Assembly: GCF_037975245.1 (NCBI RefSeq)
Contig: NC_092570.1
Span: 19,295,418 to 19,359,417 of the forward strand
Direction of reading: 5' to 3'
DNA: 64,000 nucleotides
From: Apostichopus japonicus
Taxonomy: Eukaryota; Echinodermata; Holothuroidea; Aspidochirotida; Stichopodidae
The notes beneath the pieces were generated by a model. It ran no database searches. It saw only the letters and a list, made by a program, of their open reading frames with translations, and was not told the DNA's origin. A program made the translations under genes and the position numbers. Shown here piece after piece: positions 1-64,000 of the stretch; the stretch's first letter is position 1, and each line of letters begins with the position of its first letter.

Positions 1-2053
1 TAACGATCGCCATTATTGTGCTATATATGCATATGCATTTGTTCGTGGAGTTTTCAACAAATTAAATCGATGCTCGTACATTTTAGCGTTGTTATAATTT
101 TCTTCTATTACAATAGGAAAAAATAGTTACATTGTATGTCGCTCTTATTAAAAATCTATAACGATGTATCAAATAAGTATTGTTACGCTATGTACAAAGA
201 ACAAGAAACGTACGGGAGTCCGTTACGTCACAAGTAGCCTACATCTCAATGTACGAATGGCCACAGTTGGTGACACTATGGGTGTAAACCACTGAACTGC
301 GAGAACATGGAAGGATGATAAACATTCACAGTTCGAACAGTTCAATGCGACCGAAATCCACACTACGCGGCCATTTTGCTTAGCTCAAGAAATCCCGGCG
401 TGCCGTCGTTACATGACATGCCGATCTGTATGAAAACACGCATCAATCAAATTGAGGATTGTTAAAAGTAAAGAAAAATCCCCACACTCGTTTGTGTGAA
501 ACTTTTGGGGCAATTTGGTTGTTGCTATGTCCGGCGGAGGGGTGGAAGTGAGGAGATGGGGATGGGTTGAACTAATTCCCTTGTGGGGTCCAGGATACTG
601 TCCAGCTGGGAGGGTCCTGAGGGGGAAACCCCGGAGGCTCCACAAAAATGGTCATGATGAAAACATGGAATGCATTAGCATATCAGACATTTCGATCAGG
701 CTGGGTGCTGGGGAGAGAGAGTCGGAACAACACTTCTGGAGGAGGGAAATATACCATTTTTGCCACATCCCATTTGGTGTTGCAAAATTTTAGCGACCAT
801 GTGCCGCCCACCTCCCTCCTTGTGACGCCAAGTGCATTATATCATGGATATGCATGTAAAATCTAGCGCCGGCGCGTGGCGGGGTCCACAGATCCGCTGA
901 AGACCCTCTGGTGGCCGGGAACCAGGGAGTAGGCCTAACTCGGGGCCAGAACGCTCTGCAAATTGGGGTAGTTTAGAGGCATGGACTGAAATTGAACGCC
1001 CGATAAATGGTCAGCGGCATAAGGTCCAGGGGCCAGATGTAGGGCTCCTGGTGGAGTCTAGGCAGTGGTGCTCAGATGGTCTTCCCACGGGTGAAGACCC
1101 CGAAAGTTCTACAAAAATGAATATTTTAGCGGCATGAATTGCACTGAAATTGAGAGTTAGCCCGAGTTCCAGTGGCATCAAGGGGGCCCGAGTTAGAGCC
1201 TTTGTGTTATGTAACACGTGCTCCCCTGTCCTTGGTAGGTATTGTAGAGCTTAAGTATAGTGGAGACAACCCTGGGTTCGGGGGACCAGCATACGTAGGT
1301 ATAGGTAAATCGCGAAGGTACACATCTTCAGGAAACGTCATTGCTCACATATACACCGACAACAAGAAGAGAAATAACGGGAATTTCAGTAATGTTTTAC
1401 GTCATCATATTAAATGTAAAAACAAAACACCTAAACGTTACGGCTTGAAAATAATCTCATAACATAATGACTTAAGGTAAATCGAGAGGGTTAAACATGA
1501 AAAAAATGTCAGCTTATATCAGTAGCGACGCATTACATGTTGACTATAGATTTGATCACAAGGTCTCACATGAGAGTGAAGACTTTTTTTCTATAGGTAC
1601 ATAGGCTTGTCCGTCATCGGATTGTAACTTATGATTGGGTAAAAGCACACATTATGTATTCGTACTTGACAATCATTACGAGTTCCTGCTAAATCTGATA
1701 TATAACTGTGACAGCTAGGTTTTCAAATACTTATATATGCGGCCAATGATGCAACAGTTTGATACCACGACAAAATACCTTGGATGATAAAGGCTATATA
1801 CCTAACTACACATTAAAACAAAATATGCTGGGCATGTTTTTTTAGCTAACACTGGGCATATTTGTATCATACTAATTATTTGGTAATTTGTTTGCCCAAC
1901 TTTGGTTGTGTATCTGCCCACCTGCTACGAAACTGTGACGAAATGTCATTGACAATAAAGACAATGTACTTACTACACTTTAGAAGCGTTTGGCACTTTT
2001 TGCACCTAACACTAGGGATATTTATCCGACCAAAATGGGTAACTGTTTGCCAA
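1..2053. other. intergenic region, no gene recognised
   Basis: I see no coding exon here. Between about 540 and 1250 the sequence is G-rich and contains degenerate copies of a repeat. Phrases such as 'ggggtcca', 'ccgg(a)ggct/agttc' and 'acaaaaatg' recur near 640 and 1110, consistent with an old dispersed repeat. From about 1830 the sequence already resembles the minisatellite that follows, with 'tgggcatatttg', 'caaaatgggtaactgtttgcc' and similar phrases, so the array probably grew out of this flank. Confidence 0.5.
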
Positions 2054-3650
2054 TTTTGGTTGATTATACGCCAACATGCTGGGTCGACTATGTAATTTGG
2101 TTGAATATATGTCAACATGTTGGGGCGACTATGTAATTTTGGTTGAATATATGTCAACATGCTGGATTGACTATGTAGTTTTGGTTGAATATATGCCAAC
2201 ATGCTGGGTCGACTATGTAGTTTTGGTTGAATATATGCCAACATGCTGGGTCGACTATGTAGTTTTGGTTGAATATATGTCAACATGCTGGGTCGACTAT
2301 GTAGTTTTGGTTGAATATATGTCAACATGCTGGATTGACTATGTTGTTTTGGTTGAATATATGCCAACATGCTGGGTCGACTATGTAGTTTTGGTTGAAT
2401 ATATGTCAACATGCTGGATTGACTATGTAGTTTTGGTTGAATATATGCCAACATGCTGGGTCGACTATGTAGTTTTGGTTGAATATATGTCAACATGCTG
2501 GGTCGACTATGTAGTTTTGGTTGAATATATGCCAACATGCTGGGTCGACTATGTAGTTTTGGTTGAATATATGTCAACATGCTGGGTCGACTATGTAGTT
2601 TTGGTTGAATATATGTCAACATGCTGGGTCGACTATGTAGTTTTGGTTGAATATATGCCAACATGCTGGGTCGACTATGTAGTATTGGTTGAATATATGC
2701 TAACATGCTGGGTCGACTATGTAGTTTTGGTTGAATATATGTCAACATGCTGGGTCGACTATGTAGTTTTGGTTGAATATATGTCAACATGCTGGGTCGA
2801 CTATGTAGTTTTGGTTGAATATATGTCAACATGCTGGGTCGACTATGTAGTTTTGGTTGAGAATATATGCCAACATGCTGGGTCGACTATGTAGTTTTGG
2901 TTGAATATATGTCAACATGCTGGGTCGACTATGTAGTTTTGGTTGAGAATATATGCCAACATGCTGGATTGACTATGTAGTTTTGGTTGAATATATGCCA
3001 ACATGCTGGGTCGACTATGTAATTTTGGTTGAATATATGTCAACATGCTGGGTCGACTATGTAGTTTTGGTTGAATATATGTCAACATGCTGGGTCGAAT
3101 ATGTAGTTTTGGTTGAATATATGTCAACATGCTGGGTCGAATATGTAGTTTTGGTTGAATATATGTCAACATGCTGGATTGACTATGTAGTTTTGGTTGA
3201 ATATATGCTAACATGCTGGGTCGACTTTGTAGTTTTGGTTGAATATATGTCAACATGCTGGGTCGACTATGTAGTTTTGGTTGAATATATGCCAACATGC
3301 TGGGTCGACTATGTAGTTTTGGTTGAATATATGTCAACATGCTGGGTCGACTATGTAGTTTTGGTTGAATATATGTCAACATGCTGGGTCGACTATGTAG
3401 TTTTGGTTGAATATATGTCTACATGCTGGATTGACTATTTAGTTTTGGTTGAATATATGCCAACATGCTGGGTCGACTATGTAATTTTGGTTGAATATAT
3501 GCTAACATGCTGGGTCGACTATGTAGTTTTGGTTGAATATATGTCAACATGTTGGGCGACTATGTAGTTTGGTTGATTATATGCCAACATGTTGGGGCGA
3601 CTATGTAATTTTCGTTGAATATATGCTAACATGCTTGGGTTGACTATGTA
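2054..3650. repeat. 42-bp minisatellite, about 38 tandem copies
   Basis: A 42-bp unit repeats head to tail for about 1.6 kb. Each unit contains TTTTGGTTGA, ATATATG(C/T)CAAC and ATGCTGG followed by GTCGAC or ATTGAC. Substitution variants are scattered along the array. Two copies, starting at 2851 and 2937, carry the same 2-bp GA insertion, which points to duplication of an 86-bp block. Because 42 is a multiple of three and the unit lacks stops in one frame of each strand, long periodic reading frames exist on both strands (14-residue periods). I read these as by-products, not genes. Edge copies near 3560-3650 are degenerate. Confidence 0.97.
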
Positions 3651-4433
3651 ATTTTTGCACTAGTTATTGGGCTAATTTAACCAATATAACCAACAGTTAA
3701 TCAGATACATATTTTGTACCAGGTGATAGGTAAACCATATTTTTTTAGAATGCACCAACAAAGACACTGAGTTTACGTAAAATCTAGAAGTAGTTTTCTC
3801 TTAGAATAACTATCATATTAAAATAACATTAAAGTAACTCAAATAGATCTATATACGGCTTCTTATAGTTGCAGGGAAAGTAGATTAAGAAATGTTTACA
3901 AACTTATAACAGTGTTACTCAAACGTTAGTAAGGTTACTTTGTACTTGTTGGCCGAAGAAAATTTTGTTTTGATTTTCATCCCACGTAATTCTGTTCACT
4001 TACCTGTGAAATGTCTTCCCGGATCGTGGACCCGATTTCAAAATAACAAAACCTAATCCCCTCCCCTTTTGATGGAAAACCAACTAACTTTTTAACAAAT
4101 ATATCTCATGTACAGCTTGTACTAAATGCGAAGATCTAGAGTGCTTAGGTTACGTTCCTCTTTTACTCGTCCGAAATCAGTTGCCATCGAATCATTCTGC
4201 TAAATCTGATGCGGACAGTAATTAACCCCTCCTATGACCACCATTACATTACTGACTGGTATGTTATGCGTACACCTGTAGTAGCACTCATAGTGTCGAG
4301 CTCTTGACCATCAATAACCTTACACTTTGCCTAACACCACCGCCTTCCCTTCCCCTCACACCCTCCCCTCACACCCTCCCCTCACACCACCCCCACATTT
4401 CCCACAAGACAAGAGCTGAATGATTATAAAAAT
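3651..4433. other. intergenic region, no gene recognised
   Basis: AT-rich single-copy-looking DNA with no coding exon seen. A short CCCTCCCCTCACA repeat lies near 4345-4395, just before the MITE. Confidence 0.5.
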
Positions 4434-4766
4434 CAGTGGCGTAGGAAGGTACTTTTGAGTGGGGGGCTGAAGACTGATGGCTGGCCTGAGGAGGGGTCTT
4501 TGGATTTATTTTGCATTTCCAGGTGGCCTCAGATGCAATTTGGTGCAATATAGCACACTTCATCATCCACTCCATTTTGTAAATAATTTTGCATTTTCAC
4601 CTGGCCTTAGATGCAATTTGGTGCTCCTAATGAGATTTTTTTCTCATTTGGAAATGAAAAAAGGGTTTTCTGACTTGCGAAGCGGGGGGGGGGGGGGGCG
4701 GAATGATACTTCCGCCCTACCATATTTTTCACTGGGGGGCTGGCGCCCCCGGTTCCTACGCCCTTG
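4434..4766. mobile_element. hAT-like non-autonomous DNA transposon (MITE)
   Basis: The 333-bp element is bounded by inverted ends: CAGTGGCGTAGGAAGG on the left, and on the right a sequence whose reverse complement is CAAGGGCGTAGGAACC. The CA(G/A)..GGCGTAGGA type of terminus is typical of hAT-superfamily elements, which make 8-bp target duplications. The flanking octamers here, ataaaaat and ttaaacat, match at six of eight positions, consistent with a decayed duplication. Inside are two diverged copies of a segment with 'GGCCT(C/T)AGATGCAATTTGGTGC' and a G16-18 homopolymer. There is no transposase, so mobility would depend on an element elsewhere. Confidence 0.65.
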
Positions 4767-5093
4767 TTAAACATGGGCGCACGGAATTCCAACCGGCTCT
4801 ATAATTAAACCTGCAGCATTGGGGTTTTCAAATATAACCGGCGTATTTGCCGACTCTTGGAAGAAACTATCACATTTCGAGACTAATATTCGCGAGGAAA
4901 TCGGCCGCGCTCTACGCCTCAACTTTGCTGCTACCGGTATCGAGACAATCAGTGGGTGTAGGTCAATCAGACTCTTTACTAGCACAATATGTGTACGGTC
5001 AGTGACGCGTAATTACGAGTTCTAAACCCATTATCCACATTCTCTTAGTTTGTTAGTTACCATTACAAACTTGATCCCAACCCATATTTTTAC

Positions 5094-5391
5094 CGATGCT
5101 GTGGCCGAGTGGATGATAAAGGCGGTGGCATATGAAGCAATGAGGCTTAGCATTCGGGAGGTTCCGGGTTCGATACCCGGCCTGATAATAGGTGGGTTTT
5201 TTTCAGCCAAGAGCAATCTACGGTTTTCCCATATAATCTAAATTGAAAGTCTCCAAATTTGAGTTTAAAATGCTGAATTGGAAACCACCCTGCGTGTAAA
5301 TTGTTATCCATACGCCCTTGCAGGTTTCTCCTTCATTTGTGGTCGCTTAAGCGTCGTAAAAAAAAACTGCTGACGATTATTATTATTATTG
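5094..5391 (+). mobile_element. tRNA-derived SINE, near full length
   Basis: The head contains a pol III A box (TGGCCGAGTGG) and a B box (GGTTCGATACC) at tRNA spacing with a variable-arm-like middle, so it is derived from a tRNA-Leu/Ser-type gene. It is not a functional tRNA because the 5' end has no complementary acceptor strand 3' of the T arm. A non-tRNA body of about 200 bp follows and ends in an (ATT)n tail. A second copy, truncated at the 5' end, lies at 58358-58625 and shares the B-box region and body. Confidence 0.8.
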
Positions 5392-8300
5392 GCAGTAGTT
5401 TTGTTATTATATCCATACCTTTCACACCGAAGCCGCTATGTCAACAAAACATTCTTATAATTAATATCATGTGATATCCGGGCGGGGATCAGAGTTTGAA
5501 AATAATTTAGGCCACTTAATCAAGATCCAACGTCAGGTGAAATGAATTTCTCGAGCAGTAATAATTTCGGTTTCCAAGGACATGCTAAAGACAAGTAAGA
5601 ACTGTATGAACTAATTGCTTCAGATGAGTCCTAAATGACATTCCATTAACGAGCAAGCGCGAGAACGCTGAAAGGTATGGAGTTAATATTAACAGCGTGC
5701 GACCTGTTAACTCCCTTAAATGCGTTTTGCAGTTTGGTAAGTTCATATTAGAGTGGACTGTCATGTCGTCCCACGAGCATCCGGTGAATTTTACGGAGAA
5801 TGGGAGCAACAACACATAATATCTTAAGTTTTGTTTGATATGATTGTATGATAAATATTTACCAGCCCCCCCCCCCCCTCCCCACCCACACCCCGCCAAC
5901 TAGTGCAGCCCCATGTGAACACACGCATTCACTTCAATGTAAGTTAGTTTCGATGGTACATTAAAATCATTCAGATAATCTATAACTTACCGTTTGAAAA
6001 TGAAAGACTAAAGCTATTACTTTAACTTAATCATGTCCTAAATTAAAGGATCTATTCATTCTCCTGAGTATTCTTAGGCTAACATAAACTTGAACCATTT
6101 ATTCAAATACGTGGAGAAAAAAGATATAAATACCAAATAAAAATTCATTTTCAGTAGTATCTATTTACATCAATATTTTGAGATGCATGGTAAATGACCT
6201 TTCATGTTATTTGATAAAACAATTGCACTCTGAGGGTAAAGCAATACAGAAATAAACATGAAATATATGCCACTGCCCCCCCCCCCCCCGCACCAACCAT
6301 CTCCCCACGCCCTCCCCCAACCACCCCAATGGTTTCAAAAATTTTTTTTGTTCGTTAAAGCAGCATTCCAATATTAAAATCGTACATGTCTGGTGTACTG
6401 CCCAACAGTTTCACTCGCTTTTTACGTAACTACTGTACTGAGTTTTTCAAGTACTTTCCAAAATTCTCATCCAGATATAAGAGCATTTTTTCAGTTTTAT
6501 TTTATTTTATTATTACCAACTTTGTTCATTAATGCTATATGCAAATAAGGCCAGGAGTCACATTTACTATAACAATGGGTTGAAGGTATATAAAGCCGTC
6601 TTAGTTAGTGGATCGTTTGAGAAAGTTAAGATTTTCACAAGATTTTAACACTTGTTATGGCAAATTGGCGATACTGTCACGTTTTTTTCAGATTGGGTAT
6701 ATTAACCTCCTTTTTGAAGATAATGGGTAACACACTCAGGCTCTCCTTTGCACTCACCAATATTTGAATGAACACAATATCTTGCAAAGACAATCAACTC
6801 CTTTAAAAGTTAAATCAAAAAGTTACATTCAATTTGAAACATTCAATATGATATTCAGAAACACCAGAGAAGAAAACAAACTTGTTACTATAACCAATTG
6901 ATTGTAAAAAAAAAAGTTAAGGCTCTTCAATTAATCAGACACAAGTTCAATTTTTTTTCGGTTAACATTAATTAGTGATGTCAATGAAAGCGATTTTCTG
7001 TATTAGTGTTCCATAAATTCTTGAGGGGGGAAATGGGGGCAAGAGAGGGGGGTCTAACTCTTGCCCTCTCTACCCATTGTTAACATCCATTACAACATCA
7101 GCATGATGCAGCATTGTAGCAAGTTTCAAGCCATTGGTTTACATAAAGATTTACCTATTTATGTCACAAGCAATAATTCAAATTATAATATAATAATGCA
7201 CGATTACAGAAGAGACAACATGCCAGAGAGAAGACTAGCCTAGTTTTTTAATATCATATTTCTTACAAATCATATACATCATAGGAGATGCCCCAAAATT
7301 GCTTTAAGAACAGACAATTTCTGCCATTCCTTTAAAAAACACAAATTCGATTCTGCACAATTTCTTCGGTAAATACCGATCAATCTTCAGGGCTAAAGTC
7401 TACCTCCGTTTTCTAACCGACCAAATTATAATTTTATAGTTTTGATATATGATATACTTGAGAAGCATATGGGTAATAATCAGTCAATGATATAGAACAC
7501 TGATGATATGGATTGCTATTGATAACAATACTTAAAATCATTACAAAAATTATATATAAAGAAAATAAAATAAATATTTGCTTCCTTAGAACTTAAAGAA
7601 TACCTAAAGAAGTATTATACAAATACACATCCCATTCGAGACACGATTGCGAACAGATGTGCTTATTTGCTTTGCCCCCCCCCCTCCCCCCTCCACCAAT
7701 GAAGTCAATCTTCTCAACCAAAAAGGTGAAATTTGCTAATAAATGCTCCTTTCAATCATTAATGACAATATTATGTATAGTGTGTCCCTATTCTTGTATG
7801 CAAATTACATATGAACATAACACATCTGTGATGGAAGTGTTGTAGGTCCTATATGACACAGAGTTTTTTTAATTGTTTAACATCCATTTGGTCAATTCGA
7901 GGCAAACAGACAAAGAATACTTTACATTCACTGTTCAACATTGGAAATAATTACCATTGTTTTAAAGTAGCTCCTTTCATTGACCTAAGAATATTTTTTT
8001 TCAATATAAGAAATTTACCCCGATGAACAAGATTTACATAAATCACTTTTCTTAACAAAATATCTGTTTTTAGTTGACGGTACACACACTTGGAACATAC
8101 TCTGTAATCATTGCGTTGTTATTGAGAATACTTGGGAGAATTAATAATGATCTGAAAAACCTTGTATTACAGAAGCATTCCATATTTTCAAGGGTTTTAA
8201 TTTGAGACAGTTCTGGAGTCACTGTTACAACAAGAACTGACTTACTTTACCGATATATTTTGAGACCATTGGCAGTTCAAATCAAACCTTTGCTACTATC

Positions 8301-9887
8301 TCTGTTATGCTCAAACACAGTTGCATCTGTTTGTTCTTTTTTGGTGTAAAAGCTGGAAATCAAATTTTCAAACCATCAATCAAACCAGAAATATTCAATC
8401 TACCAAATCAAACAAAACCCAAAATTCAACCAAGTATTTTAAACGGATATTGTTGAACCCTCTGAATGTGTTTCAACATGTTCTGCCAGAGGTTCCAACG
8501 ACAAAATATTCCATTTGGGGGGGGGGGGTGGGGGGGGTGGCTTTTGAGAGCTACACTTATGGCAGTAACTCTTAAAGTTATAATTACCTGTTTGATTTTG
8601 TAAAGGAATTCAAAAACCTCACATGATTTTGAGCAGTATTAAGTTTCTCATTGCTGCTGTCTATTTTGGGGATTTTCAAGAACTTCAAGACCATTTCCAA
8701 GACAAAACTTTCATGAATTTTCATGGTTGTTCCAGAATTCACATAAATGTGTCAGTAATATTAATGAATAATGAAGTAGTGATGTATCTGTGTTTAATTT
8801 CTTTGAACAAACAATCCGCTGTATATGACTTGATATCTGAACTATTTTACCTCTAAAACAAGAGGATTTTATAAACAGAGCACTATCATGCAAAGTTACT
8901 TGATATATTAGGGTAGCCCTCTCCTTAAAGTTACTCTTTGATGATTCAGGAAATATTGACCCACCCCCCACCCAGGTAACAATGTAGTTAAAATCATCGC
9001 AAATAAGTTTATATGTTAATGTCAAGCAGCAACATATGTGGGGGAAGTGGTGGGGGGTGGTACCATACCCTTTATACTGGCTATCTATCCAATCACAGAC
9101 AGGGAATAATTTATCTGGTATGGCATAGCAAAATGCTATGCAAAATGGTCAAATTGCTGTGTAAAGAATGGATGTACTACATTATGAATCATTCCAAAAT
9201 CAGGCCGCCCGGTTTTGTGAATCAGAGTAAATATTGCACCTTTACGAAAATGTAACAAGGCTATGTACGATAGGTTTAGTCTTTGCAGAGTTTCCAAGGA
9301 GCATTAAATTGATAAATATTTCAAATAAAATCGGTTGGAAGCTAAATTGGTTCTATGTGTGACAGGGATACCAGAAATGTCACAATGTTAGACCCCATAA
9401 TATGCATGAAATGAACCATTAATACAACTTAATTACTCAATTACTTAAAGTTTACTCAAATAACTGTATCATTAGTGCTTATTACTGTATAACCGAATGA
9501 AAATGTTTGTCTATCCAACTTACGAGTCCAACTTTAACGTTATGGCACCACAAGCTAGCGGAATACAAGAGAGACATGATGTTGAACAAAAATACCCAAA
9601 ACAAATATGGAAACGTCTAAAAACATCTTTGTCTTTCATGTTTCTGGCGGGTGGCAAACAAAGCAATCATAACTATTCATAATGAATTCGCAGAGCAGTA
9701 CAGACTACAAGTATTAAGTTTACGACAACCTTTACCGAAGCATGTAATGCTGAATACCGCTCTCCTTGTATTAGACCATCCAAATATATTTCTGCTATAT
9801 GTAAAGAAGAGCCTGCTTTAGTGTGATCCAATAATGTTAGCACCACTATCACTGGTTACCGCCCGGTACCTCGGCAAGCCCTGTCAT
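5392..9887. other. region 3' of FIS1, no gene recognised
   Basis: About 4.5 kb of AT-rich DNA with scattered C or G homopolymers (near 5868, 6277, 7675, 8518 and 9048). I could not support any exon in it. Short open frames on both strands lack splice signals, domain content or codon bias. Confidence 0.5.
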
Positions 9888-9893
9888 TTTATT
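9888..9893 (-). terminator. AATAAA poly(A) signal for the distal FIS1 last exon
   Basis: A minus-strand AATAAA lies about 25 nt after the TGA stop of exon 4b (9918-9920). This is close but plausible for cleavage of a short 3' UTR. Confidence 0.4.
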
Positions 9894-9917
9894 AGCGCAC
9901 TGATTTGACTACAAAGT

Positions 9918-10039
9918 TCATTTACCCTTCCCCTTAGCCAGTGCAGCGCCTGCTGCCACCAACCCTCCGATGACCAATGCAGCACCACCAAGAGTCACCG
10001 CTGCCGCTCCACCTACCAGCGCCATACCAATCATCCCCT
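9918..10039 (-). CDS. FIS1: FIS1 alternative last exon 4b (distal)
   Basis: A CAG acceptor precedes 10039. Joined to the single G left by exon 3 it reads EGMIGMALVGGAAAV, continues through TLGGAALVIGGLVAAGAA and ends LAKGKGK-stop (TGA at 9918-9920). It is homologous to exon 4a and in the same phase (1). It carries about eight extra hydrophobic/glycine residues in the membrane segment and two extra residues in the basic tail. The reading frame is intact and the GGLVxAG core is conserved, so it looks like a maintained exon rather than a relic. It could be used by skipping 4a. No transcript evidence is available to me. Confidence 0.82.
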
Positions 10040-13000
10040 CTGAAAATATACAAAAGAACACAAACAAAAAGAAATGTAGCAAAGACCATGATCATATCGA
10101 CCGCGATGTTACATAATATTCTTCTCGGGGAAAAACTAGAAGCAAACCGTAACTTTAATTGTCAACTTTTCCCTTTTTTTGGAAACTTTTTGTCAGCGGA
10201 AAGCCTCGTCTATTTATTTTTAAGTTCAATTTCTTTTTGTTCCTGAGGACAACCCAGACGTAAGAACATGTATTGTAACAGCAAAACACATCATGTAAAT
10301 CAGTCCATGTGTAACCTCGCTTAACAGCACAATACTAGCATGATGTTATTGGTAACAACAGGGAAAATAAGAAATAATTGAATATTATCATGATATAGAG
10401 TAACTTATTATATATTTCTTCTCTCCATATTCCACATTTGTTTTGGTTCATTAGTCAACTGTGTAACAACAGAAGTAATTTTACTTTACACTACAGTGTG
10501 AACTTGGCTTTGATGAATGGATGATATAGCAGCCGGAGCTGAAAGTAATGGCGCTAGACTGTAATACTTTGAGCAGAGAGAATGAGAGAGAGCTATAGAT
10601 TCAGGTTTTACACTTTCGTTGATGTTACTGGTTGTTGTGTCATTATTGCACATTGGGTTCGATCAATCAATTATACAACAATGACGGTGATAGATTTAAT
10701 TATATATAAATGTTTATTTATATATAAATAAATATATATTTATAAATACAGGCCTTGAAATTCAACTTATTCAGGACAAACGGCATCAAGGCCATCATTA
10801 GGAAAACTACTGTTTACAAGTAATTACATTACAAATCAAAGGTCACAAGTCAAATCTGTTGGAAGTCGTACAGTACAGCCGTTTCAACAACAAAACAATG
10901 AATGCAAAGGCCTTGCTGAACTTCAACACTCGTCCACTGTGACACTATTACCACCCATTTCTTTGCTTGTTCTGAAAGACTGAGGTACAGTAGCACCATC
11001 CAAGGATATGGACCGGACGCTACACAGTCTGACGTCTACAGGTACTGTACATAATGTTTTGTCGCAGATAACCTGTGCTACCAACTTGACCAAGTTAAAG
11101 TTAATACCCATAGTCACTGTTGTAAAGAAAGAAATGGTCTATACAAAGTTGAAAAACGGATACAAAAAGTCAAATCAGTCCAGTGCAGTGACAGACGAGC
11201 AAGCTACGATACATACACAAAGATGTACTGTATAAGAAAGCGCAACGATGCAATCAAATAGGAGAAAAGATTGCGTGAAAGCTTAACTTTGTGGCTAAGA
11301 TAAAAAAAATAAAAAATAAGGTGAATGCTTAACTATGAGGTTTTCATGTCTGACAAATTTATGGTGATGTAAGTTCCATTCTGCTCCCTTGTACAAGTGT
11401 ACTACTGTAATGACCTACGAATATGTAATATGACTTATGAATATGCACCCAGTTGGGACAATTTTTTCTACACTGTAGTGTCATGTCCCGCTTCAGAGCA
11501 CTGGTATCGACAGTACGAGCAGTATGAATATCATGTTTCTATCAGATCAAGGTTGAGAACTGTTTTGTACTGTCGATACCAGTGCTTTGAGAGCATGATA
11601 TTGGAGTACAGTTTAGAGAGGTATTAGCGTTAGGAAATTGTCCCAACTGGCTGGTATATATAATAAATATGTAGTATGTATATTCATAGTTTATTACATA
11701 TTCATAGGAATATGTAATAAACTATGAATATGTAGTATGACCTATGAATATGTACTTAACTATGAATATGTAGTATGACCTATGAATATGTTACTGATCC
11801 ACTATTTGGAAACATGAAGATTGAAAGTTGTGTGGAGCTAAAAACACAAGCCATGAGGTGCCCTGGGATTACTGAAATGTCCTTATTTGAAATATCATGC
11901 TATACTGTACACCTACATGTTACAGACATGTTTATTTTCCTTTTGTGATTGCCATCCCTGCAACGACAAGACCTCCAATTACAACTGCAGCGCCACCAAC
12001 CATCGCCATTCCGAACAGCCCGTCTGAAATGCAAAGAAATTTTTAGGGATTGCCATTTAAATCAATGCAGCCCTTATTATTTGAGGCTATAAAAGCCGAC
12101 AGGTAGGTCAAGTTTGCCAAGAGCAGACCTCTATTAGAGTATCCCTCTAGAAGGTGTAAAGATATGATCTAGATGACTTTAAGTCAGAAATTTTGTCATG
12201 ATATGTTAAAGTCTAAGAAAAAGAAAAAAAACACTTGAGTGCTAATAATGTTTTCACAGCTATTCCTGTTTTCAAAATATTCACCTTTAAAATATGCTAA
12301 ATCTCTTAACTGCTACTTTAAAGTTAAATTGATGATGACATTGTCTCCTCAATGCAAGTTTTAATAATCATGTTAATCCAATGCTTTATAAATTTTAATT
12401 TTTAATTTTAATAGCTCAGCCCAAAACATGTTCTTTTAACTTCATATTAACAACAGAGCACCACTGGATGACATTCAACACCATTGGTTCATTGATAAAT
12501 TATGATACATAGTAAAACATCATTGTCATTCGAAGCCACAAAAGTCCTACGTTCAACCATTGAGTTTTCTGTTGCATCTGAGAAACTGACCTAATGGTCT
12601 TTGTGTTAGACTATATAGTCCAGTCACTTTAATTGATCTACCTCAGCTGGGTCATTCTTAAATACTAAAAGTGTTATTGAACTACAACCTGCACTGATAG
12701 CAGGGTGTCTTTTAACAGTGAGTCTACGACATATCAAAATTAAATTTGTCATGCTTGAATGACAAATCTCTCGAAATGAGAAACAGTGATGGAAGAAAGT
12801 GGTAACACAAGCTGTTTTTTTTCTAATACTGTAAATAACTTCTAGTAAGAAAGGTCTTTGGGGGGGCGGCATCACTCTAGAGCTATTGGCATCAGTTTCC
12901 ATTTTATTAATGATCACAAAACGAGCAGTTTGCAGTATTTATATTAGGAAAAGCAGATTGGAAAGAATATATTTCTAGGAAGATAAAGACAGCAGAGAGA

Positions 13001-16000
13001 TAAAAGAAACAGAATTAAGCTGAGTCTAACAGAGGAGGAGGCAAAACTATACGAAAGTTGTCGTAAAAGAGTCTGGAACCAGCTGCCTGTGGCAGTTTCT
13101 GCCTTGGTCTTCAAAGGTCTCATGAAAACATATTTATTAACTGCGGAGTAATGTTTGTACTTTTTGCTTGGTGTTTAGGCTTGGTGTTTGTTTTTATTGT
13201 GTAGTTTATATTCTGTACAGTGCTGTGATCTTTTGAAGAGGACTCTATCAAATACCTAGTTATAATAATAAATAATAATATTAATAGTATTAGGAACATG
13301 TAATGAGTTCAGGAAAAAAATTCAGTGTGTGCAACATTAGACTACAGGGAAACATGAGCATAAATGTGCACTGATACCTACCATTTAATTATGAATCTTG
13401 CATCATTTGTACATTGTGCAATAATGAGTCGTACTTTACAGTACAGTTAACTGAGGATTATCCTGATCTCTTTATATATATCAAGACCATGGATTATCCT
13501 GATCCAGACCATGGATTATCCCAATCTGGAATCTTCCATTCTTGCAGTACAGTACAGTAAAATGAGGATTATCCTGATCTCTTTTAAATATCCAGACCAT
13601 GGATTATCCCGATCTAGACCAAGGATTATCCCAATCTGGAATTGTTCCATTCTTACAGTACAGTACAGTTAAATAATAACCCCCCATGACTGGACTCTAT
13701 ACACATGGTAATATTCACACACGACTGCCTACCCGATAGGTGGCCGTTTCTGACTTTTCGAGGTATTGACCGTTTGGTCTAGTACAGGATACATTTGTTG
13801 TCTCATAAATTAACTGTAATGTAGGCGCATTCAAAATTTTGGAACCTTTCAAGTCAATTCCAATCACAATTTCATCGTTCTCGATACGATTTTGGGAGAA
13901 GTAAAATCGGTAGATGTAAAGTTTTCAGATACCTTCTCCTTTCACGTCTGAGAATGGTACCTTCAGAGCGTTACAAAATCAATGCATACTTCCACTATAA
14001 GAGTATGGACTCAGAGCAGAGATATCACAAGTAACCTTCCAGCAAATGTAACTTATCAAAACAGCGGCTCATCAACTTTTCTCATACCAGTGCAAACCTC
14101 TGGGAAAATATTCTATTATGATTTTTAAATGTCAGCTCTTCTTGATTTAGAGACGACACACCTACTACTGAAGACATAGCTTCAAGAGGGTTCATATGAT
14201 TATACAGATTAGCTAGACAGAATTTTGGTCATGAATTGGTCATGAAAAACACTTGGAATGCTCTTACGGAAGAGTGTGTCATAAACTCTTCAAAGTTACT
14301 TTTTTTTTACGTCTTTCTCTTGCCTATAATTGATCTGTTTCATATTTTGTACGTATCTTTAATTATCTGCTTCTGTTCTTACCTTTATTCATCTTCTTCT
14401 TTATTAATATCTCTAAATCTTTTGCTTGGTGATTGTTTGGTTCAATCTGTAGCAGTCCTTTTACAAACTGTAGAGCCTTGGTGAAATTCTGGAGAGAAAA
14501 TGTCAAAAATTTATAAAGTCAATTTTTTTAAAGACATCAGGTACAGATGGTACACATATGAGTTTGGATATATAAATTAAAAATAGTGCTCGCTCCAAAC
14601 TTGTCACACCACTCTATCCATGCACAAGAATTTATGTCTCTATCTGGAAGGCCTTTAATAATGGCCGGTAATGGCAGGTGATTGTGTTTTGCAATGTGAT
14701 AACCCATACCACAGAAGGACATGAGATGGAAAAGTATTGCTACAGTAGCTTGCAAGACTGGTGTCACAAACTTTTTATATCAACAATTTGGTCTTGCAAT
14801 AATCATTCTCACATAGCAGATGTCATACATAGGACTGGAGAACTTTTGTCTTTAAAACTTAGCTAACTTTGATACCTTCTGCACATTTCTAGGATCATTA
14901 ATATATAATTATATATGTCTTTTTAATGAACAATCCAATATTGCCTTGTCTGCAAACTGAATGAATCTTACATACATGCACTATGATTGTATAATTGTAT
15001 GTTGTACAAGATGTACGTTACTGGGCTTGGGCATGGATCTTGGGCATGGATCTTGGGCATGGATCTTGGGCATGGATCTTGGGCATTGGCATAGATTTTG
15101 GGCTGGGCATGGATGTTGGGCATGGATGTTGGGCATGGATTTTGAGCTTGGTAGCGGGATAGGGACATGTTTCCCACTCTCCCACACACCCCCATCTTTG
15201 TTTAATATGGAGACTCAAATGGATTGTGTCCACCTCCTTTTGCTTTGGTGTCATTCATAGGGTTAAATGCAGAAAAGATTTCATTAAAAAACTAGTATCA
15301 CCACACAAACAATGAAGAAGTGCCCCCACACTGGTCTTACCCTTTTCTATCAATACCCATTTATATCTTTGGAGTGGAACATTCTGCCCTCCCGTGCTTT
15401 AGACCCATCATTGAGATTTGCGCTAAGCTAGACTACATGTCAGTTTCAATATCCTCCCACCCCAGTTTTTACAGCACATCCATATCATATATTGGGAAGC
15501 TTGATGCCCCTCCCCCCCCCACACCCACCATCTACCCAACCAACCTATCCCCGCAGTTATCAGAAGACTCAAGGGACTAAAACATATCCCTTAGTTGGTT
15601 TAAGAACCATGAGAGAGCTTAGTGCAGCAAATTTGGAGATTACACCTGGCACCTCCTTTGCTCTAGCAATTTTAATGGCAACACTGTTTTTGCTGTAATC
15701 GTAGAACAAGATGAAAAAAAAACAAAACAATATGAGCTCCTCAGTATCTTCCCCTACATTCATTGGTTGAGAAATGTCCAATAACATTCTGTAAACCAAT
15801 CAGAGAATTTGTCAAATAATCAGAACTATTTCAAACGCATTCTCACATGAAAGGTCGTCAGATATTGCCAGTAAATATAATCAGAGGGTTTTTGCTCATT
15901 TGCTCATTCACCAGTTTCTTTTGATAGTACTTAACCAATATCTGGTCATAATTTAGAGGGTCAGGACCTCTACAATACTTTACTTTCTACAATAGTACTA

Positions 16001-18629
16001 CAATAGAACTTCCCTTCATTGATGCTTAAAAATTGAAGGCAAGTACTACCGTTCTTTCATATTACTGACAAACTACATTCAGTGTTCTGCCTACTGAACA
16101 TACCTTCAATCTATAATGGCCTACACCTAGGTAAAATAGACAATCTCTCTGTATCTGTTGGCTTCCACCTTGGAGTAACTCTTCCATCAGGATGGTTCCT
16201 TTCTTGATGTCATTGGTGTAAGCACTCCTGACCAAACACCAGCCATACTCAAACTGTGTTCGTGATGAGACCTTCCCTCTTGCGAGCTCTGAGTTATACG
16301 TTTGTTCAAATCTCTGCAATGTGTAGTAAATTAGAATTTGGTTAATTTATTACAATTATGCTATCTGTCCAATTCCACATTCAAAATTACTTACCTCAAA
16401 TGATCAAGGAACAGGAAATTGTCACCTCCTACAGCACGTTCACTAAACAATAAGTATTACAGACCTTGTAGTTTAGATCTAACACATACTTCAGCCTGTT
16501 TACAGAACTTAAATCAAATGAAACTTCCAATACAGAGTACAAAATATGATGAGATTTATTATCTATTAATATTCCCCACAACACCCCGTTATAGGATCCT
16601 ATTTTTACACAATATTTGTATTGATCAAATATGTAATTTATATTAAGTTAAGCCACACTAGACTATGCAGTCACGACACATTGAGGTTGACAATTTATGT
16701 AATTTACCAATATAGTTACTAAAATGGATACAACAATTAACTATAAAGTGAGTTGTACATTCCCCCCACCCCCAAAAAAAGAAACACAAGATGGTGTACA
16801 ATGTTCAATAAGTAAATACCACTTCAATAATCAAAGGAGTAACGTCTGATTGTTAGGACTATCCAGTTATTGTAACATAAACTGCACAACAGGATTTTAA
16901 GTTTCTGCACTTTTTTAGTTTTTCTCTGGGCTCCTGTGTTGGGACTTAATGAGACTTTTTAGACCAGTCATTTTTGTCTAAATTGTATTAATACTGGTTG
17001 GTTCCAGTGCCATTCTGTCATAGGTACATTCCGCCATACCATTCCGTCACAGGTTTCGAAACCTATGGCGGAATGGTACATTTTAGGAACGGATTTTACA
17101 CAGAAATGTATCCGTAAAACTTTCTTTGATTCGCATGGAGGATAGGTACAGTCCAATGTGACTGTTCGCTGGATAGACTGAAATGTAGTTAACACTAGGG
17201 AATAGATCACACTGTCTTCAAATATAATTAAAATATAGTTGGTTGAATAAATTGAATTAATTTAGGAGTATTTATAGAATACAGGGCCACTCGATTCTAT
17301 CTGAGCATCCGGATGCGCGGATGCTTAGTCTCACCCCAGTACGTATGTGAGTAAAAAATGTCAGAGTCCAAGTTCTTTCTTTTTGAGTTGATGCGCGGAT
17401 GCGGAGTCAAAAATTTCCTAAGTCCTTTTCTAGTACTTCTGTGGTGGAATTTTAGAGGCCGTCGCACATGTACGGATGCCTTTTAAGAACGACACACTAT
17501 TGATGTGGAATATCTTCGTACATATGGGACTTTCAGTATTGGAAATAAGTGATGGTATATGTTGAAACTTTTCGAAAATTATTTAAGTCCATTCCTAGTA
17601 CTCCCGGGATGGATGAGCGGATGCGGAGTCAAAATGAAATACTTGATGGTATATGGGGAAACTTTCCAAAATTATCTAAGTTCTTTCCTAGTACTCCCGT
17701 GGTGGATGCGCGGATGCGCGGATGCAGAGTCAAAATAAAATACGTGATGGAATTTTAGAGGGCGCCATACGTGTACGGACATGTACAGACACACCGCGCA
17801 TCCGGATGCCGGGAAGAGTTAATGAATGGCCCTGTATTCTATAATTGTACCTTAATTTAGACTGATTGTTTATTAAAAGGACCGATTCTGATTGTCGACT
17901 TAAATCACTAGTGTCTGCCGTTTTAATATGTGACAAACAGAGGCAGTTCAAAACTAATGGTAGCCTACCCAATTAGGAAGTCGGTATGTATGTCACAATC
18001 AGAAGTTTGGGGGAAAAATTGCAAGTATGTGGGAAGTTGTTCATACTTATATTTGGTTCCCCCGCCGCCCCGCCCCCCCCCCCAAGGAATAAAAAACAAG
18101 ATGGTGTCCATTGTTCATGAAATCAATACCACATCAAGAATCAAACAAGTAATGTCATAGGCTGACTGTCACTGCCACTAAGTGTCAGTGGGGAACCGTG
18201 TCAGTGTAGGCCTAAGGACTATCCAGTCATTGTATTCACTATGTAACTTAATCTACACAACAGGAGTTTAAGTTTTTGCATTTTATTGTTTTTCTGAGGT
18301 CCTGTGTTGGGACTTTATGAGAATCCTAAGGCCTATCTTTCTATCTAAATTGTTTTGATTAATACTGCTTAAGCCTAGGTATAAATAGGCCTAGAGTAAC
18401 TTTAGTCCTAAAGTAGTTAGGCATAGGCCTTATGTTTCTTGTTACTGTTAGGCCTAGCCTAGGCTTAGGCTAGTTTTACACTGGTTGCGCTGAATAAGAC
18501 TGATCCGGTTAAGCAAAAATTTAATATATTAACTACTAAAATGAATCTGAAACAATGTTTAGCCATTGGTGCCCCAAAATAAACCTTTATTTCTTCAACT
18601 GTCACTGTTTCGTTGATAATTTCCTCCAT
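9918..18629 (-). CDS. FIS1: FIS1, mitochondrial fission 1 protein, with alternative last exons
   Basis: FIS1 is the tail-anchored adaptor on the outer mitochondrial and peroxisomal membranes, with a TPR-like helical bundle facing the cytosol. Coding exons: 18585-18629, 16104-16313, 14383-14488, then either 11932-12023 (4a) or 9918-10039 (4b). All junctions are GT/AG and phases agree. Exon 1 encodes MEEIINETVTVEEIK. Exon 2 contains the family hallmark TQFEYGWCLVRS and FYLGVGHYRLK. Exon 3 contains KALQFVKGLLQIEPNNHQAK. The last exon supplies the Gly/Ala/Val-rich transmembrane tail. Predicted products are 150 aa (4a) and 160 aa (4b), against 152 aa in human. The N-terminus aligns with vertebrate FIS1 without gaps over about 120 residues. 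The 5' UTR was not resolved. Confidence 0.95.
11449..11650. repeat. nested inverted repeat (202-bp foldback)
   Basis: Outer arms at 11449-11464 and 11635-11650 are a perfect 16-bp inverted match (CCAGTTGGGACAATTT). Inner arms at 11497-11516 and 11567-11586 are a perfect 20-bp inverted match around TGGTATCGACAG. The structure is MITE-like, and an RNA copy from either strand would fold into a long hairpin. It lies between the two FIS1 terminal exons. Confidence 0.9.
11690..11790. repeat. tandem 'tatgaatatgtagtatgac' repeat
   Basis: Several copies of an 18-36 bp unit containing TATGAATATGTA(G)TATGAC lie immediately beside the foldback. Similar units occur on its other side at 11405-11445, so the foldback is embedded in a small satellite-like block. 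Confidence 0.7.
11932..12023 (-). CDS. FIS1: FIS1 alternative last exon 4a (proximal)
   Basis: A CAG acceptor precedes 12023. With the G from exon 3 it reads DGLFGMAMVGGAAVV, continues IGGLVVAGMA and ends ITKGK with TAA at 11932-11934. This matches vertebrate FIS1 (DGLVGMAIVGG... then a glycine-rich membrane helix and a short basic tail) in length and sequence, so I take it as the canonical anchor. It is nearest to exon 3 (intron of about 2.36 kb). Confidence 0.93.
12024..14382 (-). other. FIS1 intron 3
   Basis: No coding exon seen. It contains a direct duplication with a period of about 111 bp at 13438-13672. Confidence 0.85.
13438..13672. repeat. tandem duplication, period about 111 bp
   Basis: Two adjacent copies share 'gaggattatcctgatctctt', 'agaccatggattatcc', 'ggattatcccaatctggaat' and end in 'cagtacagtacagt'. 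Each copy also contains shorter internal GGATTATCC(C/T) repeats. Confidence 0.9.
15019..15150. repeat. 13-bp minisatellite (GGGCATGGATCTT)n in FIS1 intron 2
   Basis: Four near-perfect copies of GGGCATGGATCTT are followed by degenerate copies (GGGCATGGATGTT and others). Open frames crossing it on both strands are repeat artefacts. Confidence 0.92.
16757..16995. repeat. intron-1 duplicated block, copy A
   Basis: Shares a series of ordered matches with 18060-18365: a C-rich run, 'acaagatggtgt', 'caataccac/aaataccac', 'ggactatccagt', 'cacaacagga', 'cctgtgttgggact' and 'attaatactg'. The two copies flank the inverted-repeat element at 17274-17842. Copy B carries an insertion of about 50 bp relative to A. 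Confidence 0.8.
17007..17080. repeat. short foldback repeat, copy 1
   Basis: Begins GTGCCATTCTGTCATAGGT. It is centred on a near-perfect hairpin (arms 17038-17056 and 17059-17077, two mismatches, 2-nt loop) with the motif ACCTATGGCGGAATGG. The same termini and motif recur at 54656-54766, so this is a dispersed family. Confidence 0.75.
17274..17842. mobile_element. 569-bp inverted-repeat element (MITE-like)
   Basis: Terminal arms at 17274-17296 and 17821-17842 match as inverted repeats (ATAGAATACAGGGCCA then C/T). Just inside, GCATCCGGATGCGCGG is repeated in perfect inverted orientation near 17306 and 17797. The interior has about three diverged direct copies of a module with 'aagt(c/t)c(a/t)ttcctagtact', 'GGATGCGGAGTCAAAA' and 'GGATGCGCGGATGC'. 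There is no coding content, so it is non-autonomous. It lies in FIS1 intron 1. Confidence 0.8.
18060..18365. repeat. intron-1 duplicated block, copy B
   Basis: Partner of 16757-16995, same orientation. It contains an extra segment with GTGTCAGTG repeats (about 18150-18215) that is absent from copy A. Confidence 0.8.
18585..18629 (-). CDS. FIS1: FIS1 exon 1 (coding part)
   Basis: The ATG at 18627-18629 opens a 15-codon exon followed by a GT donor at 18583-18584. It aligns residue for residue with the vertebrate FIS1 start (M-E-x-x-x-N-E-x-V-x-V-E-[DE]) and joins in phase 0 to RFEQTYN of exon 2. It is too short to be noticed as an open frame. Confidence 0.9.
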
Positions 18630-21600
18630 ATTGGAACAGATTAGATATTTATTTTAACATAGGCTTGGTTTGACTGCTTGGTTTACTTGCGCAGATCGCA
18701 AATGTCGAAGTTAGTTGCAAAAATCGACCCTAACTTCCACACACATTGAAATATTCTAGCACAGTCTAAAACTGGCTGAGATGGCGCTAAACATCAATAT
18801 CAAGAATGAAGTAATCACGAGATACACTATTTTGCAATGTTCATCAGCAATAAAAATAATTTCGTTGGTTACCAGGTTTATTGGCCGTTATTTGGCACAA
18901 TTGGACTAGCCTATATGATTCATGCAGCTGGAAAACCTATCGTTAGACCTAGCCTACACTCTTCAAGTTACTTTCCCTCCTATCAGCAGTTTGAGAACAC
19001 AGTTCTTATAATCTAATAACTCAGTTTGGAACAATTTCATGACCGCAGTATGCAGCCTATTTATTGATTAAGTTTAGTTGCCTTAAACTTGCCAGCTAAA
19101 CCAAGTAACTTATTTGGAATAAAATGGCTTTAAGTTTTATGTTGGCGTCATTTCTTATAGTCGGTCACGATGAGTCCAAATTATTTTAATAGTTCTCGAT
19201 CGCGTAAGCAGCGCTGACGTATTGTACAGATCATGAATGTAATTGATATGTTCAACCACGTGAAACGTCACAGTGTAACATTCCCAAACAACTATTCTAG
19301 AAGTTGCATAACTTTTCTAGGACTCACTGTTCTTCTGTACTGCTCGACCTGTCGTTCAGCCACTCTGACAAAATGAGTCTTTGATATTTCAAGCAATTTT
19401 TCTCTCGCTGTTTTTGCATTAGGTCTTGAATAATGCTTAATGCTTCAATATTATTTGAAAGCTAGATCCTATAACTTCGCATTCATTGTGTCCCTATAGC
19501 ATGTTTAACTATTACCCCCCCCCCCCCATCCCCACCATATAATGTACCAGGACAATAAACAGAACGAAAAAAGTAAGAACAAATCTCTATATAGGAAGGA
19601 AAAATAATAAATCGAACCAATAGCAATCCGCAGTTATCAACCGGAGGTGATGGGTGGGGGAGGGGGCAGTGCTGGATTTATGGGGGAGGGGCAATTGCCA
19701 CAGCCCCTGCCAGTGGAGCCCCCTCTGTACAATAATATAACAATTCAAGGTTTCTTTCTTGATTAAGTTTTCTTTCTTAAATTTGTCATTTGTCTCACCT
19801 AAAAATCTTCTTGTAGTTTTGCTGGCATGTATACTATACTGTATACAGTTTACTTCAGATATATAACTCATTTAACCTCTCTATGTATAACTTGTCAGTT
19901 CCAATTACATACAATGAAGAGACTTTGATATGTAAATTTACCGTGTATTTCAATTTCTGTGTATCAGTGGCCCACCGAACCTGATGTGCCCGCCCCACTG
20001 GTCTAAATCTGACTCTGGGAGAGGGGGGGGGGGGGAGATTGTCTATCCGTTCGAATGAAACAAAAGAGGTACGGTACCGTAAGAGGTTGGAAGCCAGCGG
20101 GTCAAATCCAAATATACATACATATATATATATATATACATACATATAGTAGTGTTAACAATATCTAGTTCTTGTTTATTATCCTATTGTGATTAGTTTT
20201 GTTTGAGTGAAGTTTTTGAAGCTTGTGTTCACGTTGAAAGTATTCATGCAAATAAGGTATCGAACCGATTTATCGCATTCCATGCAGAAACACGACAAAC
20301 ACCAGCCAGGCATACTACACCAAAAATAACAACCTGTTATGCCTCCGACAAGGATATAAGGTCACCTCCTAATGATCCTGTCACATATAGATATGCCAAA
20401 TCATCACTTTTCAAGTACCATAATTTTCAAAGTGGACAAAATTGTCAGACTCGAGTCTGCCGACATTTTACCCGTTTCCCTCCCTTCCATACAACTGTAC
20501 ATACTGTATATAATTATACCGCTCTATATCAATGACTCACTTCAACGATTACATTCTAATCATATTTGTAACATATAAGGAGGAGTTAGTGGACTCTACC
20601 CATCCTAACCATCACAACCCCCACCAGGCCCATCATGTTATCTGTATTATGTCCACAATTAGCGAAAGGGTCATGTATTCCAATATTACACCTATCTGCA
20701 CCCCCCCTCCCCTCAGGCCCATGTTATCTGCAGATATGTCAACAATTAGCAAAAGGATCGTGTATTCCAATGTAGAACCTATCTGGCCACCATCAGGCCC
20801 ATGTAACCTGCAACTATATCTACCATTAACGAAATGGTCTTGTATTGCAATATAGCACCTATCTGCCCCGCTCCTTCTACACCCCCTCCCCGCCTATCAG
20901 GCCCATGTTATCTGTAGATATGTCCACAATTAGCGAACTGAGGGTCATGTATTCCAATATTGCACCTATCTGGCATAATTGAAACACCAGATTTCAGGGA
21001 CAATTACAAAAAAACCGAGGAGGCCCGGTATAATGGGATGGGGTCCATGAACGAAAAAGGATCCATTGTTACGGTACCTTCTCATTACAGTGACCTTTCT
21101 ATTCTTTCGATGGAATATTCAGCTTCGGTTCAAAGTCGTAATTTATGACATGAGCTCTGGTGGGGCGGGACGAGGAACCACCTTCGATTCAAATCTAGAG
21201 GCGGATCAGAAGAGTGGGCCCCGCGCCTCCAATGGCGTAATAGCTGCAAACATAATTGTAATTACTCAAAACAAGGTATATAGTGGAAGAGATTAGCTTA
21301 CTTCGCGAGCAGGCATTACTTTACATGCTATATATGATTCCTTATATGCATCGCTATTTCGTAAATAACTTCGACACGATATTCCGATTACTGGCACTTA
21401 TTCTCGGGCCCGTCTTCCCGGCGAGAAACTCTGGATCCACCACTGAACTCCATTGCAATTCATAACTTATATGGTCCTTTCGATAGCAAGGGCATGATGT
21501 AATCCCCCCCCCCCTACCCAGCTCACGTGGCAAATTGTACTCGACCGCCCTCCCACCCTACCCCCCCCCCCCCCCTCTACCCCCATCATCCCAGCCTATT

Positions 21601-24600
21601 GCTAACCGGTTCAAGTGATCGAACACAGATATGACTAATACAGCTATGTTGCTTGTTTGTTTGTCTTCCCGGCACCTACCCAACGTCACGTAATAAACGA
21701 AATTATATCCGCACAATATAGAAGGCTAAACAATCATCGCAAAACAAAATCGGTCATAAGTTCGCACCCTTTCACCTTTCAGGAAAACATTCCTACTCAT
21801 GAGCTATTTCCCCTGATAGAAGTTTTCAATGTACATCGGTTCCTGAAAAGAAATGAATGACAGCTTCCGCAGCGAACCAACCAACCACCTCCTAGTCATA
21901 CGAATAACAAACGGTTATACTGTGTTACGTACAGTGTTGCCCAGGTGCCACCTATATATGCTAATGACTAATTAACGTTACAATCGACTTGATTAATTCA
22001 GCGCTACTGTTCGGGTTTCACATGCCAAATAACTAAAATACCTTTCAGGACTTATGATTGTTTTTCACGTAAATACTTTATCATCACATGTTTATCTAGT
22101 ATTTAACCTGCCTTTATCGCATTTTTGTGGAACAAGTTGTTCGAAGGGTAAAGTGCAACCCAGGCCATAACTGTATAGAGCACATGACTGATATTCAGCC
22201 AGCACTGTATCTCAGCGCTGCCATTCATTGGCATAATTCATGCAAGCAGACGTTTTTCTGTAGCCTACACGCAGGCGATTATATATACACGCATATACTC
22301 ATATGTGTACGGGAACTGTCTGTCAATGTCATAAAGCTTTCCTCTGCATATACAGTTGATGCGGTTCGTATATATAAAATATTAAATTTTCCATTCGCTT
22401 TTGATGAATAGTTTGTTTTGAAATACGAAGCGGTGAAATTTATTCGGAATCCATAAGTTCGCGATTCTGGATGTGAGAAATGATTTACTATAAAGAATTG
22501 TATTCGTAAGGTACGTATTGTAATTTAATTTGATGTTGCTATAGGCTAGCGTATAGTATACTATAAGCAGACAGGCACATCTATTATGTATAGAACTCAT
22601 CAGCTTTGGAAGGTTGGGCATAAACAACGAGGATTCACAATATCGGCCTATCGTGAGAGGTAGACCATCTGAACAAGAGGCATTGTAAGAAACAAATAAT
22701 TTATGCATAAAATTGACGTCGAGAAGACTTTCATATTTTATTACAAAAAAGGGAGTTCTAGCGCAATGGCGAGAGATCGTATATAGAAAACTAACGTACT
22801 TCGCTGAAAATGGCTTTTCCGATTTTTTGCGCTATCCGTAGGAAAATGTGACAATTGTAAATTTTGATTTTGTGGTTGTTTTCCAACTAATTGTGTTGAT
22901 TAATTTTAATTCAGGGAATAATTCATTATAAATTTACGCGATATGCAGTTTTCGCTTAGGCTAATATTTATGATACCACCTGCCTTACTGAGGATCAAGG
23001 TGTTACTTCTCAGTTTCTTGCACTGAGTTTCCGTATGCTTTGGTTCCAACGTATAACTATAATATAGCTCCATTAATATTATAATATTCGCATGTATTTT
23101 AGTTTTACAAAACCTCAACGTCAATAGTCCATGAGCCGAATTCATGGTACGTGTAAGCCGGGTATATTAAATAACAGCACGAATTGGAGATGGTGGGTGA
23201 GGAGTGTGGGCCGGGCACAGACGGAGGGTGTGGGAAGGTTTGAACAAAAATCGATTTCCACGTACTGAGCGTAAAACACGAAGGTATACTTGCCGACACC
23301 TGTGCTTGCTGTAACATATTTTATCCACAAAATTCGAACACCATAAAGAGATGTGTATCTTATACTTGAAGAATTGAGGGCATGTGGACGGCATAATAAT
23401 TGTATCGGGCTTCTAAAACTGTAGACCTACCATCCAATTATTGTAATATTTTAATTCTTATCAGCATTCTTCTCTTTTCACCAAAATAAAGATGTCCTTG
23501 AAAATCTATAGTTACGGTATATAATGTGACGTAACTAAAGATTTCCATAGCAACAACATCCGCTCATTCAAAGATTTGTTTTCGTCAAGGTTTGATATAT
23601 GAAAAGACAAAATACTCAGAATATGCCGGCGCTCGGCTCTTTTTCATGACGTCACTTGTTATGTTTATCGTTTCCCGCCATGTCATTTAGTGTGCAGGCT
23701 CGACTAAAAATAATATTATTATTTTTAAGTCGCATTCAAGTTCACATAGTAACGGCTGATGTGTCAAACAGCTCCTGATAGTCTCTTTAACCACATTTAG
23801 AAAAACAAAGACTTTTAGCTTAGGTCAACAGCACTTTTGTAGCACATGTTCTCTGGTATGCCTATATAGGTAATTAACATTGCTTAATTTGTATTTTAAT
23901 GATCCAATGGAGTTTGTACGTATAATTGTCATAGACCTTTCAAAGGTAAGGAGGAATTCTTGATTCTGTGTTGAACTATGCAATACATTGTTGTGTCCCG
24001 AGTGCACCTGATGAAGAGTGGAATTTTGCAAGTTACGCAATCATTTGAAATGCCACCAGCTAGTTGGCTATCATTCATAACGTAATCGACAGTAATGCGT
24101 GTCCTCGATTGAATTGAATACAGAGTTGGTTTAGTGACTGACCCACGGCCGAGAGGATCAGGGGTCCCCTCCTCCCCTTACAGTCAGTTTGTTCAACCCC
24201 CAAATGACTCAAAACATTGTCCAATAGCCTAACGTTTACTGAAAGTTGTCCCCATCCATTCCCAGCCTGAGCCCCAAATTATATTCAAATTTTAAGCCCG
24301 TCTTATACGTTATAGGCTACATAAAAGTAGTTTGTTTTTAAAAAAATAATTGTCGTCATATTAAGTTACAGCTGTTTTTGTTTGTTTTAGTTTCAACGAA
24401 AGTATATAGTCACTGTAGTGTTTATTTACTGGCTATCATCTGACGCATTTGTGATAGCATCGATCTCATAAAATTACGGTTACACACTGTAATACAGTAC
24501 CCTATATGATGTGAATAGTGCAGTGACAAAACCACTTTTCAATAAAGGTCACTTATAATACCAACTGCCATAACAGGACCAGTTTCCCCAGGCAATCACT

Positions 24601-24880
24601 TGCGTGAGAAAATAAGATATTGTTATTTCGCGAAGACTTCAAAAAGAACTGAAGTGCCAAAAAAATGGATACAAAAAAAAAACAGAAGCAATTTCATATA
24701 ATAGAATCAATTGAAATATGATTTATGAATCAATTTACAAATATGTTGACCTGTTGCTCGAATTGGTAATGCACTGTCTGATCGATAAGTGATGACAATA
24801 TCCCGGTCTGTTCGATGATTCAATTATGGCGTCAGTGCATGGGGAAAATATGTAATTATACATTCATCTCATTTAAAACG
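18630..24880. other. intergenic region upstream of FIS1, no coding exon recognised
   Basis: Includes the presumed FIS1 promoter just above 18629, for which I could not fix a TATA box or start site. It also holds runs of AGGCCTA-type motifs (18370-18480), poly-C and poly-G tracts (19515, 20020, 21505, 21560), a (TA)n tract at 20107-20148 and the tandem repeat at 20625-20975. A TGACGTCA octamer at 23647-23654 lies near TTTCCCGCC and could mark another promoter. Confidence 0.5.
20625..20975. repeat. about 90-bp tandem repeat, four copies
   Basis: Four diverged copies contain 'AGGCCCATGTTATCTG', '(G)TCCACAATTAGCGAA', 'GTCATGTATTCCAATAT' and 'CACCTATCTG', separated by C-rich spacers. Copies begin near 20627, 20716, 20794 and 20899. 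Confidence 0.85.
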
Positions 24881-24892
24881 CCCCACCCTCAA

Positions 24893-24935
24893 TGACGTCA
24901 TGTATATAAAATCAGTGCGCTATCACAACAAGTGC
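24893..24935 (+). promoter_or_regulatory. putative core promoter: CRE plus TATA box
   Basis: A perfect CRE octamer (TGACGTCA, 24893-24900) is followed directly by TATATAAAA (24903-24911). An initiation site would be expected about 30 bp further on, near 24930-24940. No exon was recognised downstream. It could serve the 5' UTR exon of the BTB gene 9 kb away or an unrecognised transcript, or it could be chance. Confidence 0.35.
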
Positions 24936-27917
24936 TCCTCTCTTAGGTGTCTCACATCTAAAACATACACCATCCCATCTACCAAACATGCAAATATTAT
25001 AACATTTAGCACAGCGTCACATTACGTTCTCTGTTTTCTTACAAATCTAACATCCAATTTATGTAATAAAACAGTTTGCGTTCCGGATGAACTGAGAAAC
25101 TAGTGATCTGAAAATTTGCTATACAGCTTACGTTATATATGGCTGATCTTAATACTCTCCATATTGGGTCGTAGCTCTGTCCCGCTGGCCCCCTCCCTCT
25201 CGTAATCCCCTCCCTCTCGTCACCCTTTCCTCTCGTCACTCCCTTTTAAAATTCCCTACCACCTCCTCCCCTCGATGAAACTCCTTCCATCTTGCCATTG
25301 TACAAGGAAGTATATTGCGATCATAATGTATACTAAGTTATGTTGTTTGTACCACACTGCAGTGCTGTAACGAGTTTTCAGTGTTAAACAATACTCACTG
25401 GATTTTTTCTTTGCTCTTGGTAAATATACACAGAAATTTACTTTGGCAGTAAAACGACACATCTGACGCGCCCAAAATATGATTAATAGTTTATCCCTGT
25501 ATGCTTATCATCTGTCTGTAGAGTAGGCTTTCTTTTAGTAAGTGTGTATATCGTACTAGGCTATTTAATATTTATCACCATAACGTTCACACGTTTTCAG
25601 GTCATTTGTAAATAAAATATTCATCAGTCATATAGTTAGTACGTACGTTACGTATATAGTAAGTTGGGGCCAACGATGGTGGTCTACAGCACAGACCGAG
25701 CTGTTGATTCGTCTATTTATGTCAGATAGCTGTCAACACCAAACATTGCAGTGATGGGAGAATTGAGCCAAGTACATTTTAATCGAGACAGTCAGACAAT
25801 TAGTTGTAATGCTATATTGAAGAAGGACAAACAGAAAAGTTAATACCTCAACGCAAATGATGTCGTCTTGATGAAATCATTCAAACTACCACAAACCTAT
25901 AGATTGCATTTAACCACTTCAATGTCTTCAAATTCTTGGCTGATAAGACTTTTTGTAGAGAGAACTTGACCAACGTGGCAATGAAATGTGGCAATGTAGG
26001 CTTCATATCTCCTTTAACAACCATTACTATTAATGCGTGGTAGGCTCCTACATGCTATCTACTGATGCATTGATAAACAATGTCACAGATACGGTTCTGA
26101 CACTTCTCTCAACATTTGTTTGGTAATGTAGAAATCTAGGGCAAGTTATTCATGCACTTGCGATTGCATTAACATAAAAGGTTTGATTGCGGCCTGCCGT
26201 GAAGTAGCAGGCTTTACACTTATCATAAACGAAAACTTGGTCTTATAAGACAGGAATTCGTGACAGAAAGTAGAGAAAGAAATAACACGAACTCTCGTTG
26301 CTGTGGTGATTCTCCTCCTGTGAAGCTGAAGTACGCTCGAAAATAAAACAGGAAAAGCATGTACTTTTACTGCACATTAAATGAAGTCATTCTCGATGTT
26401 AATTGTATCTGATGCTAACTAATTGTGTCTTTTGGATGGAAAAGATATGCCTCGTAGATCATTAAATAGAGAAACTTGGCGCGTGTAAACTTGCGTGAAT
26501 ATGGTGCAGAAAAGTGAAATACTAGCTACTCTAAATGCAGAGTAAATTTAATTCTTTATCTATCTCCAGGGGTTGTCTGCAACTCCCCTCAGTGCACGTC
26601 TCTGGCTGTACCCTATATAAATAGTGTTATACTAATTAGTGTATGCGTAAATTTTTTATTGTTACCGTTGTAGTATATAGGCTACTGATATCAGATTTGA
26701 CGAAGAAGTCACTGTAAAATACTATAGGCCGCGATTTCGGATTCTTTAATTAATTTGCTTGAGTTCGTCATACGTCGAACGATTTTCTGAATCTCTAGCA
26801 ACCAACATCAACCATAAGACATCTCCACATCTATAAGAAACAAAATTAATGCCTGCATGGGCTGTCTTTTTTTCTTTTTTGAGAAAACAGCAGCCGCAGT
26901 CTGTTCTTTATCTCAGACACTTTCTTGACAACATGGAGCAATGCGCGAGGTTGCGAAACCCTATAAACACTGTTATCTTTTCGATCATAAGTGTCAACAG
27001 CGACAATCTATTTCGTGACGGCTATTTTCATTCCTTTCAGTTACTTCTCAGGCGGTTAATTTCATCCTATTACTTCACTGACATTTTCCCTCCGACGAGA
27101 TTGGATCAGTCGGGTAAGGAAAGCTTTACAGACGCCTGGAGATAAAAAAGCTAATAATAATTTGAGACAAGGGCGCAAACAAATTGCTTTTCAAGATCGC
27201 GTCCCATTTACTATGATATCAACGCGGCGAGCATGAGCGTTTACAGAAGAACAACGTGCCCGTCCAACGATGTTTCGCGACTGCGCGCAGGTGCTCACAT
27301 TTCATTTATGTGCAGTGCGAAAGGATTCCTGTCATTGAAACAGTTTCATTCTTCATAGCTGCACTGCAGTGATGGTGCATACATTTCTCTTATTAAATCT
27401 CGTTTTGGCGGTCCCGCCGTTCAGGAATGAGTGCGACAATTATACACCCCACCCTTGTCTCTGATAAGTGATCGCAAAAAGAAGGCTTGATGTAAGCATT
27501 CACGATCCATACTGTTTCAGATGAGCTTCTGTTGGCTTCCGAACCCTTGGAAAATACTAAACTAAACCCATTATAGGAGGTTAAGACTATAAGTATATGC
27601 TAGTCAGAATTTCAACTTTGTTGTCTCTGAGTTTGTACTCTGGGAGAACTAGACCACACATACTCACTATCTACCCCTATACATATCCAATTTTCCCATT
27701 TCTAACTCCAATTAAACCCTTCCACCCCCCCCCCAAACCGCCACTGCGTAACCCATTCCTAGACACACCCCTCACCACATACACAACGAATGGTGACGCT
27801 TCGTGAGTGCTGATCTCATGTGTTTATTTTCTAAAATCTTTAATCGTATCGCTGGGTGTATCTGAATTGGGATATTTTCACACACTGAACTTTATGAATA
27901 TTCGCTAGTGAGTAAAT

Positions 27918-28326
27918 ATGTTGATATATATGTATATACATATATATATATACATAAATATATATATTTTATATATAATATATATATAATATATATTATA
28001 TATATATTTATATATATATTTTTTATATATATTTTATATATAATATATATATTACATATATTGTATATATATTATATTATATATAAATATATATATTATA
28101 TATATATATATTGTATATATATTATATATAAATATATATATTATATATATATTATATATATTACATATATAAATATTTTATATACATAAATATATTACAT
28201 ATATTATATATATATATTATATATGTATATATATATTTATTATAAATATATATATATATATATAGGCCTATGTTTATATATTATATATATATATATATAT
28301 ACAATATATATATATATACAATATAT
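27918..28326. repeat. TA-rich microsatellite block
   Basis: About 400 bp composed almost only of TATATA/ATATAA variants, capable of extruding cruciforms. The Tyr/Ile-rich open frame across it is an artefact. Confidence 0.95.
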
Positions 28327-28619
28327 CTACGGATTATGAATGCCGTGACGTCATAATATCAAAATAGTATCAAAATCGATATTATTAAAACAGCTGTTCA
28401 AGAATTTCGTCCTTTGTATGTGTGATGATGGAATGTACCGATAACGAATAATAGACATATACTAATTATGACAGTGACAATGACAATGGCGTGTCTTCAC
28501 GCCGAGTGACCTTAGAGAGAGTTGAATCGAAATATGGACGACCACGAATAACCAAAATAAATCCTACGTGTACCATGGCGTACTTGTTGCCATGAAACAT
28601 ACTTGATGTAATCTAAAGC

Positions 28620-29125
28620 ACGTCCCTCGGGATCGGGGGAGGGGGAGCAGGTTAGGGCCCTCTTATCACATATATTACAATTATGTACCAAACATTGTGC
28701 ACACGACATTCTAATACAATGGCATATTGATGGAACATACACTATGCCACTATATCCACTGTAAGAAAGGGATTGTTCTCTAGGTGCACCCCCCCCCCTA
28801 CTAACTCCATAAGGGCTTCTCTCTCTCTCTCTACATATATACATATATATCTCGTTTTTCTTCCCCCCGTCCACCCTCCCCGAGAAAAGAGGTTTTCGAT
28901 CCCCCCTTTCCATTATACCGTGGGATCGGAGGGGGAAATGTTTGGGTCCAATGATCACATCTATTACTACGATGTACGGTACCAAACATTGTGCTCAAGA
29001 TATTCTAATACAACGGTTTATTGATGTTACACATACACAATTACCCACCGTAAGAAGAGGGGCTGTTCTCTAAGTCCCCCCCCCCCACCACCTCCATAAG
29101 GGCTGCTCTCTATCTCTCACCCGTT
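28620..29125. repeat. local direct duplication (two copies of about 200 bp)
   Basis: Copy 1 (about 28627-28822) and copy 2 (about 28922-29121) share 'gggatcgg(g)ggaggg', 'gtaccaaacattgtgc', 'attctaatacaa(t/c)gg', 'ttgatg', 'gtaagaa', 'ttgttctcta/ctgttctcta', a C8-10 run and 'ctccataagggct', ending in CT microsatellite. Confidence 0.85.
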
Positions 29126-31966
29126 CTTCTTCCTCTACCCGCCCCACCCCATCCCCGCCACGACACCCACCCCCTAGATAACAGGTTTCGATCTCCTTTT
29201 ACATTAAAGGTGGCCATTGGCGTTATCCATATGTATATGGAAGGCTTAGTATAATATCACAAAGCAGCCTGGGCATATAGGCATACTGATTGATAACACC
29301 TGTTAAATTACATGTTCCTGTGATAACACTTCTGAGGTAGTCAACATTTTTTGTATATTTCTTTTCGTCTAATTAATAAGATATTTCCTATGGTTCCTAT
29401 GCTAATTACCAAAATGTGTTAGACTAAGAACTCTTGGCCTATTCTCATAGCCTATACGCACGGATACACAAACGCGTAACCATGCAACAATTATTATTTT
29501 CTCCTACGCAAATAGTGCGATTCAAAGAAATGTACGGTATATTATAATAGATAAAGGTTTGGAATGGGCACACCTGCAGCTAAAAAAATGCGACGCTTTG
29601 GTGATCACATTTATCGAGATTTGACTTCTTTCGTGACAGATAGAAACAAGTGTCTTATATTTAGTATTTGATTTGGACTTTCGAACATCAATATATGATG
29701 TGTTAACTAGTACACGGCACCGTATAGTGTCACAGTATAGTGTCACAGATAGTGTCACAGATACTTCATAGTCTAGTTTACGTACATGCACTATATGAAA
29801 GAAAGAAAATATTAATTATGCGTTTCATTCTCCGAGATTTTGAGGAAAACGCTCAAATGGCGATAGGACCAAGGTATATAGGCCTTTCTGGTTTGGGACG
29901 TTATCAAAGTCCAAAGTCATCATTTTTCGCAAGTTATGCTAGAGAGTCAGATAATGGTCACATATACTCCGACTTCATTTTACTGCCACCTGCATCTTAA
30001 AATTCTTTCTCATGGAGATTTAATTAGGCTGTCTAACTGAACACTCCTCAAAAGGTCTTGGAATAACTTGGCAGGTCAGAACCCCCCTCAGAAAATATAG
30101 TTTTGACAACTTAAAGGAGTTTTTTTTTTACGGAGAATGCTAAAATTTGTGGTCAATTTTTGCTGATGACCAAAGGAAATTGACATACACATGGCTCGAT
30201 ACAAATATAACCTGTAGTGCCTTTTGCACCATCCAGTGTGTGATGTTGTTTGTTTTATTCCAAATTTATTCGTTTGGCAAGTGGGCGTGATATCGATTAA
30301 AATAGCTCTCGGTTTACTGACGATTTTACCGACCATTAATTGTCACTGAATGAAACTGTTATAGGTAACTTGATAGCTACTGTCTCGGTACCTGATTTAA
30401 ACAGATGCCACGGTGTAGTCCGATCTACCAACCACCCCCCCCCCCTCCCCCAAGACGCATAGCCCACCTCCCGTGTTGCCAAAGTGTTTTCCCCATTTTA
30501 AGGCTCAGAGGATTGAAGTTATCATCATTTTATGGCTTACTGTACATTGCTATGACTTTTCATGACATCACATACTAGGCTCTTTATACACTGTTATAAA
30601 CTCGAAGTTTGAGGAAGGGAGAGAGGGGGTGAGGTCCGTTTGGGATGGGGTCCAAATCACATTTCTTTGAGAAAGTATTGTTTCGGTTGCGGGGCTTAGA
30701 TGCAAAATGTTGCTTTTTCATGGCTATAGCTTCATTTGCCATACGAATCTGCGCTCGTGTGCAATTCTTTGCCGTATCGGTTTCGTACCTATAACTTCTG
30801 TGGGGTGTGGCACACACCCCCCTCCCTCAGCAGCCTCCTCTCCCACCCCAACATTTTGTCTACCTATAGGCGGCTATACAGTGCATCATCAGCTATATAG
30901 CATAACCTCTGTTACTTCTGATGCGCTCTGTAAGGTTACTACTTCGCACCATAGCGCAAATAATACGACACAGTTTTAAAATAAGTATAATTTAGTGAAT
31001 CCATAGTAAACAGTGGTTAATTAAAACTTTAGAGAATAACGTGAAATATGTAAAGTATCATATACAACAAGCAGCATCTATACATTGCGTAATAAATGAC
31101 GTCACATGACAAAACGATTTTGTGACTGATATTCTAAAGTTTAATAATTTTATTTAAAGTTAAGTGGGTATTCCAAAACTCAGATGTGAATTACATTTTA
31201 TTCATAAACCCAGATGACCATTAGATTCAGGGCGCTGTAAAAATGACATTTATTTGCATGACTATAGGTTCCTCAATTCCATAAACATGACTTTCTTGTT
31301 TTCTAATTCTCTGCCCCTCTCTCTCTGCGCATTTGCCCCCGTCGTTTTTCTTTTATTTCCTATTCTTTTTGGCATGCATTAATATTTCCGGGTGTTTTTA
31401 ATTAAACTAATGCGTGAGTCGAATTCTCACTAACGTTTAGTCTATGATTTACCTTTCAGCCGTGACACAGAACTTGTATGCACCCGGAACACCATGTATA
31501 CACACACACAAGTTATGCAGAACGTGAACTTTTTTTAATAAGTAGTCGGCTGGTTTTGCACAATTGCGTTATGCCTATGACAACAACAACAAACAAACCC
31601 ATATTATGTATTATAGGCCTACGCGTCGTTATTGAAGGTATTGTAACTATAGTGTACTAAGCGGAATACGTATTACAGACAGCTCCACGGTATATAGCAG
31701 AAACATTTTAACAGGTATCGTGTGACTGTGCGCAGGGAGACGTACAAAAACGTCTGACTGTCTGATCTCCAAAGTTATTGCTGTTATTTATTAAGGAGGA
31801 AAAGATTATTATTTTTCGTGTTCATTTCTTATATGTCGTCTGCTAAACGTGAGTATTTATTTTTTGATTTTTTGAAACCGGTGATCGCTCTTGAGGTTGT
31901 AGCCTACGTTCGAATATGTAAGCCACACAACAACATGCATTCATTAAAACAATATTTATTTTGTAG

Positions 31967-32009
<43 letters not shown>

Positions 32010-32082
32010 ATATATATATGTGTAAATATATATATGTATATATATATATATACATTCATACATACATATATATATATATCAT
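31967..32082. repeat. (TA)n/(TG)n microsatellite
   Basis: Perfect TA dinucleotide runs with embedded TGTGTG and ACATACAT blocks. Confidence 0.95.
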
Positions 32083-33639
32083 AAAATTTACCTGCATTCA
32101 ACGGTTCATCATTTTATAATTATAACTGAGTAGCTTCCATGCAGCTTAATACCCTATTTCCCTCTTAGTTACTAGCCTACTTTGATATCCAAGTTGTGAG
32201 TTCTTGCATAAAGACGCTGTGATAGTCTTGAATCTGTGCATGTTTTCAAAAATAATCTGTATTACATATATTAAAACGCGCTACTCAAAATCTAATTAAG
32301 AAGTTTAACTTTGAGCGGTGCTGCGAGGCTGGGGCCGGGTGTCCCATCTTCCTGCCCACCACCCTACCCATCTCATCGCTCCGGATATGGGTATAAGGAG
32401 GGGTATCTTTGATAACTTCATGTCAGGACTATATACGTACACGTGCAGGTTTTCACTTTCGCTGCGTTAAAAGTTTCGCCCCCCCCCTTCCCCCACCTCA
32501 TACAATACGCTTTATTGGAAAGAAGCTATCGTGGTATCTGTTGGGAAATAATTTTACATTCGACGGTTAAACCTATCACCTGAAACCACTGTCGACAATA
32601 CAAATATAACTATAACGTAGCGTACTTTGCATACAAGGGTCAGGGCTGAATCATTTTTTTCACATATATTGTCATTGAGTATTGATGTAACCTTTACCGA
32701 CTAGTAGAGGATTTCTGCGAGTAAATATACCAAAAAAAATCTCTTAGATTTCATTTGTAAAACATTGTCTCAGTAACATATAGGCCTAGAATTGAATTTT
32801 GTGAAAAAATGGAATAATGTCGTATACTAAAGGCAACCTGCTACTCTTAGCCTAACAGTGTAAATTATTATATAAGCAAATCAGTTCCGATTCTGACATA
32901 GCAACAAAAATCTCAAAACACTAACAGGTATGAAGCGGTACCACTCACGTAAATTGGGTCACATGCCCTGTAACTTCAAGTACGTGGGCAGGTTCACAGT
33001 CGTTGTCATGGTCATATGGTGTAGACACGTTACGAGTGAGTCAGAACTTAGTCCTTTTGTCGAAAAGAAAAGGAAAAAAAAAGCCTTAGTGCAGACCAAA
33101 AACAAAGTGAAAGTTAGTGACAATGAATAAGCTCGATTTTACATAGCTATGTTGAGCTCCGTTGTTCATGTTTTAGGTAGAAATACCGTCTTCAACTGAC
33201 TTGTATCTCTACCGTTATGTATTTTGACTAAACTGAATGCACTGCGTGTAAACTTACTGTCCTTGTCCGCATTTCATAAGTTCAACGATGCGGTAATAAA
33301 GCGTGTATATGTAGGACTTTAATTAAACATAACCACTTGCATACGGCTGAATAACGATATAACAAAAAAACCTACTTGACGTCAGTTTTCGTGCGCGTCA
33401 CCACAGTGGACTATAAGAATGCTACCTTATATAAAGCTAATTTCTTGATGGCATGTTATGTACCATATTATTTGCGGAAGCCGACCACGCTATTCTTCAT
33501 TGATAATATTCAAGAATCGGGCGCAGTTTTTATCTGATGGGGGAGGGTGGGGCGGGAGGGAGGAAAAGAGTCATACCAATTAACGTTCACTGCATGTGAT
33601 AAAAATTGCCTGTAACAGCTTGGAATGCCCTCTTTCTGC

Positions 33640-33760
33640 ACCATCCGCACGTCGCACCATCACCACCCCGCACCATCACCATCCAGCACCATCCCCACGT
33701 CGCACCATCCCTACCCCGCAACATCACCATCCCGCACCATCATTAACCATGGAGAGTCAT
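33640..33760. repeat. CACCATC-type short tandem repeat
   Basis: Imperfect 10-21 bp units built from GCACCATC(A/C)CC(A/C)... run for about 110 bp, upstream of the BTB gene's splice acceptor. Confidence 0.8.
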
Positions 33761-34051
33761 GTATGACGCAAATCACTGAATTTCAAAAGTGCAGTCTTTC
33801 TTAATAGATATGGAATTGTGGCTCGACTTTGCAGATGTTATAAATTCCTTGATTTTCACGTTTTGCAATATTTTATTTTAATCTTTAGTGAGGAGCATAG
33901 TTTATGAAATTACTTATACTGTCCATTTTGTGTGTGTCTGTGTGTGTGTTTGGAGTTAAGGGAAGTGTTGTTCATAGCTAAACAATCTCTATTGCTAAAT
34001 GCATGTGAATGAATATCTTATTCTTGTTCATGTTTTTTTCTTTCTTCACAG

Positions 34052-35696
34052 AGTTCTCAATTATTGTAACCTAGAAATGTCTACCAAGGCAGTCATCGAG
34101 AGGTCAGGGGCTCGGAAGACCAGGACCCCGGCCCGCTCGGGTCCCCAAAGGCCTCGGTCTTCATCAGCAGGAAGACTCAACGTGCAGAGTGATTCTTCCT
34201 CCCGAGGACGCTCTGTCAGACCAATTTCGCATCCGGCGGAGAATAAATCAGACGCATTGTCCGATTACGACATCAGAATGTATATAGCCAACAGAAACCC
34301 TAGCTGTGAGAGACCGGCGCCTGTGTCCTCAGGACGGCTTTACTCAAAATCACAAACCAGAGAGAAACCTGTCGAACGGACACCACGGAGGGACCGGAGT
34401 ATGTCACCGAGTCCTCTACGGACCCGTCCCTCCGCTACTTCACCAATCGACAGCAGCCCCTCATCAGCGATAACTAGTCGTAAACAGAGCTATCTCCGTT
34501 CGTCTTCCGTGGACGCATTAACGCGTTCGCATTCACCGTTTGCGCCGCCTAAAGCAGTCCACATTGGACTTAAAAGTCCAGGCTCGCCATCCAGCTTCGT
34601 CTCCAAGACTCAGAGCGCCAAAGGGACAGTGAAACTGGAAGGAATTAATAACTCCACGAGGAACGCGCAAGTCCTGAAAAAATTTGGCGAATACCGATTA
34701 CAGGGGCGATTAATCGATTTAACGTTAGGATTTTTCGGAGGATTAGAAATCAAATGCCATCGGATCGTCTTAGCTTCTGCGAGCACTTACTTTAAATCGC
34801 TATTATCGAGTGGGAATAGACACGTGACGCGACACGACTTTATTCAAATGAGGGGTGTTCAATATTCAGTGATGGATATCCTGGTCGACTACGCCTACTC
34901 TGGTACCATCGCTGGAGTAGAACGCGACATGATGGCAAGCTTAACGGAGAGTTCGAGAGTCTTTAAATTCAAAGACGTCCACGAGGCTTGCAAATCATAT
35001 CTACACAAAGAGAAGAAGAGCGTAAAATCTCGCACCATCGCGCAACTCAAACATATCGAAACTCTCTCTGAAGATGGACTAGGTAATGACTCACCAACAC
35101 AGGTGACGTCACAGGGTGACGTAGGACGCACAGACGACGACTCTGGTCAGGAATCGTCCTCTGAGGTTCCACCGTCAGAGAGAACGGATGAGAAAGACCG
35201 GAAGCGCTATGATAGTGGTAACGACTCCACTAGTTTACGATCAACTCTCAGTAGTTCAGATTTCACTCCTCCGGATTTTTCGTATAACAACCCTAAACAT
35301 GCTAACGACATTGTTAGAGAGATCAATCGAACCAGGAGAGAGGCCATTTTGTTCGACGTCGTACTACGTACACAAACGAAAGACTTTCCGTGTCAAAGGT
35401 TAGTCTTAGAAACCGGAAGTTCGTATCTGTCCCATCTCATCACACAAGAACTACAAGGTTCCAAGCACATGGACGTGTTTTTAACCAGGATACCTTCGGA
35501 TGTGTTACAGAAGTTAGTAGGTTACTTGTACACGGGCAAAATGGAAATCACCGACAGGGACGTGAGGAAAGTTTACAAATGGGCGAAAAAGTTTCAACTG
35601 AATGAAGTCTGCGAAGCCTGTTGTACGTTGGATGACACTATTGATACAACTAAGAGTATAGTATCTGAGAAAACAACATTAACAAATCCAGAGTAA
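34052..35696 (+). CDS. tandem BTB/POZ-domain protein, single coding exon
   Basis: A 3' splice site (TTTCTTTCTTCACAG, ending 34051) precedes the exon, so I place the start at the ATG at 34077 and not at an earlier in-frame ATG inside the intron. The product is 539 aa. Residues 1 to about 190 are a Ser/Arg/Pro-rich, probably disordered head. A first BTB fold spans about 200-310 (LIDLTL then HRIVLASASTYFKSLL, ending AYSGTI). A Ser/Asp/Glu-rich linker follows. A second BTB spans about 421-530 (LFDVVL, CQRLVLETGSSYLSHLI, GYLYTGKM). No BACK, Kelch, GTPase or zinc-finger domain is present. BTB domains dimerise and often recruit cullin-3; a role here is inference only. The stop is TAA at 35694-35696. 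The upstream UTR exon was not found. Confidence 0.88.
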
Positions 35697-38454
35697 AGAT
35701 TTAATATGAACGACAGGTCTTTGTATTTATCGATTTCGTAGGCATTTTTTTCACAGAACAAGAAAAGATGTTTATACATAAGATTTCGAAATGTATTCCA
35801 TGTAGAGGTAAGTCTTTTGTACTCATGCGCAGTCAACTAGGATTAGCCTTAATACAGATCATCCAAGTCGCAGTTATTCAATGCGCGATTCATATAAAAA
35901 AAAATGGCAAAAAAGTAGTCAAATTTACGGCTTCAAATTATCATAGAGTAATACCATATGGATTTTCAGTATGTTGTTTAACTCGTTCGATAGCTCCAAT
36001 AACGCAATCGCGTGCTGGTGTGTGTTGGGTGAGTGGTTTGGGGGGAGGGGGGGGGGGGGTGTAGGATGCTGTATCTGAGAATTTTTATGAAACAGGGTTG
36101 TGTCAGTAAGTAAGCACGCGAATTTGACAATCCTGCCCTGTAACAGCATTTCGTCGTCAGATTACCTTAGGCTGGTATCTAAGGGAATTGGCGCCATTGT
36201 TCGGATCACCTAGACGACCGTGCATAGTTAATAACCGACGATCTGTCATACACAGAAAAGAATGTCAAATGCAAAAATTTGAATTATTAATTTGCTTATG
36301 TTGTTTTTGCCCCTGCTCTCCTTAGTTTTTGTCTTTTTCTCCTAAGTTGTTTGTCTTTCAAATATTTGAATCCAAAGAGCGAAATTGTACTTACAAAGTA
36401 GTGCTTTTGCGATAAAGTGTTTTTCGTTAAGGACAGTACGTTTCTAAAACTTTTGATGTCGTAAGATTTCTCGTTACCAACATTCCCATTATTATATAAG
36501 GTATGTATGTGTGGCAGCTCGTATACGTATAGACTAAAACGAAACTTGCCTATCGTGCATGTATTTCTACCTTACCTTTGTTTTGCTAAAACTATATTAG
36601 ACTTTTCATAAAGCTCTAATTTATGTTGAAATAGTTACGTCATAATCGCATGATGATTAAAAACCGACTGTTATAATAATACGGAACCTGTGAACATAAC
36701 GTGATGTACTTCAGTTAGTACATCGAATTCGTACCAGAATTCTATGGAACCAAACATAAATTTCAATTGCCTTGCAAATGACACAAGGCATGACATTATA
36801 TTTGTGGGACACAAAAATTGTCTTCATCTGTATACGCAGTGTATAACTCAGTTATTAGGAGCATGGTACATTAACCATGTCTGCTATTACAAGGCTAAAT
36901 CATCAATATTTACGTCACTCCTCGCCTACCTGTCTCCATACACCATATGCACTCCCATCTCCCTTATCCTAACCAAAATATGGTAACAAGTTAGCGCGTT
37001 AGGATTCTCATGAAATTTCATGCCAAATTGAAGGAGATTGTGCTAAAAGTGCTAAAAGGTTCCAAGTTTTGTAAGGTTAAGGTAACTTTGAGTGCATATG
37101 TGATTGTAGAAACTTAAATTTCATCCTTCGTAAATACCCAAACCAGTTGAGTTTTGGACTTTTCAACACAAATACTGCTTTAAGATAACATCTTTTTGCA
37201 CGTGATTGCATAACGTTTATATATGGGTTTGATAGAATTTAAGAAAAAGATACGTAGCATTATTTAAGTAGTATTGGTAACTTTAGAAAATAAAATTGGT
37301 GAAGTTATGAAGGATAGATTACAGATTAAACAAGAAAAATATGTAAACATTAGTAAGTATCAAGTTGTGTCTTCCAGAATCACACGTTTTCAGTTTTTTG
37401 CTTGTACATTAAGCATTATGTTAAAGTTACTCAAATGAGTGTTTTGTTATAATGGCGGTTATGGAGATTTCAGTAACCATGTGTATATGAAGGCTTGCTG
37501 CGATCGGGTATATCATACTAGGGGCGTGACCTAAATGTCCAGACCACGCCCCCAGCATATAAATAAACGCATATGATCATAAATATTAAAGAGGAATGTC
37601 AAAAGAAAGATAACGAATGTGTGCTAACAATTGGCATTTATCTAACAGACTACAGGGTTTCTTCAGCCACAATAACAGACAACTTAAAGGTGATGAGTGT
37701 TGGCCCGAATGTGCTAGAAAACAAATAAGGGTCACTCTAGTGGAAAGGTTAACATGAACGTAACTGTTATCCTTCCCCTAGTAACAATTCGCAGGAACTG
37801 ATAGATTTACTTAAAAAGGATGGTCCAGGAGTAATTTTTTTGTTTGACTGATGTCAATGAAAACTTGTTCTAAACATCGTGATGAAATCTGGGTTGTTTT
37901 TTGTGGATAGAATTTGAAGATAACAGGTGTGATGTCATAGTTGCACACTGACAACAAAGTGCATTGTTCGGCCTTATTTTTCAAGCTATAATATAAACAA
38001 TATACCAATGTGACCACTATTTATATTGAGATGCATCCAAAATTTGGGGTGAGATATTTAAAGTCAATTTGGAAAGAAAATATAAGAAGCAGCTTTGTCG
38101 TTGTGCATTTATGACATCACACCCAGTTTTGTTCAGTTCAGATTTGGTACAAAAAATTCATAGGGATTTTATGTCAAACATACAGGCACATATATGGATT
38201 ATATGCAAGTTTTACTGGGATGCTTAGAATATGTTCTTCTGTCAGTAGTCAAAATTATGTTAGCCCTAGACTTTCACTTAAATAATTTATATGTCTCCAA
38301 ATGGAAATAACTTGGGGGCTCTCAACCTACAGAAAAGTGCTCTTGAATAGCTTTTAGCAGCTTAAAGCATGCACAATACTAATGTCCCTTAAACATCTTT
38401 AAAATAATAAGATATTTTTGGTTTCCAGTTTGGTACCTCTGGTGGGAATAAATA

Positions 38455-38855
38455 TATAAATATCAATATATATCTATATATATATATCTATATATATATA
38501 TATATATATATATACATGTGTGTGTATCTGTATGTATGTAGATGTGTGTGTGTTTGTGTGTGTGTATGTTTATATACATATACTTGAAATTGTAGTGAGT
38601 TGGTATAAATATATATGTATATATATATATATATATATCAATGTATTTATCTATAAATATATATATATATGTGTGTGTATATATATATGTACATATATAT
38701 ATATATATGTGTGTATATACATATGTATATATGTACATATACATATATATCCCGGTGGAGGCTAGAAGTTTTTTCACTGTTCTGGACTTTCCAACTCACT
38801 ACGAATTCAATTATATATATATGTGCATATGTATATATGTACATATGCATATATG
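38455..38855. repeat. TA/TG/CA compound microsatellite cluster
   Basis: Several TATATA, TGTGTG and ACATATAT runs are interleaved with short unique segments. 'tagtgagttggtataaat' (38590s) and the reverse-related 'ccaactcactac' (38789) form an inverted pair around the cluster. Confidence 0.93.
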
Positions 38856-40901
38856 AGAAAAGAAAAGAATTAAGCAAAACAAACACAAAAAGTGAGTCTG
38901 CAGAAGACATTAAAATTAATTTTGCTTTGTTTATATATGTAAGATATAATTTATTTATCAGAGCTCTACAAATGTACAAAATGCACAGATCTATGTTGAA
39001 AAGTTTCACATGCGCAAGGCGGTTTCATGTTGTCATGGAAATACAACAGTAATGGGGAAAAAAAGTGTTATGTTTACCTATCTTTGCTGTGTTTTTTTGT
39101 CGTCAAGGGCAACTCGAAGGCTCAAGTTCAGAGTAATTCCAAGCTTGCCTGTTATTTCTTTAAAACTTTTGTGGTTGGCTTCTACAGCAATTTGTTTTGC
39201 TGCATGAATTGTTCTGTTTTGAATAAACATGTTTTTTACAATATAGGTCAGCCTACCGCAGCAGGGGACGATGGTAAGGTGTGATTTTTCGCGGTTTTAA
39301 TCTTAAAAGGAAAACAATCAGTAGTATCAACTCTAATGATGTAGCAAAATTCCCTAAATACCAAATTTCAATGTTTTAATTCTCTATTAAGGAACCAACC
39401 GAACACAAGACTTTCTATGAAGAGCTTACAATACAAGTCTAACCGTGATTTGTTAAGCCAATCAGTTGAATGGAAAATACTATGAAAAGACGACTTGTTG
39501 ATAACAGGTGGTGGACCCATTGTCTGTTATACAATTGTAAAATAAAGCACATGCTATGCGATGAATGTATGGAATGTGGAAAGGTATGCCTGAACGACTC
39601 GATGGTGTGCCAGCCTGGGTCTGTCCGTAGACGCACCAGTTGTCGTACACTATGGGATCTGTAATGTGCTTGTGATGAATCAATCAAAATAATAAAACGT
39701 CGCACAAACATTTTACCCTACTCCCCCACCCCCAACCAATGCACTCTCTCCATCCCCCCAAGTAAAAAGCTAAGTAACAACATTGCCATGGGGGTTTTAA
39801 TACAGGATAGTATCATCGCACACTTAAATTTATTAAAATCAACTTTGGTAGTGCTTCAAGGAATAAACATTCAACATAATAACTTAGGAAGCAGCCACAA
39901 ATTTCATGAGCAACAAGTTCAACCGATGGTACGAACATTTATTACAACCGACTAGAAAATGGCTTCTGGAATGGTTAAAATCAATATGGCATTCAATGCT
40001 AGACACTGCCGTTACCATGGAAACTACCTGAGAATTAAGGTCGAGTGCCATGTCAGCCTTCATATACTGAGACCTAGTATTAGCTAGTGTCTCCCGCAGT
40101 ACAGCTAGTTGATTAAAACTTTGCAATGTGGTTTATTAACTTAACCTTCATATGTACTATGGGAATAACAATAACTACCCTTCTAAAAAGAAAAAAAATC
40201 AATTTTATATGTCAAACTTAGGCAGATAGCATTTGTATTAATTTCTGCATATAAAACTAATACTTTCATTTTTCTGTCAAACCAACTCGCATTTTAAAGG
40301 GTATATGCTGCTGCTGTTAAGAATAAAGCGTCTAAGTCAGAAAAATAACTTATCCGAGTGATACATCTTGCAAAGTTTAGCCTCTACATATCATTTTGGA
40401 TGTTATTTTTGAATACTATTTCAAATTGCTATGATTTTCTAAGTTTGATGAAATGACAACATCAAATGTGATGAGAAGTAACTATTACACTGTAAATTTT
40501 TTCGGATATGGAAAATTTTGCACTTGTTCAATTTCGTATAAATTTAAGGCCAGTATACTTTCCCTTTAATCTCATTCCGAGAAAAAGGGAATAAATGACA
40601 GTAATATAAGTGTGTTAATGATAGGGCAGGTATAAGAACATAAAATTTCTGAATCCTTAGTTGCTATCAAGTGCCAGGATAAATAGATTAAACTTACAAT
40701 TTGATGTGAAATTGAGGAAGTTCCACATCTGTAATAATATGCAATCTCTGATTGTTCAACATTAATAAGCATATACTCTAGTTGAACATTTATTTATATT
40801 CGGATGAAAGAGGAACACTCTATACATCATGGTTCAATTTGCAATCAATTCCTAAATATCAGACATTTTTGAGGTCACAGCATTTGAAGTTGGCACGATA
40901 G

Positions 40902-41535
40902 TACCAGGGAAGGGGAAAGGGAGGGAAGGGGGAAGTGAAGGGAAAGCAAGGGATTGTTCCAGGGAAGGGAGGGAATGGATTGTACCAGGGAAGGGGAAGG
41001 GAGGGATTGTACCAGGGATGGGGAAAAGAAAGGGGAAGGGGAGTAAAGGGATTGTTACAGGTACGGGTAAACTATCGTATCAGGGAAGGGGTGGAAGGGA
41101 AGGGATTGTACCAGAGAAGGGGAAGAGAAGGATTGTACCAGGGAAGGGGTGGAAGGGAAGGGATTGTACCAGAGAAGGGGAAGAGAAGGATTGTACCAGG
41201 GAAGGGGTGGAAGGGAAGGGATTGTACCAGAGAAGGGGAAGAGAAGGATTGTACCAGGGAAGGGGAGGGATTGTTCCACGGAAGGGGAAGGTATCGTATC
41301 AGGGAAGGGGATGGAGGAAAGGGATTGTACCAGGGAACGGGAAGGAAGGGGTTGTACCAGGGAAGGGGAAAGCAAGGAGAAGGGGAGAGATTGTTCCACG
41401 GAAGGGGAAGGAAGGTATCGTATCAGGAAGGGATTGTACCAGGGAAGGGAAAGGGATGGATTGTACCAGGGAAGGGGGAAAGGAAGGGGAGGGATTATAC
41501 TAGGGAAGGCGAAAAGGAAGGGGGAAGGGAAGGGT
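40902..41535. repeat. purine-rich minisatellite with 58-bp higher-order unit
   Basis: The plus strand is almost all G and A, built on GATTGTACCAG(G/A)GAAGGGG units. In the middle (about 41104-41277) a 27-bp and a 31-bp subunit alternate as a 58-bp higher-order repeat, repeated about three times. GTATCGTATCAGG variants interrupt it. The many GGGG runs could form G-quadruplexes and the purine strand could form triplex. Open frames on both strands, such as a Gly/Lys/Arg-rich one, are by-products. Confidence 0.93.
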
Positions 41536-44500
41536 AGCATTTTGAGGATGGCAGTAAAATCATACATTACCATTATTTCATATTCTAGCATATGGAGGGA
41601 GTACAGTACAATATAATGTACCATTAGACCAAAACTAGGTTGCCAACTTGAAAAATACATGTCTGACAAAAACAGGTGCTATTGAAATGTAAAATACATT
41701 GGAAAGTTTCAGCATGTGTGAACAGTACTTAACTCTCTAGTATAATATGTATGGATACTACTCACGACCTATCAGTCATTAAATATAAGACAATATGAAC
41801 CGTTGCCAATAGGGTTTACTTGAATAGTTTGTTCAAAGGGTTAGTTGCAACTAGTTTAAATATATCTGAAAGGATGTGATTAATTCTTTATCAGATGGAA
41901 TGTTTCACTCAAGAATCAACAAAGGATCAAAGTGCACTACTGTGTCAGAGAGTCATGACCAAAACAACGTTAAGGGTTGTGCGTGCTAGACTTAACACAT
42001 CATACCACGTTTACACATGAAAATGATATATGAATAACTAAAATATTTTGCTTTCAACTTTAATTTACTTTGAAAGGAAAAGAGAGGTGGGTGGGATGGA
42101 CACGGGGGGGGGGGGGGGGGTGGAGGGGGTCACTGTAATGTATAGTCACGGTACAAGCACTGGTAAAGGACTGACGTTAGTACATTAAGTTACTGATTCA
42201 AATTCCGGTAATGCATCATGATATCGAACCGAATTCCTCAAGGTGAATCCTGATGAGAGCCAATGAACAAAAGGTGACCAAGCAAATTTAAAACTAATGG
42301 ATTTAAATTGTAATCGTTTTACCAAATAAATTCTCTCCATTATGCAAGAATGCTAGCAAATGTAAACGGGCAAATTCACCATATGACACAGAATCTATAC
42401 AGATGCATTGTGTTTTTGTTGCTTTTTCTGAAAACTACGATACAGCCTGCCGGTTGATGAATAAAATGGGGGAGGGAGAAGCAGGTTGGAAATCAATAGT
42501 GAAGAAGAACGGTACAAATATTACCATCAGGACGAAGACACTTTGCCTAGGTGAAGGTATCAAGTGGCTCACGGTCTAATACAGAGATATTGTTTGTTGT
42601 CAGCTTAGCGACTATATTGGTGGTAGTGTAGCTTTCATGCAGAGTACTGTACAACAGCAATAGGCCTAACCTGTCTGAGCTGCTTGTGATCTCAAGCGCA
42701 GAACAAACATTTTCAAGTCATTAATCAAAAAATGTTTTGATCCAATATTTACTTTCTAAAAAGTGTCGCAGGAAAAAATTGATAGCTAATTGCCAGGTGC
42801 AAAAAATGACTGATTGGAGAAACTTCTGATCTTCATGGAATGTCATTTCAGTCAGCATGCTTACTGTGTTGCCAACGAAGCAAGATGACATGAATATGTA
42901 ATAAACATACCACTTTAGATATAGCTCAAATAACTCTTCAACTCATAACCAGTAAGCAGTTAAGGACCGAAGCCAAAGATTATATCTCAAATTATAAAAC
43001 ATTTTAAATCCCTTGAAATCTTTTAAAATTGAAACTTGATTTGTCAAATTTCTAAACTCTATTGTTAACAGATCTTACTATCATACCAGGGAATGAATTT
43101 ATCTTTCAAATTTTGTGTGCTGTTTCTGGAAGATATAAACTTTATCTCTATAAGATACTACGGCTCCTGTGCACAACTACTGCTATACATCTCTGCACTT
43201 GTACAGCAATTTGCCCATTTTTGCGTAGCCAGGTCGCGATGCGATACTGGATCAAATGATTCCCCGGTTTCAAATCCTGTCGATAATTTACCAAAGTCAA
43301 CATGAAAAAAAAAGTAGCTGTAAGGATTAATCATTTAGGGAAGCTAGAAACAAAGAATCGAGCTGACATCATATTAAGTGTTTACCCAGCTGTCCGAGTT
43401 TCTCCTGGAATAAACAATTCATAAAAAATAAAACTTTAAACCTATCCTTAACAGTCCGTTGAAGGGTCTTTTCTGTTTCATGTAGAACAAAACATCTTCG
43501 GCTACTAACTGTCTTTGCAGAAATATCAAAAATGATACTATCAAGAAACTAAAAACTTAATTACACGGTTCAGCAATATTTCCTTAATTCCAGCGGTACG
43601 TCATATTTCCTCAATTCCTGGTACTGCCAAGTTTCCTCACGTACACTACAACATATCTTTTGACTTTATCACGTTATTACCCACAGTATGCAGCACAGTA
43701 ACATTTATCTATCTGTTTTGTGTGTGTTTACATTCTCCGTTGTATAACATGACAAATCCATGTTATCTTGATATGATATATATCGCAAATATTTGCCAAA
43801 AGGGTAGCTGTCGAGAATTTCTTTCTCTTTGTAGAGCTGACGTGCAGAGCAATATTCAAACCATCGTACTCGGGAGAGGTAAAAATTCAAAACCTGAAAT
43901 GACTAACTTGGACGATGTTTGGGATGCTGGTCTAACCTCAAATTTATTGTATCATTCTGCATGGAATCTAAGGATATTTTCACTAACACAGTGTAGAAAT
44001 GGTAATATCTGATCATGGATCACAAGACCATTTTAAGTCCATATTTTTCTCTACCCCTTTAATCGCTGGTTAAGAATTATTTGCTGGTATATTAGAACAC
44101 ACTGTAGTTGACATTGCTACCTGAAAATATAATGTGCAATATTGACTCTCACTATCTAACAAACAGGATCATTTGTAAAAACCAAAAAAAAAAACCATGT
44201 AAAATCCTTGCCCATCTTTTTAATTATCAAATAATTAAGGAGTAATTAATCTGGCCTGATCTAATGTGTTATTTATAGAAACTTGTTTACAAAGTGATTT
44301 TACAGTAGTAAAGGTACAAATTATGGAGACATCATGATATTAACAAATTCCCTGAGAATATTAATTGGAAATAAATCATGTTAAGCCAAACACCCCAGCA
44401 ATGTTAAGTTATCTGTTCTGTAACATAATACTTGGCCTTATATGACATTGCATGACTTGTGCAGTTCTTATAAACAATGCATCCCTCACATCGGATCCCT

Positions 44501-47433
44501 TGGAATAGTTAAGAAAGAAAAATTAAAAACAATCAATAAAATAGGTCTCATTTTTCAAATTTTCAATACAGACATGAAATTTCAGTATTTCTGACCTAAG
44601 TTACTGCCAATGGAGGTGAGGATTACACACTGCAGAATGGCAAACCCTTTACAAATAACAGCATCAATTGAGAAGTTAAGCCTTTATGTGTAGATTTGCA
44701 CAAAAAGAAAGAAAGATGGGTGCCATAAGGAGGGAGGGGGGGATGGTTGAGAGAAGGTAACATTCCTTTCCCACTATAACCTTGTAACTCATCTTAAGAT
44801 CTCAAGAATAATTTCACAAACATTTCTTATTTACCGCTTCATTTTTCCCCTGTAGGTTGTACCTTTGACTTGTAATGACTTTACATGAAAGACGCCAAGT
44901 TACTAACTAATGACAGTTAAGGATACACCCGTCCTCTTCGGAAGAGGAATCCTCCTCGTCACTTCAAAATTTTCTTCTCAGTCCTGCCGAGAGGATGCAG
45001 ATATTATCATCTCACTCCTGCCGAGAGGATGCTGATTTCATCTGTGCATAACGTACAGCCGTATACCATCTTCCAAAGCATCCTCACATTTCTCGTTATA
45101 CATTTCTGTCATCTCACATCTCAAGGCAACTTCAAACCAAACCTTCCTCATGGTTTTGCCCGAGGTCATCTTCTGATAGTTTGTTTTGATCGATCAAGCT
45201 GCAAAGAGACGACTATTGCTCTTGCAAACTTCAGACTGCAACGAAATCGTCACTTCTTCTTTTTCTGTAGCAGAAAGGGGACATATCACGTCAGGAAATA
45301 ACATCTTAAAATAAAGTCTTGCAGCGAAATGTAACAGACATGCAAACAACAATACCGATCGTCAAAAACCTTCCGTGTAACTTGCACATGTTTATATCAA
45401 AATTGGGGATTAAAAGTAGACCAACCATGTTGTGAGACTCACATTAAAAAGGCTGTATGGTTAAATTTCATTGGAAGTAACAACAGTGGAGTGTAAATGA
45501 TTCTCAAAATCAAAATAAAGGATTCAACTTATACAAACAAACCAGCTAAAACTAAAATCTGTATGGTTTAAACCTCTTTAGAACTAAAAAGCAGCTAGGT
45601 AGAAGTAACTGTAAATTATACTTACTCATGTAGCCATAATTTGCTACTACTCGAAAAATGTTTCAGAAAAGCAAGTTTTTGGTTGATAATGCTTAATAGG
45701 TTGTTGCTGTTTAATGCTTAAATCCCATAACAATATAATTCAAGATTGATTCCAAATAAATGAGCTAAAGCCTCCCCCGCCCCCCCCCCCAAAAAAAATT
45801 GACAATTTTCAAATAAAAAAATTATTGTCATGGCAACCAACTGTTGAACATTGAATAGAATTCACTAATTATCTGTTGCCTGGCTGTCACTCACAGGTGA
45901 ACACAACAATCTAGAAGAGTGTGCGACAAATTTTCACTGCACGCAAACAAGGCTAATTTAGCAATACCGACAACATTGAGTAGCCATCAATTAAGTAAAT
46001 ATAGAAAAAAAGGATTTCAAGCTAGGATCTGCATTGTGACAAAATCATGCAGCTAACAATTATTAAGCATAAATGACTCTCATGCGCCTCATCACCTAGC
46101 AACAATAACTAATACCTCATTCTCGTTCAAATTGGTATTGCACTACTACATATCCTAATACAGTATTGGTTAGGCCTAGGCTACATGTTGATGTTTCACA
46201 GAGACAGACTCTTTGGTGACTTCAAACAATGCAACATTTACACAATCAGATTGGAGACGCCATCTGTACGTAATGAAAGAATATACTTGTCATTAAGTTT
46301 TCTAATTCTTCTGTATTATTTGTTTTACTTATTTATTTTTCTGGGGGGTGGGGAGTTGGGATTAATATATTTTGAGCAGGGGCTATTATTTAATAGTTAA
46401 ATTACATACAAGTATTACTGGAGGTCTGGGGATAAATTCGCTAATGTTTCTTCTGTTTTGTGTTAAGTTAATGCTTTTCATTTACATTTGGTAGTACTGA
46501 GATAAAGCAAGTTTTCACACAATGTTTTCATTCAGGCCCCGAAATTCACCAGGTGTGCCACTTCTTGTAGAATGTCTTTCAAGAGCTACCGCAAGCATCA
46601 ATTGCTATTTTCATGTGAATGATGATACCGATACAATTCTACTCCCAAAATCAAACAAGAAAATGGACAGACTGCAGACTTGATATACATAGTCAACCTC
46701 AGACGCAGTGTTTGAAGACCCTAAATTTGTAAACAATTGAGTGTAAGAGTTTGGGTTTCAAATAGTAAAGGAAAATGAACTAAAGTTATATCAAAACCAA
46801 ATGTATAGACCCCAACTGCACGTGGTGGTAATTTTATGTGTGTTGGTTGTTGACTCTGCTAATTAGCAGCAGTACCAAAACAAAAAACTAAGTGCCTGTA
46901 TATTCTTCTTGCAATAAATGATATTGGCCTGCAATGACTTGATTCTAGCCAGGGCATGTGTCATTATTCACGAATGATTCCTCAGGTAACACTCTTCAAT
47001 ACACAAAGAACTGTCTCAGTGTATGATTAATCCACAACGGTAATTTGTAAAATGCCCTTAATGTGATCCTTTAAGTAAACTTTACGCAACCGTTAGTGAC
47101 AAAATAGTACATATACAGTGCCTTACAAACTTTGAACCTTTAATCGAAACTGATAAGAGGCAATTCCAAGAGTCAACATTCCAGTCAAAGCAATTGAAAG
47201 AGTGTTTCAGGCACAAGCAAAATAAAGTTTGTTCAACTAGGATTTCATTCTTTCAATTTGCAGAGTATATGCAGGTCTTCATTCATGTGATTTCATTCAT
47301 GTCTTCATTCATGTGTCTTCATTCATTCACTCATTCCTTCAATCATTCGTTTGTCATCTTCTTTACATTCATTCATGAAATTGACTTGAAACACCCTGTA
47401 TATTCACAGCAGACATGATTGGGTGGTACTAAA

Positions 47434-47439
47434 TTTATT
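47434..47439 (-). terminator. AATAAA poly(A) signal of the LRR gene
   Basis: A minus-strand AATAAA about 263 nt after the stop codon at 47702-47704. Another overlaps the stop region itself, so the true site is not certain. Confidence 0.45.
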
Positions 47440-47701
47440 AACAGCATAAATTCTCTAAACACACACACACACATCCACACAACTCAGTCCAGTCCAGTCA
47501 TTTGTGTAAACAATGTAATAAAGAATTTAATAGTTTGATTTCCCACAATGCATCAGAAAGCAAGAACACTTTAGACTAACGTGTTGAACCAGCTGAGCTA
47601 GCAGATGGTTGATGAGAAGACGAGTGAATTCCCCAAGGAACAATGGAGACATCTGTACAGCATATTATAACTTTAGACTGTAAACGAATATTTCATATTT
47701 A

Positions 47702-50700
47702 TTATTTTACCTTCTTCCCCTTTCCTTTCTTCTTCTTCTTCTTTTGTAAACCCGATCCGAGCTTGACTATCTCATCGAACGTGTCACCATTCATCCGGTG
47801 GGTGACTGACACCTTCACCCCTGGGAGGTCCTCCTCCTTCCTAGCTTTTAACCCTTCCATGATGTCGCGACCCCCAAGGTCACCGATTAGGTTATCGTCT
47901 AGGTCCAACTCGGAGAAACAGCTGGAATGCTGAAGCAGTCTGACGAAGTTGCAAGAAAGAGAAGGAAAATAATGTGGACATTTTTCCATCTGAATTGAAT
48001 GGAATTTCTGCTTCACTTTCTTGTAGAGTGACAAACTTAAAAGCGCATTATTTCTGCACTCACGTTTTATATTATTCAAGTATTCAAATAAAAAAGCAAG
48101 CATCTTTACCAATAGAGGGCGCTGTAACACAATTGATAAATAACTGATCAATTCAGGAATCAGTAGCTTAAAGTCATGCCCAAGGGAAGTCTTTACATAG
48201 CAAAAGGTCAAACATAAATACTAAGGCAGGAAATAGGATGGGAAGGGGAATCTCAAAGGTGAATGAAATTGAAAGGGGGAAACTGAATCATAGTCTATAT
48301 TCCAATTACTTTCATTTCACAGGAGATTTAATAGAGTTTCTGTTGATTCAGTGCTCCAAACACAAAAAGGTTTTTTGAACCTTGATTGGCCATGGTAAAG
48401 GTAGTAGTTAGTTAGTTATTGAAGAAGGTGTAAAACTAAATCGAGACAGCTTAAAGAGAGTAACAAAGTAACTTAATTTTTATCAACTACTACTGATGGC
48501 ACTTCTTGGTTCAAAAATCAAACTTTTGAAGCACATCTGCTTCATGAAAGATCATTAAAGTGAAGCTGTATTTGTCCAGAAAAATGCAAGATAATTCTAA
48601 TCATAGTTTATTTACGCTAAAACTTACTCACGCACTATCACAGAATGTGTTCTCATTGGAACTTTCATTTTACCCTGATCATGCCCCCCCCCCACCCCAG
48701 TTTCATGTCACAAATCAATTTGAAGGTTTGAATCAGAGCAAGAAATTGGAACCTTTTTGTCAATTTTTAGCGGGGTAATATTTATAATTTCGTTACAATT
48801 GAAGATGATGAGCTTACTCATCTACGAGTGGTAAATGTGTTAACGAGCTCACAGGCACTTCACAAAGCAATTCAGGAGAAAGAATTGTTATCTTGTATAT
48901 ATAACGTTGGATGAATTGGTATAAAAATGCAGACTTCTGAACTCATCCAGTTGTTATTTATGGAATGTAAGGGAATAGTTTTTCCTGGTTAAGTTGAATG
49001 CATTCATTTATAGTTATAAAATATCAAAAGTTATAATCATTTTGGGACTTACTGTCTAAACAGTCTCATAGCAATAACAGGGCCGTAATTGGACCCTGGG
49101 CCGTAGCTATCGATACCGTTATCCGCGATATGTAGCTTATGGATCCAGGGGCCAACAGGAGGGGGACCTGGTGGCTCCTTACTCTTCTTCTTTTTCCCTT
49201 TACCTGTTAACAAAAAAAATATGCAAACATCAAAATACAAAGCTATAGATTTAATTTATATCTTAGTTAGTAAGTAATAATTAATACTGGATGATGTTTC
49301 AAGCACCATGTCTACCTCCTACCCACCCCCCCCCCCCACACACCCCCTCTCCATAACCTGTCCATGAATAATTATGTGCAAGTTTTGAGCATCAGCCAAT
49401 GAACATGAATGGCGTTAGCATAACATTATTAAATGAAAATGAATGGTGTTCGTATAACAGCTTCTTGCATCTGCTGCAAACACCCCTAATACCTTAAATA
49501 CCAGCCTTCAATTGTGAGCCTCCCCATCCCCCCCACCCACCCCCATTCCTGTCAATTTTAACAAAAGGTTAAGATTTATGCGAGGTCAAATCAAACCATA
49601 CCTTTCTTTTTCTTTCCTTTCCCACTTTTGCTACTTCTTGCAGAAGACGGCTTATCGTTGTCTTCTTTGTCACCCTCAGAAAGAGCGGTCTTGACCCTTG
49701 ACCTTTCCTTTTCTGTAATATGCAAGTGAGAAGAACCTTTAATAAATGAAACCTCAAAGACCAGTACTTCACAAGAATGATATTTTTCATATTTTTCATT
49801 TTCATGAAGAAATCCACCAATTCTTCATTCCTAGCTTCACCTATCCAACACTTACAAGACGTAAAGATTCCTTGCAGGAATGAGTTTACGAGTGACAGAC
49901 TACAGTTTAGTGTTAATCCAAATTACTAGGTGCGATTTCTGTTAAAAAGAATTTCAGTAAGTGTTTGAACTTGATACAACCATAGATAACCTTATCAAGT
50001 TGTGAAGTTCAAATACAGATCATTCAATGTTCCTGGCCCCATTCACCCATTAGATACACAAGCAAGGTGCGTATGCATCTCAGTGCTTCAAGTTCTCACT
50101 GGTTTCATCAATTGATAAACTTACTTATAAAATCAGTTGCTCACATTTTTCCTGACACTTCCCTCAATAACTCAAAATGGTTCCCATTAACTGTTAAAGC
50201 AGTGGAGGATGTAACTAATAACCTAGATAAATCAAGAGGCTGATACGTCCATCTCACCTGCCAAAAGCGCCAGAGCTTCTTGTTCTGCTTTTTGTTCCTT
50301 TTGTTCCGCTCTCTGGAGACTTTCTACCTCTGCCTGGTCGGCAGCTAATTTGATGATTTCAATAGCGCCCTCAGCTTCCAGGTTATTGCCATTCAAGTAA
50401 ACTTCTCTGTAAATGAATATAATATATATCAGAGAATTCCAGAAAGATGAAATTTAAGATATTTTGTGTAACCACAATCAGACCTTTGACATTGGTCAGA
50501 AAATACTTCTCTGAATTCCCAGGAAGTCATTTGAGATGATAAAATGGTATACTGCACTAAGATACATGTTCGTCTGTCAGTGGCTGGAAGGAATAAAAAT
50601 TGTGAAGCTTTACTGAGGTATGAGGCAAATTAATTATTAATTTTATTATGGGTTTCAAACTTTTTTGCCATAAACCTAGTAGTATAAAGGACATCAGGAT

Positions 50701-53700
50701 TTTGATTAACCAAACAATTGCAGAAAATTATTAATAATCACATCAAGGTTCAAATTATAAACTGTAGCCAAAAATTAGTCCCCATAATTACTATTACAAA
50801 TTGTAAAGCATGTGAATGTATGTATGTATGTATGTATGTATTTTAGATCCTGCAAGTAGGAACTCGCGAAGAAGCTTCATTGGCCACAAGCTGACCGAAG
50901 TCTAGTCTAGTCTCTTAGATTCATATTTAACGTCCATGATTTTGAATTGTTTATTGTCAACAACTCTGTAACTGGACGACATACATTAATCTTGGAGTGA
51001 CTTGAACTGGGGACCTTATGATTGGAAGGCACCGGCATTAACCACTGAGCTAACACTCCTTTGAATACTGAACTGTAGTAAAACATTTCAAAATGCAAGC
51101 CTTCGTTAATAAATTGAAAATGTGGAGCATTGCTAAAACCTCATGAGACAGCTTTGGAACAATCTAAAAATTGTGAAAGACTGTGTGAATTTGTCAATTT
51201 CTGTTAATATGACAACATAGTCAATGCATAGGCTGTCATCAAGCTAACACAAGCCTACCTTTAAAATACATATTTCAAAACTGTCAAAGAGTACGTATAA
51301 AGCATGCTGTATGTTTCACAATGTTGAACAACTTTTTTTTAGTTTTTCAGTGCCCTCCCAATCCCTCCATTCCTTAATGTAGCTTTTTACACAACATACC
51401 AATAAACAAACAGATTTTATTTTTACCTAATCGCTGTCGTTGAGATGAGATCTCCCAGGGCGGAACCACTCTTGACCCCAAGGTCGCAGTAGCAAAGACT
51501 CAAAGACAAGAGCACTGTGTTACCTTGAAGTCCTTTACACAGTCCGATACATCCATCATCGCCAAACCTGTAAAAGAACACAACCTCTTTAAATTTATAG
51601 GGGAATAATTTCAGTCATTGTGCTGCTATATCATCTATCAAAATTTTGCCATTATCCATGAGAAAGTATTACAGTTCAAAGGTCAATGTGACTGACCTGT
51701 GTTAGCGAATAAATGTCAGCTTTTCTTTCATATTTCTCTTAAAGCAAGAGTCCCTATTCTTCAATTTCAGTTAGTGACTTACACTTACAAAGTACAATAC
51801 ATCTATTTGCATGTTGAGATCAACATTACCAATATGTTTAATAGGAATTACTGACAAAAATATAGCATTATAGTGATCTCTTCTAGTGTTTTCAAAATAA
51901 CAAACAAACCCATTTCTCCTTTTGAAATTCTGTGCCACACATACTTTAGTAAACTGTTCTATTTTAAAAGATCAACAAAAAAAAAAAACTTTTTTATCAG
52001 GTAAATACAGTAATGTGATCGAGACAAAAAGCAAATAGAAATGGACATTTCCACTAAATTTCCATAGAACCATGTCACAAGCCCTGTGAGAAGACTTTAA
52101 AGGTCATCAGTTTTGACCTCAACATATGCTAGAAATTAAAATAATGGTCATTCATGCTCCATTTACAGCTAGCATTTTAATGCCACCCTCAAAGTAACTT
52201 TTAGCATGCTAAATGTTGTTTTCTTGTTTTTGGGGGGGGTGGGGGGGTGAGGGGGTAATACTGATTTCCTTCAAACGATGAAATTACAACGATGAGAAAA
52301 TCTACGCTGTACTTACTCATTGTAATCAAGACATAGAGAGGTCAAAAACAAGACAGAAGATGTTTGAACGAGTCTAGTGGCAGATATCGCTTCCAGGTTA
52401 CAGTCCACTAGGTCAAGCCTGGTGATTGGGTAGACAGCTTTCTCAAGCATCAAAGCCTACGATTATGAAACAGGCAGGCATGCAGGTGAAAATTGTACAA
52501 AACATACATGAAAAATAAAACAAAACATAATATAAAACAAAGAAACATTCACTATATTAATTTCATAGAAGCAAACATATTATCTATTGATTAAATGATA
52601 AACACAAACATGTCAAGTTTATGTAAAACATGGTAGCATACAGCCCTCCCACCCTCCTCCCCCCCTTCCCCCAAAAAATACAAAATAAATCTACACACAT
52701 TACAACTGAATGGGTTGAACTTTTAATTGTAAATAACAGACAGTGAAACAAACAAAATATTTACAGAAAGCAAATTTAAACAAAAAAATTCTGCACACAT
52801 TTTGGTTGTGTGAACAGCAAATTTAGCTGTCCGAAAAGAAAAAAGTCTGAATGTAGCAAACTAACAAAGAAGACCAGTGTGAACACTGTAGGAGAGATGT
52901 GTAGGTTTGCATGGTGAAGAGAACACTGATATATGTTAACTGTAGTAAATATGTGCAGGTTTGGTGAAAAGAACACCCGCTTCGGCATGATACAAATTGA
53001 TCCTTTTACTTATTTTGGGGGTTTCAGCTATGATGCAGTCTGATTTTGATGTAAAACGACTACTCGTCCATCATACATCCTCAAAGCTGATTTCGTTTGT
53101 CTGAACAGAAATGTGGTAACCTAGGACAACCATTAATAGTTTCCACTGGACTTACCAAGTTTGCCAACTGCTCATGAGGAATGGGAACATCCCACACATG
53201 TAGTTCTTTAATGTATCGGTACCACTCATGTCTGATGCAGGCAATGACTGGATCCACACTGACATTCTTTATCTCGGGGTCACTGAAGTCAGGGATTGGT
53301 TCCAGAATAAACTGAAAAATGTAAAATAAATCAGATCAATGATCTTCTGAGAATTTGGATGAAATGAATATCAGCATTTCTGCTTACAATGAGTCTGAAA
53401 GTCGATTAGTGTTGCCTCTAAATTTAGCATTCTAAAATGTGCTAAATAGGTTTCAGACGATTTTCAGATTCTAAGGAGAGTTTCAGTTAATCCCATACCA
53501 CACTGCCGGTCTGACCACGACCCTACTCGGCTCAGCCGTTGTGACCCAGTTTTTGATAAGTCTTGAAGACCCTACAGACTAAAAACTGACATCCACACAC
53601 CACACAAAACGATCAGTACACACGACGATCCCTTTCTGTTAACGATCAGTGCTAGGTTAGGTCACATGGAAAAATACTTTCCTGTGATTGCTTACACTTG

Positions 53701-54323
53701 TTAAGACACTACTGGTTTTGTCATGAACTGCCGACTGCCAGCTAGAAGAACTCTGCATTTTCAGTTCTTTCGACTGAAGCCAATAGGACTCAACACAGTC
53801 AAGATCGTAGTCATCAGTCATAGTCGTAAGAACACACACAATACCCGACTATCCAGGACTTTCGATGTAACGACGGTTGAGTCGAGTCGGGTATTCTTAT
53901 TCAATCTGCGGCTGGGTTTAGACAATTACCAGCTAGCTAAGAAGACAGATCTATGCTTTCACGGTGACAATAGAAAGCATGTGGAAATTTTGGGTATTTC
54001 ATGCTCACAATCAGATAGCCAGTCTCGTAGCAATGTATCTCTAATTCATTAATTATATTACATCATTTGTATATTTAGAGAGCTCTGAACAATCAGTATA
54101 TACAGATCTGTTGTACCTTCACGATCAGACGATCATTCTCGTAGCAGTCCTTCATAGATGACTTGAGTCGTGGACACACCACTGATTTCTTCTTGGCACA
54201 GTTGTCCAGGTAGCTTTTGTAGAGCCTTTTAACAACCACTCCAGGATCCTCCAGCATTCCCTTAGGTCTCTTCTTCTTACCTCCCTTCTTCTTCTTCTTA
54301 CCTGCTTTCTTTTTTCCAGGCAT
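47702..54323 (-). CDS. leucine-rich-repeat protein with lysine-rich ends (430 aa)
   Basis: Eight coding exons: 54117-54323, 53156-53311, 52317-52456, 51427-51567, 50258-50406, 49602-49712, 49053-49203, 47702-47939. All junctions are GT/AG, phases are consistent and the sum is 430 codons plus TAA. The start MPGKKKAGKKKKKGG heads a lysine-rich N-terminus. Residues about 130-235 hold ribonuclease-inhibitor-type LRRs (LDLVDCNL, LCLDYNEFGDDG, LSLCYCDLG, VYLNGNNLEAEGA). A Gln/Glu/Lys-rich probable coiled coil and a Lys-rich linker follow (about 236-310). A further LRR pair (LHIADNGI, LDLDDNLIGDLGG) precedes the tail QKKKKKKGKGKKVK. The LRR-charged insert-LRR layout recalls ciliary LRR proteins such as LRRC71, but I do not recognise an orthologue. 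The role is probably in protein-protein interaction. Confidence 0.87.
50813..51063 (-). mobile_element. tRNA-derived SINE in LRR intron 4
   Basis: On the minus strand, a head with a pol III A box (TTAGCTCAGTGGTTAATGC) and B box (GTTCAAGTCAC) is followed by an unrelated body of about 150 bp and a (TACA)n tail at 50813-50844. There is no matching acceptor stem, so it is not a tRNA gene. It is a different family from the SINE at 5094 because its tRNA head and body differ. Confidence 0.75.
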
Positions 54324-54655
54324 GACTAAGGGGTTACAAATAATGTATAAATAATATAAATTATAAATTTATTATAAATTATATTTTTATCACATTGCTT
54401 GCAAATTTCAACAAATTTTACAAAGCATTATACAAAAGTAAGTTGGCAATTGTGATTTTTTTTTAAATACTCTTATTTATATGTTTGAAACCAAAGTTGA
54501 CACCTTGTCACAATGTACAATATTTACAGCTTAATCAACTCCTCTTACAAGATGTCACGAAATTATACTCTTTGTTAATGGTTTGCATGAAAGTAACACA
54601 AGTGCCATGCTATTATCACCATCACTGTGGCACTTATTCTATATGAAGGGGGGCG

Positions 54656-54766
54656 GTGTCATTCTGCCATCGGTACTTTCCGGTTTCTATCCTTTCCGCC
54701 ATTGCAGAAAGGATAGAAACCTATGGCGGAAAGGTATGGTGGTATGCACCTATGGCGGAATGGCAC
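54656..54766. repeat. short foldback repeat, copy 2
   Basis: Outer arms GTGTCATTCTGCCAT (54656-54670) and ATGGCGGAATGGCAC (54752-54766) are inverted. A perfect 15-bp inner inverted pair lies at 54682-54696 and 54707-54721. It shares termini and ACCTATGGCGGAATGG with 17007-17080. Confidence 0.8.
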
Positions 54767-55345
54767 TAGATCCTATATGAAGTATTTGCAACCTAGGTAC
54801 ATATCAGCTACTAACATTTGGCCTAAGTTAGGCCTAGGTCTAAATACCTACCACTTGGTCTTAATGACTATCAATATACTAGTCACCTTTTAAGCTGTAT
54901 AACATGAATTTGCTAATGGGAATTTTGACCAAAGAAATGGCAAAATAAAGATTGCCAACAACTCATGCAGGCAATGAAAAAGACGGTTTAAGATATGTGT
55001 ACAGGCATTTTCTCAAAGGGAAAGAGAATTTTTTGAATTCTGTTTTTTGTTTCTACTAACCTTCTCAGTTAAAGATTTTTTTTGCAATGAACCAGTTTAA
55101 AGAGGCTTTATGTATTTACTGTTAGGCCTATTGATAAACTGATGTATATGTAGGCCTACATATACTGTAGCATAGTGTAGGCAAAGCTGTCGTACCATTG
55201 CTGCAGATCACTTTGGCAACACTGCATGTGGATACCTATCTTAGCCTACATCATGTATAAATGTGTAACATGTGTCTTTTACCGCTGTACGATGATTTGG
55301 AACTTGCAAATGTAAAACTTGAATGCATGGCATTAGGGAATAGGG

Positions 55346-55450
55346 GCTGAGATAGCTCAGTTGATGGAACACATGAGTACTGACTTGGAACCCTGGTCAA
55401 TGCTTAAGTTATGGTCCAAATCTTGTCATGGCCAAAACTTTCTTTACTCT
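55346..55450 (+). mobile_element. tRNA-derived SINE head, degenerate
   Basis: GGGGCTGAGATAGCTCAGTT resembles a tRNA 5' half with A box. A decayed B box (TGGTCCAAATCTT) follows about 55 nt later. The body is not clearly delimited. Confidence 0.5.
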
Positions 55451-55865
55451 TTACAAATTTGTTTATACGTTTTCTGTTGTTCATTTAGGCTAGCCTTCTT
55501 ATAAATAATAGCTAGGACAACTTTCGATCAATTGACCTAGCTACATTGTATTTTCAACACAATGCAAGTTGGCTTTGATGCAATATAATTTTGTCCATTT
55601 GTTATTGAGTTAGGCTTTTGTCGACTTAGGTCAACTGATGTGCACTAAGTTATGCATCAGACATTCCCAGAACTTGAGCGCGTCTGGTCACCAAGTTCTT
55701 CTAATCTAAGTACCGATTAGGACTACTAACTTTAGTTAGGGGTTATAACAATTAACATCAAGCCTACGAAATAAGTTATGTTCCTAGGCTAGTAACCTTT
55801 GGTCAGTTACATTGAATAACCTACGAAATTGAATGTGCAAGTCTAATTTGAATTAAGCTTCTTAC

Positions 55866-56329
55866 CTTGACTCCAAGAGAAAATTACAAAGGTAGACTAC
55901 GTTCTTTCATCTGGATAACTCAATTCTTGACCGATCTTGTGCGGAAGTTCCCACAGGTTGTTGATATGTTGTCAGGTGAACGTGCATTTGACACTATTCA
56001 ATATTCATCAAGATATCAATATTCATTACCTTTTCAAGTTTCGCGGTCAAAGATTGGTCCAATCTCTCTTTACCACATTTCCTACCGGGATACATAATTA
56101 GGTAATTGCCCTCACAGTTCAATTGAGTTGTGCTCTCAAATGACTGACTGAAACGTGTCCTAAGTGATTACTGGTCCGTAGAACACGTAGGTTTACAGTG
56201 TGATTATACTACCGGTTCGTATGCGCTATGGAAAAAGTTGAGTAGTTAGTAATATTCATACACAAGACTAGTAATCGTAAAGGATAATTGGACTTTGTAA
56301 CCGGTCTACAGTTTGCGAAGATCGGGGAA
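55866..56329. promoter_or_regulatory. probable bidirectional promoter, LRR gene / DNAJC3
   Basis: The interval lies between the inferred LRR 5' UTR donor (55866) and the DNAJC3 start (56330/56354), so both transcripts should begin here in opposite directions. It contains ATTGGTCCAAT at 56053-56063, a palindromic pair of CCAAT boxes facing both ways, a common feature of bidirectional promoters. No TATA box was seen. Confidence 0.5.
56059..56077 (+). promoter_or_regulatory. ER stress response element-like site (CCAAT-N9-CCACA)
   Basis: CCAAT at 56059-56063 is followed by exactly nine bases and CCACA at 56073-56077. The established ERSE bound by NF-Y with ATF6/XBP1 is CCAAT-N9-CCACG, so only the final base differs. 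It lies 253-277 bp before the two possible DNAJC3 start codons. DNAJC3 is a known unfolded-protein-response target in vertebrates. Confidence 0.5.
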
Positions 56330-59300
56330 ATGAGGCTACGAGAGGAGAGAAAGATGGTGAATTTTCACAGTCTCTATACATCCCTGCCATTGCTACTTGT
56401 GACATTGGCAGTGAAATTCGAAGGTAAGTCTGATTTCACCGATACATGAACAGTGGTGTTTCTGTTAGTGTTACTACTCTACTGACCTAACTTAGGGTCT
56501 ATGCTATATTGTGTCCAGAAGTATAGGCTAGGCCTACCTAGTTTATGTAGCTTACAGTAGGCCTTACACTATACAAAAACACTAAGTTAGTTACAGTATG
56601 CTCTCCGTTCAATCTGGTAACATCATATACTGCCTGAAGGAACCTTAGCAAGGTTAACCCTCAAAGTTTCTGTGAAGCCAAAGTACAACATTGGAAGAAG
56701 CAGAACACAATTTTAACAGGATATATGTTTATATTACATTTTGCTGAAATACAAGGTTCCAGTTAAAAACTGAATAAGTATAGCTAGCCCTTAGAGAACC
56801 CTATGTGTCCTGGCGTTAAGTATTGACCACTGGAAAGGGGAATTAAATGAATTGTCAACTCTGCATGGTAGGCTGTAAAGGTACGTTCGCGATGTGTACG
56901 TAATATATATAATAGGCAATCACCTGTGCGTTTACATGCGGGAATGTATTTGCTGCAGAAGTGGGAGTCCTAACTTCAAGTCGCTCGTTTTAGCTATTTG
57001 CCCGCACTTCACCATTCCTCAAATTGATGCATTCGACAAATGATGCTTTTGGTAGGAATCTGACCAGTGAATTTGAAAATCAGATTTCTTCAGGAAGAAA
57101 ATGTTGAATGGGGACAATTATCACATAGTTAGAAAGAGAAAAATAAGAACTATGAGGATTGAGGAGGACAATGTATCCAAATCTCCCACCAGACAATTCC
57201 TGGAAGGCAGAGCAATCATGGAATAATGTTTGTGCAATTCCAGCATTGAAAGCTGTCAGATTCTTATATTAGGGGCAGCTCAAGGAAACACTTGACATAT
57301 TACTAGTGACATCTTTTTCTGCTAAATTTAATTTGCAGATGCTGAATCGGTATCAGAAGCTAAACAGTTTATGGATGCTGGCAATGTATTGTTAGCTGCC
57401 GGTCAGCTAGCTGATGCTCTCACACAGTACAATAATGCCATTGGTAAGTAGCAATATACAGTTTCGATAAAACCAGCGACTGCTGTGTTTTTTCACATCA
57501 TGGAAGCATTTTGTTTCTGATGTTGGAGAGACCTAAAATTCATATCATTTGAGTAAAGAACGGTTAAATTTTGACACTTGAAAGTATATATATGCTTCAA
57601 CAAGAGATCTATGTAGTAATATTTTTCTCATTGGAGTGCTATTTTTGGATTTCAATTTGTGACATGCAGCATCAATAAAGCTTTTTCCAAAGATATCTTT
57701 GAAATTTTAAGAGTTCCTGTGTGATTTCATGGATCAATTTATCAGACCTGTTAGTGAAATGTTATGCCAAAAAAATGCCACTCAAACACACACAAAGATG
57801 TATATGGATAGTAGCTTTTGTACACAGCACCATAGTTGTAAATGCATTGTTTTTAATGTGAAGCATATTCATAATATTTCAAGGTTTTTTTCTGAAATAT
57901 GTCTGGAATTGGTGCATATTGTTATCAGCATCAACCCAAGCCATCCGCACTCATGCTCCCCCTCCCATGCCCACCCCCCCCCACACACACTCAGTGATCA
58001 GCATGTGCTCTTTGAAATATTGTCCATGAATGGATTTTAAATTTGGCTATGACAATGACCCTCCCTATTTCACATGAATTATCGCTACCCCCTCTGACCA
58101 CGTTTTCATCTTTTTTAATTCCACAGACAGAGACTCTACAGACTACATGGCTTACTTCAAGAGGGCGACAACGTGGCTCGCTTTGGGAAAATCTAAAGCA
58201 GCTCTTCCTGATCTCACTAAGAGCATCAAGCTTAAGGAAGACTTCACGCCCGCCATCCTCAGTAAAGCGAGCATATTCCTAAAGCAGGGTCACATGGATG
58301 ATGCACTTAAATATTACAAACGAGTCGTAAGTAGCAATCCTTTAATTTCAACTTGTGTAAGCGATGAGGCTTAGCAATCGGGAGGTTCCGGGTTCAATTC
58401 TAGGCCAGGTCATAGTCAGGTGGGTTTTCCACCCAAGAGCAATCTATGGTTTTCCCATCTGAAACGGCTTTCTAAATTGAGTAGCTTCCAAATTTCAGTT
58501 AAAATGTTGAATTCAAGGCCACCCAGTGTGAAAGTTGTAATCCATAAGCCCTTGCATGTTTCTCCCACATTCATGGTCGCTTTAGTATTGTAAAAACAAT
58601 TGCCTGATAATTATATATATATGATAGTTATTATAAATTGATTGATAAAACAAATGTCAAAAACGTTATAAAAAATATGTAATACTGATCAATTATTTCA
58701 TCTTGTATTTTTTACGTGAGCAAATGAACATCGTAAAACTGACTGTAAACAAATTCAAAACGAGCAACAATCCGTTTGGCTATGACTTTTTGTTTTTACT
58801 AAATAAACAACAGATTAAAACATTTTGAAACAACAAAGAAGTTTGTGGCTGGAATAGAAATCCAACTAGTTTTTGAGACCTCTATATCCCCCCCCCTCCC
58901 TCTACCGCTAACAATAACCCTAAGCAAGGAGTGAATAAATGTTCAAACCTTTGAAATTAACTTCATGCCAATACCCTCTTTCTTTCAGCTTGTTCTAGAC
59001 ATACAAAACAAAGAAGCCAAGGAGAAGTTTGGTTTAATTCCAACTTTGAAGGCGAGAGTACCTATCGCAGACAAGCAGGTAGAAGATGGAGAACTCGAGC
59101 AAGCTATTGAAAACTATTCTAAGCTAATAATGGTTAGTACCTTGTTTTTTAATGACCCTTAGACAGTGTGATTGCCTTTTGACCGTATTCGAATATGCAT
59201 TATGCAAATCACACATTTGAGTTTTTGGTTCCTTGCTTTTTGCAAAGCAAGGAAACTATGCGTTCAACTTGGCGTGTGTGTGTGTGTGTGTATGTGTGCG

Positions 59301-62300
59301 TTTGTTTTGCTATCTGACCGAGGACTTGAACAAAAGAATTTCAGGTCCTCGGTTGTGATTTCTAAAGAATCACCACGTCCTCGGAAGAATTCTATTGTAT
59401 GGGGTATTGTTAAAGTTAGGGTACGTGGATTTGAACAATGGAAAATACAATGGGGTCCTCGGTCTGAATGAAACACAAACATGTATGTGTGTGCGTGTGT
59501 GTGTGTGTGTGTATGTGACGCTTGGCTTGTGTACACGATATCTCAATAAGGAAATGATGTATCATGATGAAACTTGTTGGGTGGATAGCCCATAGTGAGA
59601 GGAAGATCCCTATTGTTTTTGGTGCCCGCAAAGGTCACCAAAGGTCAGTTAGATGCCAAAAACCAATATATTAAAAACAGCAATAACTCCCGTTGACAGG
59701 GTCCGACATGGTTGATATTTTGGGAGTAGTTGTGAATGGGGTAAGGCATCGTTTCCAAACATAACGGTAATGTGATCTGAGGTCAACAAAGGTCAATTAA
59801 TGATAAAAAACTAGTATTTTTGCGATAACTTGAGAACGAAATGTCCGTTAGGGTTGGGAGTTGCTTCAATGTAATCCAATTGTCGATCCGCACCTGGGTG
59901 ACCCTTGACCTCAATTTGACCTTTGGTGACCTTTACATGTTTTTGGGGATTTTTACAGTTTTGATGCTATTTTCAGATGTCAAAGGTACCTTCTGAACAT
60001 AAATGTCAATAGGTTGACCCCGTGTGACCTTTATGTGCGAAGTTATATGGGGTCAAAGTTTTTCGGTCGGAGTTAGGATGGTTGCACAGACTTGTCGTTT
60101 TGTTTTTTGGAATCAGGAGATTAAACTTCATCTGAAACCAAGGTCAAAAGGTCAAAGGTCACATTAGAAAAAATGTGCTTATTTTGGGAGGAAACGAGCA
60201 AAAAAGAAAATGTTTGATTTTGATGCTAGATTTGGATATCAAAGGTACCTTCCGATCAAAAATGTCAATAGGTTGACACCCGTGTGACCTTCGTGTGCGA
60301 AGTTATAAGAGGTCAAAGTTAATTTTCAGACATTTAATGCAATAACTCCCAGTTCCAAGGTGTGACGTGGTTGATATTTTCGGACAAGTTGCAAATGGTA
60401 TAGGGGAATATTTTCAAACTTAACGGTCATGTGATCCGAGGTCACCAAAGGTCAATTAATGTTAAAAAACTAGTATTTTGGGGGGAGAAAATGGGCAAAG
60501 AAAAAAATGTTTGAATTTGTATAGTTTGATGCTCTATTTAGGTCTCACCGATCAAAAATTTCAATAAGTTGACCCAACGTGACCTTTGTATGTTAAGTTA
60601 TATGAGGTCAAAGTTAATTTTCAGACATTTAGTGTAATAACTCCCAGTGCCAAGGTATTACACGGTTGATATTTTGGGACAAGTTGCAAATGGTATAGGG
60701 GAATATTTTCAAACTGAACGGTCTGTGATCAGAGGTCACTAAAGGTCAATTAATGATAAAAAAACTAGTATTTTTGCGATAACTTGAGAACAAATTGTCC
60801 ATTAGGGTTGGGAGTTGCTTCAATGTAATCCAATTGTCGACCCGCATCTGGGTGACCCTTGACCTTAATTTGACCTCTGGTGACCTCTGGTGACCTTTTT
60901 GTGTTTTGTGGATTTTTACAGTTTCGATGCTATTTTCAGATGTTAAAGGTACCTTCTGATCATAAATGTCAATGGGTTGACCCCCGTGTGACCTTTGTGT
61001 GCGAAGTTATACAAGGCCAAAGTTAATTTTCAGACATTTAATGCAATCACTCCCAGTTCCAAGGTGTGACACGGTTGATATTTTTGGAGTAGTTGCAAAT
61101 GGTATAGTTTAATATTTTCAAACTTAATGGTCATGTGATCCAAGGTCACCAAAGGTCAAGTAATGATAAAAAACTAGTATTTTTGCGATAACTTGAGAAG
61201 GAATTGTCAGTTAGGGTTGGGAGTTGCTTCTACGTAATCCAATTGTCCACCCACATCTGGGTGACCCCTGACCTCAATTTGACCTCTGGTGACCTTTTCG
61301 TGTTTTGGGGATTTTTACAGTTTCGGTGCTATTTTCAGATGTTAAAGGTACCTTCTGATCATAAATGTCAATAGGTTGACCCCTGGATGAGCTTTGTGTG
61401 TGAAGTTATAGGAGGTCAAAGTTAATTTTCAGACATTTCATGCAATAACTCCCAGTGCCAAGGTGTGACAAGGTTGATTTATTTGGACAAGTTGCGAATG
61501 GTATAGGGGAATATTTTCAAACTTAGCGGTCATGTGATCCAAGGTCACCAAAGGTCAGCTAATGTTAAAAAACTAGTATTTTGGGGGGAGAAAATGGGCA
61601 AAGAAAACATGTTTGAATTTTTACAGTTTTGATGCTCCGTTTAGGTCTCACCGATCAAAAATGTCAATTGGTTGACCTACGGGTGACCTTTGTGTGTGAA
61701 GTGATGTATACAAGTTCAAAGTTAATTTTTAGACATTTAATGCAATTAAATCCCAATACCAAGGTGTGACACGGTTGATAATTTGGGACAAGTTGTGAAT
61801 GGGGTGGTGGAACATTTTCAAACTTAAAGGTCATGTCATCTGTGGTCACCAATGTTATCATATCTGTTGACCCGCTTGTAGGTGACCTTATATTCCTTAC
61901 ATTTTCGACGCCATATTTAGATCTCAAAAGTGCCTTTTCATCAAAAATCCGATCACATTTTGTGATCACAAAAGTGTTGGCTATAGTGTTGGTTACTTTA
62001 TGCGTACATGTAGGACCACAATTACTTGGACTATTTGAGCCCAATTTTGCTTGATAATATGTGTATTGTCATATACCCCAAGCAAGGAACCACAGTGCCC
62101 TTGGGCTCTTGTTCCTTTATGGATTACCAACAAGAATGGAAAATGATTGGTTGCTGATATCATGTGATCAAATCTAGCATTGTAATAGGCTGGAAGTGTT
62201 GGGGTTCCTTGAGTTGAGTGGTTAGTATCCCTGTACTTTTCAAGTAAATGGGGTCTCTCTCTGGTAGGCAGGCAAATTTACCAACCTAGGGTTTCAATCA

Positions 62301-63265
62301 AATGTGCCACCAGTGCTTAAAACTTCTGTTGACTAGGATCAAGTTCTCACCAGCAATTTTGTGAACTGCAACATGCATCAGTTACAGTACTGGCTATTTA
62401 GAGCAGCAAAATAACATTTTCTGATAACAAGGAGTAGTACGAGGCATATGTTAGGTACTGAAATCATATTGGTTCTTTGAACGATGATTGTTAACTGATA
62501 TACTATGTGTTTAATTTCTTAATGTCCACTGGCAGATAATTGCCAGTGCATTTTTTTGTCACTGGAGAAGTGTCAAAATTCACTGGCATTTGGTTAGTAA
62601 GTATACCCCAATTTGGAGGCCTGCATTTATTTATAATTTCTTTCCCGTTTGAATCAAATCAATGTTGGAATCAACACAACAAATTGTTGGTGGTTTCTGA
62701 GCTAGTTCTTTCTATTGATGATCAAATTAAATATTATTTGAGGTTATTTTATCATTGAAAATTTAAGTTATTCAAATCAAATATTATTTTATGGGAAATA
62801 AAGTTATTCCTGGTATCAAAAAGTTATCTTCTCGCAGATCTTTTCAATGCTTTTCGACACTGAAAAAGGCCATAGCAAAACAGCATGATTACTTTAAATT
62901 GTTAAGTAAAGTAAGAAGAGTTGAACTTTATTAATCTGCTAGGAGGTTATTTTAGTTTGATCAATAAAAAAAATTGGGGGGGGGGGGGGGGAGTCATCAT
63001 ACCCTGCTTTATTTTATAAATGCAGGAATGCATATCTGTTGTCAGCAAGTTCTGAACATTCGTCTTTTCATTTCACTTCACAGTACAGTCCTTGGTTCAA
63101 AGATTTACGTGAGAAGAGATCAAAGGTCTACGTTCAAGTCGGGGAATATTACAAGGCCGTTGAGGACCTGAGAGCGATCACGAAACTGCAACCAGACAGT
63201 ACGGGCGTATTCTTTGAAATGAGTACCCTTCATTACACAATAGGTGACTTAGAAGAAGCATTGAA
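56330..63265 (+). CDS. DNAJC3: DNAJC3 (p58IPK), N-terminal exons; gene runs off the window
   Basis: An ER-lumenal co-chaperone: TPR repeats bind unfolded clients and a C-terminal J domain activates BiP. Exons: 56330-56423, 57339-57443, 58127-58326, 58989-59132, 63084-63265, all GT/AG with consistent phases (1, 1, 0, 0, then 2 at the open end). Two in-frame ATGs exist (56330, 56354). The second gives MVNFHSLYTSLPLLLVTLAV, a clear signal peptide. From this start, residues 24-58 include LLAAGQLADALTQYNNAI and 59-125 include LGKSKAALPDLTKSIKLK, both nearly identical to vertebrate DNAJC3. Residues 126-233 continue the TPRs (DLEEALK at the end). About 233 of roughly 500 residues are covered. The later TPRs and J domain lie beyond 64000. 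Confidence 0.95.
58358..58625 (+). mobile_element. tRNA-derived SINE, 5'-truncated, in DNAJC3 intron 3
   Basis: Homologous to 5131-5391: GCGATGAGGCTTAGCAATCG, the B box GGTTCAATTC, a body with 'CAAGAGCAATCTA(T/C)GGTTTTCCCAT', 'GTAATCCATA(A/C)GCCCTTGCA' and an AT-rich tail. The A-box part is missing, and the copy begins only about 30 nt after the exon 3 donor. Confidence 0.8.
59227..62091. repeat. GGTCA-rich modular repeat array bounded by inverted GGTTCCTTGCTT
   Basis: DNAJC3 intron 4 contains 2.9 kb bounded by a perfect 12-bp inverted pair (GGTTCCTTGCTT at 59227-59238, its complement at 62080-62091). Inside are modules of about 290-660 bp with a shared order: 'aaaggtca(a)tta', 'aaaaactagtattttt', 'gttgggagttgcttc', 'tgaccttTGGTGACC', 'aaaggtaccttctgat', 'aaatgtcaataggttgac', 'tgcgaagttat', 'aagttaattttcagacattta'. 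Two variants occur: one with 'gcgataacttgagaac' (about 59830, 60775, 61190), one with 'ggggggagaaaatgggcaaag' (about 60478, 61580). TG microsatellites (59274-59298, 59485-59516) lie at the left end. No coding exon was seen. Confidence 0.85.
62092..63083 (+). other. rest of DNAJC3 intron 4
   Basis: No exon seen. It contains a G12-14 run at about 62977-62991. The exon 5 acceptor (CATTTCACTTCACAG) ends at 63083. Confidence 0.7.
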
Positions 63266-64000
63266 GTAAGTATGATCTACAGCGTTCTTTAATTAAATTA
63301 CCAAGAAAATTTGTAGTTTGTCCACTGTGTGACACATAGGATCAGTCCTTTTTGTCATAGTACCAATAGGACCCATCTGAAGGTCTATTCTCTCCAAAAG
63401 TATTGAACAGAAGAGAAAGTCAGAGCCAAGTCTGTGAATTTCAGGGATTATCAACTAGTAAATAAATATTGAGTATTTGAAAATCACCAACATTAACAAA
63501 TTGTTCAGTAACAATTCACTGTAAAGTATTTGATTGTCACAGGATGGCTGGGATGTCTGGAGTGTTTCTATCATGTTAGAAAGGCCAAGGAAGATTAGCT
63601 CGACTTAAAGACAATAAACTAACCTGCTGTGAGCATGTGTTTTATCTTGAACATGCCTTCAATATTTTTCACAATTTAACTGTAGTTGATCCAAGTTTGT
63701 AAGTAAACCCTTCAAGATTTTTCCTGTAGAATGAAAGTTAACAAGGAAAACAAATGTTAATTGGTAAATAATGAATGATTTCGTTTGGCCACAAACAAAT
63801 TTGCAGATAACAGTTTTGCATAACAAATATCTTTTGTTACACTCATGCCAAAACAACTACATTTAACAACAGATGAGCAAACCAACAATAAAACATATCA
63901 ACAATAAAGACAGTGTTTAGTTTACCTCGTTATATGAAAATGTATTCAGTTCAGTCAATGAAGAGCAAGTTTAAATCTCCCAGAGATTTAGTTTAGACAG
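63266..64000 (+). other. start of DNAJC3 intron 5
   Basis: Follows a strong donor (TTGAA|GTAAGTATG). No further exon was recognised before the window ends. Confidence 0.7.

What the first reader, a model, noticed from the sequence alone, without database searches (positions are those of the whole stretch)
9918..12023. Duplicated FIS1 terminal exon gives two alternative membrane anchors
Both 4a (11932-12023) and 4b (9918-10039) have a CAG acceptor, enter in phase 1 after exon 3, keep the GMA(M/L)VGGAA and IGGLVxAG core and end in a stop after a basic tail. Vertebrate FIS1, as far as I know, has one such tail. This predicts two proteins identical in the cytosolic domain but with different tail anchors. 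Since the tail decides mitochondrial, peroxisomal or ER insertion, splicing could partition FIS1 between organelles.
Basis: partly seen in the sequence, partly recalled or inferred. Interest (0 to 1): 0.82.

Follow-up and report, generated by a model that had tools for sequence, protein, structure and literature searches.

The report
Echinoderm FIS1 with duplicated tail exon
A sea-urchin- or sea-cucumber-like animal carries two related versions of the last exon of its mitochondrial fission gene FIS1, which would let one gene make the same protein with a short or a long membrane anchor; similar tail choice is already known in fruit-fly Fis1 and in other anchored proteins.

Summary
The minus strand carries a complete FIS1 gene (exon 1 18629-18585, found here; exon 2 16313-16104; exon 3 14488-14383; no second copy found) followed by two homologous terminal exons, 4a (12023-11932) and 4b (10039-9918). 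Both have a CAG acceptor, fit exon 3 in phase 1, and encode a FIS1-type tail with a short basic end and a stop. The spliced products are 150 and 160 residues. 4a and 4b share 21 of 30 aligned residues although synonymous sites are near saturation (dS about 1.7, dN about 0.22); a freely drifting 4b would not look like this. The host is most likely an echinoderm, not a vertebrate: its mitochondrial COX1 fits code 9. The main difference is anchor length (25 against 34 residues; 8 codons inserted), not targeting chemistry: hydrophobicity and tail charge (+2 against +3) are close and human-like. Separate organelles are possible but not indicated. Alternative Fis1 tails are already published for Drosophila (LL and LS), and alternative tail anchors for SLMAP and DMPK, so this is a clean new case of a known kind. 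No RNA or sister-species data could be reached.

The parts
18585..18629 (-). FIS1 exon 1 coding part, MEEIINETVTVEEIK, phase-0 donor AAG|GTTTAT
16104..16313 (-). FIS1 exon 2 (70 codons)
   Evidence: acceptor TTGCAG, donor AAG|GTATGT, phase 0
14383..14488 (-). FIS1 exon 3, ends in phase 1 at AAAG|GTAAGA
11932..12023 (-). terminal exon 4a: (D)GLFGMAMVGGAAVVIGGLVVAGMAITKGK*, the tail closer to human FIS1
9918..10039 (-). terminal exon 4b: (E)GMIGMALVGGAAAVTLGGAALVIGGLVAAGAALAKGKGK*, anchor longer by an 8-codon insert
9888..9893 (-). AATAAA 24 nt after the 4b stop (candidate poly(A) signal)
   Evidence: AATAAA starts within 24 nt downstream of 2.3% of minus-strand positions
11690..11695 (-). first AATAAA after the 4a stop (236 nt), inside a perfect 24-bp hairpin (arms 11680-11703 and 11708-11731)
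11446..11653 (.). high-copy interspersed element with inverted ends between 4a and 4b, MITE-like

Best explanation
4a and 4b arose by duplication of the FIS1 terminal coding exon and are kept as alternative last exons. Exon 3 splices either to 4a (transcript ending downstream of 4a) or, skipping 4a, to 4b. Either choice completes the same cytosolic TPR domain with a tail anchor. The likeliest effect is to change the anchor within FIS1's normal membranes, the mitochondrial outer membrane and peroxisomes: short (25 residues) and slightly more hydrophobic from 4a, long (34 residues), Gly/Ala-rich and slightly more basic from 4b. That could alter insertion, extraction, or helix packing and clustering. 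Shown by sequence: gene model, phase, homology of the two exons, and constraint. Inferred: splicing of both, exclusive use, location and effect.
For: Both spliced reading frames are complete. Exons 2-3 with tail 4a match Fis1_TPR_N (5.7e-13) and Fis1_TPR_C (3.7e-24) and human FIS1 1pc2 (1.4e-46), with the alignment running into the tail as kdglfgmamvgg/KDGLVGMAIVGG. Acceptors: 4b 12 of 16 pyrimidines, exon 3 13, exon 2 10, 4a 10. Constraint: 21 of 30 residues identical; codon positions 1, 2 and 3 identical in 22, 28 and 11 of 30; dN 0.22, dS 1.73; random placement of the 29 differences never reached 21 identities in 20,000 trials. With half the synonymous divergence (d = 0.87) on a neutral branch, no run of 4000 kept 21 identities; at d = 0.43, P is about 0.004. 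Bootstrap: dN at or above dS/2 in 0.28%. Gap placement: 15 of 15 tried give dN 0.21-0.32 and dS 1.4-2.8. No other FIS1 head or tail was listed in the genome. Anchor measures.
Against: No RNA evidence could be reached. No sister species could be searched. Only 30 codons are compared, so dS is imprecise: lower 95% bound 0.71, and 26% of bootstraps are saturated. At a neutral divergence of 0.2-0.3 on one branch, 21 identities would still be possible (P 0.41-0.44 and 0.06-0.07). The pairwise test cannot say when the constraint acted. The first AATAAA after 4a lies in a strong hairpin with a mobile element close downstream, so 3' end formation for 4a is uncertain. Searched alone, the 4b tail finds no solved structure at E up to 10 and the 4a tail finds human FIS1 only at E = 8.8.
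Confidence: 0.72

Rival explanations
1. Organelle switch: 4a and 4b send the same FIS1 head to different membranes (for example mitochondria against peroxisomes or ER), and splicing sets the ratio.
For: Alternative tails change location in DMPK and SLMAP and in FALDH. 4b has one more basic residue and a less hydrophobic segment, the direction that favours peroxisomes or mitochondria over the ER. Fly Fis1-LS was partly cytoplasmic while LL was not.
Against: Both tails lie close to human FIS1 (charge +2/+3, GRAVY 2.09/1.89). Human FIS1 is already shared between mitochondria and peroxisomes, and both fly long forms reach the mitochondrial outer membrane.
Confidence: 0.17
2. Only one of the two exons is used today; the other is a formerly used exon that is now decaying.
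For: No RNA data; the first AATAAA after 4a is in a hairpin beside a mobile element.
Against: Both frames, acceptors and stops are intact while synonymous sites are near saturation; the neutral simulation speaks against long decay of either exon. Recent loss cannot be excluded.
Confidence: 0.09
3. 4b is the last remnant of a second, tandem FIS1 gene whose other exons were lost.
For: 4b lies about 1.9 kb downstream of 4a in the same orientation.
Against: No clear remnant of exons 1-3 near 4b: besides the true exons, the best exon 2 hit in the window is E = 0.54 (57895) and the best exon 3 hit E = 0.24 (47292); hits within a few kb of 4b have E of 3.6 or more. The genome search lists one head. 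An orphan tail without a head would not be kept under constraint. As an origin of the exon it remains possible; as a present state it is unlikely.
Confidence: 0.03

Closest known systems
Drosophila melanogaster Fis1 LL and LS isoforms (PMC8208795)
   Same: One Fis1 gene, alternatively spliced, giving two full-head proteins (154 and 148 aa) whose C-terminal tails differ; isoform-specific sequences in the 3' UTR, hence probably alternative last exons (my inference); both proteins seen on Western blots.
   Different: The passages read do not say whether the fly tails come from a duplicated, homologous exon. The fly proteins differ by 6 residues in length, these by 10. Fly LS was also partly cytoplasmic.
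SLMAP TA1 and TA2 alternative tail anchors (PMC2712456)
   Same: Alternative C-terminal exons encode alternative tail anchors on one head; targeting differs (ER against ER plus mitochondria) (passages).
   Different: The SLMAP tails are stated to have no sequence homology; 4a and 4b are homologous and alike in chemistry.
DMPK A/B against C/D; FALDH-PO against FALDH-ER
   Same: Isoforms of one gene with different tail anchors, sorted to different organelles (DMPK splice isoforms: PMC2778554, passages; FALDH isoforms: PMC5450235, passages; that the FALDH forms arise by splicing is recalled).
   Different: FALDH tails differ far more in charge (+9.1 against -1.1); here +3 against +2.
Tandem duplicated exon substitution events (PMC9741552)
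   Same: Adjacent homologous exons of one gene used one at a time, mostly ancient; 154 fly genes; terminal regions often hold membrane helices (passages).
   Different: Exclusive use is not shown here. The main text does not mention FIS1; its supplementary gene lists were not seen.

Membership tests
FIS1 (mitochondrial fission 1) | Two-TPR cytosolic domain | tested here: met
   Fis1_TPR_N 48.8 bits (cut-off 25) and Fis1_TPR_C 85.1 bits (cut-off 25.3); human FIS1 1pc2 E = 1.4e-46
FIS1 (mitochondrial fission 1) | N-terminal arm before the TPR domain | tested here: met
FIS1 (mitochondrial fission 1) | Single C-terminal membrane segment with short basic end | tested here: met
   4a 25-residue segment + TKGK; 4b 34-residue segment + KGKGK
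Tandem duplicated exon substitution event | Adjacent homologous exons | tested here: met
   21 of 30 residues identical
Tandem duplicated exon substitution event | Same splice phase, each completing the frame | tested here: met
   453- and 483-nt open frames
Tandem duplicated exon substitution event | Transcripts use one or the other | not testable with these tools
   no RNA reads are held
Tandem duplicated exon substitution event | Both copies under constraint | tested here: met
   dN 0.22, dS 1.73 over 30 codons; neutral runs fail if the divergence is shared about equally
Tandem duplicated exon substitution event | Conserved in related species | not testable with these tools
   no animal genome other than the window's own can be searched; a viral-contig scan with exon 2 gave no relative
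Organelle-switching alternative tail anchors | Tails fall in different targeting classes | tested here: inconclusive
   hydrophobicity and charge close to each other and to human FIS1, judged by the rules in PMC5450235 (passages); the paper's classifier was not run

The most novel reading that the evidence does not exclude
Echinoderm FIS1 carries an old, regulated choice between a normal and an unusually long, glycine-rich anchor (34 residues, with a repeated VGGAAAVT/LGGAALVI unit). Cells use it to move FIS1 between mitochondria and peroxisomes, or between free and clustered states on one membrane. The fly LL/LS pair would be a parallel or even shared invention, so that alternative anchors would be a general, overlooked control of FIS1 in invertebrates.
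Probability: 0.13. Interest if true: 0.7.

Novelty: new member of a known kind. Interest (0 to 1): 0.42.

Why it matters
The tail anchor decides where FIS1 sits, and how its distribution is adapted to the needs of mitochondria and peroxisomes is described as not known (PMC9549241, passages). A gene that keeps two homologous tails on one head is a natural tail swap in which mainly anchor length and fine chemistry change. If RNA shows tissue- or stage-specific use, the pair gives a simple test of what anchor length does in FIS1 function. With the fly isoforms it would suggest that one tail is not the rule for FIS1 outside vertebrates.

Tried and rejected
Chance origin of 4b: rejected. Decayed pseudo-exon: disfavoured by the neutral simulation unless the loss was recent or the clock very lopsided. 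Remnant of a tandem second gene: no clear remnants of exons 1-3, one head listed in the genome. Gap placement as a source of the low dN: 15 placements give the same picture. Duplicated sequence beyond the exons: in a blastn of 14382-11000 against 10999-8000, the two significant pieces cover the exons (one begins 6 nt before them); the next has E = 0.22 and is on the other strand. Searches that led nowhere: NCBIfam for the tails, PDB for the 4b tail, viral contigs with exon 2 (5 pattern matches, none confirmed), Rfam over the window, bacterial-type promoter/terminator scan (not suited to an animal gene). Literature: searches listed no paper whose title or abstract start deals with a duplicated FIS1 terminal exon or with echinoderm FIS1 isoforms. 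These listings show only the top rows (25 of 528, 15 of 240, 3 of 3, 10 of 20, 12 of 115,289, 12 of 983, 15 of 610), so absence from print is not shown. Opened as passages: PMC5450235, PMC9747602, PMC9413518, PMC2712456, PMC2778554, PMC9549241, PMC9013439, PMC9741552; PMC8208795 as passages and one section. No paper was read whole.

Full report
What is there. The minus strand of the window carries one complete FIS1 gene. Exon 2 (16313-16104) and exon 3 (14488-14383) encode the TPR domain (Pfam Fis1_TPR_N and Fis1_TPR_C) and match human FIS1 along their whole length (1pc2, E = 1.4e-46). Exon 1, for which the finding gave no coordinates, lies at 18629-18585 and encodes MEEIINETVTVEEIK. Exon 3 ends in phase 1 at AAAG|GTAAGA. 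Two exons follow: 4a at 12023-11932 (acceptor TTTCAG|ACG) and 4b at 10039-9918 (acceptor TTTCAG|AGG). Joined by machine, they give proteins of 150 and 160 residues without an internal stop.

More than chance. The 4a tail finds 4b by tblastn at 6.4e-9, and the best other hit in the window is 0.65. The gapped score is 93, against at most 43 in 60 Markov-1 windows and 34 in the real window with both exons masked. Of 65 strong acceptor-like sites on the minus strand, 7 open a phase-1 frame of at least 37 codons and 1 of 65, 4b, opens a tail-anchor-like peptide (4a's acceptor, 10 of 16 pyrimidines, lies below that filter). The tail of human FIS1 (partly from memory) finds 4a at 1.5e-6 (52% over 31) and 4b at 1.7e-4 (39% over 38), so 4a is the more human-like tail.

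Constraint. Over 30 aligned codons, 21 residues are identical. Codon positions 1, 2 and 3 are identical in 22, 28 and 11 cases; pS is 0.68 and pN 0.19, giving dS of about 1.7 and dN of about 0.22. Placing the 29 differences at random never gave 21 identities in 20,000 trials. If one exon alone had drifted freely for half of the synonymous divergence, about 7 identities would remain, and no run of 4000 reached 21. At a neutral divergence of 0.2-0.3, which would need a strongly lopsided clock, 21 identities would still be possible (P about 0.4 and 0.06-0.07). Bootstrapping gives a lower 95% bound for dS of 0.71, and dN reaches half of dS in 0.28% of replicates. All 15 gap placements tried give dN 0.21-0.32 and dS 1.4-2.8. 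The duplication therefore looks old and both copies kept.

Origin. Outside the exons I found no significant similarity between the two neighbourhoods (14382-11000 against 10999-8000), as expected for an old event. No clear remnants of exons 1-3 lie beside 4b. The whole-genome search (671.6 Mb, 35 contigs) listed only this head and these two tails. That search scores only its best candidates, and the query of exons 2-3 plus 4a did not itself list 4b, so weak extra tails could be missed. 4b carries an 8-codon insert next to a similar 8-codon unit (VGGAAAVT/LGGAALVI, 15 of 24 bases equal) and two more residues at the end.

Host. The 16,099-base mitochondrial contig encodes a COX1 (Pfam match) whose 11 AAA codons include sites such as GFGNWL and RMNNMSF that I recall as conserved asparagines; this is code 9, which by recall is used by echinoderms and flatworms. 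The gene order, read by eye from the open frames (COX1, ND4L, COX2, ATP6, COX3, ND3, ND4, ND5, ND6 reversed, CYTB, then ND1 and ND2) with the large rRNA on the same strand at the end, fits sea urchins and sea cucumbers from memory. The comparison with vertebrates in the finding is thus most likely across phyla.

How it most likely works. Since both exons end in a stop, only the first one that exon 3 joins can complete the protein. This is an alternative-last-exon arrangement: use of 4a with a nearby poly(A) site, or skipping of 4a and use of 4b. 4b has an AATAAA 24 nt after its stop; 2.3% of minus-strand positions have one that close downstream. The first AATAAA after 4a is 236 nt away and lies in a perfect 24-bp hairpin (folding z-score -4.2). 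About 280 nt after the 4a stop begins a copy of an interspersed element with inverted ends. Whether these slow 3' end formation at 4a and so help 4b is a guess. The proteins differ in anchor length (25 against 34 residues; human 26), hydrophobicity (GRAVY 2.09 against 1.89; human 2.09) and tail charge (+2, +3; human +2). By the rules worked out for mammalian tail-anchored proteins (PMC5450235, passages), both should behave much like FIS1 itself, which is shared between mitochondria and peroxisomes. I therefore favour tuning of the anchor over a switch of organelle, with the switch as the main rival.

What is known. Drosophila Fis1 gives LL (154 aa) and LS (148 aa), whose tails differ; both were seen as proteins and at the mitochondrial outer membrane, LS also in the cytoplasm (PMC8208795, passages and one section). 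SLMAP and DMPK use alternative tails that change location (passages), and FALDH isoforms differ in tail and location (passages). Homologous exon pairs used one at a time are a recognised class, mostly ancient (PMC9741552, passages). So the mechanism is of a known kind. A duplicated, homologous terminal exon in an echinoderm FIS1 did not appear in the listed rows, which show only the top of each result.

Limits. No RNA data, no other animal genome and no localisation data could be reached. The two decisive facts, splicing of both exons and their conservation in sister species, remain untested.

Noticed in passing
11446-11653: About 210-bp interspersed element with inverted ends and an inner palindrome, between 4a and 4b. 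First look with the 381-base query around it gave 1965 candidates; 40 were scored: the query's own place and 39 others at 89-94% identity over about 204-247 bases, plus 5 short secondary matches. MITE-like.
   Followed up: partly
11680-11731: Perfect 24-bp hairpin (arms 11680-11703 and 11708-11731) beside a 38-bp tandem repeat at 11708-11791, enclosing the first AATAAA after exon 4a.
   Followed up: partly
2054-3655: Tandem array, 42-bp unit, 38 copies, 93% matches; the unit is a multiple of three and long open frames run through it on both strands, which I take not to be genes.
   Followed up: no
33999-35693: 565-codon open frame on the plus strand with BTB/POZ domain matches (E = 3e-35, two stretches).
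   Followed up: no
47705-48220: Minus-strand open frame of 172 codons with a leucine-rich-repeat-like stretch resembling NLR-type genes (by eye only; no Pfam hit).
   Followed up: no
G000:C29:14745-16086 and 30842-31219: Five further COX1 pieces on another contig, besides the mitochondrial contig C35: nuclear copies or a second mitochondrial contig.
   Followed up: no
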